From contig JAPJBO010000016.1 in the NCBI GenBank assembly GCA_030068145.1, forward strand, positions 186,001 through 250,000: 64,000 bases of DNA. Direction: 5' to 3'. The position numbers and the translations under genes were made by a program. This document shows, in pieces, positions 1 to 64,000 of the stretch. Position 1 is the first letter of the stretch; each line of letters starts with the position of its first letter. The stretch comes from Diplonema papillatum (taxonomy: Eukaryota > Euglenozoa > Diplonemea > Diplonemida > Diplonemidae). Under the pieces are notes generated by a model. The model made no database searches and was not told the origin of the DNA. It saw only the letters and a program-made list of their open reading frames with translations.

Positions 1-10
1 GCATGATGGT

Positions 11-60
11 CAAGGACGAGTAGTCTGTCCTCGAGCAAGGACGAGAAGTCTGTCCTCGAG
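11..60. repeat. Tandem 25-bp duplication
   Basis: Two head-to-tail copies, 11-35 and 36-60, differ at one base. Both contain the core GTCTGTCCTCGAG. It may be the edge of a longer array lying left of the window. Confidence 0.8.
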
Positions 61-1589
61 CCCAGCTCGACGCCGGTTGTCCTGGGAGTCGAGTTCGACT
101 TCGCAGCGAAGAGGTACCGGCTGAAGCAAGGGTGGGTGCAGAAGCCGCACCTCCTCTTTTGCTCGGTCGATTTGACGCAAATGACTCTGCGCGGCGTCTG
201 GAAGTCGTCGAGACCGCAATTTGAGCGTGGATGGTATGGGGCACACTGCACTGCAGGGTGAGCCCAGTGCTTGCGGATGGTGACCCGAGTCGCTAGTCCG
301 CGTGAGGGACGATATCGTTTCGTTCCTGCGGGGGTGAGCCGGCGTCTATCGGACAACCGGTGGGTCGGCTTCGACTCGAAGCTGCACCCTCGTGGAGGCG
401 TGGTCCGATGCCGGCACGCAGGGACTGGTGGGCTCTCACAGTTGCACTCAGGGAGTTGATGCACCACGAAAGTCGAAAAGAGATTTGGGATAGCATGCAA
501 GAATCTGTAGCGATAATCTGCATCGCCGGTTCGCACGTGATGTGTCATGTTTTCGCCTCTTTAGCCCCCTTGGGCGATGGCCGCGCTTCGATGGGCGCTC
601 TTCTACGCCGTTTTGTTGTCGGCTCCGACGCAGAGTTCGTCCGCTTCTTCGCTCGCGTCAGTGCCGTCTTCTTGACCCTCGCCGCTGGCTTTAATGTTGA
701 TGTTGCGAGTCTCTGATGTTGGTTGTCTTCTGCTGCTTCAGGTAGCATTCCGGGTGTGCTCTTTGTCGCTTTGACGATACGTGGCGAGCAACGTTTTCCC
801 CTCATGTGGAAACCGAGTCAGTAATCGGTTCCCTCAATCCGCTGACCATGATTGGTGCTGAAGCTCGATTCGATTGTACTTACGGTGAGGCAGTTTCTCA
901 CTGGCGTTGTGGTGACCTCGCCCAAGCTCGTTTCCCGGGTTAAGGCAGTCACTCAACATTCCCTTGCGCTAGTGATATCACAAATGTTACAAAGACGTGT
1001 TCTTACTTTTCCCTTTCTTCTGGGCAGTTCTCGTCAGACAATACGAAGAGCAGAAGAAACTCCATGGCGATGTGGGCCCCGTAGAGATGTCCCGCAGCAC
1101 ATCTTCTTTGCCGAGCTGACGACGGCAAAGTTTGCGACTCCGCTGTCGACAAGTAGAATCTTTGTCGACAACTTGCCTTTGTTTGTGCGCTCGCAGCCTT
1201 TGTTCGCACTTTCTCTCGTTGAAGAGATATTGTGCTATTTGCAAAGGCTGCCTTCCTGTTGAAATCATCTGTTCTCATAGTAGTGGACGCCACACTAATT
1301 TTTGTGTACGCCGGTACACAACTGTTTGCGAGACTGGAGGCACTCGTTGCATCGAAGAGTTTGCAAAGGTCGACAGTCAACCTTGGGTTTTACATCGTCT
1401 GTTACGATGGAAAGGTGCGTGGCGTCCCGTGTCTTTCTTCGCACGGGCTCACCGTCGCATCGTTTGAGAGAGCTACACCACCAGGCTCGTTGCCAATCAA
1501 AAAACTGTCAGCTGCCCGTGAAAGTGTCTCACTCCTCTGCGAGGTCGGTTTGAGACGCTTTCACGGGTAAAAACGGTGAGCCACTTACA

Positions 1590-1660
1590 CGGGGGGAAAA
1601 TCTTAGTTTCGTGTTCAGGCGCTACTTGCCTCTAAGTGTTTGATGCTAGCATCAAGTCTT
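1590..1660. repeat. Dispersed repeat copy, shared with 10.44-10.52 kb
   Basis: A G-run, a motif resembling ATCTTAGTTT, and downstream TTTGATGCTAGCA recur in the same order at 10440-10520. Fragments of the same string recur near 20.89 and 21.07 kb. The copies are degenerate, so this looks like an old interspersed family rather than a gene. Confidence 0.55.
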
Positions 1661-1844
1661 CTTCGCGGAATGCAGAGTCTTTTTTTCTTCTTTTTTTCTT
1701 TTTTCCCCGTTTTCTGTTTTTTCTGTTCTTTCTTTCGTTGTCGACAATTTCTTTTTTCTCCTTTTACTTCTAATTTTAACTTTAATTTTCTTTACCATGG
1801 TATTTTTGGACTTTCTGGTGCCGTAGAGTAGTTCTTCTTTCTCT

Positions 1845-1905
1845 ATGCCGCCCACGTCGATGTTCGTTTAGCAGCGGCTGCCGAATCATGCCGTGGCACC
1901 GTCCT
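1845..1905. repeat. Dispersed repeat fragment shared with 44.95 kb
   Basis: The motif GCCGCCCACG followed by GTTTAGCAGCGGCTGCC and a conserved tail recurs at about 44951-45003. Part of the same family lies in kinesin intron 3 near 25.87-26.01 kb. Confidence 0.6.
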
Positions 1906-2370
1906 TTTGTGCGTCTGCCTTGCTGAAGAAGTGTGGGAAAGGAGTCCAGGACTCCGTGGTTTGAAACCATGTGCTATGGCTTCACTTCCTCCTCCCTTCG
2001 TCCGTTTTTCTTTAAAAAAAGGGGGTTTACAAATTGGGTTGTGGCTCGTAACCAACCGCCACGGGGCACTACTTCCACCAGGTGAAAGTGTTTACGCTTT
2101 CTCGAGAGAGATGACGTAGCCATTGGTTGTGAATCTCCTGGCACATTCCTCCCATGAGAGTACGGATACTTGCTGGTCGTCGTAGCATACCCATTCATCG
2201 TCTTCCTTTAACACGGTATAGTAATGACCTGCCGTTGCTCTTCCGGTGTGGATAATGAAGCCTTTTACTTTTGGGGGGGGGGTACGTATAGTTGTAAGTG
2301 CGTACTTCGAGAATTAGGCCTTGCGTGGGTACACTTTGCTGCCTATTTTACCTTGCAAACTTTCATAAGT

Positions 2371-2520
2371 ACCGGTTATTGACCGCAATGTTGCGGTCAA
2401 TGACCGCATGAGTGCGGTCAATGACCAGTACCCTACCGGTCAATGACCGCAAGGTACCGGTCAACATTATTGCGGTCAGCGTGGTGCGGTCATTGACCGC
2501 ACCAGCCCTTGACCGGTCCA
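2371..2520. repeat. Palindromic GACCG-rich minisatellite
   Basis: The palindromic pairs TTGACCGCA and TGCGGTCAA, and the related ACCGGTCA, recur about ten times in 150 bases with short variable spacers. Neighbouring units are inverted, so the whole stretch can fold into several alternative hairpins. No coding frame runs through it. Confidence 0.85.
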
Positions 2521-2715
2521 CCGTGCAGTGGGTTGCACCAGGAGGGGGGGGAGGGGGGGGTACCCACCCCCACCCAGGGTTAGCAACTTCGTTTTGGGTC
2601 TCAGGCTTAGTATCAGCACTGCACTCCCCCCCTTTTTATTTTCAGCGGGCTGGTATTCGTGAAACCGTGCGGGAAACGTGTTGCGTGGAACCCCGCCAGC
2701 TTGGCCACTTCCTTT

Positions 2716-2856
2716 CACGGTAAGGTCCAGCCTCAGAAGCTGGAGCTAAGAAGAGGGTGCCCGAGTCACACCCGAGAAGCGGGCGCGCTACATCCAAAAC
2801 GCGTGTAAATCTGCAGGAGTGACGCCCGACTTTTTTAAACTCCAGCTTTTAACTAC
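2716..2856. mobile_element. MITE of the CACGGT family, right end lost
   Basis: The left end matches the inverted terminus of the complete copies at 35470-35634 and 39428-39563: CACGGTAAGGTCCAGC followed by the inner hairpin CAGAAGCTGGAG. The interior keeps the motif around CACACCCGAGAAGCGGG and the right inner arm AACTCCAGCTTTT. The right terminus ending CACCGTG is missing, so this copy is truncated. No coding capacity. Confidence 0.7.
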
Positions 2857-3054
2857 TCCCAGTTATTTTCCCCCATGGGAGGTCTCGGCCCAATTTTTCC
2901 TCCCCGCACCTGTTGGCGCGAGACCGGAACCGTCGTCAAAAAAATACTCGAGGGGCCGCCCGGTGCTCCTTGCGACGAGGGAAAAGCGACTACAACTAGT
3001 AGAAGTAGATTTACCTGCGCGGGTACAGCACATCTCCTTTGTATTGTCCTCTGA

Positions 3055-3215
3055 CAGAGCAGAGTGAACCAATGCCTCTCATCACACCTTTGAGACACGG
3101 CTGTGTCAGCGTGCTCCTGACAGATGCGAGCGTCCGGCATTGTGAATGTAGTGCAGTATAGTGCGTTGCTCAGGGTAGTCGAAGGCCTGACAATCACACT
3201 AATGCAACAAATTTA
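3055..3215. repeat. Dispersed repeat with relatives at 13.3 and 21.4 kb
   Basis: The segment around 3150-3215 reappears in reverse complement at about 13315-13400, for example GTAGTCGAAGGCCTGACAAT. The segment around 3060-3240, from GTGAACCAATGCC to ATCGACAAGGGG, is matched in the same orientation at about 21435-21555. No frame is conserved among the copies. Confidence 0.6.
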
Positions 3216-3488
3216 CTAGTGCAGTCGTTGGGTGATATCGACAAGGGGCTTCGTCCGTGGCGCGATCGTCGTGCGGCCCGCAGCGGTCGCAAAGGTTGTG
3301 GTCAGTGAGCCACACAGGGTCGTATTCTGCGACTCTTGCACTACTGCATGGGTAGTCACCGGCTTGCTGGTGAGTACCACACATTGAGATCTACAACTGA
3401 CGACCTCCTCGAGTATTTCCGATACGCAGGCGCGAAATGAAAAAAAAAGGGAACAAAAGAACGAATCGAAACAAGTGTCAAAGGTGTG

Positions 3489-3508
3489 CCCCCCCCCCCC
3501 CCCCCCCC
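3489..3508. repeat. 20-base poly-C tract
   Basis: An uninterrupted run of 20 C. Similar homopolymer G or C runs occur at 9036-9055, 11263-11274, 12824-12837 and about 18245-18263, several of them next to ends of mobile elements. Confidence 0.95.
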
Positions 3509-5859
3509 TCCAGCGTTGAAATAAAAGTTTAATCGCCGGATCAGCCTGATCCACCACTCCCCTTCCACGTTTACTCCTTTCAAAAGATACCCAAAAAGAA
3601 CGCCAGATGCACGACACCGGGGCGCTTGAGCTCCCTGATGCAATCACAACATTCCTGGAGACGCGGTCTTCCATTGAAGACTTCTGCACGATGAACGTGC
3701 CTGCTGTCGAAGGACCCGTACAGTTATCTCTCGGACTGGTTCTGGCGCCCAGTGCAGGGCGATGCTGTTCGTTCGGCAAGAAAGCCTCCTGTTACGGGCG
3801 GAGGTGGCAACCCTGCACCTCATATCGTGAAACAGGCTTCCCCGCTAAAACCCACTCGCTCTGAGCAAGGTGAGAATGTCAGCAATGTAGCGCCAACGTA
3901 GTACCCTTGGGCGTGAGTGGGTAGTTGCAACAAGGCTTCCCACGTCAACAATGTCGTTTTCTCGTGTACGTTTCTAGTGTACGTTGTCCCGCGTTGAAGA
4001 GTCACTTCTGTCCCACTTGTCTACAATCTTTCCGATGGAGCCCACCCAGAGTGGTAGCTAGATTCGATGCTAGAGTCCCGGAAGTTGCTTGAGTTTTGAT
4101 GACACATCCCCTTCTCAGGCAGTAAACGAAACAGGATCCTAAGGCCGGCACTACAGCTCGATGAGGATCGAAAGGAGTTATCGGTACAAGTTTCTTCGGC
4201 CTTAGTAAACTCTGTCTTATTTTCGAACGTCAATATGGAATAGACGGTCGAACACCTGTTTCATCACTGCCTGCGACAAAGATCTGCTCATACAGCCGTC
4301 CTCGTGACGAAGAAAAGTTCTCAGCCAAAGCTCGGACGTCTGCACTGAAGCATGAAGCGAAATCAGCGATGCAGTAGACCTGCGGGGCCGCTGGAAACGC
4401 TTAGTGAGCAGCAAACCTCGAAGAAAAAGTACGCAAGTGTACTTCGCACCTTCCGCGGCCCACACCGGAGCCAAGATCTCTGCGCAGACGTGCAGGAGCA
4501 GTAGCACAGTTTTGTCGAACTGCCGAAGCAGCCGGAGACAGGAGACGGCAGGGGGCAGGTCTTACTTTTCTTTTCCTTTATACTCATGGCAATCCGCCCC
4601 CGGCAATTCCGACTGTCCGATCTCGGCCACAAATAGTTTGCGCCCGAAGATGAAGGTTGACCAGGTCCCAATCCGCTTTCCGCAAACCACGGCTAACAAC
4701 GTACATTGCAAAAAAAGAACAGGCACCGGAGCACGAGCAGTTGTTTGCGCGATTCAATCTACATGTGTTCTGGTTAAACCCGCTGCCATCGCTATTTTTG
4801 GCTGTAACAAATACTGTCTCCAGGGACGCAGAAAATAAGACGCGGCACTGGCCAACCACGGTTGTAACCAGAAAATGATGAGAGGAAACTGTTTTCCGTT
4901 GAACGCTTAGCCCTGGACGTTTGTTTCATAGTACAGGGCGCGAGGGATCGCCGTGGATGGCCCGTGACGCGTTCTCATTTCCTCCAGCTTTGCATGTTTC
5001 AAACACTGTTTGGTAAAAAGAAAAAGGGCTAGTTCGCGCGTTGTGTTGAGCCAGACAATTAAGAGGCGATTTGCAGTGCTCTGCCGCACCAGCAACCGAT
5101 ACACACAATGTCGCAGCGGCTCGAGAAGCGCACCACGACGGGTAGTATGAGAAAACACGGAATGTCAAACGTGTGTTCTGCGGCATTTTGTGCGGGTATC
5201 TCCGGCATTTCATTTCATGCGGGATGCGCGGCGTTTGCTGTACCTCGCTGGTTGAGAGTGAGCAAAACGGACCTGCAATTTTCTGAGGTGCATTTGCACG
5301 GCGTCCCAGCTCCAGGCACAGCCCAGCACCATAGTTGCAGAGATGTGTGAGTATTAGTTCAGCAGAATACAGAAGCATATGTGTGTGTATGTGTGTGTGT
5401 GTCTGTGTCGACTGTGTACCATGGTGGGTGCTCTACGCCTCTGACTTGGAACATCCCCGTTCCGATGTTCCTACCGTATCAACGGTACGCCAGCAGAAGG
5501 TCGCCTTCAAGAAAACTACGACAAACAGAGCCGCATCAGGAGCCGTTCGACCTGATCGGTTCCAACTGCACGCGTGCCTAAGTGACGCTGCTCTTCAGCT
5601 CCCCCTTGTGGGCTACCAAATGCGAATGACCACCGACAGCCGTCCTCTCGCCTTGCAGCTAAGAGCCGCAGGGCGCCCAGGCGCCGTATCGTTTGATCTT
5701 GACTCGCTAGCTAAGCGCCAATCAGCAAGCCGTGGCACCTAGCAAGCACGTCAGTTTCGCGGGCGGTCCATGTGGCAGGGGGGAAGAGAGAGCGAGAAGG
5801 AGGGCTGACCACGTTTCGGAAGCTTACCAGTCCAATGCTACTCGTCACTGACAAAACTT

Positions 5860-5876
5860 TTAACCCTTTACCGACC
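5860..5876. repeat. piggyBac left end: TTAA target site plus 13-bp terminal inverted repeat
   Basis: TTAA followed by CCCTTTACCGACC, matched exactly in reverse complement at 9056-9072. Confidence 0.95.
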
Positions 5877-6201
5877 ATCTACGCATATATGGCGTAGATA
5901 ATGCAGCGAATATCATGAGTAGCTCCCGAAGGGTGCCCCTGTGGTTAATCCGGCACCCAAGGGACGTATTTTAAAGATTTCTTAGCGTATCTTTCCATTA
6001 AAGCAACTGCCGACAAAAAAGAGTGCCTGCCCCCGCTCTTTTTTCACGGCTGGAACTCGAGGTGTCCCCAGAAAATTTCTTGGGCCAGTCACACACGGAT
6101 TTTGAAATATCAGCACCGGTACCAAAAAAACGAGCAGGACAGAACTGCGGACTGAACAAAAGAACTGCAAAAAATGGTCAGGAAAGGCGTGATTGTCAGT
6201 G

Positions 6202-8742
6202 ATGAAGTGTGCGATTCAGAAAGCACATCGTCCGAGACAGAGTCGGACAGCTCGTCGACGGATGCCGAGAAAGTCCCCTTCCCGTGCGCAGAAACCTGAA
6301 AAGCAGACTGGGAAGCCTCAGCAGCCGGTAGATGGGTGGACAGCTGGTATGGGGCCTGTGGATGACTTCCTGAGAAAGCTGCCTGCGGACACCTTTCGCA
6401 CGTGCACCGTCGTTGATTCCCTGGAGCAGTACGACGACCACCGAAGCAGGCGCGAATTCGGGTCCATACCCGGGGTGACACTGAGACTGAGAAACGAGCA
6501 GAAGGGGTGTGAATGCGCCTACATCGCGTTGTGGCGTGCACTTGCATGGCGAACTACCGGAAAGACAGATCTCCCGACTAAGGCTGTCCTCCTCAACTTT
6601 GCAGAAGAGAACTTCCATGAGAAGAAAACGAGCGTGGGGAGCTTGAGGTCGCTGGATTGCTTTGAAGTTCAGCAGTTTTGCCACACGCATGACATTGGAT
6701 TCGTACTCTCGCCGGACTGCATGAAGACAATCCTGTATCGCCGTGTTACAGGAGACACAACGCACAGGGAGGAGTACGAAGCACAGCGTCCCGTGAACAT
6801 TGTTTTCCTCAATAGCCCCCGTGGTAACGACGCCGTCGGTCACTTCGTCAACTTCTTCTTCGAATCCCCCGTGCGTGCGCAGACATCCAGAAAGCCGGCA
6901 GCGAAGCGAGACGGGAAGAAACCACCGCAAAAGAAGCAGACAGACCAGAAGAAGACCACACCACCCAAACCTGCTGCATCAATCAAGTTCCCACTTATGA
7001 AGTGGGCTGACACGGTAGTTCCGATTCCGGAACTTCCATTCGATGAGAAGTTGTCTGGACCACAAACCGACACCTTTGGGGACGTGCTGCATCAGAACTC
7101 TTCTCCGGAGGGGATATTCAGTTTGTTCTTCACTCCAAGTGTCGTGGGCAAAATAATCGGCCAGATGTCCACATACAGCGCTCAGAAGGCGAAGACACGA
7201 GGGCGGGAAGACAAGTTCAAAGCCCCAGATGAAAAGGAACTGAAGCGTTGGTTCGCACTGACCATCGCCATGGGGCTGACTGTGAAGGGGGACCTGTACA
7301 ACTACTGGTGCACGGATCCTGTTGAACACATTCCGTTTTTTGCTTCTGTGATGGGGCGGAACCGGTGGATGGAGATCTACAGGACTCTCCATTTTACTGA
7401 CGACAGCGTTGTCGAAAGCGACCGCCTCAAAAAAATCAAAAACGTTTTCGACATGGTTTCGGAGCAGTGGGCAGAAGTCTGGCGTCCGTCCAAGCAGCTG
7501 AGCTTCGATGAGAGCATTATTCGCTTGAAAGGACGCCTGTCTTTCAAACAGTATGCGCCACAAAAGAGACATCGCTTCGGGATAAAAGCTTTCGTCCTCG
7601 CTGAAGCTGCTACCGGCTACGTGCTTGCTGCCACCATTTACTCCGGGAAGATTGGCGATGGCGTTGGGGGAAACGTAGGCGAGCGTGAGATGCTTCACCT
7701 TGCCAGGAAGTACGCACAGCGTGGGCACTGGCTGTATTTCGACAACTACTATACCAGTGTCCCACTAATGCTTGCTCTATCCAGCATGGGGTTCCATTCG
7801 TGTGGTACAGTACGGTCGAACCGGAAAGGGCTCCCATTACTTCGCGAGAAAAAGGAGAAGAAACGTGGCCGACCAAGTAAGATCGAGAAGGCCAAGGCAC
7901 CGCAGCGTGGGGACTCTTTTTTCATGCAATCCGGACCGGTCACTTACGTGGAGTGGCACGACAAACGGGAGGTCAAAATGTTGTCCACCCTCCCGATCGG
8001 GGCATCCACAACTGAGGTCCAGAGACGACCCAAAGGTTCTTGTGGAAGAAAGGAACCAGTGCAAAAACCCGATATCGTCGAGTCCTACAACGCGTACATG
8101 GGCGGTGTCGACCTCAGCGACCAGCTCATGGCCAGTTGTGGCCGGCTCATGAAGGGTCGGAGGTGGTACCTGAAGCTTTTCTTCTACTTGTTGGAAGTTT
8201 CGTGCCTCAACGCATCTGTTATTTGGAAACATCTCCACAAAGACGATCTGCAGAGCTTTTCCTTCGCTAACTTCAAGCGTGCGCTTATTGCGGGGCTCCT
8301 GAACGCAGATCCTGCCGATGACAGCAGCACAGAACCGGATGAGGTAAGTGCCGGCCCCGAACCCACGACTCCCACCAAATCGCAGCAGGACAGCGCACCG
8401 TCGACCCCATTCTCGCCAAGTACTCCGTCACGTGCTGACGATCATCCGTGCCGGCTTGACGGTAAAACCCACTACCTTGTGCCCCTGGACCGCCGGACGA
8501 CTTGCAAGTGCCACGTGCAGCGCAAGGACGTCCAATACATGTGCAAGCAGTGTGGTGTGCCATTGTGCCCTGCACCCTGCTTTGGGCGGTTTCACACCAA
8601 GCAGGACCACAAATTCGACGACCCGAACTTGAAGGACGCGCAGCGCCGACTCAAGGATCCCAACGGGCGCCCATTCAAGCGCGGGAGGAAGCGCAGTCTC
8701 CAGTCAAACAACAGCCCTGCGCACAACAAGCGCAAGACCTGA
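6202..8742 (+). CDS. piggyBac transposase with N-terminal OTU-like domain
   Basis: DDE-type transposase that would cut and paste the surrounding element at TTAA sites in the nucleus. The first in-frame ATG is at 6202 (846 codons). Counting from it, the core domain spans about 275-670 with FDES (Asp436), FDNYYTS (Asp514) and YNAYMGGVD (Asp637). WHDKREVKML and the RWYLKLFFYLLEV helix, both typical of the family, are also present. A cysteine-rich zinc-binding tail follows (Cys768, 770, 781, 784, 789, 793, His798), as in other piggyBac proteins, then a basic C-terminus. Unusually, residues about 95-225 form an extra domain with GCECAYIALWRAL (Cys103/105) and GHFVNFFF (His214). Its spacing recalls an OTU or papain-like cysteine peptidase. 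An upstream ATG at 6174 opens a different frame encoding an acidic Ser/Glu/Asp-rich stretch that stops at 6299. That stretch resembles a normal piggyBac N-terminus, so a frameshift or an intron near 6280 is possible. Confidence 0.92.
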   Translation: MKCAIQKAHRPRQSRTARRRMPRKSPSRAQKPEKQTGKPQQPVDGWTAGMGPVDDFLRKLPADTFRTCTVVDSLEQYDDHRSRREFGSIPGVTLRLRNEQKGCECAYIALWRALAWRTTGKTDLPTKAVLLNFAEENFHEKKTSVGSLRSLDCFEVQQFCHTHDIGFVLSPDCMKTILYRRVTGDTTHREEYEAQRPVNIVFLNSPRGNDAVGHFVNFFFESPVRAQTSRKPAAKRDGKKPPQKKQTDQKKTTPPKPAASIKFPLMKWADTVVPIPELPFDEKLSGPQTDTFGDVLHQNSSPEGIFSLFFTPSVVGKIIGQMSTYSAQKAKTRGREDKFKAPDEKELKRWFALTIAMGLTVKGDLYNYWCTDPVEHIPFFASVMGRNRWMEIYRTLHFTDDSVVESDRLKKIKNVFDMVSEQWAEVWRPSKQLSFDESIIRLKGRLSFKQYAPQKRHRFGIKAFVLAEAATGYVLAATIYSGKIGDGVGGNVGEREMLHLARKYAQRGHWLYFDNYYTSVPLMLALSSMGFHSCGTVRSNRKGLPLLREKKEKKRGRPSKIEKAKAPQRGDSFFMQSGPVTYVEWHDKREVKMLSTLPIGASTTEVQRRPKGSCGRKEPVQKPDIVESYNAYMGGVDLSDQLMASCGRLMKGRRWYLKLFFYLLEVSCLNASVIWKHLHKDDLQSFSFANFKRALIAGLLNADPADDSSTEPDEVSAGPEPTTPTKSQQDSAPSTPFSPSTPSRADDHPCRLDGKTHYLVPLDRRTTCKCHVQRKDVQYMCKQCGVPLCPAPCFGRFHTKQDHKFDDPNLKDAQRRLKDPNGRPFKRGRKRSLQSNNSPAHNKRKT

Positions 8743-9055
8743 GGCTGTGCTTGGATCGCCTTCTACTTTTTCGACGCGTAGGAGTGCAATCTCGCTACCA
8801 ATTTCGTCTCTCTTCATACCTTCCGTGGCAGAGCTTATTCTTTCACTCTCATTCTTTCGTAAAATTTCCAGGTGGCTGGCTGAGCAACGCCTGGCCAACC
8901 GGACACGATACTTTTGCGACGGCCCGGCCCCCCTGCACGCCGAACATGACATGAGTGCCTGATACAAGACCAGCACGAATGCTTGATACACCCCGGACGA
9001 AGTGTACCCGAAAATAGGCAATTTCCTCAGAATAACCCCCCCCCCCCCCCCCCCC

Positions 9056-9072
9056 GGTCGGTAAAGGGTTAA
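9056..9072. repeat. piggyBac right end: 13-bp terminal inverted repeat plus TTAA
   Basis: GGTCGGTAAAGGG followed by TTAA, the exact inverse of the left end. A 20-base poly-C run at 9036-9055 abuts it on the inner side. Confidence 0.95.
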
Positions 9073-9532
9073 ACAACCATTCGTCTCAACTGAATCATAC
9101 CGAAGCATGCGGTGTAACGGAGGGAAAGAGGATAGCAGGGCAGAATCTTGTGCTTTTCTTGGGTCAGTCGGTTCGGGACTGATGTCAAGGCAAGAAGTGC
9201 TGCGGTGCTTGAGTTGTTTGATCCAAAACATTCTAAACAAACAGAAAACGCGGAACCGGCCTTTCCTTTTGTTTTGTGGGGTTTCGCGGTTCGTAGAGTA
9301 TTTGTCCAGAATTCTTCGCTTCTTCCTTCTCCTGTTTTCTTCCATTGCAGTGCAGGGTTCCCCGCAGGATTCGGGGGGGTGTTCTAATTCAGAAGGGGGC
9401 GAGAAATGGGGGTGGGGGAGAATTACATTTTTTCTCTTGAACCTTCACCGCCTCCTCCCGAATGGAGCTGCGCACGACGTGCGCGATTAGGGGGTAGCTT
9501 TGCTTTGCTGAGAGCTTCCCGCATTAGTAAAC

Positions 9533-9764
9533 TTACCTACCCCCCCGTGCATAAGATGGATAGCCAAACCCCCTTGATTAAGATGGATAACGGGCGAGAA
9601 TGCCAATCCATCTTAAACACGGGGGTGAGGTACCCCTTTGCAAAGTGACTACACTGTAGTAGTACAGTGCCCCCGTGTTTAAGATGGATACCCCCCTTGA
9701 TTAAGGTGGATACTGCCAAAACCCGAGTTTTTCATCCATCTTATGCACGGGGGAGGGTAGGTAC
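9533..9764. mobile_element. MITE-like nested hairpin element
   Basis: Outer inverted repeats start with TACCTACCC and run through CGTGCATAAGATGGAT on the left. They are matched by ATCCATCTTATGCACG and GGGTAGGTA on the right. Inside lies a second inverted pair containing CCATCTTAAACACGGGGG and its complement, around a short central palindrome (CACTGTAGTAGTACAGTG). With about 230 bases and no reading frame it looks like a miniature inverted-repeat element. I could not fix a target-site duplication. Confidence 0.8.
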
Positions 9765-11251
9765 ACTCTAAAAGAAGGGAACGCTGTGCACATCTGCTTC
9801 CAGTTGACCCTTGTTCACGCGATCACAGCACCCCTGGTCTGATCTTCCTGGCGTTGGTACTCTTCTTTCGGAGCATCCACAATTTTTGGTCAATGTTTCA
9901 GTTGATAACTCCCTTGGTCCCGACACCCTTATCCTCATATGCATGTCTCGGGCAACGTCAGACATTCTGGCACGAACAGCGACAACAGACTCGCAACGAG
10001 GACTGGTGAACAAAAAGTGTCCCTCACGCTCCGTAATACGAAGTCCTCACGTTCGGTCAAAGCCGCGACTGCACCGAGAACAGAGGGGAACATCAGACGT
10101 AGACAGAAGTGCGAGATCATGTTGCATGACACAATTTAGAAGCACAGACTTGCTGCCCCTGCCCTCTCCTGGGGGAACCCATGCGGAACGTGGAGCTTTC
10201 GACCACCGACGAAGAGAGAAAGCAGTAGTCCTGCTCAACAGAGTATTCAAGATAAGATCGAAGGGGATCTCAAAACGACAACACAACTTGGCCTTCGTCG
10301 GTGGAAGAACGTGCGGTGAGAGCGTTTGCCGTATTTGACGCATGTGAAAACTGCGGCGTGAATGTGAGGGGAAACCCCTAGGTTATGTTTCGGCAGAGCT
10401 CGATTTGATGCTACACCAGAAATGCAGACTACGTTCTGTGAGTGCGGAGGGGGGGATCGTAGTTTAGTGTTTCGGCAGAATTCTGCCTCTCATGTATGTT
10501 TGATGCTAGCACCAAATGCTTGTTTTATTCATCGGAACGCTCTTGCGGCAGTGTAGGTTCACTCGCTCGGCACAGAAAAAAAAAGGAAGCATAGGCGTGT
10601 ATAAGGTTGTACGCTCATTCCTGCAGTGCCCGTAACACAGAAAACAAAAACAGAGCGTTCGTCGCTCGCGGGCTCCGCCTCGAAGCCAAAGAAGCCTACA
10701 AGGTCTAAAGGTTTCGGAAGCAAAATACACAACTCTTGGTGTCGTTCTCCCGTGCTGTTGCTGCACTCGTGAGGCACCTCATCGGCAAGCCAAGGAGATG
10801 TCCCACTGAAGCATGGACTTTCACATTGCGTGATTCTCTGCATCACTCGCGTAGTGGTCTGCCCAACGTCCGGTAACGGAGTACAAGGGCGGACCAATAC
10901 AACGAGTCTGAAAAAGCAATTCGATAGCCCGCAACAGCAAGATACAACTCAAGTTTGGACCCGCGTGCGTACGGGAAGTAAAGGGGGGAAAGGGCGCTGC
11001 GACCCGCCGCTCACGGCATGGTAGAACAATTCGACCACGGTGCACAGCAGGCCGCGTCCCGTGCGTGCGTGTGTGTGTTTGTGTGTGCAAAGATGGAACA
11101 CTCGGGTGCTTGTACTCCGCAAGAGGAGGAATCTCAGTTTGGTGTAAACGGTGTGTTTCGCCTGATGGTCCGCAATTCCCCGGGTGACCATCGTCGAAAG
11201 AGTTCCTTTATATCGTATATATTGGACCAATTTCGTGTGCATAATATGAGT
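9765..11251. other. Intergenic, no supported gene
   Basis: Short overlapping open frames only. Visible features are a repeat copy at 10440-10520 shared with 1.6 kb, a TG-rich stretch near 11067-11091, and a repeat at 11185-11250 (GGTGACCATCGTCGAAAG followed by ATTGGACCAATTT) with a relative at 19630-19690. Confidence 0.5.
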
Positions 11252-12848
11252 CGATGCCAAAAGGGGGGGGGGGGTTTGGGCGGAAAAATCCCCGCATAGT
11301 TCACCAGGGTCTGACGGGTACTGAGGCCCCATACCCTTCCTAAAACATCATTCTGCGTTCAAATACGCCCTCAGAAGCCTCCGGAGAGCCTTCTATGATG
11401 TCCCAAATGCAATTTTTGTGGGTTTTTAGGGGGTCCCCCCGTCTGCTGGCCGTAAACCGCCATAGAAGACACATATGCAACCTGATGCTGGGTCGCTCCT
11501 CGGAGCAAAATCTCGGCCTAAACACACGTTTTCGGCGTTCTCTATCATTCTCCAGGTGCATTCGACCCTCGGACTTCATAAATTATCTCGCTTACAGGTG
11601 TTCCGGGGTGTGCAAAAACAAGGCGAATGGACCCTACAGACCGTACCACGCCCTGCCTGTCTATACAGGCTTTGGGGTCGAATTGCGCCGCCTTGGCGCC
11701 ATGTGCACCGTTTTGGTCTCGTTTGTGCTGCTTTGGGATCCACTAAGAACTCTAGTCTGATTTGCGGGACGCTTTGCTCGGTTTTGGTGCCCACTTCACC
11801 GTTCAAAGTGCATCCAGTGGTGAAGACTTTGCGCCGAAGCTGGAGAGGAAGCGACCCAGTAGGCGCCACTTCACCGTGAGCGGGTCTCGGAACAGGACTC
11901 AAACTGTGGCCCAGGTGATACTGCCGACCATGGCAGGTGTGTGCGCCACACAGTTTGTCTGACCAAGCTCACTGCACAGGAGCTTGCCACACATCCCTCG
12001 GGTCATGTGCCGCCTGTGCAAAGACATCCAGCGAGAAGCACTTTGCAGCCATGGGTGAGAAAGATGCCAGAAGGGAAGACATTGCCAGGAAAGCTCTGAA
12101 AGCCTGCCCTGAAAGCGGTGAAGCCTGCTTCAAAATCATGAAGTGAACGCGTCGTAGTCAACCGCTTGAGAACGGCTGATGATCGCCTGTTACTTAACGC
12201 TTGTCCTACTTCGTTCACCAAGCCTTGCAGAATCACCAGAATAGCATAACATGATGCAGGTAGAAGCCTGAACAGGCCTTAGAACAGTGAAAGTGGGCGC
12301 CAAAACCGAGGAAAGCGTCCCGCAAATCAGACCAGAGTTCTTAATGGACCCCAAAGCAGCACAAACGAAGCCCGAAACGGTGGATGTGGCGCCAAAGCCA
12401 GTGCAGGTTGACCCCAAAGCCTGTATAGACAGGCAGGGCGTAGTTCGGTCTGTCCCCAATGCAGGGGGCCATTCTCCTTATCTTTGCACGTCCCGGAACA
12501 CCTGTGAGTGAAAGAAACCACGAAGCCCGAGGGTCGAATGCACCTGGAGAGTGCTAGAGAACGCCGAAAACGTGTGTTTGGGCTGGGATCTTGCACAGAG
12601 AAGCGACCCAGCATCAGGTTGCGTATGTGTCTTCTATGGTGGTTTACGGCCAGCAGGCGGGGGGACCCCCTAAAAACCCACAAAATCGCATTTGGGACAT
12701 CATAGAAGGCTCTCCGGAGGCTTCTGAGGGCGTATTTGAACGCAGAATGATGTTTTAGGAAGGGTATGGGGCCTCAGTACCCGTCAGACCCTGGTGAACT
12801 ATGCGGGGATTTTTCCGCCCAAACCCCCCCCCCCCCCTTTTGGCATCG
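11252..12848. mobile_element. Foldback element with arms of about 560 bp
   Basis: The left arm (11252 to about 11805) is repeated in reverse complement as the right arm (about 12284 to 12848). The outer ends are CGATGCCAAAAGG, a G-run and TTTGGGCGGAAAAATCC, mirrored exactly at 12848 by TTTTGGCATCG after a C-run. Arms are near-identical at the tips and noticeably diverged toward the centre. The unique middle (about 11806-12283) contains only short frames. One is a plus-strand frame ending at 12146 whose last 31 codons, from ATG at 12051, are Lys/Glu/Ala-rich. Arm frames such as that at 11395-11760 are conserved between arms simply because the DNA is. No transposase is visible, so it is presumably non-autonomous. 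No clear target duplication could be found. Confidence 0.85.
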
Positions 12849-14151
12849 TACCATATCTTACTTGTGGTTTTTGTGTCCTCCTCTCTGCCAGTCGCAACAA
12901 GCGGCCACCCCCGAGTATCGCGCGCGTTTCAAGAAACTTCAGTCTGCGTCTGAAGCACTCAACAAAAAAAAGGGGAAGAAACCCGTACACCGCTAGAGTA
13001 GGAGACAGAAGAAAGGGAAACCAGAGTATTCATTTTCCGCGCTGCCCTGAACCCGAACCCCGAAACTGGCTTCAGGCGGCGAATTCGCAAATGATCATGA
13101 TCAGAAGGTCCTACTCGGGCGGTTCAGTTTCCTCACACATTGCATGCGGCTCGAACATTTCCGGAGTTGGGGCGTGCACTGATAAGCGAAGTAACGGACG
13201 ATCTGCATCAACTGGCTGAAGGTGATGAAAATGATAAGGCGACAGTTTTTCGTTGGGCCAATGGCTTCGTTTTTTCTTTCATGTGCAACCGTGGTTCCGG
13301 AATGTTCCCGTCAGTACAAAGGTGTAAATTTGTTGCATTCGCATGATTGTCAGGCCTTCGACTACCCTGAGCAACGCACTAACTACAAAGGTGTTTGTGA
13401 AAAAAAACAAAACAAAAAACAGGAGAAGACAAACGGTAACCGTAGGCGTGTCTTAGCGCACGGTCCGTTCTCGTCAGAGCGAGAAAAGACCGCGGCGCGT
13501 ACACGTGTCAGAAAAGAACCCGTGCTCCCTCCGTCCGGGAGGAACAGTTCCACCTTGCGAGACGGTGCGAGCCCAGGTGTCTCGTCTTTCTCATCGGCTT
13601 TTTACCTTTCTTCTCTCTTTTCTTCTACGATGCGAACCTCTCTTTTTTTCTATTTCTTGGCGGGCCGGACCTGGTTCGAGGACAAAATGACTGTTTCTTT
13701 TGCGTTCTTTTTTGTGTCTTTTCTTTCTTTTTTCTCCATTTATTTATTTTGTTTGGTTGTGAGAGTGAAATCTTTGTCACATCCTCCCGCAGTGTGTATC
13801 TGCGTTTGAACCAGGGTCCGACCCAACTTCGTTTGCTTTCGGTGTGGTTCGCATTGCGTGCTTGTCATGGTAAGTGTAGGAATTTGCAGACAGATTCCAC
13901 GGCGGCAGCCGAAGCCAGTAAAGAAGAAGAAAACACGGCTATAATGAAAGGGCGGGAGGGGGAAGGAAGCCGCGTGCCTCTTTCTCCACAACAGCGCGTG
14001 TCCGCCCACCCCTCCTCTTTGCCCGCGGCTTGGCCGTTCAAGCAGCGAGAATAAAAAAGTACGGGGTTAGGGACAAAGGCGGGGTTGTCACGCCTTAGCA
14101 GTCCCAGGGCCTCTATATGTGTTCTCGCTGTCATCGCTACCGCGCTGACAT

Positions 14152-14187
<36 letters not shown>

Positions 14188-15041
14188 ATAGTGAAGCCAG
14201 AACGTGTGGTAGTCACGCCTTAGCAGTTCCAAGACGTCTCACCACTACCGCGCTGACATTTCCGAGAGAGAGAGAGAGGACATAGTGAAGCCAGAACGTG
14301 TGGTAGTCACGCCTTAGCAGTTCCAAGACGTCTCACCACCCAGCTGCATGTGTACTTGTGGTCATCGCTACCGCGCTGACCTTTCCCGAGAGAGAGGGAG
14401 TGAAAGAAACAGAGAAAGAGAGAGGGAAACTTGCCAACAACGAGCGAGCTTGCGTCACTGTCCCCTGTTGCACCACGGTGACGCACCTCTCACGGGGATA
14501 GCAACCGCCTGTTTTCGACATTATCCTTCGGCCGCTCGCAGCCATCTGCGACTCAAAAGAGAAAAGCTCAAGAAAAATGTGAAGTGCGTATTCGGGATGA
14601 AGGGTGGTGGGGAGAAGAGGTATGCTGGCCGCAGCTTAGAGCAGTCGGACGTCGCTCCTCTTCAACTCCAGCCCCGTTTTTGCTTTTTTTGTTTTTTGTT
14701 TTTTTTTTTCTTTCTGTACAGCACACCTGGGAAACAGGAGGGGAAATGGCATGCCTATGCCGCAGATCCGGTCGCGATATCATATTCTCTCCCCACCTTG
14801 CCGTGTTTCTTTCGGCTCATTGCAGGTATGCTTATTTCCTTTTTTTGTGACTCCCGTCACGCCAGGCTGCCTGTATTTCCTTCGTACTTCTGTGTTGCCA
14901 ACAATCAACCGGGGTTAATGTACAGTCTGGAGTCTTTCTCTTCATTTTTTTTATTGTTGGTTGTCCGACGATCGAACCAGGGCGACCGTGGCTGTCTGTC
15001 GACTTCCGAACTTCTTTCGTCGCACTTCCTTTTTTTTCTCT
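12849..15041. other. Intergenic, repeats and pyrimidine-rich tracts, no supported gene
   Basis: No frame with a recognisable domain. It contains an inverted copy of the 3.1-kb repeat (13315-13400), long T-rich stretches at 13.58-13.78 and 14.69-14.72 kb, and the tandem repeat at 14.09-14.40 kb. A motif around CATGTGCAACCGTGGTTCCG at 13.28 kb recurs near 44.39 kb. Confidence 0.5.
14087..14400. repeat. Tandem repeat of about 95-125 bp with GA microsatellite
   Basis: Three head-to-tail units start with GTCACGCCTTAGCAGT and contain CCGCGCTGACATTTCC followed by (GA)n. They differ in GA number and in small insertions. The same unit is found inverted at about 32975-33060 and in a decayed form at 31.14-31.21 kb, so it belongs to a dispersed family. 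Confidence 0.8.
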
Positions 15042-16023
15042 CTAGCAAGCCATGGGCATGGGCTGGGAAGGGGGCCCGGAGGCAAACGGAGCTGCGGGCT
15101 GGGCGGCGGGTCGCCTCAGGCGCTCGTTGAGGCGCTGCTTACGGAGGTAGATGTGGAGGGCCGGGCAGCTGGAGTCGGTGCACGTTTCGGTGACGAAGGC
15201 CGTGCACCGGCGGGCGGGGATGTCCGAGGCCGGGAGCCTCCAGTGCGCCTCGCAGACGCGGCAGCGCAGCAGGCACCACTTCCTCTTGATGCGGACAGAG
15301 TCCCACTTGTTGTGCGCGCACGGGCACTCGAAGGTCGGCATGCAGTTTTCGCTGCCGCCGTTCATCCCCTCGCCGAACTCTCCCTCGCTGTCTTGCCTGT
15401 CCGGCGACACAGGGGCAGACTGGCACGCGCACGGGCTCATGTTGCTCCCACACCCGCCACATCCTGCGGCGACTGCAGAGTGCTGAAGGGAAGGCACCGG
15501 GGCTTGAACCATCTGCTGCTGCTGCTGCTGGTGGTGGTGGTGGTGCTGCTGCACCTGCTGCGGGGGTTGTTGGACCATCATTGCGTAGTTGTTGGGCACC
15601 GCGTAGTAGGGGGGCAGGGCGACTGCCGGCGGGGCGTGTTGCAGCTGCTGCGTGTGCTGCACGTTTTGCATGTTCTGCACGTGCGGCTGCGAGGGCGGCA
15701 AGTGCTGCTGCGACGCGAACCGCTGGGGAAGGTGAGGGTACGCCAGCGTGCTGTCAACCGCCGGCGGCAGCGGCAGCGGAACGGCGGGCCTGGCTTCGCC
15801 CATGGGCATGGGGGCGCTGCTGCTGCCGCATGTCTGGTGCTGGTTCAACGCGCAGCCGGTGCTAGGGTTGAGCATCCGGAACGGAGACTGCGCTGGTGCC
15901 TGCGCGCTGACGTACGCAGGCGGCGACCAGTACGCGGCCGACGGCTGCGTCATGCCGTTCATGCTGCCCTCCACGCGCGGCAGGCGCGCCGTCGGCGCCG
16001 CCACCTCCCTCGGCTGCGGCACG

Positions 16024-16061
<38 letters not shown>

Positions 16062-17195
16062 GACCCTCCTGGGCTCGACGGGTGCGGGAGCGGCGGGCCT
16101 CGGCGCCACCTGCGGCATCGCCGCGAGGATCTGCTCCCACGACGCGAGGTTCCCGACCCTCGTCACGACCTTGCAGATGACGTTGTCCGCGTTCAGCAGG
16201 AAGCCGTACACGTGCGTGTTCGCAGTCTTCGCGGTCTTCGTCGACGCGCCGGTCCGCTCGCGCACGGAGCAGACCCCCTTGCCGGCCGAGAGTTGGTACT
16301 TCATGTCTTCCCAGCTGATCGAGGCTCCGTTGCCCCACACGCGCTCTACGAGGCCGTTGTAGAACGTGCAGACGGCCTGCTTGCCGTGGCATGTGTGCAC
16401 TCCGTTTGCAGCCTGGCTGTCCTGGATTTCCAGTGCGACGTCATCGCTCATCCTGTGGTTGACCCACGACGCGAAATGCCCGTCATTCATCGCGCCGATC
16501 AACGACGTGAGCGCGGTGCCGATCCAGTCCAACGTCTGCTGCCTGCTGTGGCTACCCGCGTACGAATCGCCCGGCATGACCTCCTTCATCATCTGCGACT
16601 CCTTCTGCTCGTCAGTCAGCTGCGCGGCAGCCGCGGGCTGGTCGTTTCTCGCCGGCTCCCCCGTCTTCGCCGCAACCGACGCCGCGGCGGACGCAAGGCA
16701 GACCCGGAACCGGGTCAGATCGGCGCCGGGGAGGACCCTTTGCCCGATTTTCGAGTACAGGCTGTCCGGCATCAGCTGCAAGAAGAAGCACCGCTTCGCG
16801 GCTTTGAGGCTGCCGGGGCTCGTAACGACTTCGTTGACGTAGCACGTGACGAGCCCGTCCTGGTTGTAAAGCTCCATGTCGGTCCAGGTCACCGTTGCGT
16901 CCTCACCCCACGGCCCGTTGGGGGTCAACAACTCGTTGTAGTAAGCCTTCATGGCTGCTTTGCCACGGGCCTCCGCGACTGCGGTGTTGTCTTCGAGGAC
17001 GTACACGACGTCTTCCGTCGTGTTCTTGTCGCACCACATGGAGTACCACCCTTCCGCCATCGCGCAGAACATGTCTGTGAGCACCTCGTGCGTGCGTCTC
17101 AGCACCGCGTCGTCGTCCTGCAAGGTGATGCTCGTCGGCCTCTTCGGCTGGCTTGGGGCCTCCATTTGCGGCGCTACTTGCGTGTGGGGGGCCAT
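15042..17195 (-). CDS. Double NTF2-like domain protein with glutamine tracts and Cys/His-rich C-terminus
   Basis: A 717-residue protein from ATG at 17195 to TAG at 15042, with no intron needed. Two NTF2/SnoaL-like cone-fold domains are apparent at about residues 31-150 and 218-345. Both show the pattern of an N-terminal helix, the WY or SW motif, a central GK/RxA helix (ARGKAAMKAYYNELL; CHGKQAVCTFYNGLV), and late beta strands. A Q12 tract follows at about 380-391, then a long Pro/Gln/His-rich disordered region with an H5Q6 stretch. The last 100 residues hold a CPC motif at 624-626, a cluster at Cys641, 645, 648 and His651, and a C-x7-C-x4-C-x3-H arrangement (Cys664, 672, 677, His681) like CCCH zinc fingers. 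By analogy with NTF2-domain RNA-granule proteins, an RNA-binding or mRNP role is an inference. I know no named family with this exact architecture. Confidence 0.85.
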
Positions 17196-17609
17196 TTAGT
17201 TGATGCGCGGCCCTCTCTCTTTCTGTTTCCTCTTCTGTTCTGCTGCTGCTCTTCGAGCTTTCTTTTTGCTGTGTACTGGTTTTTGTTTTCTTTTCTTCTT
17301 CTCTCGGGGTTTTTGTTTCTTGTTTTGTGGTAGGTTTTTTTCTTTTTCTTTCTCAGATAGACGGGTAGTCTTTGCTGGTGTGTTTTACTTTCTTCTTTGC
17401 GAACCTTGTTGGTGGGGCGGTGTGTAGGAGCTCTCCCGGAGCAGGGATTCTGAGTGCTTGAGTTTCGATGCGCTGCTCTACCGAGACTGGTACCTGCGAA
17501 CAGCTTCCGACCCACCAGCCTGCACTCAAAGCTAGCTTCAGCCAGTCTCGGCAATCGTTCAGTTGCAGGCGGAATGCCACCCTGGGGCAATTGGGGTCGA
17601 CCGTTGTGC

Positions 17610-17764
17610 AATGGGTTCTCTTAGAGCAAAAAAGGGCAATTTGAGTGCGGGTTGTTTCTTTGGTGTACACTTTCGTTGTGGGTAATGGCTAGCCATGTCC
17701 GGGACTGTTTGTGACCGACACCCGGAGCATTCCTTCGAGGATTGCAGTCTTGGGCCCCCCCACG
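17610..17764. repeat. Dispersed repeat, second copy in kinesin intron 3
   Basis: GGGTTCTCTTAGAGCAA, GGCTAGCCAT, CCGGGACTGTTTGTGACCGA and TCTTGGGCCCCCCACG occur in this order here and at 25492-25647, in the same orientation and with similar spacing. The match covers about 155 bases. Confidence 0.85.
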
Positions 17765-18169
17765 TCTTTTTCGCCGAAGTCACTCATAACGTCGTCACAA
17801 CCCGTACATGAGTTACTGGCAGCGAGCCACCCAAGGCCAGCCTTCTACCCAACCAGCATGAGCAGCCCACCCACACAGAGACAAACCAAGCCAGCAAAGC
17901 CAGCTGCCCAAGCACGTCTACCCAGCCAGCTAAGCCACCCACTTGGCCGGTCACCATGACCCTCGCCAGTTGTGAGAGCTAGTGTACGCAAATACCATGG
18001 AGGCAGAGATATACACTGTGCAGAAGCTAATGCTACTTGATACCATTGTGTGTGGTGGAGAGGATCATCGGCTTCAACAGGAGCGAGGGAAACGAGGCTG
18101 TGGGCATGGTGAATTCCGCGTGGAGTCATTTCTCTCAGATGCAGAGGTGAGGACAAGAGGGGGAAAATA

Positions 18170-18290
18170 ATAAGAAACGAAAAGACAAAAAAAAAGGGGG
18201 GGGGGGAAGAAAGAAAGAAGAAAAACAGCAGAAAAGGTATCGAAGCGGGGGGGGGGGGGGGGAAAAAAAAAGCAAAGCCACAGAGACGAA
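18170..18290. repeat. Polypurine tract with G-runs
   Basis: About 120 bases almost free of pyrimidines on the plus strand, including runs of 10 and about 18 G flanked by A-runs. Such stretches can form triplex or quadruplex structures. No protein frame. Confidence 0.8.
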
Positions 18291-21073
18291 CACTGCGGCG
18301 CCCTCTTACAAAACAGGTGAGTCAGGTTGAATGGACCAGAAGGCGAGACGGGAGACGGAGACGTGCAGCATATATTAGTCTACGGCGCCGGCACCAGCTG
18401 AAGACGCTGAAGGCCTTTTCTTTCGCGAAACGGTTCACTTTCGAAAAGCTGGGTCCTCGAGTGTGTTCATGCTCGAACGATCAGGTGCACCGGCCAAGCG
18501 ATACTCAGGGTGTCGGGCGCAAAACGAGACAGAAAGGCGACGGGGGATACCCCGCGGTTTTAAGGCCACGGGGTTGAATCGAGTTGGACTCTTCGGACAT
18601 GTGTCAGCAATGGAGTTACCATAGTCGTCCAACTGGGCCCGAACTGCCCGTCCCCGCGTAGACTGCCACAGGTTTATGTATGCAATGAGCCGTCTAACCT
18701 TTGGCACAGCAAGCAATGGCATACGAGCCAGCCGCGCTCGTACTATCTCGGAACTTTATGTTCTCTACAAAAGAAAGGAAGGCCGTAAGATGGAGGAAGT
18801 AAAAAAGCGAAGCTTAAAGAACAAGAGAAGGAAGAACCGAGTGTGGCGGTGCTGGGTCTGGGAATGGTTGGTACACGGGAGGTGGGCGGTGGCGAGCTGA
18901 AAAAGGCAGAGAGCACAATAAGAAAAGAAGAAGACAAGAAGAAGACAAAAGAAGCAGCAGATCTGTTTACTTTTCAAAGACTGGAAACAACTATTTCTTT
19001 TTGAGAGACTTGGATGTATCAAGATTCTCCTACTGGTACACGCCACCTGCTACTTTCTGATCCTTGGTCTGGATTTTGATGCACCAACAACGTATGCTTG
19101 TCGAGTATCTTTCGTTCATTCGGAGAAGAAAGAAGAAACGGTACACTGCGACAAACAAAGAAAGACCCGACAGCCAAGAGCTTGAAATCAAGGATTCAAG
19201 AAAGAAAATGGAGATGGAAAGCCAGCTCTGGGGCAGAGTGGTCTGCTTCGCTTCTACTCCAAGAAGCGTCTTCGACCACATAAAGCTCCAACTGCATCAC
19301 AACTGGGTTTCCGGCTTTACCACAACGGCTCTTGAGTCCGCTAATGGCGACGGACACCGTGGCCCAACAGAGGTACAATTACAGGCGCGGGTACAAGAGG
19401 TTTGCGAGGCTGTTTTTTTTTTTTCTTTTACTGACTGGTTGATATGGGCGGGGTTCGCACTCTTTTTATTCAGTCAGCGCGGTAGCGACGACAACGAGAA
19501 CACTTGCTCGCCCGGACTGCCCCCGACAAGCTCAGGTCCGTCCTCCTCGCTGCTGTTTCGCCAGCTGACCAGACGAAGACGAAGTCTTCTTTTAGAGTGC
19601 AAGTTCACTTGAGGGATCCAGTCTTCGGGTGACCATTGTCGCAAAGGTTCCTTTAATGGTATGTGTGTTCGTGTGTCCTTTTAATTGGACCACTCATGCA
19701 CGTCTGCGTCTCGAAAGGCGCTCAGATCGCTTGTCACCAAAACAGGCCGAAAAGCTCAGAAGTCGTCTCGTGTAGCGAGTCTTGCACATCCTCCAACATT
19801 TCCCGTGTCAAGGAGAGCACCGTGAGAGAATCTGAGGCGTATTTCTCTTTCTTTCGACTTAGGGGGACGGGTACTAAGAGCACCCACAGGTGTGTACAGA
19901 GCAAAGAAGAAGGATCAGCATGGTGATGAGGTGTGAAGGAACACGGACGCGTATGCAGCAAGGGGTCTGTGAAACCGAAGCAGGGGTTGTGAGTTTCGCT
20001 TTGTAGTGCTCACAGTGGATCTGTCAAACCCGTAGTGCAATAGACTAGACCCTCCAGCATGTGTACAAGAAAAGACGCTGCTTTCTGTCATGACTAGAGG
20101 ATCTAGACATGTGACTAACTGAATGACTACTACGTCGCGGTAACCGGCTGTGGACCTGAGGTGGTGCGTCACCAACGATGTGGTTGGTAAGGGGCGCCCA
20201 CATACCACGACATCATCAAGCAGTACCAGGACGTTGGCGCACATGTATAATAACATGTGTGACTTTGCCTTCCCTGAATAGGTTGGTTGGGTTCTACCGT
20301 CTGAGTGCCTGTACTATAGGGTTTTAACCTGAAGCCGACTGTCGCCATCCAACGGAAACATTGGTGGCCAAGCTGCTCACCGTTGTAAGCGGCGCCCAGC
20401 TTTCTTTCACGCGTTCCCACTATGAGACTATGATGTCTGTATGTATGAGGTCGTCTTTCCTCAGCGACCGACGTTCGGGCAACGTGCATCCAGCTCAGCT
20501 ACTGCTCTAGCACACCCACTTATGCCTCGGTGACCAGACGAGGGCACAGTGGTGGCTTGAGCCAGGTCGGTAGTATTGGGTGCTTGTCTGGAGTGTCACA
20601 TTTCAATAGATAGGGTGGGGGCGACCCTTGTGCAAGCCGAAGCGCCGAAAACCTGGCGCGTCTGAGCACTTGACATCTGGTTGCACAAAAGGATCCCGGG
20701 AACGCAGCCACACGATCTGTTGCCGTTGTTTCGAACCATAACGGCCGAGGGAGAAATCAGGGCCATATCCCTTGTGATATCGCGCACTCGGCGGCGCCTT
20801 CCATTTCGTTCGTTGATTGGGGGGGTGGGCTGCTTCTATGTGGTCCAACGCCCGGGAAAAGAAAAAAAGCGTCCTCCAACGTTTGTCGGAGGGAAATCTT
20901 AGTTTAGGGGTGGGGTTTGAAAGAAGAACCGTACACCGTGAGGGTAGGTCTAAAAGAAAGAAGGGACGAAACCAAATTTTTACTCTTTATTTTATTTTCG
21001 TTCACCTTCGCACCACTCAGGGCCCGCATCCAGAGTTCCTGCCTTCAGAGGCTCCGAGGGGAGGATCGTAGTT

Positions 21074-21238
21074 TATACGGTAGAGTCCAGCTTCAGAAGC
21101 TGGAGATGCCACTCCCGAACTGCGCGTATGTGTACCACGCCCAAACCACGTCTGCATGCGCATGCACCACCCGAAAAGCGGGTGTGGCATTCGCTTTTAT
21201 TGCTCCAGCTCCGTGCTTCTGAGGCTGGACTCCACCAT
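21074..21238. mobile_element. MITE of the CACGGT family, diverged copy
   Basis: Left end TACGGTAGAGTCCAGC with inner hairpin CAGAAGCTGGAG. The right end mirrors it as CTTCTGAGGCTGGACTCCACC. The interior has the family motif CACCCGAAAAGCGGGTGTGG. The termini are more diverged than in the copies at 35.5 and 39.4 kb. Confidence 0.75.
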
Positions 21239-21434
21239 GCATTGCTTCGGCACAACACCTTCGCTCATGCATGTTCGATGCTGGGGAGAAATCTGGTTGG
21301 GGAGGAGTCTTCTGCTGCACTCAATTTCCGACCCCGGTGGACCAAACCCCAGTAGCCACGCGTTCCGTGTCTATGCAACAATTCAGCCCGCGTCGACAGG
21401 TTCAGCGCCTTGTTCCGTGCGGTGCTTGCCCTTG

Positions 21435-21555
21435 ACAGGGTGAACCGATGCCCTCAACTTGATACGGCTGCATCTTGCATGCTCTCGCCGGACGACAGCG
21501 CCCGGCACTGTGCAATGCATGCGACAGCTTTTCGGGGGTATCGACAAGGGGTACC
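21435..21555. repeat. Dispersed repeat copy, same family as 3.1 kb
   Basis: Shares GTGAACCGATGCC, CGGCA(C/T)TGTG and ATCGACAAGGGG with 3060-3245 in the same order. Diverged. Confidence 0.5.
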
Positions 21556-21911
21556 ACCGACACAGGAGGCGCGGAAGTGCACGTATGAACAACACCGGTA
21601 GTGGGCTGTTTCTCCAAGTTAACCGTTGGAAAAATTGAAGATTGAAAACTTACGACGTCGTCCCCTTTGCCCGACCACCGCAATAGCTGCCATTTGCACG
21701 TGTGCTAAAAGGCCAGGTTGCATGTGCACGAGGGGGCGGTGTAGCAGTTCTCCTGGGGGGGTCTCGCTCGGATATCCCACGTACCGTGCGCGTTCAACCT
21801 GGCGGCCAGCAGCGTGGCTCGAGGTCGTACGCAGGCGGTAAAGGCTGGGAGGCGGGGGGGAGGTGGATAAGGGAGGAGGAGGTGAGGGGGAAGGAAGGGA
21901 GCGCGCGCAGC

Positions 21912-24900
21912 CTATTTGTTGCGGGCAGGGGAGCCCGGCGTGGTAGGGGAGGAGCTGGACGGCTTGGTCTTCCTCACCGTGCGCCGGGCCGGCGAGCGCG
22001 AGACCAGGCGGCCGCCGGGACTGGGGCTGCGACCGTTCGAGTGTTCGCCGTTGAGGGCCTGGGTCGGAGAGCCTAGTTCTTCGCCGGTGTGGCCGACGCA
22101 GGGCGGGGCTTTGCTGACGAAGGCGGTGACGTTCATCGCGGCTCTCGAGACCGCTGCTCTGTTGATCGGGTTCGACACGAGCTCCGCGACGTACGACCTG
22201 CACAGCTTCAAGAAGTCTTTCAGGTCCCGCGAAGCTCCCGCTTCCGTGTCCTCCTGGGCTGTGCGTTCGAGAGCAGACTCAAGCTGGTGGTGCGTGTCCC
22301 TGTACCTCACTTCCCTGCGGGCGACGTCGTTCAAAACCGAAATCTGCTCGTTGACTTTGTGCTTGTACTCCTCTAGGAGGTTCTCGTAGCGCTCGTACTG
22401 TTCGTCCAGTTGCTTTTGGAGCTTGGCCTTCAGCGTCTTGACTTCTTCGAAGTGCTGCCTTTGGAGGACCGCGATCTCCTCGCGATGCTCTTCTCTCTCA
22501 GCCTTCCGTCTCGCTTCGATGTCGTCCAGGTTGCGCTGCAACTCCCTCCTGTGCTGGAACTGAATGGTTTCCCGACGGTCTTCTTCGTCTCTTGACAAAC
22601 GGTCCTGCGTCGACTTGTTGATGCGAGTCTGCTCGTCCAATTCGCGCTTCAAACTCTCCACCTGCGTGTAGTTGAAAACCCGTGACTCGTTACTCGGCTG
22701 TTGCTTTCAACTCAGCAAAACAGTTGACAAAGGCCGAAACGAATTAAATGCGAGCGGAGACAGCATTTTTGACCTGAGTATGACCACTCTCGCCCTTGGC
22801 GTTCCCATGGTGATGGAAGTGGATTATCATCGCATGCTTGCGAGGGCATTTCCTTGGACGATTGTCATCTGGTTGCAATGTCATCTGCCATCCGGATAGA
22901 AGAACATACAGGCTGCTGTGCCTGCTTTCTGGAGCTGAAGCACTTTGATCGGTACTCAATGCTTCACGGTGAAAGCTCCTTAACTCCGTGATTTGAATAT
23001 TGTCTACGCGTATTCTTATTTTGGTCTCGTAGAGTGAAATCTTTGCATTTGTTTCCTTTTTCATTGCTAACATACTTCGATGACGAGCCTGTTCTTCACT
23101 GTGTCGGTCTCGTGGCGGTGCCTGCTCTCTTGTTCTCTGAACTTCCTGTCGTATTCGTCTTCCAACTTCTGGCACCGTTTCTTGTACTCATCGGCCTGTC
23201 GGTTGGAAGGATTAGGAGGGGGCGTTAACCCGAGGAGCATTGAAAGGACAACAGATTCCAGCCTGGATACATCATGTATGGTTGAGCTTTGTTTCGAAGT
23301 ACTAGAATCCGGCGTGTATACATCGTGTATGCTTGAGATTTGTTTCGAAGTACTAGATTCTGGCGTGTGTACATCATGTATTGTTGAGATTTGTTTCGAA
23401 GTACTTGTCCCGAACCGTGCTCGGAGGCTTTCAAAGACTACCTTGAATTGAAGAGAAAGTCAGAACCGGCGTCCAGGGGGGAGGTCAAAAAGGTCTTAGG
23501 ATTGCTGCGGTGAGTAGTGTTGCATCCGAAAGCTTTTCCAGTACCCCGCGTTTCCAAGAGTTAATTTGTGGCTTTGAAGATCAGGTGCTGACCTTTCTTT
23601 CTTGCTGCGTCCCTCCCCTTGGCAAGCCAAAGCGGGAAATCATCCGTACAAACGTGTTTGTATGCAAGCGCGTCAGAAGGTAAGAGACCACCGCCACCTT
23701 TCTAACCCGCCCTTTTTGCTCCCAGACTCCGGCTTGCCTCTTTGAAGGAGGACCCCTACCTGTTTCGTATCTCAACCGGAGGTAAAAACAACGGCTTCTT
23801 GAAACAAGAAGCAGTCTAAACATGTTCTAAGAAGTGCACACCTTTGCGGCAAGAGTTTGGTTTTCCTGTTTCAGCCCCTTTAGGGACATGCGCGACTCTT
23901 CGCTCTCTCTTTGCAGTTTGTCGCTCTGTGTTATGGAGTTCACTTTGTTCGCCAGCTGTTCTCAAACACCCCAGACCTAGTTTCGGCAAAATAAAATAGG
24001 CGCGAGATTTGTTTGTACGTGCCCCCTGAGTGCCCGCCTTTAGCATCTCCGTGTCGGTGGGGCGGTGGACTGCCCCCTCACGAGCACTCATGCTCCTTGG
24101 TTAGACAGTCGTAATGGAGATCTAAAGCTGTGTCGTTCGGAATGAACGCACCATGGCTGGACTCTGCGCCTGAATACCGGTCCAAGGATCGCTGAGGTGT
24201 GGTTGATGCAAACTGGGGGCATACTCCTTTTTCCTTCTTTTTGAAAGCATCTGCCAGCTCCGAGTACTCTTTCGACGCGGCTTCGATGACAGCGTCAAGT
24301 TCGTTTCTGTGTTGTTGGTAGTGAGTTGAGTCCACGTACTTGTGAACGTGGCTCGAGTGTTCACAAACCGACCCTGCAGCCAGCGCTTTGCAGAATCAGT
24401 GCAAGCGGACGACTAGCGCTACTCGGCGTTCCTTATTCACACGAATAATTGCAACCATCGATCCTCTCACGACGCTAAGTTCAGAAGATTTTCCATCCGG
24501 TTCAAGATAGGTAGCCTAAACTAGTATCATGCGCCAGTGTAGTGCCCGTGCAGTCTAGGGGGTCATCTTCGCATACGAGTCGGATGCATAGCCTACGAGT
24601 GACAGACAGGTGAAAGGTGTAAAGAAGGCGTTCGCGGCTGTCACGGAGCATACTTGTGGGCCTTCTCCGCCTCTGCCATCGCTTTTTGAGCGTTCTTCTC
24701 GGCGAGGATCCGCTTCTGCTTCTCGACCCACTGCAAACCGTAGGCCTTCGTCAGGATTTCGTCCTGCTTCGCTCTGCTCTTTTCAATCTCGGACTGTGCA
24801 TTGTTGGTTGGACTCAGTAACTTTGCTCAGAATCTGGGTTCGTAAAGGCCGCTGGACAGCGTGCTTCTGTGCACGACCAGTGCGCTGCGTCCTCTACGTT

Positions 24901-27900
24901 AAGCGGAAAACACTAGCAACGCGCACGCGCTGGTGAACTGCGAGCAAACCCGGGAACACGATTATCACGGAGCTGCATGTCAGCAGCAACCTATTACGTC
25001 TGTCGGTCTTCGCTGCCTGGCAGCCAGTTTAGCGGGCGACGTGTCGTCGCGACGTGCAGCAGAAAGAGCCAGGGGCTGAGACCGCCGCGCCGGGCCTGAA
25101 GAACTGGAGCTGTCCACTTGGGGCAAGCTCGTGACAGCTCGTGCTCCTGTCCGGGACAGCCTGATGACCAGTTTACGGACCGACAGGCTAGCTACCAAAT
25201 GGTTGACCAGTTTACGATCGACAAAAGAACACGGTCTCCCGTGCATGATTGATGCCGGCAACAGATCTTTTTCGAAGAAATGAGGAGGGGGACTCTGTAG
25301 AGAAAGCATGGCGCACCTTTAATTCCATTTCCTTCTGCTTGTGTTCGTCTCTAACGTGGCGAAGAGCCGAGTTCTCCCTTTGCATCTGGGCAAGGCTGCG
25401 GTGTTGACTCTCGTACTCGGCCTGCGGCGGGTTTTAGAGTTAAAGTTCGCTTGAAATTCCGGGGTTTTAGGGTCTCCGTGTGACCGTTCATGATTGGGTT
25501 CTCTTAGAGCAAGAAAGGGCTTTATGGTTACGGATTGTATATTTAGCGCTTGCTTTCGTTATGGGTTATGGCTAGCCATATCCGGGACTGTTTGTGACCG
25601 ACACCAAGTACATTCCTTCGTGGAGTGTAATCTTGGGCCCCCCACGTTCTACAAGTTGAGCAGGGGTTGCCTTGTAGCCCGTACCGGTCTGTTGTCCGCG
25701 TTTTAATGTATTTTCTCGTTTTGTGTGTTTTTATGTATGCTCATCCTTCGATGTCGCCAGAGGCGCGTAGTTTTGTTTCGTTCTTCTTACTCGTTCGTTG
25801 TCAACACTGGTGTGATCAGTTTCAAGTTATGCTGGGATCTCGCCGGGTTTGTGCCGGGTTCAATGAATGTGAAAACGGGGTTTTGCCTTGAGGCTCGTGT
25901 TTTCCTGCAGATGCTTTGATGGTTTATTTGTGTCTAGGTTTTCGTACGTCTTCTTAACCATGATTGAGCGAGCAAACGGTGTCAACCGAAGCTGGTGACG
26001 CGGCCCACGTGATGGTTATTAAGAAGGTGAATTTCCCCTATATCCCAACCAACAAATTTTGTTCCCTCATAATATTATCCCAATGGGATTGCCTTGCCCA
26101 AGGCAATCCCATTGGGATATAAGGGAACAAAATTTCAAGTGCTGGGGTATAAGGGAATTACACCTATTAAGAAAGGGTGGCATAGAACTAAAGCCGCCAC
26201 CGCAAATCTTGCTGCCGTTGCACTTGTCTCGACGCCTAGAGAGAAGATTTTACTTCCCCAGGTACCAGGAAAGCCTGCTCCACGGGAGCCAAGCTCTACG
26301 TCTTCGGCGGTACTGCAGAACCACGGGCCTACGGGTCAGGGCTTGCCACAGGGCAGAGCGGACGGGGTTGTAGCACTGAGCTGCCTCCGACTCAAACTTT
26401 GCAAGCTGCGGTTGACCGTCGCGTTCCTGGACCCGGAGCGGCCTTTTTCTTCTTTTCTCTTCTCTCGGCCGTCAGCAAGCGACGGACCTCGCGTCGTGGT
26501 GCCCCACGAAGCTTGACTTGCGAGGCGGGGGGGGGTGGGAAAGAGTGAGAGCATCAATAAAACAGGTGCGTACCTTGGCCTTTTCGGCATTGAGAGCGGC
26601 CAGCTGGGCCTGCTCCTTCTGCTTCCTGAGGATGACCATTTGGAAGGAGTGCTGGAAGGCTTGGTGGTATCTCTTCTCGATTTCCTCTTCTTTTTCTTGA
26701 CGCAGCTTTGCGGCTTCTTCTTCGTAGTGCTCGAGAGCCTCTTGTCCTGCACGAATCTGTTGGTAGGGTGTAGGGGTGTAGGGTGTGCGGCGCAACTCGG
26801 TCTGCTACGATGCGAGCCAACTAAACGTGTGGGTTTCTCCGATAACTACCGTGTCCCACTTGCGAAGGTTTGTATCCCGATATTTTTCTTAGTTCCACCT
26901 ACTTTTCGGTCGGGCGCCGTTCGGAGGACTTATTACAAGGTTCGTTGGATAAAAAGGAAGGATGCTCGGACAGCTTCAGCTGTTGACGTCGGGAAGCTTC
27001 CGTTCCGTATACTTTTTGTACTCGCGGCGTGGCACTTTTCTATTTCGGTTTTCCGAAAACAATTATGTACAGCTGTCTGTCCTAGCTCGCTTTCTGCACA
27101 ACACGGCTACAACAACCCTCTAGTTGATACTTGGAAACGCCACCTTCGTTGGTTAACTGGTGAAAAGAACATACCTCGTCTTCGAGTTCCTCAATCTGCT
27201 TAGGACTCCAGTCTCCCTCACGTCGGTGCTCAAGCTCATTCTGGAGGTTGGCGAGTTGCTCTCTGTGGTTTGTTTGCGATTTGCTACCTGCAGCCTTTTC
27301 TTAGCTGTAGGTTGCCCTGTCCTTTTCCCTTGTCTGCCCAGGTCCTTTCCGTTCACCCATTTTAGACGAGAGTACTAGGAACCAAGCTGCAAGAGGGCAC
27401 AGGACGGGAAGTACTGAAGGCAGAGGGTCGGCAAGCGACGTCGCCGTTGTGGAGTCCTGTGTGTGTCTGGGCCTTCAAATCTCTCACCTCAGCCTGTCAA
27501 AGACTGTGGTCAGCTGCTTTTTTTCTGGGCCATTCTGGGAGTCATTCTCTCACATTAGGCTTCTCTAAAGCCAGTCTCTCACCTCAGGTCTAAAGCCAGT
27601 ATCTCGCCTAAGGGTCTTCTGAGAGCTCGGCTCACGCGCTACAAAAATGTGCTAAAATGTGAACGACGTCGACCCTTTTTACTCCAGAAAGGAACCCCTT
27701 GGTTCCACCACGGTGATGTGCGCGTTCTTAGTCTCGGATTTCGCTCGCAGCAACGCAGACCATTCCGAAGTGCTCCAAAGTGCTCGGGGATTGCAAGAAC
27801 GTGCTTGGAATGGGTATGTGCTCAACACCGCACTGGTCCCGTCTGCGCCGTGTTTCGGTCCTTTAAGCCACGGACATTTAAGGCGGACCATCATCAGCGC

Positions 27901-29743
27901 GGAACCTGAGCGTCTGCAGACAGGACTGCGGTGTGAGTCTGGTTTATCAGGCGGCTGTTCGTATCTCGTCACAGCCAGGACCACCCGTGCTGCTAGAGCT
28001 CAGGCGAATCCGTCAGAGGGAGAAGGCCCCTACAACCGTGTCTGAGCAATCAGTTCTAAGTGTAGTTCAAAGTGCTCCAATGTGCTCGGGGAGGGGTGAA
28101 AGAACGAATGCACACTTCAGCAGCAAGTTGGCTTTGGCTTTCGTGTCCTCATTAACGCGGACGACGTTGACAATCTTTCTCGCCTGACTCGCGTACCGGA
28201 GCGTGTTGAGCGTCTCTTCGCTGTTGTCGTAGTGAGGAGAAACGCAGGCAACCATCATGGTTTTGGAGTTGCCGCCGAGAGAGTGCGAAAGGAGCATGGT
28301 GAGCACGGAGTCACGGTACGGAACCTGCTTCTGCGCCTTCGGATTTTGGCTGTTGTACACGAGGGCGTCGATGACACGCTTGAGCGTGGTGAGGGACAAG
28401 TTGATGTTCGTGGCTTCGGTGAGTCGTTCTCCGGTGGCCATCGACTTCTTGTTCCGCTCAGATCCGGCCAAGTCGATCAGGTTGATGACGGAGTATTTCC
28501 GGTTGATGATCGGTTTTTCGAACCGCTGGGTCGGAATCGACGTCTCGATCTGCGTAAACTTGATCTGAAACACGGAATGCGACCGCGACGACTCCGAGTT
28601 CATGGCCGTGGCCCCCGTCGTTCTCTGGGCGTTTCCGTCAACGATGTCGGAGACGCACTCTTCCCAGTCGTGCGGGCAGAGCTTCGAGATTCCGTCGACG
28701 AACGGGCCGTCCAAAGGGTGCTTTCTGACCCTCAGCTCGTCTTTTGCCTTCCTCCCCGGCGTGTGCGTGAAGAAAAGATCCCGCACCTTCTCGTTGTAGA
28801 TCTCGTACGCGCACAGCTCGGTTTCGTAGTCGACGGTGATGAGCTTCTTCTCCTTGTGCTCCTCCCGGCTTTTCCGGGCGTCGATCGACACGTACAGCTC
28901 CTTGCACAGCTGCGGGATGATACCGGCGTCGCTCGTGATCGAACCTCGCTCTGTGGTGAAGGGACCCATCATCGTATGGGTCTTTCCGGCGCCCGTCTGA
29001 CCGTAGGCGAAGATGCACGTGTTGAAGCCCGCCCACGCGTTTTCGAGGGCGGGGGCGCCGAGGATCTCGTAGAGGTCCCTCTGCGAGCAGAAGGCGTGGT
29101 CGTATTCCTGCTGCTCCGGGTAGATGGACCACAGGCACCGGTCGAAGTCGAAGATTTCGACGGTGTTGTAGTCCTGGTCGCCTTCTTCTTCGCCGCGGGT
29201 GCGCTCCAGGAAGTGCACGTGGCCGTAGGGGCCCTCCGGCATGTCGATGATGGACCGGAGCTGCGAGTCGAAGTGCTCTTCGTGGATGCGGATTTCACGC
29301 TCGTTAAACGGGCGGACGCGGAGGACGACCTTCACGTTGTTCGTGGCTTCGATGATGTTTCCATCGTCGTCGAGGACCTCCTTCCTCATCGAAGGGCTCC
29401 TCTTCCTGTTCACGACCTTGAGCCCCGGGGAGACCGAATTGGGGGCGGTGGGCGTCATGGGAGTCGTCGGGCTCTGCCTGCCGCCGATGGACCGGCGTGC
29501 CGGCACGACGAGGCCGCCCTCGCACGGCGTCTGCGCTCCTCCGGTGCTGCCGCGCCGCTCGCCGCCGTGCGGCGGCCGCTCCGCGAAGCCGGGGCTGCGG
29601 GCCCCGCTCATCGGGCTGCTGAGCCCGGGGCTCTTCGGGCTCTTCACGGGGTTGTTCGCCCCGCTCTCGCGGCGGACGGGCGGCGCCTGGGGGTCGAGCG
29701 ACTTCCTCTTTTGAGCCGCGGCCACGCTCTCTTGAAGAGGCAT
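21912..29743 (-). CDS. Kinesin motor protein, kinesin-3-like, nine exons
   Basis: ATP-driven microtubule motor. I join nine exons on the minus strand: 29743-28116, 27283-27175, 26756-26574, 25421-25317, 24793-24654, 24306-24225, 23955-23842, 23195-23076 and 22661-21912. Phases agree at all eight junctions, giving about 1076 residues. Residues 1-135 are a Ser/Pro-rich disordered leader. The motor domain is about 136-535 with P-loop GQTGAGKT (248-255), switch I NSESSRSHS (382-390) and switch II DLAGSE (424-429). AWAGFNTCIFAYGQTGAGKT and INLSLTTLKRVIDALV recall kinesin-3, but no FHA domain is seen. Small exons then encode a long coiled coil (RQEKEEEIEKRYHQA, KRELDEQTRINK), and the last exon ends in a Ser/Pro/Arg-rich tail. 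Introns run from 269 to 1152 bases with donors of type GTRYGY. Exon boundaries are read by eye. The two ends are secure, and a skipped extra exon in the larger introns is possible. Confidence 0.9.
23252..23406. repeat. Three-copy minisatellite of about 57 bp in kinesin intron 7
   Basis: Three tandem units each contain TGTTTCGAAGTACT and the palindrome TACATCATGTA or a variant. The array sits inside the intron at 23196-23841 and does not reach the splice sites. Confidence 0.85.
25492..25647. repeat. Dispersed repeat inside kinesin intron 3
   Basis: Same-orientation copy of the repeat at 17610-17764, with shared blocks GGGTTCTCTTAGAGCAA and CCGGGACTGTTTGTGACCGA. A TTTTAGAGTTAAAGTTCGCTT motif lies just before it (about 25433-25455) and belongs to another dispersed family seen at 29.84, 32.16, 32.60, 33.18 and 62.76 kb. 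Confidence 0.85.
25866..26015. repeat. Dispersed repeat inside kinesin intron 3, relative at 44.81 kb
   Basis: AATGTGAAAACGGG, CTGCAGATGCTTTG, CTTCTTAACCATG, GTCAACCGAAGCTGGT and the GCCCACGT block recur in order at 44806-44970. The end of the family recurs at 1845-1905. Confidence 0.8.
26026..26164. mobile_element. 139-bp MITE in kinesin intron 3 with perfect 9-bp target duplication
   Basis: Outer inverted ends are GGTGAATTTCCCC and GGGAATTACACC with TATA(T/C)CCC next to them. A long inner hairpin pairs AAATTTTGTTCCCT with AGGGAACAAAATTT, and CAATGGGATTGCCTTG with CAAGGCAATCCCATTG. The 9-base TATTAAGAA occurs directly outside both ends (26017-26025 and 26165-26173). A 9-bp duplication is the size made by Mutator-like transposases, and 8-9 bp is also known from hAT and Merlin relatives. 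No coding capacity. Confidence 0.92.
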
Positions 29744-29783
29744 TTTTCTGGCGCGCGCTCTCCTTGTTCTCTTCTTTCCTTTC

Positions 29784-29810
29784 TCTCTCTCTCTCTCTCG
29801 CTCTCTCTCC
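29784..29810. repeat. CT microsatellite in the kinesin 5' leader
   Basis: A (CT)n stretch on the plus strand, read as purine-rich GA on the transcribed minus strand, lying 40-70 bases upstream of the kinesin ATG. The same tract is retained in the truncated copies at 32.5 and 32.95 kb. Confidence 0.85.
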
Positions 29811-29874
29811 TCCTTGTGTGTGTGTGTGTGTGGGGTTTTAGAGTTATAGTTCGCTTTCTAGAGATAAAATAATC

Positions 29875-29957
29875 GGGGAGTTTCGGGGAGTTTCGGGGAA
29901 CTTCGGGGAGTTTCGGCGAGTTTCGGGGAAATTCGGGGGGTTTCGGGGTATTTCCTT
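29875..29957. repeat. G-rich 10-bp tandem repeat upstream of kinesin
   Basis: About eight units of TTTCGGGGAG and close variants. A second array of the same unit lies at 32067-32132, beside the duplicated kinesin 5' ends. The regular G4 runs could form quadruplexes. It is not a known telomere repeat and lies internally. Confidence 0.85.
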
Positions 29958-30045
29958 TGTGGCGACCACTTTCCCTGCAGCCGGCCTTGGCGAAGGCGGG
30001 GAAGGGGCTACGCTATTATAGCCCTACCTTGCGCAGAGCGGTCCC

Positions 30046-30874
30046 GTGTTTGGCTATGCCCCGAAGACGAAGATAGAGGCTGAGAAGGAAGGACAGACTG
30101 GGAGGTACAGGTTGGCACGGTTTGACACAGGTAGCGACAGGATCCGCTGCGGCAAGGAGAGCAGGAACTGTTCCACCAGAGGTCGTGCGGGTACAGAGAC
30201 AATGCTCGTGCTCGAGTCGCAGCTGGGGACGAACAGGCACGCCTTCAATGATGAGGTCTGGGGGATGGACGTATTTTCCACGTATGGGCGGACGTGCTGG
30301 TGGGACGCCTTCGAAGACGGCACCTCCGGCAAGAAGGGGCAGAAGAGGGTAAATTTAGTGGGCGGCGGAGACCCAGTGCGACGAGAGAGTGTGCACGAGA
30401 CATCACAAAGCGAAATGCGAAGAGTGCAAGCATCGGCAAGCGTCGGTAGCGCGCTGCTGCCGAGGCACACCACGCGACAGGGGACGGCCTCGCCGTGAAG
30501 TAATGCGAGAAGCACAGGATGACGCAGTGCGGGACGTGCAAGACGATCGCGGAATGCTGCACACCGCGGATGCCTGCCTGCAGCACGATATGCCGATGTG
30601 CGGAGTCGGCGGCAAAGAGACGGAAGCGCGGGCCTTCGCCCCTGGGGACGCCCGAAGCGACACCGAAGTCGAGACGCAGGCTGCGACCATCGGCCCAAAG
30701 CGCCACAAGGGAAGCGGCGGATGCCGGCGCCAACACCGCCATCGAGAACGCCGAAGACAAGGCGACGACACTAGGACGGCCGCTGCAACGAAGCGGCGGC
30801 GTAAGGACTCGCCATCATCGAAGACAGAGACGTGCACTCCGCGGCGGGCAGAGGTCAAGATAAGGTACCAGTGA
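30046..30874 (+). other. Possible decayed or multi-exon cysteine-rich coding fragments
   Basis: Successive plus-strand frames look protein-like but do not join. A frame from about 30046 to 30350 ends in a Trp/Asp-rich stretch (GRTCWWDAFEDGTSGKKGQKR). A second frame near 30389-30500 has HHKAKCEECKHRQASVARCC. A third near 30519-30863 has CGTCKTIAECC and further cysteines, then a basic tail. The repeated C-x2-C-K...CC pattern suggests zinc-binding modules, either separate exons or a frameshifted relic. I cannot name a family. It may be noise in a GC-rich stretch. Confidence 0.25.
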
Positions 30875-32066
30875 CGAAGAGAGGTAGCACGAAGAGGTAG
30901 TCACGAAAGAGAGCAGATGCAGATTATCGCCACAGGCTCTTTGCATGCTAACCCTAACCACCAGGACCAGGGGCAGCTACGGTCGAAGACGGCAATTCGA
31001 GCGAGGAGTAAGGTTGATAACCAAAATGAGAGGCACGATGGCCATCCGAAAGCAGGGTTGCAGGATGATGCTTGGCCAAGGATACGGTTGCTATGGCGAC
31101 TGGGACAGAGAGATAACGCAAGATAGAGAGTCCTCCTTATGGGGTGGTCACACCTTCGCAGTCCCAGGGCCTCCACCCACCTGCATACGGTCGTCGACTG
31201 ACCATTCCCGAGACGAGTTGGAATGCGGGTACCATCTTTCCGGAGATTTCCGGTTCCTCCCGTACTCTACAACTCCCCACATAAGTGAACGTGGACTCCG
31301 AAGTGGACACTCCTTTCAACCGGGTGCACGAATTCAGAATTCCGGGATGGGTTGACCCACTGTTTCCGATGCGGCTTCCAATCATCGAAGGCTAAACTCG
31401 GGTGCAGGAGCGGTGCTCGTCGTTCGGGACCAGATGGGGGACGACTGGGTCTGCCCGGTTTACACGTGACTGCTGCAGCGTGGTCAGAAGTGGGAAGGTC
31501 ATCGGGAGATGGCGGGCGCGAATACTTTTTGCCCAAACCAAAACCCAAGAGGGGATTGGAGAGTTTGACATAAGAATGGCAAACTCGTGGTACCGAAGGT
31601 TGCAACCGCAAACAGAAGAGTCAGATGATGGTTGAACCTGCGCACATGCACACGACGCGTCCTGTTCAGACGCCTCCCTGTGTCCAAGGACTCAAAGGCA
31701 GGTCCTGCAGGTTTTCCAACAACTGCTGGTTCGCCTTGAGGCCCTCCGAATCCGCAGGCTGAAGGGTGTGCCTCAACAACTGCCCAGGAGTCCAAGCTAC
31801 AGTTGGTAGATGCATCCGGTTCGTAGAGGAAGAGGATCGGAGGAGGAGGAACACGGACGGCTCAAGAGAGCCGCGTCCGAAGCACACTAGCACACCTACC
31901 TGCACACCTCACCCACTTGCCCGCACCCGTCTACCCAACTACCCACCTGTTCACCCATCCACCGACCTGCCCACCACCATCCACCCATCTGTCCACTCAA
32001 CTGCCAACCTGTACACCTGCCCACCCACCGGCAGCCCCACTTTTTCCCACAAGAATCGGGCTGAGT
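30875..32066. other. Intergenic, no supported gene
   Basis: Short frames only. A decayed copy of the 14.1-kb tandem unit lies at 31.14-31.21 kb (TCGCAGTCCCAGGGCCTC). A cryptic CCCAN/CCAC repeat runs through 31.90-32.04 kb and resembles that at 17.83-17.95 kb. Confidence 0.5.
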
Positions 32067-32132
32067 ATCGGGGAGTTTCGGGGAGTTGCGGGGAGTTTCG
32101 GGGAAGTGTCGGGGAGTTTCGGGGAACTTACC
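32067..32132. repeat. G-rich 10-bp tandem repeat, second array
   Basis: About six units of the TTTCGGGGAG type seen at 29875-29957, here immediately before the duplicated kinesin 5' segment. Confidence 0.8.
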
Positions 32133-32153
32133 AGGAGCCCGGACCAGGTGGGT

Positions 32154-32529
32154 TATAGTTCGCTTTCTAGAGATAAAGTTCGCTTTTTAGAGTGAAAGTT
32201 CGCTTTTTAGAGTGAAAGTTCGCTTTTTGCACGAAATGGTGCCTACTTCTTTTTGTATGCCTGCACAGTGCATTGAAGGACAACCCGCAAGATTGTTAGA
32301 ACTAGAAATTATTGTGCTGGGACCACGAGGCCGTCTGTGCGGCCACTCCGCGAAGCCGGGGCTGCGGGCCCCGTTTGTCGGGCTGCTGAGCCCGGGGCTC
32401 TTCGGGCTCTTCACCGGGTTCTCGCGGCGGACGGGCGGCGCCTGGGGATCCAGCGACTTCCTCTTTTGAGCCGCGGCCACGCTCTCTTGAAGAGGCATTG
32501 TTCTGGCACGCGCTCTCCTTGTTCTCTTC

Positions 32530-32562
<33 letters not shown>

Positions 32563-32600
32563 GCTCTCTCTCCTCCTTGTGGAGTGGGGGGTTTTAGAGT
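32154..32600 (-). pseudogene. Truncated copy of the kinesin 5' end, copy B
   Basis: From ATG at 32498 downward, about 50 codons match the kinesin N-terminus (MPLQESVAAAQKRKSLDPQA and onward) and the 5' leader with its CT tract is kept. Four codons (SGAN) present in the full gene are missing. After residue ~51 the frame leaves kinesin and enters repeat sequence containing a block related to 36.13-36.17 kb. There is no motor domain. Flanked by units of AAAGTTCGCTTTTTAGAGTG. This is the first of two tandem units with a period of about 427-447 bp. Confidence 0.9.
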
Positions 32601-33200
32601 TATAGTTCGCTTTCTAGAGATAAAGTTCGCTTTTTAGAGTGAAAGTTCGCTTTTTGCACGAAATGGTGCCTACGTCTTTTTGTATGCCTGCACAGTGCAT
32701 TGAAGGACAACCCGCAAGATTGTTAGAACTAGAAATTATTGTGCTGGGACCACGAGGCCGTCTGTGCGGCCACTCCGCGAAGCCAGGGCTGCGGGCCCCG
32801 TTTGTCGGGCTGCTGAGCCCGGGGCTCTTCGGGCTCTTCACCGGGTTCTCGCGGCGGACGGGCGGCGCCTGGGGGTCGAGCGACTTCCTCTTTTGAGCCG
32901 CGGCCACGCTCTCTTGAAGAGGCATTGTTCTGGCGCGCGCTCTCCTTGTTCTCTTCTTTCCTTTCTGTCTCTCTCGGAATTGTCAGCGCGGTAGCGATGA
33001 CAGCGAGAACACATATAGGTGGGAGGGGAGAGGCCCTGGGACTGCTAAGGCGTGACAACCCCGCCCCTGTCCCTCCCAGGGAGCCACCCCGGACTAGCCG
33101 CCTGCCCACCTGACGGTGGAGGCCCACACCCTTTGACTTGTTTTTATGTGTTCTCTCGCTCTCTCTCCTCCTTCCGTTTTTGAGAGTGAAAGTTCGCTTG
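32601..33200 (-). pseudogene. Truncated copy of the kinesin 5' end, copy C, split by a repeat
   Basis: A second, nearly identical unit with ATG at 32925. It shares the missing four codons with copy B, so B and C duplicated after they separated from the functional exon. Upstream of its ATG the CT-rich leader is interrupted at about 32975-33150 by an inverted copy of the 14.1-kb repeat family and resumes near 33155 with CTCTCGCTCTCTCTCCTCC. It ends in the AGAGTGAAAGTTCGC motif near 33200. Confidence 0.88.
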
Positions 33201-36200
33201 AAACTCCGGGTGTTTTGACTGTCTCTTGGGCAACGGTCAGATTTCTGAAGTCTCCGTTTGACGTTTTTGGAGTGAAAGTTCGCTGTGGTCTCACAAAAAG
33301 CTTGCTGCAAAAAGTCAGCTGGCAGAGGCCGATATTGCAACTCAAAAACTTCTTTGTTTGTGCACTACCAGGACTAACCTGCTTCCAACATGGGACTGCG
33401 GTAAATTGCATGTACCAAAAATGCATTGTTGGTGCATGAAATTTCTGTTGTAAACACCAGAAACAAAAACGGCTTAAGCCTTGACTGCTTACGTTCGCCA
33501 CAAGCTGCTAGCGTTGTAAAACTAAAGTGTCGGGTGCCTTGTCTCTGGATGACGAGGCAAGAAATCGTTCCTGCTCTGTTCACCCCGGCAACGTTTTCTG
33601 CTTCTTAATCAGCCACGGGAACGTAGGTTTGGCGGGCTTTGCGCGCCGCTGAAAAGTCTGCGAGTCTTTGTATGGTAGACCTCTTATCATCAAATTGCAC
33701 TGACTTGACCACAAAGCCGGGGTTGCCATCAGACTACTCTCACGGGTCTTCGAGCTGGTTGAGTTCAAAAGCATCAAGGCTTGGCGCTTGCGCTCAGCCA
33801 GTTCTGACGTCTAGGGCAGCTGCTAGCATATTGCGTATCCCAACACTTCGAGCTTTACGTGTAGGTTACAGTTGAGAGGCCGGCATTGGTGGTGACTAGG
33901 AGCGAAAGGGAGAAGAAGAACGACTACCTCTAGAAGGGGCCGCAAAGTGTGTGGTGCTTTTTTTTTTTTCTTTCTCTCCTCCTTCTGGCGCTTATTGTTT
34001 GCTTGCTCGTTATTTTTCTTTTTCTTTTTTGATTCTGATACGACTGTGAAACTGTCGAACCCTTTCCATAAGTTCCGGAAGCAGAGGAAGGAGGATGTCA
34101 AAACTCCAGTCGGAGGGGTGAGAGGGAGCGGGAGCGGGAGCAGACTGCGCCAGAGTCCAGCGTACTCGTCGCAGTCTCGCCCCTGTCTGAGGGGAAAACG
34201 AGGAATAGTCGAGTCGCAGCTCTTGACAAAACAGAGCGATCCGAGACCTTCTTTTTAGCCACCTTGAAATGTGTGAGGAAACGAGTAAGACCCTGATCAT
34301 GATTAATCGCCACCTGAAACCGCGTCCAGGATTCGAGATCAGGGTAGTGCGGTCAACGTTTTCCGACTCGCGCCAGCACAGATGCAGTCTACTATTCCCC
34401 GCGGTATTCGGATGTTTTCAATAAGAAAATGCCGAGGGACCGGAGCGCCCCGGAGCCATTTGCACATTGGGGAAGTGTGATACCCAAGGCTGAAACAAAA
34501 ACGTCGCCGTCGCGTGACAGGACGGCTAAAACTCAAATGCTGGACAGTACTCAACGTGGCGGCAAGTTGGCGTTTGCAAGTTCGCAACGCATTTGCACGG
34601 GCGCCTGCACATGCACAGCAAATCGGCAGGTGTACGCTTGGTCCACGAGCGATCTCTCTCAACGAAAGGCTTATGCGCCAAAGACGCACATCCCAAAGCC
34701 AGTTTGTACAGCATTCACTCGGCAAGATAACTTCCGTTCGTTTTGCCGAGGTCTCGGACCAGTCCTTGGAAGGATGCATTTGAAGGACGAAACGGAACAA
34801 GCGCACGCAACACTACGATAGCATTATTTCGTCGTGCTCTCTGAAAACTCAGACGTGAGTGGAAGGAGACATAGCTCGGGCGGGGAGTCAAAAAACGCAT
34901 GACAGTCCGCCATCTTTCGGATACAGTCCTCGAATCCCTTTCCCCGTATCGGTCTAGAGTCGACCATACGCACACAACTGAAACAAAATCGGAGTGGAGT
35001 GGCAAGGAGGACAGGTTGATATAACATTTCGCTTCTTGGACACTCCATGCATGCACAACACATGCGAGAAAGAACGCAAGAAACTAAGAGCCCCGGGTGG
35101 CACCAGAACCACGTTAACACGACTAGAAAATGACCACGGCTACACCGTGGGTAGGAGGGGGAGGGGTGATAGGGCAAGAGGCTCTCGCCGACGTTTTGTT
35201 TTGCGCTATTGGCCGGAATTTGTATCTTCGCCCTGGTTCTTTTTTTCCCCTCAAAAAGCAGCGGCCGCTCCGCTCCGGTGAACACGTGCTCGCAAACGTT
35301 TCTCAGTCCGCCCATCCCATTCCAGGAGACTTGGAAAAACAGAGGCTATCTGGTTTATAGAGGGTCTCCTTCTACAATTTCGAGGGAGTGGCCGACTCGT
35401 AGCGGAATTCGGACCGCAGCACGCGGTGGCCACTGCGGGCCCTCCTGCAGCGATTTGAAGCCTTTTATCTACACGGTGGAGTTCCGCCTTAAAAGCTGGA
35501 GCTAAAAAGCGGGTGTCACAACCCGCTTTTCGGGTGTGCATGTCCACGCGTTTTGGTTATGCACACCCGCTTTTCGAGTAACTCGGGCAATCCCTCTTCA
35601 ACTCCAGCTTCTGAGACTGGACTTCACCGTGTATACTACTGGGAGTCTTCCCTCCATCCTTGGAGATAGCCAAAACGGCGTAAAACGGCCGTTTTGTTTG
35701 TGCGCACTAGCGGAACTCACCTGCTTTGGTAAGTTTCATGTAGTACGCTGCCAACTACTAATTTTTAGTACCAACAATGCATTGTTAACACAAGAAAGAC
35801 CCATCTTTTCCTGCCTTCGGGGAGCAGACTGACCCGCTGCTCGCGGTAATCCCGTGTTCACAAAGGGAGGGCGTGCTTCCTCAACATGGGCGCTCAAGAG
35901 GAGAATCACGTTTTTTGTTTGTCAGGGCAAGTCGAGGGTTATGCATGACCCACTAGCGAGCTGAGCGGAAGCCCACTGCTCTATTTATACTGGATGCCAG
36001 CAGAACTGGGACGCAAGATTACCTTCGGGATACCGAAGACAGGGAGCCAGTGCGGCGGCTGGACCGAACCTGTAGATATCCCAAGAGGTGGCAATCAGTG
36101 ACTCTCAGACTCTACTACAGACTTTCATTTTTTAGCACTAACAATCTTGTGGGTTGCCCTTCAATGTATTGTTGAAGGCTCAAAAGACGGAGGCAGCGTG

Positions 36201-36627
36201 TTTTGGTGGTTGATCAGAATCCCTTACCTGGGTAAATACCTTACCTGAATATACACAGGGTAAATACAAGTGGGAAAACAATCAACCGGCACGCACATAG
36301 TGCCGATCTGCCCGAGCTAAATATGGGTAAAGTAGAGACCTTGCTTCGTAACTTCGTTCCATTTGAACACAACTGGCGACCGTTTGGGGAGTCATTTGCG
36401 TGCAAATGAGTACCACGCTATGCCAGCTTTTCGCTACGTGCCTCCAGAAGGGTCACTTTTGCCGCGCTTTTGTCGTAGTGCAACCTTTGTCGGTTGCAAC
36501 TGTTGCTAGGAGTTAGTGACAAGTTCGTAATCAGAGTAGGGCATCGGAATCTTCGCCGTCCCCTCGTGTATTCTAGTGCAGCCACCTGCCGTTTATGAAT
36601 TATGCTGGTGTGTGTTAGAAAAAAGGG
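33201..36627. other. Intergenic repeat region, no supported gene
   Basis: No convincing coding frame. Repeats around CAATGCATTGTT occur near 33.42, 35.77 and 36.17 kb. The block GTTTGTGC(A/G)C....CTAACCTGCTT at 33.35 kb has a relative at 35.70 kb. A segment at 34.19-34.24 kb (TCTTGACAAAACAGAG) is inverted at 41.72-41.77 kb. One MITE lies at 35.47 kb. Confidence 0.5.
35470..35634. mobile_element. MITE of the CACGGT family, complete
   Basis: Ends CACGGTGGAGTTCC and GGACTTCACCGTG lie inside a TA on each side, consistent with TA target duplication. Inner arms GCTGGAGCT and AACTCCAGCTTC flank two copies of a palindromic CACCCGCTTTTCGGGTG-type core. 165 bases, non-coding. Confidence 0.85.
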
Positions 36628-36679
36628 CAAAAATCGCTTATATCCAAAAGTCAAATTTTCGTTTCGCTTATATCCAAGT

Positions 36680-37455
36680 TTGGATATGAGCGAAACGAAA
36701 TTTGGCTTTTTGGATATAAGCGAAACGAAAATTGGCTCATTGGATATGAGCGAAACAAAATTGGCCAATTGGATATAAGCGAAACGAAAATTGGCTTTTT
36801 GGATATAAGCGAAACGAAAATTGGCCATTGGATATAAGCGAAACGAAAATTGGCTTTTTGGATATAAGCGAAACGAAAATTGGCTTTTTGGATATAAGCG
36901 AAACGAAAATTGGCTTTTTGGATATAAGCGAAACGAAAATTGGCTTTTTGGATATAAGCGAAACGAAAATTGGCTTTTTGGATATAAGCGAAACAAAAAT
37001 TGGCTTTTTGGATATAAGCGAAACGAAAATTGGCTTTTTGGATATAAGCGAAACGAAAATTGGCTTTTTGGATAAAGCGAAACGAAAATTGGCTTTTTGG
37101 ATATAAGCGAAACGAAAATTGGCTTTTTGGATATAAGCGAAACGAAATTTGGCTTTTTGGATATAAGCGAAACGAAAATTGGCCATTGGATATAAGCGAA
37201 ACGAAAATTGGCTTTTTGGATATAAGCGAAACGAAAATTGGCTTTTTGGATATGAGCGAAACAAAAATTGGCTTTTTGGATATAAGCGAAACGAAAATTG
37301 GCTTTTTGGATATAAGCGAAACGAAAATTGGCTTTTTTGGATAAGCGAAACGAAAATTGGCTTTTTGGATATAAGCGAAACGAAAATTGGCTTTTTGGAT
37401 ATAAGCGACACGAAATTTGGCTTTTTGGATATAAGCGAAACGAAATTTGGCTCAT
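36680..37455. repeat. Left 30-bp minisatellite array
   Basis: About 26 units of GGATATAAGCGAAACGAAAA plus TTGGCTTTTT. Occasional 28-29-bp units (ATTGGCCATT variants) shift the register. Because 30 is a multiple of three and the unit lacks stops, several frames stay open and encode a meaningless decapeptide repeat such as GYKRNENWLF. Confidence 0.95.
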
Positions 37456-37839
37456 ATGTACAACGACGATTTTGGGGGGGACCCTTTTCGACTTGTTTCC
37501 AGGGACCATGTTGACGATTCAGAGACATTCTGAGCCATCAGAACAAAAGAATTCTAAATCTGAGGCTGCGATGGTCTCCAGAATGAGGTTTCTATTTCTC
37601 AACGCTGCTGGACGCGCACTACCCGTATGCCCCTTTTTTGGGAGGGCAAAGAGGGAAGGGAGGGGCAATATTGCATCATCCTGCGTACACAGTCATCTGC
37701 ACTACGACCGACGGAATTCGCTCTCAAAGTACGGAGTCAAGTCTCGTCTGTATACGCGATGCGGTTTACCGAAGCCATCGAGCGCCACGGCCAGGGATGG
37801 ATACGTTTACTCGCTGATCGATGCTACGGCAGTACGGCA

Positions 37840-37970
37840 AACCCACTATGCAGCCTGAGTTCAGCCCCGCGCACCTAGCGCTCACAAGGCAACCCATGAT
37901 CACTTCGGTGTGAGGGATCAGTCCTGACCGAGCCTAATGCCTGCCGGGCGCCTGCTCCGTTGCGGTGTTT
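37840..37970. repeat. 131-bp direct repeat in foldback core, copy 1
   Basis: Nearly identical to 38111-38242, with about 140 bases between them. It runs from AACCCACTATGCAGCCTGAG to GCTCCGTTGCGGTGTTT. Confidence 0.95.
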
Positions 37971-38110
37971 CTTGCTGACCAATGCGTTCCACGTCTGAAG
38001 GGACCTTGCGTTAAGTTCGCGCCTTCTGTGGGTATACAGACTTGATCACGACTTTTGGAAACGAAGCTTACTCTTGAGATCCGGTGTGGAGGGCCATTGT
38101 TACCTGACAA

Positions 38111-38242
38111 AACCCACTCATGCAGCCTGAGTTCAGCCCCGCGCATCTAGCGCTCACAAGGCAACCCGTGATCACTTCGGTGTGAAGGATCAGTCCTGAC
38201 CGAGCCTAATGCCTGCCGGGCGCCTGCTCCGTTGCGGTGTTT
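38111..38242. repeat. 131-bp direct repeat in foldback core, copy 2
   Basis: Second copy of 37840-37970 with a handful of substitutions, in the same orientation. Confidence 0.95.
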
Positions 38243-38830
38243 TGAAAACCAGGTAACTTTGTGCTCAGTGGTCGTACGAATCATGTTCTACCTCCTGTGA
38301 TTCGTGATGGTTGTATGTTCTACCTCCTGTGATTCGTGATTGTCCTGATACGTGAATGTATGCGAAACAAAAATTGCGTTGCAAATTTCGGCGACATGTG
38401 ATTGGACAATGGTAAAGGGAATAGCTACTGTAGCTACTACTGGGAGTTCAAGCGGACGAGTCACACAGGTATCCCATGGTGGGGCCCAAGGGTACCTGTA
38501 TATCGAGGGTGGGGCCCGCGACCCGGGCCCCGGATTAGCACTAATAGTAGGCCCAGGTACTGCCGTCGTACTTGCTTGGAGGAAACAGAGAGGGCAGAAC
38601 CTGGTTGGTAGCACTGTGCTGCCCCAAACCCGTCGGGTTGCTCGTTTGGCGAACCACTGTCCCTCTCGCAGATGACAGCAAATCCAGTGTTAGGCACCCA
38701 CAAAATCCACCCAAATTCAGGGTTAGTGTATTGGCTGCAAATGTCCCCCCAAAAAGGGGGAAAACGCCATCCAGGGTCACAAGGCCTGGACAGTCAATTT
38801 CGCTGAGCTGTTGAGTGACCCTTTCACACT

Positions 38831-39233
38831 AAGCCAAATTTCCGTTTCGCTTATATCCAAAAAGCCAAATTTCGTGTCGCTTATATCCAAAACAAATTTT
38901 TGTTTCGCCTATATTCAAAAAGCCAAATTTCCGTTTCGCTTATATCCAAAAAGCCAAATTTCGTTTCGCTTATATCCAAAACAAAATTTTGTTTCACTTA
39001 TATCCAATGAGTCAAATTTCGTTTCGCTTATATCCAAAAAAGCCAATTTTCGTTTCGCTTATATCCAAAGCAAAATTTTGTTTCGCCTATATCCAAAAGT
39101 CAAATTTGCGTTTCGCTTATATCCAGGTTTGGATATAAGCGAAACGAAATTTGACTTTTTGGATATAAGCGAAACGGAAATTTGGCTTTTCGGATATAAG
39201 CGAAACGAAAATTTGACTTTTGGATATAAGCGA
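38831..39233. repeat. Right 30-bp minisatellite array with hinge
   Basis: About ten units of the same repeat in reverse orientation (TTTCGTTTCGCTTATATCC), more diverged than the left array. Then come a hinge at about 39125 and three units in forward orientation ending at the element tip. Confidence 0.9.
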
Positions 39234-39427
39234 ATTTTTCCCCATAAAAAAACGACGAAAGAGAACACAAAACAAAACGGGCTCGCAAAGGGAGGGTGCT
39301 GCGAGCCTCCCGCACGACGCACTTTCACAGGATGAACTAGACTATCACAAGTCCGGGAGGTGATTGCAAGAACGTGCTTGCAAGGGATATGTGCTCAACA
39401 CCGCACTGGTCCCGTCTGCGCGACACA

Positions 39428-39563
39428 TACACGGTAAGGTCCTGCCTCAGAAGCTGGAGTTACAGAGGGTGTGCCCGAGTCACACCCGAAAAGCGGGTGT
39501 GACACCCGCTTTTTTAACTCCAGCTTTAACTCCGCAGCTTCCGAGGCTCGACTTCACCGTGTA
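39428..39563. mobile_element. MITE of the CACGGT family, complete
   Basis: CACGGTAAGGTCCTGCC with CAGAAGCTGGAG at the left, and CTTCCGAGGCTCGACTTCACCGTG at the right as its inverse, flanked by TA on both sides. It sits inside another repeat. The surrounding sequence (TTGCAAGAACGTGCTT to CTGGTCCCGTCTGCG, then GCGGACCATCATC) also occurs without this MITE in kinesin intron 1 at about 27793-27895. Confidence 0.85.
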
Positions 39564-39608
39564 CGGCGGACCATCATCACCGGGTGGGGGGGGTTTGTTT
39601 TAGAGGGT

Positions 39609-42600
39609 TCAAAGCTTTTTCTGCTCGTAAATCCGGGCCACGGCGTCCTCGACGATGCCGCGGACCGTTTCGCGGTCGCAGGTCGGCGGGAACGACAGCC
39701 GCGTGAGAGGGACGCCGTCGACCTGCTGTTTCGCTTTGTCTTCTTTGACGATGGCGCCCTGGGTGGAGGTGGCCGGAACCGTCGCGTAGATCAAACCGTT
39801 GTCCTGGCCGAAGCTGACGCACGGCTTGAAGCACTCCGCGTGCGCAGTGAGCAGCGTGACGAAAGCCTGCGCCAACCCGGCACTTTGCTCGGCGGTCGCG
39901 CCGGCGGGCGGCGGGAGGTTGAAGGAGAACGTGCTCGTGTAGTACCCTGCAGACGCCTCCTCCGGGGTCACGAACTCCAGCGGCATGTCGCGGGCAGTGC
40001 TGCGCTTCACCGCCGCCTGCAGCACGCCGCCGAGGAACACCGCGGTGTCGTACGCCGCTTTGCAGCGCCCGACGACGTTTTTGTGGTTGTCGACCAACCG
40101 CCGCAGCTGGTCTGGCTTGCCGCAGGTGTCGAACGTCCGCGCGACGCCCCGAACCGCGGCCAGCACCTCGCCCGCCAGCGCCGTGTGGTTGCTGACGATG
40201 CACCCGGCGCAAGTCATCCCCCGCGAGACCGACTTCGAGAGGCTCGTGAACGTGAGCGCCGGGATCTCGTCGTCGTGCGCCCTGATCTTCTCGAGAAGCG
40301 CCGATCCGGGCGCGAACGTCACGTCTCCGACGAGGTATACCTGCTTGCCCGTGGCCTTCTGGTACGCACGCACGCTTTTCGTCAGCTGCGCGAGGCAAGG
40401 AATCTTCATGTCTGGGTTCGTCGGAATTTCGAAGAACACGACGGTGGCCGCGGGCCCCGAAGCAAACGCGGCGGTCTCGCCCCGCGCCCACGCGGCGGCC
40501 ATCGCGGCGAGGGTCTCCTCGATGCACGCCGAGACGTCCGGGCGGCCTTGGATGTGGAACGTGTGCTTCCGGAAGCCGGCCGCTTTGGCCTCGAAAATGT
40601 CGGTCAGCTGGCTGGAGCCGCCGTAGGCGGTCGAGCACATGACCAGGTCGACGCCGCCGGCGCACCGGATGAAGGCCGCGTACAGGGCGGCGATCGTCGG
40701 CAGCCCGGCCGTGAAGATCGCGGGCTCCTTCCCGGCCTGCAGCGGGGATCCCGACAGGTCGCACAGCGACGCGTGCAGCTCCTGCAGCTCGGCTTTGGAT
40801 GGGGCCTCCGATTCGGATGGCGCAGGGACCGAACCTGAAGGTGCGTTTTGTTCGTGCGCGCGTGAAAACATGTTTAGTGGTGTGTTTTGTGGAATCATGT
40901 CTTTTGGTGCTGTTGACCATGTCCACAGGCCCCGGATGATGCAGTCGTCTCTTTTTGAAGGAAGGGTTGACCCTTGAAACGCTTCACGCGGGGACAGGGT
41001 TAATTATCCTGGAAAGCTGCACTTTTTTCGTGTAGTAGGGTGTCTTGTGGATGTGCATGGAAAAACAGGGGAGATCTCATTCTCTTGCATCGGGCCGTAC
41101 CGTTAACCGCAATAGGTCTCCTCGGCAAAATGCCTCTGGCCGACAGAACAATGTAGGTAAGGGAAGTCGGCAAACTGGATCCGCGTTTTGAAGCTGCACG
41201 TGGAAACATGTCTACGGTGCGATCGTTTGTGCGTGTGGAAACATGTCTACGGGTGCGGTTGTTTTGCGTGTGGAAACATGTTTCTTGGTGTGTTTTGTGT
41301 GTGTGGAACACGTTGGCTGGCGCGTCTTGTCCGTGCGTCTAAACAAGAATTGAAACAAGTTTACCTGTGCGTGTAGAAATATGTTTACTGGCGCGGTCAA
41401 GGTAATACCAATCACCGCATTGTCGCTGATTAAGAGGACAATGAGCGAAACCAACACCACCCTTTTCGTCGTTACCAACGGATCTGCTTAAGCTGCTTGG
41501 AAAAAGGCTGCGTGTGTATCCCACTCAACAAAGAAATGTGAAAAACGGGGGTTGTAATTTTATTTTTGAAAGTATGCCAATACTGCAGGGAATAGTTGAC
41601 TAGACCTCTTGAGTTTGTGCTGACCACGAATAGGGGAGTCGGGAGAACCTACAAAGCCAAAAGCAGGACCGACCCCCCCGTTCGTGAGAAAAAGCGAAGA
41701 ATAAAAACACCTTTTTTTTCCATCTATCTTTGTCAAGAGCTGCAACTCAACTATTCCCCTTCTCTGGGGAAGAGCTGCCGCGCCAAACCTCGCTTCTTTG
41801 TACCACATGCGGAGAAAGGAGAAACAGAGACATAAATAGAGACAGAGAGGGTTTGGAGGAGGACGCTGGCGTGCGTCGGGGCCAGTGAGAAACCGGCCAC
41901 CTTGCTAGATAAATGCTGCCGCGGAAAATGTGATTCGTTTGCGACAATAAAACCTGAGGGAAAAAGACTGCGTGGTTATCCCTCTCAAAAAAAAAAAAAA
42001 AGAGGGGGGGGAGGAAAGAAAGAAACACCTAGTTTTCGGAGAACGTCGAGGCAGACTGGAGTGGTTAATGGGGTCGCCATCCGCTTGCGGAGCGTCAGGA
42101 CGGCTGCGGGGTCGACTTTGGCGGTGTCGCGAATGTAGAGCACCCAGTCCTCTGCCCACGCGTCTACGTGCGGCGCGTGGCTGGCGTCGGTGGACAGCAC
42201 GACGCAGCCCGCCGGCTCGCGCGGGCAATCCCGCGGGTGCCTCTCGTCGCAGCGGATCTCCGCGCTGAACACGTGCTTGAGCAGCGCGATGTCGTCATCG
42301 GACAAGAGGGAAGGCGAGCCATGCAGACACACGGGGTGCTCGGCGGCCAGGAGCGTCGCAATCACCGGCATCTTGAGGGAAGCGAAGGACAGGACCTGGC
42401 GTACAGGAAGCCCGTGCAGGCTGCCGAGGAAATACTCGAGCACCGTCGACACGTTGGAGCTGACCCTGAGGTAGTCCTCGGCGTTGCCGAGGGCCTCAAG
42501 GTCCGCGGTTGTCAAAGGGGAGCCCGCCTTCTCGGACAGCAGGCGCTGCAAATTCTCGCCGAACCGCTCTCTGCCCAGCAGGCAGTGGTTCTTGAACGTC

Positions 42601-42659
42601 GTGCCCAGCCAGTCGCGCGGCAGCGCGCCGAGAACCTGCGGGATAGCCTCGACTGACAT
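39609..42659 (-). CDS. Cys/Met-metabolism PLP enzyme, cystathionine gamma-synthase family, two exons
   Basis: PLP-dependent enzyme of sulfur amino-acid metabolism. I join 42659-42029 (ATG at 42659) to 40834-39609. The donor is CTAG|GTGTTT and the acceptor CCTTCAG|GT; phases agree and the product is 618 residues. The C-terminal part is the family fold: AYGGSSQLTDIF (Tyr281, PLP stacking), FFEIPTNP, GDVTFAPG (Asp381) and SLSKS (Lys411, Schiff-base lysine). The N-terminal 150-200 residues weakly echo the family start (LEYFLGSLHGL, FASLKMPVIATLL). The usual Tyr-x-Arg phosphate-binding motif just before the catalytic domain is not evident. An extra N-terminal region and similar total length recall the fungal Str2-like branch. 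Whether it makes cystathionine or has another beta/gamma activity cannot be told. The 1194-bp intron is full of repeats. Confidence 0.88.
41197..41402. repeat. Tandem repeat of about 36 bp in the PLP-enzyme intron
   Basis: Five or six degenerate units of CGTGTGGAAACATGTTTAC followed by GGTGCG and GTTTTG. A further unit at about 40848-40885 forms the last 50 bases of the same intron, so the 3' splice site abuts the repeat. Confidence 0.85.
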
Positions 42660-43745
42660 TTTCTTTCGGAGAGGGAAGGGTTGGGTGTGCCTCTTGGTGC
42701 ATGTTCTGATGCATTTTGAGAGAAAGAGGGAAATAGAGAGAGTGTGGCTCTGGCACGGTGGGTGACGCCTCGTAGGAAGGCCGGCGAGTCTCCCCGCGTA
42801 GATTGCCACCGATTTAAAGAGCAGTCGGCAGACCCTCTGTTAATTCATTTGCTTTGATATCGCGCATGGCTTCCTCTTTGAAACAAGCGTAAAACTGTTG
42901 GCGGGATTAACCGGGTTTCTTGTCACTCAAACCAGACTGGAAAATACGAGGAAAATCTGACGAATCAGAGATTCCCCGATACCAGAGATTGTATTGTGTC
43001 AAGTCTTGTCGACTCGCGGGAGATCGCCGCAAAGTGCTTGTTGTAGTACAATCCGCGACCCTCCCGACCGCGCTGGCGGTCGCCACAAGTTCCATGAACC
43101 CGTTGAGAAGCTGACAACCGGAGTCATGACGGCGGTGTATGGGGAGCGAAGAAGCCGAAACGGGCGCCTGGGGCGGTGCTGGGAATGCGCCCCTGCTTGT
43201 CTACTGCACGGCCTGCGACGGGCGGCCGGCGCTTTGAGGGAAGATAATTCGTCCGGTCTTGGATCCACAACTCGCCATGAGCCCAGGCAAACGGCGGCTG
43301 GCGGCTTGCTGCGTAACGTGCAAACACCGCGATGCCCCCCTCGTTAGTTTCGTTCCCAGAATTCTTCGTTTTCCTCTCGAGTTCCGCCGTCAGTGGCTCC
43401 GGTTTATTACTCGTGGGGTTTCCGCTCACGTTTTTCCTCAGACAACGGCGCGTTGACGAATTCACAGATAGCAACAGGACAGAAGGAAAGTCACTGGTTC
43501 CGTTCATGCGCGATCACAAACTAGAAGACAAGGCACGTGGATACCTGGCAGCTCCTCTCGCCGGGGTTCTCGCGCTTGACCTGATCACGCAGCCTCGTCG
43601 TTGCCCAGCTCCGGCAAGCGCCAGCTTTTACTCAAAGACAGAATGCAAAGAAGGGAAGGATTATAGAGAGCAGCAGCACGTTCGCTTCTTTCCTTTCTAT
43701 CAGGCGAAGGCACCTCAATCGCACCCCCTCCCCCAATGTAGGCAA

Positions 43746-43818
43746 AAAAACGAATCCTGGAGCAAAAAAACAGCAAAAAAACAAAAAAACAAAAAAACGC
43801 AAAAAAACAAAAAGACAA
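43746..43818. repeat. CAAAAAA heptamer microsatellite, copy 1
   Basis: Units of CAAAAAAA with the interruptions CAGC and CGC. The leading GAGCAAAAAAACAGC matches the array at 44083-44163, so both arose by duplication. Confidence 0.9.
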
Positions 43819-44082
43819 GGCCCTCCTGGTGAACCCAAATACTCGTGCACACGCCCGGCCGAACCTTGCTACACCGCACCTAAGCCACCAAAAACGCCCA
43901 GCTTTTCACATCCTGCCTGCCAAGACCATCCATCTACTGCTCAACAATCCTGATAATTCTGCAGACTGCTTCAAAAGCTTCTGATAAGTACTCGAAATGC
44001 CACCTCACCAGACCGCTGGCCTGCACGTGGAAGACCCTGGCTCACCCGAGCCAGCAACAAGAGTGCACCAGCAGACCACCAG

Positions 44083-44163
44083 GGCAAAAAAACACAAACC
44101 TCCAGAGCAAAAAAACAGCAAAAAAACAAAAAAACAAAAAAACAAAAAAACAAAAAAACAGGT
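44083..44163. repeat. CAAAAAA heptamer microsatellite, copy 2
   Basis: Longer than copy 1, with at least six uninterrupted units of CAAAAAAA. Confidence 0.9.
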
Positions 44164-46541
44164 AGGGTGCCAACATTGCCCTCCCCCCCCTTCTCCCTGC
44201 GTCGACTGCAGGGTCATTCCGCCGCAAAAAACTACCTCCCGTGCACGTTTGAAATTAGCATCGTGCCAACGCGTCAGGACGAAGAAAAAGAAAGAGCATT
44301 TCCGGAGTTGGACAGAGTATAAACCTCTCAGGGGGGAGGAGTTCCTGCCATTAACACAGGTTTCGTTGGCTTCGTTTGACTTTTCATGTGCAACCGTTGT
44401 TCCGGAAATGCTCCCTTCAATGCACCTGTATGCACATGTATTACTGAAAAGAGGGAGTGCCAGACTCCGTAAGCAAAGAACAAGATCGTGAGACAGAAGC
44501 GCTGTCTCCCCCGGGAGCCCAAAGAGCTCCCAAAAAACGTTGTTTTCGGGAATAGCAACGTGGTGTTAGGCTTGTGGGCCTGCGGTGATAGTCGTCGGAT
44601 ATATTCCCTCTCATCCTTCAAAGATCGGCGACCTCGTGCGACCGAAAGGAATGCGAGTCACATTGCCTCCATAGCAGACCCGGCGCGATGATTGATCCAT
44701 GACTGGCAGGGTTGTTCCCGGCTCAGATGCAGCTTTTCAGTGATGACACCACCAAGAGCACGTGAGTAAACTAACTTTGGTGCGGTGGATCCTGACAAAG
44801 CAAAAGAAATGTGAAAACGGGTTTTTGCCTAGAGGCTTTTCGTGTTATTCTGCAGATGCTTTGGGCTATCTTTGTGTCTTTGCTTTCAGTTGTCTTCTTA
44901 ACCATGGTTAAGTGCGCAAATGGTGTCAGCCGAAGCTGGTAAAGCTTCGGCGCCGCCCACGTTATGTTTGTTTAGCAGCGGCTGCCAAACATCCCGTGAC
45001 ACCGCGCGAGGTGGTAGAACGCTCGTTTATTTTCTTTTCGATTGCTTTTGATGGGGCATGCAGGCCTGAAATGCAAGAATGGAAAGGAGACGGGGGAAAA
45101 AAAAAAAAAAGGTGGGAAAAAGGTTTGTGCCCTCGTAGCTCGCCGGGCCAGCGCTCCAGATAGGACTGGGCTAGGTACTTTGGTGGCATGCGGGGTTTTT
45201 TGCACAGGTGCGCTCGTGGATTTCGACACCCCGTGCGTTGGCGAAAGATCAAAATGAAGGTATGGCTGAGACACGGTCTCAGCAACCCAGTGACTCTCAC
45301 CGAGAGCGCTGAAAATATGGCGAAACACACGGCCCAACTGACGCTGCCCAGTCGGCCTTAATACCTCACGGATTGACGCATACAACAGCACGCCCGTGCC
45401 ACTTTCCCGCTGGGCTACTGTTTGAAAAAGAAGAACTGACTGAAGGGGAGGGGGGGAATGCAGTCTGAGCCCGACAAGCTGCGTCTACCAACGTGTTCGG
45501 CTAGCAGCTAGCAGCAAGTGACGGATTGCCCAGTTTGCTCGGGGGTTGTTCCTTTCTTCCTTTTACTAGTTGCCATCGACCTGGTCAAAACGCAGTCCCG
45601 ACGGGTGCGAGAAAAACGACTTGACGCACCGTTGTCGAGAGTGATGGCTTTGCCCTTTCGTCGATCATTCTTCGGTAAGCAGCTGCAAGGTATCCTAGCT
45701 TTGGATGATGCTTTAAACGTCGATGCAGCAATCCCGACGCCACTACGAACTTATTCTGTTCTCGAAATATCAGAGAAAGAGAGTGATAGACGAGGTAGAG
45801 CGCAGAGGCTTCTCTCCGGGATGGGGCAGCAGGACACCTTGTCCAGGTGTGTAGCGCCACCTCCCCGATGCGAGCTGGTTGCCGGATGCACCTTTGAACG
45901 AACCACCGACGCCCTCTGGGTGCTGCCACGATACGCGCAATCGGGAGTTTCAAACATGATGGTTAATATCAAAAGCTCGCAACCCACGCGGCGTTGACTG
46001 TGGCTGGTCTTTGTACTTTGATCAAACTCAGCTGAAACTCTCCGGGATCTTAACGGTCTTTCACGAGAAGCTACGAAACGGAGCAGTGCGGCAACCTTGA
46101 ACAGCGTTGTCGCCCGGTAAATCGGGGTTCTAACGTGTCATTCCAACAGATTTTCGCGCTGAGGCATCAGCTCGGTTGCAGTGATCACTGTCAGTTGGAG
46201 GGCCTTGCTGTTCTATCATTTTTAATGTGGACACTTGGGGGGCTCTTGTTTATTAAAGTTGAGGATTCTCGCTTCCAAAACCTCGTCCCGAAGAGAGGCG
46301 TCGTGGTGGCTAAGAAAATGGTACATGCTTCTTGAAACAATGGGAGGGGGGAGAATACGTGTGGGCTGCTGGTTGGTACTGGCATCAAGTCTCCTTCGAA
46401 AGAAAAAAGATCGGGAAAAAATAAGGGGAGTGCACAAGCAAGGAATGAAACGATCCCATGAGGGACTGGGAGGGCCCTCTGTGTTTTGCGATTTCTCTTT
46501 TCGGGGGGAAGGTGGGATGGGTGAATAGTCAGGCTTTACTA

Positions 46542-48950
46542 CTACTGCATGATCTTCGTGCTGTATGCTGCGTACAGAGCTGACGAAATGGTCCACGTGT
46601 CTCCAGTAGGGGTCACGGGGAAGTTCTGGTTTGTAGTCTGCCATTCGTTGTACCAGTTCACGAGGGTAGTGTCCCAGTCGTTTTTGTCAGGAGTGAAGCC
46701 TGCTTCGTGCGATGCAAGTTGCTTCTTAATCCAATCCACGTAGAGAGCCCAGCGAGGCGCATGGTATGTTCCCAACAATCCGGCCCAGTGCTTCGCGGCG
46801 TAGTCCATCAAGTATGGAGGCTGGTTCATAGGTGCATTCGGGGACGAGTCTTGGGGGGTCGCGTACGACCAGAAGCTGACCTGCCTCTTCGCGTTGAAGA
46901 TCATCAAGTCTTCGATCGACTGATTGCCGAACGACCAAGCTGCGGCGCTCTTAACCCACGCCCCCATAAGGAGAGAAGGTACCGTTGCTGATACGGAGTC
47001 GATATCCTGAATGAGCTTCACCATCTCCTGCCCATAGGTGTCAATCCCGGCTGTGTTGTTCTGTGCAATCGAATTGTTCAAGTTGTTAAACACTGTAGTG
47101 GAGTACTTCGCCAGGGCTTGCGCAGTGACGGTAGCTAAATCATGGGCGTACGTCCACGACCCGACAGACGGCTGATTGGCAGCGAGAAGCTTCTGCCAGC
47201 CCGTCAAGAACGTGGTCTCGTTGTACCAGTGCGACCCAGCCAACACGTCCCAAGGTGTGCCGTACGGAATGGCTTGGACGGTATCTTTCGAGGCCATCAT
47301 ACCGTACTGAGGGTAGTTGTACGCGGTGGTGCCGAAGGTGACCCACGCTGCTGCGGCGTTTGCCGACGCCGCTGCGTCGCTGCCTGGGTACCTGCGCTCA
47401 GCGTATAGGGAAAGCCACCCGTCCATATTGCTGACGGGGAGCTGGCGGTACGCCATTTCGTTCATGAACTCGTAGACGACGGGGTTGGTGTTGGTGCCTT
47501 CCATGGTCAACCCGGTGCCCGCGATGCTGTTGCTCTCGTTGGCGAGGCAGCCGGTCGGACCCACGCTCAGTGACATCAGATCGCCCCACATGCCGCTGTT
47601 CCCGCCGAAGTTGTGGAGCATGCACCAAATGAAGGGCGCTCCGTAGTAGCTGTCGGTCACCTTCCAGATCGGGTCCGACTCGGCCATCAAATCCAGAAGC
47701 AGCAGCCTGCCCTTCGGCACCGCGGTCACCCACCCTCGCATGTAAGCATCGGTGGCCCCGTAGACCCACGACCACGTTTGGAACACCCAAGACGCGTCCG
47801 GATCAGTCCGCAGCATGCTCGCAAACGCAGCTTGTGAGTGCACGTACGCACTCGGGTCAACGTCGGGCGGCGGCGCAAACGGAGGCGAGTCGCTGGCCAT
47901 GGTCGACAGAGCAGTTTTGGCTGCGCGGTTGCCGTTCCTCGTGATGACGGGGTTCTTCGCTTGGCTCGAGTACCAAGGGGCGGACGTGAGGCTGAAGGTG
48001 CCGTCTGCTGCGTAGACGTGGTCCGTGCCGAAGTCGGTGATCAGGTGGGTTAAGAAGGTGTCTTGCGTCTTGTTGAAAAGGGGGTCCAGGGCATCCATCC
48101 AAGGCGCGCAGCCGTACTTCGAGCTTTGGGGAGTCGGACACGACCCGATGCGCGAAATATTCGCGTCGGGGTACTTCGTCAGCATCGCCACCGGGACGTT
48201 CCCCTGGAACGCGGGGAGGACCGGCTTCATCCCGAAGGCGCGCATCATCGGCAGGATCTGCCTCGAGAGGTTCCACTGGCCGTCGATCCACTGCTGCGGC
48301 AGCGGCCCGCCCCAGGCCATCAGGCCCTGGCCCCTCGCCCACGCCATGAACGCGGGGCCTGCCCAGAAGCCCGAGAGCTCCTCGTCGGTGATGCCGAGGT
48401 CGTTGTACGTCTTCTGGTAGATCTTCTCCTGCCCCGTGTACGCCAGCGGCAGGTTCACTCCGTTGAGCGCCATCCAGTCGATTTCCCTCTGCCAGTCATC
48501 CAGCTGGTACCAAACGAACGAGTAGCTAAACGTGCACACGTTCGCGTAGTAGTGCATCTTGTGCGCTCTGTTGACCACCACAGGGGTGGACACGGGCGGC
48601 AGCGTCGACAGGGAGGTCAACTTGTACAGTTGGTCGCCCCCCGTTCCGGGCCAGGACACGCTGCAATTCGCCCCGTACTTCAGGTAGTGCTGCAGGGCCA
48701 TCGACGCCTCGACGCCGGTGGTTCCGGAGACGACTATGCTGCCATCCGCGCCGCTGCGGTAGCCGAAGCACAGCCCGGTCTCGCCGGTGCACTGGCTGGC
48801 GTTCCAGATTTCGGGGCGGAACGACGACGCGAACTGCGGGATCAGGCGCGAGATCAGGCCGCTGACCGCTGCCACCTGCTGCTCCGGCGTTGCAGCAGAC
48901 GCGCTGGTCCCGAGGAGGAGCAGGCACAGCGCCGCCGCTGTGGTGTGCAT
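46542..48950 (-). CDS. NAGLU: Alpha-N-acetylglucosaminidase homologue, GH89
   Basis: Lysosomal or secreted glycoside hydrolase family 89; in animals this enzyme removes terminal alpha-linked GlcNAc from heparan sulfate. A single 802-residue frame starts with a clear signal peptide (MHTTAAALCLLLLGTSASA). Hallmarks in order are YYANVCTFSYSFVWYQLDDW, EIDWMALNGVNLPLAYTGQE, GPAFMAWARGQGLMAW, GPLPQQWIDGQWNLSRQIL, FGMKPVLPAFQGNVP, PFIWCMLHNFGGNSGMWGD and GLTMEGTNTNPVVYEFMNEM. The last holds the Glu that aligns with the nucleophile (human Glu446). The length is slightly above the human enzyme. Oddly, where relatives have DTFNE with the acid/base Glu (human Glu316), this protein reads ADGTFSLTSAPW, followed by an expanded loop. 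Activity is therefore uncertain. Several N-glycosylation sequons suit a secretory protein. No intron is needed. Confidence 0.95.
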   Translation of the reverse strand: MHTTAAALCLLLLGTSASAATPEQQVAAVSGLISRLIPQFASSFRPEIWNASQCTGETGLCFGYRSGADGSIVVSGTTGVEASMALQHYLKYGANCSVSWPGTGGDQLYKLTSLSTLPPVSTPVVVNRAHKMHYYANVCTFSYSFVWYQLDDWQREIDWMALNGVNLPLAYTGQEKIYQKTYNDLGITDEELSGFWAGPAFMAWARGQGLMAWGGPLPQQWIDGQWNLSRQILPMMRAFGMKPVLPAFQGNVPVAMLTKYPDANISRIGSCPTPQSSKYGCAPWMDALDPLFNKTQDTFLTHLITDFGTDHVYAADGTFSLTSAPWYSSQAKNPVITRNGNRAAKTALSTMASDSPPFAPPPDVDPSAYVHSQAAFASMLRTDPDASWVFQTWSWVYGATDAYMRGWVTAVPKGRLLLLDLMAESDPIWKVTDSYYGAPFIWCMLHNFGGNSGMWGDLMSLSVGPTGCLANESNSIAGTGLTMEGTNTNPVVYEFMNEMAYRQLPVSNMDGWLSLYAERRYPGSDAAASANAAAAWVTFGTTAYNYPQYGMMASKDTVQAIPYGTPWDVLAGSHWYNETTFLTGWQKLLAANQPSVGSWTYAHDLATVTAQALAKYSTTVFNNLNNSIAQNNTAGIDTYGQEMVKLIQDIDSVSATVPSLLMGAWVKSAAAWSFGNQSIEDLMIFNAKRQVSFWSYATPQDSSPNAPMNQPPYLMDYAAKHWAGLLGTYHAPRWALYVDWIKKQLASHEAGFTPDKNDWDTTLVNWYNEWQTTNQNFPVTPTGDTWTISSALYAAYSTKIMQ

Positions 48951-50295
48951 CGTCAGGAGGAGGTGCCTTCCTTTTTTGGTATGGTCGCGCGAACGGAGGT
49001 GAAATGAGGATAGCTTCTGTTGTGGGGGGATGCATGCCGCTGGTGCTTGGTCCGCAATTGATGAAGTAAACTCTTCGACCAGGATCCGTGTGTTGATTTG
49101 CTGAATCTAGTTGATCGCATGCCGCACACATGACGAACTCTTTAGTATGATAAGTCTGACTGTCGTGCAAACCTCTGCTTGGGGGAATACACTTTGATAT
49201 TTCGCCTTGACTTGCTTCGGCCTGTTGCGCTCTTCGAATGAAAACTGAAAAAAGCCAGAATGCCGAAGCGAAGAATCCGCACGAGCAAAGGGAGGGCTAA
49301 AAGTCCCGAAACGGGATTTGGGTCGTACGCACTGGCGATGGTACTGCACGTGGAGAAGTAAGCAGGGACTGGATCGAAAAGAACGAAAAGGCCCGCAGGG
49401 GTGCTGCTGGGAACAGAAGCTTCCGAGCGGTGGTGAGGTGTATGTATGGTGTGGCGATAAAGAAGCTGTTTGCCGGAGGCCGGAGAAGAACTGAAATTGT
49501 CGTCGAAACATGCAGCCAGCGGACTTTCAGCAGTATCGCTGGGTTTGAAAGAGCAGAGCGAATGCACGCTGCTGTCAGGACAAAACACCTGCACTAAAAG
49601 CTTTGATGGCTTGGACCACTTTGGCTCGATCCCCCTTTTTTGTTTGCAGACAGGGAGGTAGACTGAGACCCGGCACCACAGACGTGCCCATCAATTGCTT
49701 TCACCGGCGGGTTATGTATCATCCGTTGCTTCGGCATCTTGCGAAGTAGGCATCGCTCGCCTCCGCAGCTAAACTGCATTGGTCAACAAGCGCATCGATC
49801 TACTGCCAGTTTAAACATAGTAGCCATACAGCGCTACTGACTTAATGATGTGAGCCTTGTTCGTTGTGTGTGGCGTATTGCGTTGAGAGTAGTTCGCCGA
49901 ATTTGTCGTTCTTCTCTGTTTCCGCAATACCATCGTTGACGCGGAATTCCATACGCTACAAGCAAGCGAATATTACTGAAGGCAGGACCTTTGTTCTATT
50001 TTGGAACCCTTCGACGTCTGAGGTGGCGGGCTTCGTGCGCAACGACTACGGAAACCAGTTCTCGGGCAAAACCAGCCACCTTCTTCTCTCGCCTCTGCAA
50101 CGAGTCCAAAGTCAGATGATCAAACGCACTTCTCATTCGACGATAGAAGCGAGAGCCTGAAGCCCACTGCGTGCATTGTGTGTGTGTGTGTGTGTGTGTT
50201 GCGACGGTCGTAGTTACGGTACATTGCACAGTCCAAAGAAAACGCTGCAGCGTGTTCGAGATTAAACTACCCGAACAATGATTTTCACGAACAGG
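48951..50295. other. Intergenic, no supported gene
   Basis: Contains the 5' flank of the GH89 gene and a GT microsatellite at 50177-50200. Open frames of 60-150 codons occur on both strands but show no domain and no codon pattern like the neighbours. Confidence 0.5.
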
Positions 50296-53200
50296 CTAGT
50301 TCTCCGACACGTACAACCAAAAGACTCGCGGGGACCAACGGAACTGGGAGGCGGGCTTCTTCGCCTTCTCCGGATCATGTCGACATATACGGCTCAAACT
50401 TCTGTTCTTGGTCTGGCTGGCATGGGGCTGCCGGAACTGTGCACGCAGATATTGGACGTCGGCATACCGATACTCGGTCAAGGAACCGAGGTGGCTCAGC
50501 AGTGTCTTCATATCCCAAAACGACATCGCTGTCGGTTCGTCGTCTGCGGCATCCTGCGAAAAAGTGGTTGTTTGTGGTTCCGACGATCCCAAAAGGGGAA
50601 AACAGATTGGTGTGAAGTTCAGCTTAGTGCGTGCTTGTGGAAATCGGTCGGGTGCCCAGAAGAAATGTTTGCTTTATCTCCTGATTGCGAACTCGCGCGT
50701 ATTTTCATCGTATGCCCCGGCCGGAATGGACAAGAGCTGGTCTTGTGCATGCCGCTGGATTTGGACGGCGACACACGGAATGAAGCCGGCTGTCGCGCGG
50801 CGAAGAATGGTGGAAAATCGCAAACCTCGCTGCCGTCAGGCGTCGCTTCAGCAGCGGCACGCAAGGCAGCGGTGTGCAGGAACCGTACCATAGGCAGGGT
50901 GGATGCGTCGCACGACTGGCACAGGAGCTCCAGGTTCTCTGCGGGTTGAAGCAGCTTCCCGTGCCGCAGCCGCGACCCGTATTCGAACTGCTTGGTTGAA
51001 GGACCAGCGACGCCGCCGGCGCTGGTTTCGGAAGGGGTGGCCTCCGCGAACCCGGCGCCGTCCTGTTTGAAGGCCTGCGGCGTGTTGACGGTGTAGTCCT
51101 TGTACCCGTCCTGCGGCGGCAGCAGCGGGTGCAGCATCGGCCCCACGGCGTCGCCGGGCGGCTGCGCGGGAAAAACTGGGGTCAGGCACAGGATGCGGAC
51201 GAACGGGTAGAGGCGGGTCGCTTTCTGCTCGATGCACCGTGTCAGCACTTCGATGCCGTGCAACCGCTCGGGTCCGACAGCCGCCGGCTTGAGCGACGGG
51301 GGCCGCCCCCTGGCCGCGCACTTCGGCGACGGAGCCTCCACGACGACGGCCGCCGGCGCGTCGGCGTCCGCGTCACTCACCGCACCGCACGCGAACAACG
51401 CTTCGAGGCCGCTTCCGTTTCGGCTCACGGCGCGGAGCATTCGGAGACCGACGGGCGCCGTCGTGGCATCGGGGGGGTTGGTTTCCGCCGCGGCTTCCCC
51501 GGCAGCCGTCATCAGCACGAGCAGCCCCGGCCTCGCCGCCGCCTGGTTTTCGGCCCGCAGCGCGCCGAGCGCGCCGAGCCCCGCCCCCACCCGGGGGCGG
51601 CCGCTCCCTCCCTGGCCCGCTTTTTTCTCATCAGAACCACCCCCCGGCGCTTCGGCGGCCGACGGCGCCGACCCGCGGCGCCGCCGCCCGCCGGACGCCG
51701 GCCGCTGCGAAGCCGGCGGGGCGGGCTCGGAACAAGCATTCGTATGCGCCGCTGGGACGGGCTTCGAGCAAGGGACGGGGTTGGGGTGTGGAGGCGGTGC
51801 CTCGGGGGGTTGACCCGGCTTGCTGGGGCTGGTTCGCGGCTTTTCTTTGACCTTTTCCGGTTCCTTCCGGGCGGAGTGCGCGCTCGCCCGGCGCGGCGGC
51901 GGGGGGGGCTGGGGCTTCTCGGCCGGCTCCGTCGGGGCGGGCTGCTGCTCGATTTTCCGGGGGGGCGCCGTCTGCTTGCCGTCGCGCGGCCGCCCGCCGG
52001 TGCTCGGCAGGCTGCCGGCCCGGTCGCGGGGGATCGGCGGCAGGCTCCTCGGCAGCGCTTGCATCGCAGCCGGCGCTTTGAGCTTGAGCCGCCGCCGGAG
52101 CTCTAGCAACTCGTTCTCCTTGACCTGCAGTGCGCGCTCCAGGTCCTCGACCGTCTCCCGCGTGTCGGGGGGTGCCCGGGCGGCGCCGGGATCGGCGGGA
52201 GCCGACTTTTTCCGCTTTTTCCGCAGCTCGGCCGACGCGGGGAACATGCCGTGTTTTTTCCGAGCGCCCGCCGCCTGTTTCCCCGCGTCCGGGTTCGCGG
52301 TGCGCGGCTGCGGCGGCGGCTTCGGCGGCGCCGGGGGCGGGGCGCCGAAGGCGTCGACGGGGAACTGCTTGTAGTGCGGCTCGCCTTGGAGCGTCCAGGA
52401 GAGGCTGGCGGGCTGCGCGGCCGCGCAGCCGGGGCGGGGCGCCTCGAAGGCAACCTCCTTGCGCGCGGAGTCGCCGGGCGCGGCGCCGGCCGCGAGCATG
52501 GCGTCGCGGACTTTATCCTCGGCCGCCCCGCTTCTGCCGTGCAGGCCGCCGTCGCCGATGCTCAGCCCGCCGCCGACCACGACGCTTTGCCCCCAGCCCC
52601 CCCGCAGCGCGCCTCCGGCTGACGGGCCGTACAGGTCCGAAAGCACCGCGAGATCCTCCGCGCTCAAGTCGTCCACACCGTCGGGATCTGTCGTGGGGTG
52701 GACCTCGCGTCCAGGGGGGTTGGGGGGGTGCGGGGGGCCGAGGTTGAGGGAGGAGATGGCGCCGGCGTCCGGCGGCGGCGCCGCGGCTTCGGTGGGCGGG
52801 GTGAGGAACGCTTCGCCGCCGTGCTGGTGGAAGTGGTAGTGGAAGTGCTGCGGGCTGGTGGGTGCCGGTTTGCCGGCACCCCCTCGGGGGTGCGTGCGGG
52901 CGTGCGAGGGCGGCGCCCGGGCTTGCTGGCTGCGCGGCTGCAGCGTCTGGCTCGGGTTCCGGCCCAGCGGCGGGATGGGGCCGAGGGGTGGCTCGCGGGC
53001 CCCTCCCATCTTCCCGTTCGCAACGCCGTGCTTGCTCGCGCCGATGCCAGTGGCCGACGCGAACAGCGAGCCGGATGTCGTGCCGGTGGTGCGGTTGTTG
53101 TGAGGCTTCGCGGGATACGCCGTCGCGACGTGTTCAGCCTCGGCGCGGTATTCTTCGGCGCGGCGGGTGGCCGATTTTTTGAGCTTCTTGTTGTTCCAGC

Positions 53201-53882
53201 AGCGCAGGGCGTGCCGGTAGCTGGACGACACCTCCTTCGTGACCTTGTGGCCCTTGCCGAGATGCTGCACGGCGAGCGAGCACGCCGTGTCGAAGTGCGA
53301 CCAGATCACCTCGCTCGGCACCGCCTTCGTCGAAGAGTTGACCTGCGCCACCGCCAGGTTGTGCCAAGCCGCGATCCACACCAACGGCGGATACGCGACG
53401 CTCCTCTTCTCGTGGTCCGACAACAGGTCGATCGTCAGCCGCGCCAGATCCCGCGCGCGGGAGTGCATGCCTTTTGCATTGAGGATAGCCGCGAGGTTAA
53501 GTGTCGTGCTCGGTAGAGGATCGCCGTGCGAGCATTCGAGTTCGAGGGCGGCTTCCACGTTGGCCGCTGCTTTTTGGAGGTCTCCGGACAGCTTCGCGAG
53601 GTACCCTACGTTGTTCAAAGTGGTGCTCTCCAGCTTCACCCGTTCATCCTGATCCGAGATCCAACTCACCATACTCGAAGCCCTGTCCAGCATGTCCCCA
53701 GCAGCCTCCAGCTGGCCCTTCTCGCACAGGTTGACGGCTTTGTCATTCAGCGCCACCACCATGCTGGTAAAACTCATCGACGTCCCATCGCGGGCCCTCC
53801 CGTCGCTATCCACGTCTTGAGCGTCTACGCTGTCGAAGAATTCGTCATGGTGGTTGTGGTGCACGTTGCTGACGGCTGTCAT
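50296..53882 (-). CDS. TPR-like helical repeat protein with long proline-rich region
   Basis: No assigned family. The first ATG is at 53882, and the frame runs uninterrupted to a stop at 50619. Residues about 40-230 are helical repeats of TPR type (ALNDKAVNLCEKGQLEAAGDML, TTLNNVGYLAKLSGDLQKAA, STTLNLAAILNAKGMHSRAR, WIAAWHNLAVAQ), so a protein-interaction scaffold is likely. About 280-830 is a Pro/Ala/Gly-rich disordered region with a short coiled coil (ERALQVKENELLELRRRLKLK). The C-terminal part is more conserved-looking (IEVLTRCIEQKATRLYPFVRIL, LLCQSCDASTLPMVRFLHTAAL). I propose that the read-through tail is intronic. Donor GAG|GTTTGC ends exon 1 at 50826 and acceptor TTTTTCGCAG|GAT opens exon 2 at 50553, in phase, ending at 50296 (DDEPTAMSFWDMKTLLSHLG and onward). 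Total about 1104 residues. The GTG codon at 53888 is not a plausible start. Confidence 0.8.
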
Positions 53883-54154
53883 TCGCACTCACCCCCAACG
53901 CCCCTCCCTGAGTCACAGACCTTTCATGAAATTGCATTTGAGGAGAGAACCTTCTTGCGTCGTCATTTAGCACTGGACATCAGGCCAGAACTTCATTTGA
54001 CACGGTGCCCCATTTTCACTTCGTTGACAAGGTCAGCAGACATCGTTGGTGCCCAGGATAACTCGCCGTACTCGACCTCCAAGAGTTCTCGGGGAGATTC
54101 TCTCAGCGCTCAACATCAGGTCTTGAAAACATCAGGTATTGAAACTCGGTGAGT
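53883..54154. other. Short intergenic spacer
   Basis: The 5' flank of the TPR gene on the minus strand, G-rich just before the ATG. No further feature seen. Confidence 0.5.
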
Positions 54155-54656
54155 TTAGACCAGAGAGCTCTCTCGCGGAATCTCGTGGGGGAGAGAAAAA
54201 GAGGAGACAAGACCATGATACGTACGAAAGGAAGCGGAGTGCCACGAGCAAGTCTTGCCGTGACTCGCAATTTCTGTGAGAAGAGTAATTGGAATTAGTT
54301 CGCCCCGGGGAACGAGCGTAAACGTTTTGCGTACAAAGCCGTGGGCGGGAGCGGGCGCAATCACCCAACTCCCGTCCTGCTTCGGCAGCTGACTGACATC
54401 TTGCTCAGCGAGAGCGCCAAGCTCCAAGGTTCGCCACGCCTTTGATGCTTTCGGGTGGGGGTATTGGTGTGTACGGCCTATCTCGTGAGCGTGGATGCTG
54501 CCAGAAACAGGCCCAGAGGAAACGTCCGCACTGCACGTCGCCTTGGATAAGAAACTGCTCTGGGAACAGGCCGAAAGTGGAAATGTCTTCCTCCTTGTTG
54601 GCGTTCTCCGCTGCTATTAACTTCTGCTTCTTTTTTGCCGGCGCAGGAAAAGACAA
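54155..54656 (-). CDS. Unidentified minus-strand gene fragment, two probable exons
   Basis: Two adjacent frames look like coding sequence. The first (open from 54656, no ATG of its own) reads KKKQKLIAAENANKEEDIST and continues with FGLFPEQFLIQGD. The second (54439-54155) reads ELGALAEQDVSQLPKQDGSW and VIAPAPAHGFVRKTFTLVPR. They join in phase if GAC|GTGCAG at 54537 is a donor and ATCAAAG|GCG at 54439 the acceptor, a 97-base intron. The joint would read FLIQGD-AWRTLELGAL. A first exon with the start codon would lie upstream (above 54656). I do not recognise the protein. It sits in the same orientation between the TPR and sideroflexin genes. Confidence 0.35.
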
Positions 54657-54719
54657 CTACAAAAGACCCAACCGCATCAGCGATGCCTCGCATGTGTTTG
54701 CCCCTTTCCAATCGTGAAC

Positions 54720-55612
54720 GGTGGTGTGTGAAGAAAAAGAAGTATTGAATCTTCTATGGACCAGCGTCTTCTTCCGACCTGAAACAAAGCCGAAGCTCGA
54801 CACGTTGGTCCCGAACATCTACGTTCTACTTTCATGCCACCAGCACGATGTGCCCGCTGACCTCTCTGAGTATCCTGGCGGCTGTCAAAGCAGCCGCCGA
54901 ACCTCACCAAAAGCTTGTTTTCAACTAGTGCGGGTTTCGATACGTCACTGATACTGTCGAAACAAGGAGAATACCACATGAATCTCCCACGTTTTCATTT
55001 ATTTTACCCGATGCCGTACTTGCAAGACTCCTCGGGGGAACCGCTCTACAAGTTGACGGAACCACGGCGCCTAGTAGGGGCACGAAACAAGAGCAGTGGG
55101 CGGAGGGTCTATCAGGCCCCCGTGTGCAGCACTCCGCATGCTGAGCCTAAATCTAAGCACGCACGTGTCACCAATTCTTCCTGATGTTAACGCAGTTTGC
55201 CGATCTCACATACCCATTTGCTCGGTCGACAAGGCTTTTTTCGTCTTTGCCAACGGTGCGGCCTGAGGCACGAGAAAATTCTGTTTTCGTATGCACAGCG
55301 TACAAGACTACACGAAGAAACTGCGGCCTTTCCGGGACACTCTAACCTGTCCCCGGCGTGAAACTCAGTTCAAGAGGACACCCTTCCTTCAATCTCGATC
55401 CGGGTCGAGACGTCCACATCACATTTCTGAGGGTGTTGATGCGCCACGAAGGTCGATACGAGTACTTCAAACAGCCTTCAAGGTGTGGAAAGCGACCCGC
55501 ACAAGCCCGCTTTACTGTGGAAAACAGTGCCACGTGTGCACAAAGCGGAACTAGCCGGCTCCAAGTCGGGCCGTCTCCTGCTCTCTGCGAAGTGGGCAGG
55601 TCGGAAGGAGCA
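54720..55612. other. Intergenic, no supported gene
   Basis: A plus-strand frame at 54915-55184 and others nearby show no recognisable domain. The first exon of the fragment at 54.2-54.7 kb may be hidden here. Confidence 0.4.
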
Positions 55613-56928
55613 TCACAGGCCTTTGTTGAACGTCACGTGGTCGAGGTGGCTCTGTGCGGTTGTTTTTCGTAGCAACAACGCTTTGCAAACACGAAAGAGA
55701 AGGCAGCGTGTTTGGGAGAAGATTAGCCTACCGATCATATTCACTCGCTATCAATCACAAACAGGCTAATCCTCCCCCAGCACGTACAAACAAACACACG
55801 CCTATTTTCTTTTGTGATGTTGACGCAAATAAGTTTTTTCCCGATTGTGGGGTCTGTGGTTTGCTGCGTCCTTACTTTGCCGCGCACGTAGCGTTCGCAA
55901 CGTGAACTAGCGACTACTCGTGCAAAGTAGCACCTCTAATGTAAACTCTGAGGGTTATTGCATACCGCTTCTGCGATCTTCCTCAGCTCCGGTTCGAGTG
56001 AGGAAATGGGGAACGAGCCTGTTTGAGGGAACAGAGCTATCGCGAACGGAAGCGCGATGGACAGGGCACCGCACATGACGCTGATGTCGAGGAACACTTG
56101 CCCGGCCTTCGACCGCGAGACAGCCGGCAGGGCGGCACGGACCAGAGGCATCAAAAATGGCGGCAGCAGCAGGACGGGAGCAGGCAGCACGATCCTCGAA
56201 GCCGCACACTGCGCAAGCGCCGTGACCGCCGCATTGCACGACCGACCCATCTCCTCCCCCGTCTCGGGATGGTGCACTGCGATCCCATCAATGGCCTCTC
56301 GATACCGCATGGCGGCCACATTGAAAGCACCAGATCCCGCCACCGCCACATACGGAACTGCGATCCCCATGCACCTCGCCGTCATCGGCTTCAGCCTGCT
56401 AGCATTCGTCTTGAGCCATTGACTCATGCCGACTGCCGTTCCACATGACACGGTGGTCGCCATGACGTAAGCAATGAGCGTGCTGTTCACGGAATCCGTG
56501 TCCTCGGCGGCGTCCTTTGCAATCGGGCGGTTCACGTAGTTGAACCCGGCATTGTAACTCTGGTTGACCCACTGCCAAAAAATCGAGTTGAACACTGTCG
56601 GAGACGAGAGCAGCATGCCCGCGCACACGGGCACGTTGGCCGGGATGAAGCTCGCCGGCCGAAACGCGAGGTTCAGCTTGTCGCCTGTGTCCGGGTGGCA
56701 GACGGCGCCGAGGACGCTACGCGCGGTCCACAGGTCTTTGTTGATCTTCGGATCTTGGGCGTTGATTCGGCCCATTTTGAACTCGTTCAGCAGGCCCTTG
56801 CAGCGGTCCAGTTCCGCATCGGACGTGAACAGGCGCAGCGGGTTGATCACGTCGTAGAAGTGCAGCACGCGCCCGGCGTACGTACTTTGGTCGTAGTACG
56901 GACGCTCGAGGTCAAAAGGCTTCGACAT
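55613..56928 (-). CDS. Sideroflexin, two exons
   Basis: Mitochondrial inner-membrane carrier of the sideroflexin family; animal SFXN1/3 import serine for one-carbon metabolism. Exon 1 runs 56928-55966 from ATG (MSKPFDLERPYYDQ), with CHPDTGDKLNLAFRPASFIPANVP (the HPDTG signature, residues 78-82) and FWQWVNQSYNAGFNYVNR. Four or five hydrophobic segments follow, and the exon ends at KIAEA. A donor GCG|GTATGC follows. Reading through would give a non-family tail and a stop at 55936. Exon 2 is only 39 bases (55651-55613), opened by CCGCACAG|AGC, and encodes SHLDHVTFNKGL plus stop. This matches the conserved VYFNKGL-type C-terminus of the family. The product is 333 residues, the usual family length. 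Intron 314 bases. The ATG at 57087 of the longer frame is unlikely, since the extra 53 residues are not family-like. Confidence 0.96.
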
Positions 56929-57220
56929 GGCTGCTGTTGTTTGCGGTGTTTTCCTTTTAACTGGTTGAGTTGTGAAGTGAATGGAGCCTCGCCCACGTCC
57001 ACCGCCTGTGTGATGATTCGTCCGGGGGGTGCGTGCGCACTCAAAGCTGAAATGGCCATAATCAGAAGCAATCTCGCTTGGCTTCATGGTGGTTCGCCCA
57101 ACAGAAGCTGACGACCAAAGTTTGGCCTTTTGAAGTGAGCGGCCGAAGGTCAGCTTGAAAACAGGACCGTCGTCAAGCTACCTCCGAGGCCCGCAGGAAG
57201 CTCCCACAACATACGTGAAC

Positions 57221-58140
57221 ATGCTTTCCCATTTGCTTTCGCTGGCCTTGCTGCTAGTCGTCGCTACCTTTGCATCTGCACGCGGTGGGCTGCGAACGAG
57301 AGAAAACGGGGTCCTACTTCGAAACTAACGCGTGGCCGTGAAGCCGAATTCGTCACTCGCTTGGCAGAAAGTCTCTCTAATTCTAGGCACACATACACAC
57401 ACGGATACGTGCATGCTCGAGTTTCGTACGCGGAACGCGCAAAACTCGTGTTGCTTTCAAAAGGGGGGTCTTCGCCACTTCAAAGCGAGAAAGCAGCGTA
57501 AGCGCCGGATCTGAAGAAGTCGACGCAGGAACGAATCCAACAGAGATGCCGTCACAAGTTACCTGCAAACACGTCGGCTTGCGTGGCGACCGCTTTTCCA
57601 GCAGGCGAAGAGCCCAAATAGAAGCCTGCCGACTTGCGAAGCCTTTCAAGGCCTTTGAGCAGCTGCCCGAACTGGTGTCGAGGCAAGCCGCTCTTTTTCC
57701 GCTGGCGAGTGGATCCTGAAACAAAGCGCTTCTTTCGCATTGGGCGACGGAATTTCCGATTGACGTGCTTTGCCACGACTCTGCAAGAGGTAGTGTGTTG
57801 TCATCCGGATCTTAAGTCCAGCACCCACTAACGGCCTTTGTAGAATCAAGGAGCTGGTGAGTTTGACAGCAATTCTACAGATGCCTCGAACTTCCTCTCC
57901 TCCATGAAGGCCGTCGTTGGTCTGCGGAACTGTAAGCATGCGGAGAAGGTAAAGATCGAACAGCAATTCGCCACTGTCAAAAAGACCAGCATCCTATCCT
58001 GGACACACTTTTGGACGGCCGTACGCAAGTACTCGACGATTTGGGGACAAGCCCCCAGCAGGGCCAGCAGGCGTCAAGAGAACGCGTATGCTCGTCTCGC
58101 GCGCTACCGCCGAAGCCTTCTGCGCTTCTTGGAGGAGTGA
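57221..58140 (+). CDS. Possible plus-strand multi-exon gene for a secreted protein
   Basis: The evidence is circumstantial. An ATG at 57221 opens a textbook signal peptide (MLSHLLSLALLLVVATFASA), followed by possible donors at 57285 and 57311. A frame open from 57622 to 57789 reads WCRGKPLFFRWRVDPETKRF and onward to TLQE, then GAG|GTAGTG. After TTTGTAG at 57843 the phase-matched frame continues (NQGAGEFDSNSTDASNFL, SILSWTHFWTAVRKYSTIWG) to a TGA at 58140. The intervening intron would be only 54 bases, shorter than others here. The middle region also has a minus-strand frame with plausible splice sites, so strand is unsettled. It would be the only plus-strand host gene, and its end overlaps the Psf2 stop by 37 bases. 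Family unknown. Confidence 0.3.
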
Positions 58141-58892
58141 TCAGTGGAAACAGGCGTTTCTGTCGTGGGCCCCGGCGTATCGACATCGCCTAGGCCGATG
58201 AGGCCCGCAGCATCGATGTCAGCCGGCGGAAGGTCGTCTCCGTCTTCTGCTGGTTGAACCAGAGGGTCTTCCGCGGGAATGGCATCTGGCTCGTTATTGA
58301 GGGCCCTCACTGCGTTGACGTCCCCTGCCACCACGTCCTCCGCCGGAGCGGGCGCGGCAGCGTAGTTGCGCATGGTGTCCATGAGGTGGATCATCGGCAT
58401 TTTCGCGGTGTTGATCTCGAGGGCCGCGAGAGACGACATCTTGTACCCTTGATTGCCCGGCTTGAGCGCGCCCATGCCCCTTCGGATCTTCTCGTCTCTC
58501 ACGTTGTCCAGCTCGCGCAGCAATCGCTCGACTTCCGTGCATTCCTTCACGTCGGCTCTCCACTTGCACAGCAGCTTCGCCACCTCCAGGAAGTGGAACG
58601 GGACCGACTGAAACCCCTGCTCGTCTTTCTCCTTCGCCAAGACGTCTTGAAGGTGCTCCTTCCGTAGCCACGACGGCGTTACTATCCGGCAACAGCCCGA
58701 TTCTCTCAGTAAAATCGCGAGCCAAAGCGGTACTTCAGCTGGGTCGGGTGGGTTGAACGGCCCGTACCGGCCGCTGATGAAGTCCGCTTGCTCCATGCGG
58801 AAGTCCGGCAAAATGGTCACGATCTCTTCTTGGGCCATGAACTCTAACTTTGCGACGCCGCTCGTCTTAAATCGAACGTCATCGCGCTGCAT
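58104..58892 (-). CDS. PSF2: GINS complex subunit Psf2
   Basis: Subunit of the GINS complex, which with Cdc45 and Mcm2-7 forms the replicative CMG helicase in the nucleus. ATG at 58892; 262 residues. The beta-rich B domain is N-terminal, as in Psf2 relatives (about 17-72: LEFMAQEEIVTILPDF, ISGRYGPFNPPDPAEVPLWLAILL, WL). The helical A domain follows (about 95-178: VPFHFLEVAKLLCKW, MSSLAALEINTAKMPMIHLM), including the LEIN-T signature. Residues 179-262 are an acidic, Pro/Asp-rich tail ending in KKRRRLRR, a likely nuclear signal. Typical Psf2 is 185-230 residues, so the tail is an extension. A second ATG at codon 19 could also serve. No intron needed. Confidence 0.95.
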   Translation of the reverse strand: MQRDDVRFKTSGVAKLEFMAQEEIVTILPDFRMEQADFISGRYGPFNPPDPAEVPLWLAILLRESGCCRIVTPSWLRKEHLQDVLAKEKDEQGFQSVPFHFLEVAKLLCKWRADVKECTEVERLLRELDNVRDEKIRRGMGALKPGNQGYKMSSLAALEINTAKMPMIHLMDTMRNYAAAPAPAEDVVAGDVNAVRALNNEPDAIPAEDPLVQPAEDGDDLPPADIDAAGLIGLGDVDTPGPTTETPVSTDHSSKKRRRLRR

Positions 58893-59903
58893 TCGATTTT
58901 CGACGTTTTGGACACGCTTCGAGTTTGTCCACCTCGCTCCTCCCCTCCCTCAAAAGTCCCCTTGACTCCTGTAGTGTGTGCTTGACACCATGTCCTATCT
59001 GCTGACTGTTGATCCGAACAAACGATTTTGAATATGTGGGGCGACAAACTGCTTGAGTTCGCCGTCCGTGAGTAAACCCCAAGTCTGCGTTGGTCCTGGT
59101 GAACGCAAAATGAAAAGCAGCAAGATGGCACGAGATAAAGGGGGCAAGGCAGAAGGGGCGAATGCAGATGATCGAGGAAGCGTGGCCATCCAACCCAGTA
59201 ACATCCTGCACCACTTTTGACTGTTAGTTCACGGTGTCACATCCGATAGTTGAGGCTAGAATGCAGATACCTGTACCGATTCTGATGAAGCTGACGATGA
59301 TCACTGTGGCTTGACTAATGTTCCTTGAAATGATTGGGTCCAAATGCAGAGGATGTGGACGACAGGCCACCTTCATTCACGATGTCTGGTGCGCGTTTGG
59401 TGCCCCTTCTGCCTTGACCTGATAGAATACAACAAATAACGGCAACGCAAGACAGTCAAACAGGCTAGGTAAGGATCTGCGACTGCAGAGAATAGGTTAG
59501 TAGGATTGGCCTCGGCGTCGCTCCCAGCACGGGGATAGCTTGCATCATGCTGGGCACATTAACGTTTGAGTCTTACGTGCAGAGCAGCCGTAGGCGTCCT
59601 TGACATTGGTGACCGTGGGATAAGTGATACTTGGAATCAGTGATGCTCATCCAAGTCAGTCGACCGACACACGACACGGCTCCGCTGCAGCAAGCTGCTT
59701 TAAATCGGCACAACTTCGTTGGCCGCAAGAGGGTGTCCGCTCGAGATGGAATGGGCGACATTATCGGACAGGATAGCTGCGTTGGGGGGGATGCCACCGT
59801 AGCCTGAGAAAGTTCGCTGAGCTAATACGGGTTCAATGTACGTAACCTGCGGGGGGACCCCGGGTAGGGTCCGGTGCGGCCAATACGGGTGCAGACGCCC
59901 TTT
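58893..59903. other. Intergenic, nothing recognised
   Basis: About 1 kb between the Psf2 start and the exonuclease stop. No coding frame with a domain and no obvious repeat. Confidence 0.5.
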
Positions 59904-60836
59904 TTATGGCGGATTTGCACCGTTCCCGGCGGGCGCGCCACCACGGACGGAGCGATCGTCCTTGGTGCGGCCCTTGCTGTGGTAGCGTTCTTTGCAGCAC
60001 ACGCACAGCTTGCGGCACACGCCGCTGTAGCACGAGTGGGAGCCCGCGTCGAAGCACATTTCGGGGAGCACCTGATGGCAGCCGCCGCAATGCTTTCTCG
60101 GGTACGAGACTGTCTCAAAGTCGTGCAGCACGTTTATTTCGAGCAGATTGGTGCGCGGCAGCTCGACCTTGAACCCTGGTTCGGGGGCTTTGTGCAACTG
60201 CGAACGCCTGTGGGACGCTGAAAGCAGGTCGCATGGCGTGCTGGGTTCTGTGATGATGCATCTCCGGAGAACGTGCAGGGCCGCAACGTCCGCTGCTGAG
60301 TATTGCAGCACGTTCTGATCTAAAGGCCTTTTCGACCAGTCGACGTCGGCTATGTTGATGCTTTGCTTCGCATCGAGGAAGGGCTTCAATTCAGGGTCGG
60401 TGTAGTCGCCCATGGTGTACCGCAACGCGGGCACTATTACGAACCACGTCGGGTGTGCTTCTACCAACTGCTTTATGTACCCCCGGTACTGCCTCGGCTT
60501 CTTCTGCCACTCCGCAAGCTGCAAATCGACGACACGGACAACGTCGACGCCTAACTGTTGTTTTAAGAGCATGCAGTCCAACTTGCAGTCCCACCACAGC
60601 TTTTCAGTCGCGTCGCTGGAAAGGATCGGCTTCAGGAACGCTGCGGCCGGCTCCTTTCCGAGGCGGTCGATGTCGACGATGACAACCTTGTCTTCTGCAG
60701 CCAGCTGCACCAAGTGCAGCTTGTTGTCTCCGTACGGTTCGAACTCGCAATCCACGGCAATGCGGTCGCGGCCCGCCAGCAGCTGCTGCGCCTTTTCGAC
60801 GGCGGACGCGTCGTCGACGAGCGTGTAGTGCACCAT
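59904..60836 (-). CDS. DEDDy 3'-5' exonuclease with cysteine-rich C-terminus
   Basis: DnaQ-fold 3'-5' exonuclease of the RNase D/Rrp6/EXD group, acting on RNA or single-stranded DNA with two metal ions. ATG at 60836; 310 residues. Motif I is AVDCEFE (Asp29, Glu31), motif II LWWDCKLDCMLL (Asp87) and motif III LQYSAADVAAL (Tyr179, Asp183, the DEDDy spacing), so all catalytic residues are present. The domain fills residues 4-195. Residues about 245-285 hold eight cysteines (CGGC, MCF, SCYSGVCRKLCVCC) and His285 that could bind two zinc ions. This module is not part of the usual exonuclease and may bind nucleic acid or a partner. No HRDC domain is seen. The 5' leader on the minus strand is A/G-rich. 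Confidence 0.92.
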   Translation of the reverse strand: MVHYTLVDDASAVEKAQQLLAGRDRIAVDCEFEPYGDNKLHLVQLAAEDKVVIVDIDRLGKEPAAAFLKPILSSDATEKLWWDCKLDCMLLKQQLGVDVVRVVDLQLAEWQKKPRQYRGYIKQLVEAHPTWFVIVPALRYTMGDYTDPELKPFLDAKQSINIADVDWSKRPLDQNVLQYSAADVAALHVLRRCIITEPSTPCDLLSASHRRSQLHKAPEPGFKVELPRTNLLEINVLHDFETVSYPRKHCGGCHQVLPEMCFDAGSHSCYSGVCRKLCVCCKERYHSKGRTKDDRSVRGGAPAGNGANPP

Positions 60837-63121
60837 CCGCCGCCTTCCCTTTTTTTTTTTTGCCTCTTTTGTTTTGTGTTGCCGGCGTTCTTTTTTTCTC
60901 CTGTGTGTTGTGTGACGCGGCTTTACACTACACTGTCGCCCAGCGAAGTGCAGTGCTGAGGACTCCTACCTCTGTGTGTGTGACGTGCCGTCACAGCTGA
61001 AGCTCTTGCTCGTGGTGACCCCGCGCTGTTCAGAACTGCAACCTCATATTTAAGTGTGTAATAATTCTGCGCGTGCTTGCTTACTGCCCGTGACTTGTGT
61101 GCCCGCAATGAAGTGTCAGCTTGGAACTGTTACGAACAAGAGGAATCTAACTGGCTAACAAAACTATCAGCATTTCGCTTCAACGAGCGCCGTTCCCCGC
61201 AGCTCTGCTTAGGCTGGTGAAGCGAGGTCAGCTTGGCACGAAATGCCTTGCTCGAAACATTTGATACGTGCCCGCTGTGCACTGCAATGGCACCTACTTG
61301 CACACCCGACGTGTCCCCAGCCTCGACGAGTCTGCGTCAATACTCCCTGCGTGTTTCAGGTCAGCAGTGCAGGCTTGCATTTTGAGCACATTTGCAAAAG
61401 CAGAAAGGAAACCCGAAAAACAGAAGAGACCCGTCTGTTGCCCTGTTTGGAAGTCGCTCTTGTAGCCGGTCAAGACGCGAGCAACACTTCCGGACGGAAG
61501 AGGGGCAAGTCGGAGAAAGACTCTTACAGACGGGGGGAAACGGAATTGTTGCAACGCTCGCTTCGTGAGCTCTCCCCTTGGGGACACGACATGCGGGGGT
61601 TTCATCCACTTTCTTTCTCTCCTCACATACGTGCTACACGGAAGCACACAACACCGGTCCCTTCACTCCTGGTAGCCCGTGGTGCAGCGTGGCGCACCGT
61701 CATAGACATAGTCATAGAAGCGGCAGGCAAGACGATGCAGTTCTACGGGAAAAGGGTGGGCCGGCTTGGACAACACGTAGCGTTGGACGGGGGTACTGCG
61801 AAACATCGGCTGTCACCTACCCGAACAAAACATCGCAGCTGCATGCTGAGCACACACGGTTAGCAGGATTTCTTAGCGAGTGAAACCTGAGAAGGCCCTG
61901 ACAGTTAGATCCGCGGTTAAACGAAGCTCCTGATCTCGCACCCACCTCCTGAAGCAAATGATGATTGATCTGCTGTACTTCTCCACTTTCACTGGTGTAG
62001 TGCTGAAGTGGTGAGCATGCCATGCTGTTCTGTGTTACCATGCGAGGGAAGCAGGGATGCCTACGACCATGACACACACTCACCCTGCTACACACGCACA
62101 CGGTTCGGTCATTCTTGCAGCCTGCACACCGCCAGCGCAGAAAGGCGCAGGAATAGACCAGCAAGCAGAATTCGGTATGGCAGCAGTGCTGTGCCCTGTC
62201 AACCGAAGCATGGTTTGCCACATACTCTGTAATGTACAGCGGTCTGCAACCGCGAAAGCGCGCACAGGCGCACCGAAGCAAGTAGTGGACTGCAGGAAGG
62301 ATAGAGGACTGCCAGCGCGGGTGTCAAAAGGATGCGGGATGAGAATAATTACACACAACGGGTGGACGGCCACTTGTAACCAACTCGGGAAGTCTAACTA
62401 AATAGGCTCCTTGCAAAGCTTTGCAAAAATAAATTCGCGGATATTCCGGCTTTGTTCCCTCGAGATGCCGCAGAGCGCGCCGCGCATTTTTGTTTTGCCT
62501 TCTACTCGCCGGCCCGTGTTCAGGGTCGGTATGTTTCAGGGTGAAACTCTATTTAAACGGGTCAACACGCGTATATTACATGTACTGCAAGCGCACGCGA
62601 AACAGAACATCATAATTATGATCTTTAGAGAATTGCACGAGTAACTTGACCCTCAAACACGGGGGCGGGAAGAGTGGCTCTTGGTGGCCGCGAATTCGTG
62701 GATGAAAAATGGACGAACTCGAAACTTCGGACCGTTGGCTCTTTGCCAGGGGTGTTTGTTTTCAGAGTGACAGTTCGCCTTGAAAACTCTGGGGTGTAAG
62801 GGACGCTTTGGATCTGATCGAAGAAACCGGTCGCTTGGGGCTGAGAAAACAAACGGGAACGAGCGATAAAGCGCTTCTGTTAACACAGGGAGGGGTACGG
62901 GACCCCCTCCCCCCAACAGGCAGTAGTGAAAGCAATTGTTCTGATAGTGCCGCTGTGCGTTTCTTTCTTTTGGACCAACTGCGATCAACCAGAAGTTTTT
63001 TTGTGTGCACCTGGAGTGAATCTCTCCGGATAGGGGTTTTCTTGTGTTGGCACTTTCTTCCACCAGCACCATCAAATTGATCGGTTGATGCGTTGTTTCG
63101 TGTATCAGTGCAGTCCCTACC
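60837..63121. other. Intergenic, no supported gene
   Basis: The 5' flank of the exonuclease, with a T-rich plus strand near 60850. A 206-codon plus-strand frame at 61243-61863 shows no domain. A copy of the CAGAGTGACAGTTCGCCTTG motif near 62.77 kb belongs to the family seen around the kinesin 5' end. Confidence 0.5.
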
Positions 63122-63255
63122 CGCCGGCTTTTCTTTTGGGGACCGACCCGAAACAACCTCACAAGTGAAAAGCTGTGTGCTCCTGCCTCGCCGGTTTTTC
63201 TTTTGGGGACAGACCCGAGACAACCTCACAAATGAAAAGCTGTGTGCTCCTGCCA
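63122..63255. repeat. Two tandem 67-bp units next to the pacifastin-like gene
   Basis: Units start at 63122 and 63189 with CGCCGG, then TTTTCTTTTGGGGAC, CAACCTCACAA and TGAAAAGCTGTGTGCTCCTG. They differ at about six positions. A third CGCCGG starts at 63256, 21 bases from the stop codon of the neighbouring gene. They may mark a duplicated 3' untranslated segment. Confidence 0.9.
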
Positions 63256-63276
63256 CGCCGGCGGGACAAGGAAGAC

Positions 63277-64000
63277 TCAGACTTGCGTCATCTCGTGGAA
63301 GCCGCCGTCCAGTGCGCCGCCCTGCCGCCTCGCGGTGTAGCGCTGGACGACGAAAAACGCGGCGACCAGCCCGAGCAGCACGGGGACCGCGAAGAACCAG
63401 ATGGAGGGCCTGCTGCTTTTTTCCACGAACGGGTCACCGGACCCCATCACGAGCGGGGCCGGCTCGGCGCACTTCGGCTCCGCGCCCGCGGCCTCGGCCA
63501 GGCAGACCAAGCCGGCGGCACAGTGGAACTGCGGGCAGGCGACACCTTCGCGGTCGCATGTGTCCCCTATGGTCTGTACCGGTGTGCACGCCTTGACGAC
63601 CCCGCAGGTTCCGTCTGGATCTGCGACTGCCTTGCACCACTGCTGCGCGCCGCAGTCGTCGGAGTGTGCGCACCCGTCGGCGTACAGGCAGTACAGCCGC
63701 ACCGATCGGCCTTCCGCGGGGCCCCCCGCAGCGATGTCCCCGGCCCTGGCCTTGCACACCGTGCCGGGCGGGCACTCCTGCGCCCGGTCCACATCCACGC
63801 CGTCGCCGTGCTCGGGCGCTGAGAAACACACGCTTTCCTCCTCCAAGCACTCGGGCGTCCGTTCTGAGCACTTGTCAGTGGTGCACGACCACCCGTCCTT
63901 CGACGAGCACCGGCAGGTGTTGCAATGGTTGCTGCCGTCGTCCTTCCCGCTCCAGCCCGTCGGCCGCTTTTTCCCGCACGTGGTGGTGCACACGATCTTG
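63277..64000 (-). CDS. Cysteine-rich type I membrane protein with pacifastin-like domain, 5' partial
   Basis: The frame runs off the right edge, so the N-terminus is missing. The first visible codons are in frame and no start is assigned. A motif with spacing C...CNTCRCSSKDGWSCTTDKC matches the pacifastin light-chain inhibitor pattern (Cys-Asn-x-Cys-x-Cys...Gly...Cys-Thr-x2-Cys), a fold that inhibits serine proteases. About 130 residues with many cysteines follow (CPPGTVCKA, CAHSDDCGAQQWCKA, CDREGVACPQFHCAAGLVC), typical of disulfide-rich extracellular modules. Then comes one membrane helix (IWFFAVPVLLGLVAAFFVV), a basic stop-transfer QRYTARR and a short cytoplasmic tail ending at 63277. Role unknown; a surface protein or inhibitor is an inference. 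Confidence 0.8.
   Translation of the reverse strand, partial: KIVCTTTCGKKRPTGWSGKDDGSNHCNTCRCSSKDGWSCTTDKCSERTPECLEEESVCFSAPEHGDGVDVDRAQECPPGTVCKARAGDIAAGGPAEGRSVRLYCLYADGCAHSDDCGAQQWCKAVADPDGTCGVVKACTPVQTIGDTCDREGVACPQFHCAAGLVCLAEAAGAEPKCAEPAPLVMGSGDPFVEKSSRPSIWFFAVPVLLGLVAAFFVVQRYTARRQGGALDGGFHEMTQV

Follow-up and report, generated by a model that had tools for sequence, protein, structure and literature searches.

A probable non-autonomous Mutator-type foldback element with hinged tandem-array ends in the genome of the diplonemid Diplonema papillatum

Foldback transposons such as Drosophila FB/NOF and Arabidopsis FARE possess long inverted ends composed of short tandem repeats, generate a 9-bp target duplication and have a partner of the MULE type. 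To our knowledge, these are built from other repeat units than the element described here and have no double flip of array orientation. Several described systems share further features with it. Tm1, a Mutator/Foldback element of root-knot nematodes, is reported to have inverted ends of composite structure whose tandem repeats vary in number, and mostly 9-bp duplications; its members include both MITE-like and transposase-bearing forms, the transposase resembling the Phantom subclass of Mutator (PMC3169594). Muta1 and other MULEs of Aedes aegypti are likewise described with 8-9 bp duplications, subterminal tandem repeats and non-autonomous copies that vary in repeat number and carry foreign interiors, Muta1 being termed a type 2 foldback element (PMC5225508). 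Plant MULEs with multiple terminal inverted repeats are similar in that they carry extra internal end sequences without a duplication at those sequences (PMC3310237). For the diplonemids themselves, the paper on the D. papillatum genome touches briefly on MULE ORFs and leaves rigorous transposon identification still to come; its main text has two occurrences of "MULE" and none of "foldback," "inverted" or "palindrom" (PMC10161547). The words "Euglenozoa," "kinetoplastid" and "trypanosom" are absent from the accessible part of a broad MULE survey. Diplonemid transposons are hardly described, and the family presented here (family A) now stands beside a transposase-bearing MULE with the same flipped-array ends.

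The element lies in a 64,000-nucleotide stretch of contig JAPJBO010000016.1 from the marine flagellate D. papillatum, hereafter the window, in which positions 36300-39600 were covered by direct examination and a repeat scan. It occupies 36625-39242 (2,618 bp) and comprises inverted tips, hinge palindromes, inverted 30-bp arrays and a 1.38-kb core; these limits were set from other copies and depart by at most 3 bases from those of an earlier sequence-only reading (36628..39240). If units oriented like the 5' tip are written "<" and those oriented like the 3' tip ">", the order from 5' to 3' is the tip and two "<" units, a hinge, 26 ">" units and the core, followed by ~10 "<" units, a second hinge and 3-4 ">" units that include the 3' tip. 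The individual features are as follows.

36616..36624, no strand: left flank 9-mer TAGAAAAAA, presumed target duplication (degenerate), 7/9 against the right flank 9-mer
36625..36645, plus strand: 5' tip GGGCAAAAATCGCTTATATCC, 1 mismatch from the family tip pattern GGGNAAAATTCGCTTATATCC
36667..36690, no strand: 5' hinge ATCCAAGTTTGGAT / CTTATATCCAAGTTTGGATATGAG, head-to-head junction of two units, 42 bp from the tip when counted between first bases
36679..37452, no strand: inner array on the 5' side, 26 copies of the 30-bp unit running counter to the 5' tip (TRF, unit map)
37453..38830, no strand: core (from repeat boundaries and ORFs)
37634..38305, plus strand: core segment common to foldback family B, ~96% DNA identity
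37848..37970 and 38120-38242, plus strand: copies 1 and 2 of a 123-bp duplication in the core, 98%
38283..38343, plus strand: 29-bp direct repeat pair in the core
38831..39125, no strand: 3' inner array, ~10 units (TRF 9.9 copies), orientation opposite to the 3' tip (TRF, unit map)
39116..39139, no strand: 3' hinge ATCCAGGTTTGGAT / CTTATATCCAGGTTTGGATATAAG, head-to-head unit junction, 103 bp inside the 3' tip
39128..39234, no strand: 3' outer array, 3-4 units (TRF 3.5 copies), tip orientation (TRF)
39222..39242, minus strand: 3' tip GGGAAAAATTCGCTTATATCC (minus-strand reading), exact match to the family tip pattern
39243..39251, no strand: right flank 9-mer CATAAAAAA, presumed target duplication (degenerate)

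The sequence-only reading had described a foldback element whose inverted ends consist of a 30-bp tandem repeat, with a hinge palindrome in each end, symmetric about a unique core of 1.37 kb. TRF arrays in opposite orientations bear out the inverted ends, both hinges are present (36667-36690 and 39116-39139), and the observation is real and far beyond chance. The inner arrays are unequal, however, with 26 units on the 5' side and ~10 on the 3' side. Nor is the core unique: it has 672 bp in common with another transposon family (B) and contains the internal duplications of 123 and 29 bp. In addition, 71 bp of the core (38751-38821) have dispersed recurrences in the genome at 94%, and its 486-bp right part is 100% identical across four copies, the window copy among them. 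A retrotransposon origin of this right part was considered, as the core of one copy (L025) enters a longer ORF with the look, by eye, of an RNase H end, and was rejected after Pfam returned no match and a PDB sequence search only chance-level ones. Folded as single strands, the two ends of the element score z -10.4 and -5.5, with 0/200 shuffles as good for each. None of the nine core ORFs of at least 60 aa that are not mostly array has a Pfam match at E 0.1, and the ORFs of at least 180 aa that overlap the element cross its arrays of 30-bp units; we treat the element as non-coding. Elsewhere in the window, an open 849-aa ORF at 6193-8742 carries a DDE_Tnp_1_7 domain (6.7e-73) and is presumably of piggyBac type. 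A 185-bp piece of 28S rRNA (Rfam RF02543) lies at 40891-41075, and scattered 28S rRNA pieces are reported in the text of the genome paper (PMC10161547).

In the genome to which the window belongs (271 Mb, 2910 contigs), the diplonemid spliced-leader motif has 604 exact occurrences and its reversed form 0. A search of this genome for the element returned 136 matching stretches with 40 of 1315 candidates scored, so that match counts for family A are lower bounds. Twenty loci (L009-L028, L028 being the window copy) hold large or partial A elements, which supplies the further copies that the sequence-only reading had proposed looking for; another 20 (L029-L048) share a core segment only and constitute family B. 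The tip pattern occurs 82 times at up to one mismatch and 133 times at up to two, the two-mismatch rows including tips of a third family, C; as a control, the reversed pattern has 0 matches genome-wide, even at two mismatches. The paired A tips are terminal inverted repeats, as in Mutator elements. The hinge pattern has 61 matches genome-wide at up to one mismatch, some of them counted on both strands because hinges are palindromes, and its reversed form has 0. In the unit map, the 5' tip is kept in 13 of the 18 loci with a 5' array, and all 13 also have the hinge; in L018 tip and hinge are both present and separated from the array by an insert, L026 has a hinge without a tip, and the outer portion of the 5' end is missing from L017, L021 and L022. 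The 3' hinge is reached in 14 of the 17 loci with a 3' array, while L012, L022 and L027 stop short of it. Array length varies between copies, with the order of unit variants largely kept. The CGCTTATATCC half is the best-conserved part of the 30-bp unit, by a measure that is biased because units were located through that half. Long inverted ends of short tandem repeats that vary in length among copies, in a family that is multicopy and mobile, are what is expected of a foldback element. The structure could conceivably be a local minisatellite, or an assembly artefact of a hairpin-forming region, given that tandem and inverted repeats are error-prone in assembly and single array lengths may be inexact. 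For the element as a whole this is refuted, and its probability is practically negligible: tips, hinges and core order recur at many loci on different contigs, accompanied by 9-bp duplications and empty sites, and the structure is thus not confined to one locus.

The spacing between tip and hinge is discrete. Distances were measured for 27 exact hinges and 15 of the AGG type, 19 further rows being omitted. Among the 27 exact 5' hinges, 20 lie at exactly 42 bp from the tip, three at 43, 49 and 68 bp, and four are without a tip; among the 15 AGG-type 3' hinges, eight lie at 103 bp, three at 71-72 bp and one at 42 bp, and three are without a tip. The 3' hinge distances step by approximately one unit.

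Evidence for mobility comes from the flanks. At the 14 of 25 loci where both A tips were found (nine large, five short copies), flanking 9-mers are 86% identical vs. a shuffle mean of 44% and maximum of 67%, and 6 of the 14 pairs are exact vs. a mean of 0.57 and maximum of 5; 13 of the 14 are true tip pairs, and L022 (1/9), in which an A-like tip is paired with a family C tip, is retained in these figures. The corresponding values for family B (12 of 20 loci) are 94% identity vs. a shuffle mean of 44% and maximum of 75%, and 8/12 exact pairs vs. a mean of 0.64 and maximum of 5. Exact flank matches of length 5-8, 10 or 11 were found in neither A nor B, although A/T runs also raise flank identity at lengths other than 9. 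Both families therefore have the 8-10 bp, typically 9-bp, target duplication of Mutator elements. The duplication of the window copy itself is degenerate (7/9) and lies in an A-rich context, and across the family A duplicates 9 bp of AT-rich target upon insertion. Empty sites complement this picture. When the flanks of L024 are joined with a single copy of the 9-mer, all 220 bases align at 99% to C192 and C102, with length unchanged; six places are covered over at least 218 bases. With 40 of 1948 candidates scored, the search listed 62 rows, of which 42 span the junction (base 110). Matches of the C192 and C102 type are empty sites for this one copy. Further copies, 9-bp duplications and empty sites together support the earlier suggestion of a non-autonomous foldback family. 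We also observed that three A copies (L018 1625, L024 2409 and L025 2441) sit at nearly one AT-rich spot (TTTACAATTAATTGTT) of a dispersed repeat, two of them at the identical base, and that the 3' flank of the A copy in L014, from 4265, starts ATAAGAGAAACTCTCTGGGGATATAAGAGAAAAG, perhaps the edge of another related array family.

The hinged tandem-array ends of A are matched in layout by family C, a transposase-bearing MULE family of the same genome. C tips (GGTAAATTTCCCTTATATCC) have 340 matches at up to one mismatch, counted for the tip with its leading G, and 0 when reversed. A genome search with the Pfam MULE model (PF10551) gave 150 matches (150 of 245 candidates scored). Of its loci at 53.3 bits (n=22), at least 17 are preceded on their own strand by a C 5' end, which the search placed ~2 to 6 kb upstream for 16 of them and which the tip list and end sequence show for the other, C110; the remaining C90, C252, C971, C1733 and C2751 cannot be said to lack a C end, because that search scored 40 of 1032 candidates. 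All 40 C ends also match the query on the opposite strand inside the end, i.e., they carry the hinge palindrome, and 24 of the 40, which have no MULE hit of the 53.3-bit class alongside, may be non-autonomous or cut. Three C 5' ends (L054-L056) and the 3' end of one autonomous element were examined in sequence. That element, at C687 4324-9245, was examined at both ends and in its gene and has a hinge at each end: four "<" units, hinge CCCAGATTGGGA and two ">" units at the 5' end, and one "<" unit, hinge CCCAGTTTGGGA and three ">" units at the 3' end. Its two flanks carry AAATAAATG, a perfect 9-bp duplication. Its ORF encodes 986 aa from the first Met and matches MULE at 48.6 bits (cut-off 27.6) and Transposase_mut at 32.7 bits (cut-off 21), while its zinc knuckle and OTU matches fall under the Pfam cut-offs. 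The OTU-like C-terminal part (L058/L057, C687 5681-8638; VPGDGDCFYSCL) scores 14.0 vs. a cut-off of 23.3 bits; an ovarian-tumour gene is noted for a cnidarian MULE in the accessible part of the broad MULE survey. By eye, tRNA-like stretches lie just inside both C MULE ends (L054 ~225-290 and L057 ~1265-1300); at the 5' end the minus strand shows a T-arm of the GGTTCGAATCCC type, and the 3' end shows GGGTTCAATTCCC. From ~1471 of L057, an array element beginning GGGTAAAGTCCCTTGTATGGACACCTGACTTTGAAAAAGTCCC adjoins the C copy and is perhaps a family D with a unit of ~31 bp.

Taken together, these results make the element probably a foldback member of the Mutator (MULE) superfamily that lacks a transposase and is non-autonomous. 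Galileo, a foldback element of the P superfamily, has similar long, internally repetitive inverted ends, which raises that superfamily as an alternative. However, the target duplication of the P superfamily is shorter, at 7-8 bp, against 9 bp here, and a MULE transposase is what the C element, whose ends match, encodes; membership in the P superfamily is accordingly very improbable. The Galileo THAP domain is nevertheless described as having multiple binding sites in the long ends of that element (PMC3688188).

Family B bears on both the core and the hinge. Its unit is AATTCCCTTCGAGCCAGCAAAAACAAATTT, its tips (GAGCAATTTACCTTATAGCC) have 114 matches genome-wide at up to one mismatch and 0 when reversed, and its layout is plain, without hinges, in the copies examined (L030 and L038). 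Divergence of the shared core segment, over the 11 A and 18 B loci that cover it (the other 11 of 40 loci being dropped), is 0.1% within B, 1.0% within A and 2.8% between A and B; B would thus be a very recent burst, because its segment copies differ by 0.1%. For 100 of the 114 B tips, none of the listed MULE hits lies close, the nearest on the same strand being ~7 kb away (C138). A candidate autonomous B element at C2216 was rejected, as its MULE hit (48.4 bits) lies ~1.25 kb past the 3' end of the B copy L048 and thus outside B.

The relationship between these families can be approached through their tips and units. C tips differ from A tips; the alignment between the two is surpassed by none of 2000 shuffles. 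With verbatim units, the number of shuffles as good out of 1000 is 2 and 9 for A-C, 3 and 6 for B-C and 12 to 36 for A-B, a weaker outcome than that of an earlier test with partly composed A and B strings (1-2/1000 for the three main pairs, and 31 and 9 for the commoner B unit). Common descent of the A, B and C units is likely on these comparisons, with an A-C unit similarity that appears modest. The MULE gene lies between C ends, and A is linked to C by layout, tips and this modest unit similarity; no A tip (at up to one mismatch) has any of the 150 listed MULE hits close by, the nearest on a shared contig being ~100 kb away (C204). The enzyme that moves A is accordingly an inferred one: the MULE transposase of C or of a relative would bind the repeated CGCTTATATCC half of each 30-bp unit and cut at the outermost tips, moving A in trans. 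Recombination or slippage among the units may lengthen or shorten the arrays, and the core could be filled when repair switches to a foreign template, here partly with the sequence common to B.

Five short A copies (L049-L053; 78, 133, 108, 169 and 318 bp) extend this scheme. All are tip-hinge-tip palindromes with at least one unit after the hinge, and the hinge is of the 5' type, or a slight variant, in 5/5. Four of the five have 9-bp duplications with 8 or 9 matches; L049 scores 6/9 as framed and 9/10 with its end shifted. The 108-bp copy, L051, folds at z -13.8 (0/200 shuffles as good). Being short and non-coding, with paired tips and a target duplication, these copies are MITEs, the window element being larger. 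As the 5' inner and 3' outer arrays share orientation, one recombination between them, deleting what lies between, would give the short one-hinge palindromic form. The reverse derivation deserves mention: two one-hinge MITEs may have flanked a core, lost their inner tips and become mobile from the outer ones. Each end of the long element does resemble a MITE (tip, hinge and array) without its inner tip, and free one-hinge MITEs of 78-318 bp exist, all five with the 5'-type hinge or a slight variant. The array-core junctions, however, fall within a unit, with no inner tip or target duplication seen there, and the MITEs also fit as deletion products, 310 of the 318 bp of L053 aligning at 94% to the 5' end of a long copy. 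Furthermore, C has the same layout around its transposase, so that the double hinge probably predates the A core. Such a composite origin is therefore unlikely, and we retain the reading of a non-autonomous Mutator foldback element from which MITEs may arise by deletion.

Whether the hinge is itself a working part of the transposon end is a more tentative matter. It is possible, if doubtful, that head-to-head binding sites, or an end prone to form a hairpin, are required by a Mutator-type transposase or assist it. A diplonemid MULE lineage would then have kept this feature in its autonomous and non-autonomous families alike, at distances from the tip that change by one unit at a time. Family B is mobile yet hingeless, and a hinge is accordingly unnecessary for mobility in general. 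Should the hinge be functional, the double flip would also let elements collapse readily into MITEs. The hinged layout provides a simple way in which long foldback elements could become MITEs, and the quantised spacing of tip and hinge poses a testable question of how MULE transposases read repetitive ends.

The sequence-only reading had further suggested an undescribed family, which stands insofar as none like it was found in the literature surveyed, although Mutator/foldback elements as such are already known. A head-to-head array flip in MULE ends was not found in the accessible texts of that literature, which includes Tetris and Abermu and covers subscription journals thinly; no report was found of the conserved double-flip design, which appears new within these bounds. 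The plant MULEs with multiple terminal inverted repeats differ in that, as reported, 48/61 of those in tomato have the extra ends in tandem at both ends, with similarity over at least 100 bp; they are mostly non-autonomous, and the accessible text describes no flipped 30-bp array (PMC3310237). Muta1 departs from A in having a 10-bp tip, an imperfect palindrome, followed by subterminal repeats of 12 bp, with no head-to-head array hinge in its accessible description (PMC5225508), and Tm1 in its 13-15 bp unit, in 7-bp terminal motifs that lie outside the inverted repeat, and in a description that, in its accessible part, includes no orientation flip (PMC3169594). Tm1 and Muta1 are nonetheless the closest known systems that we found.
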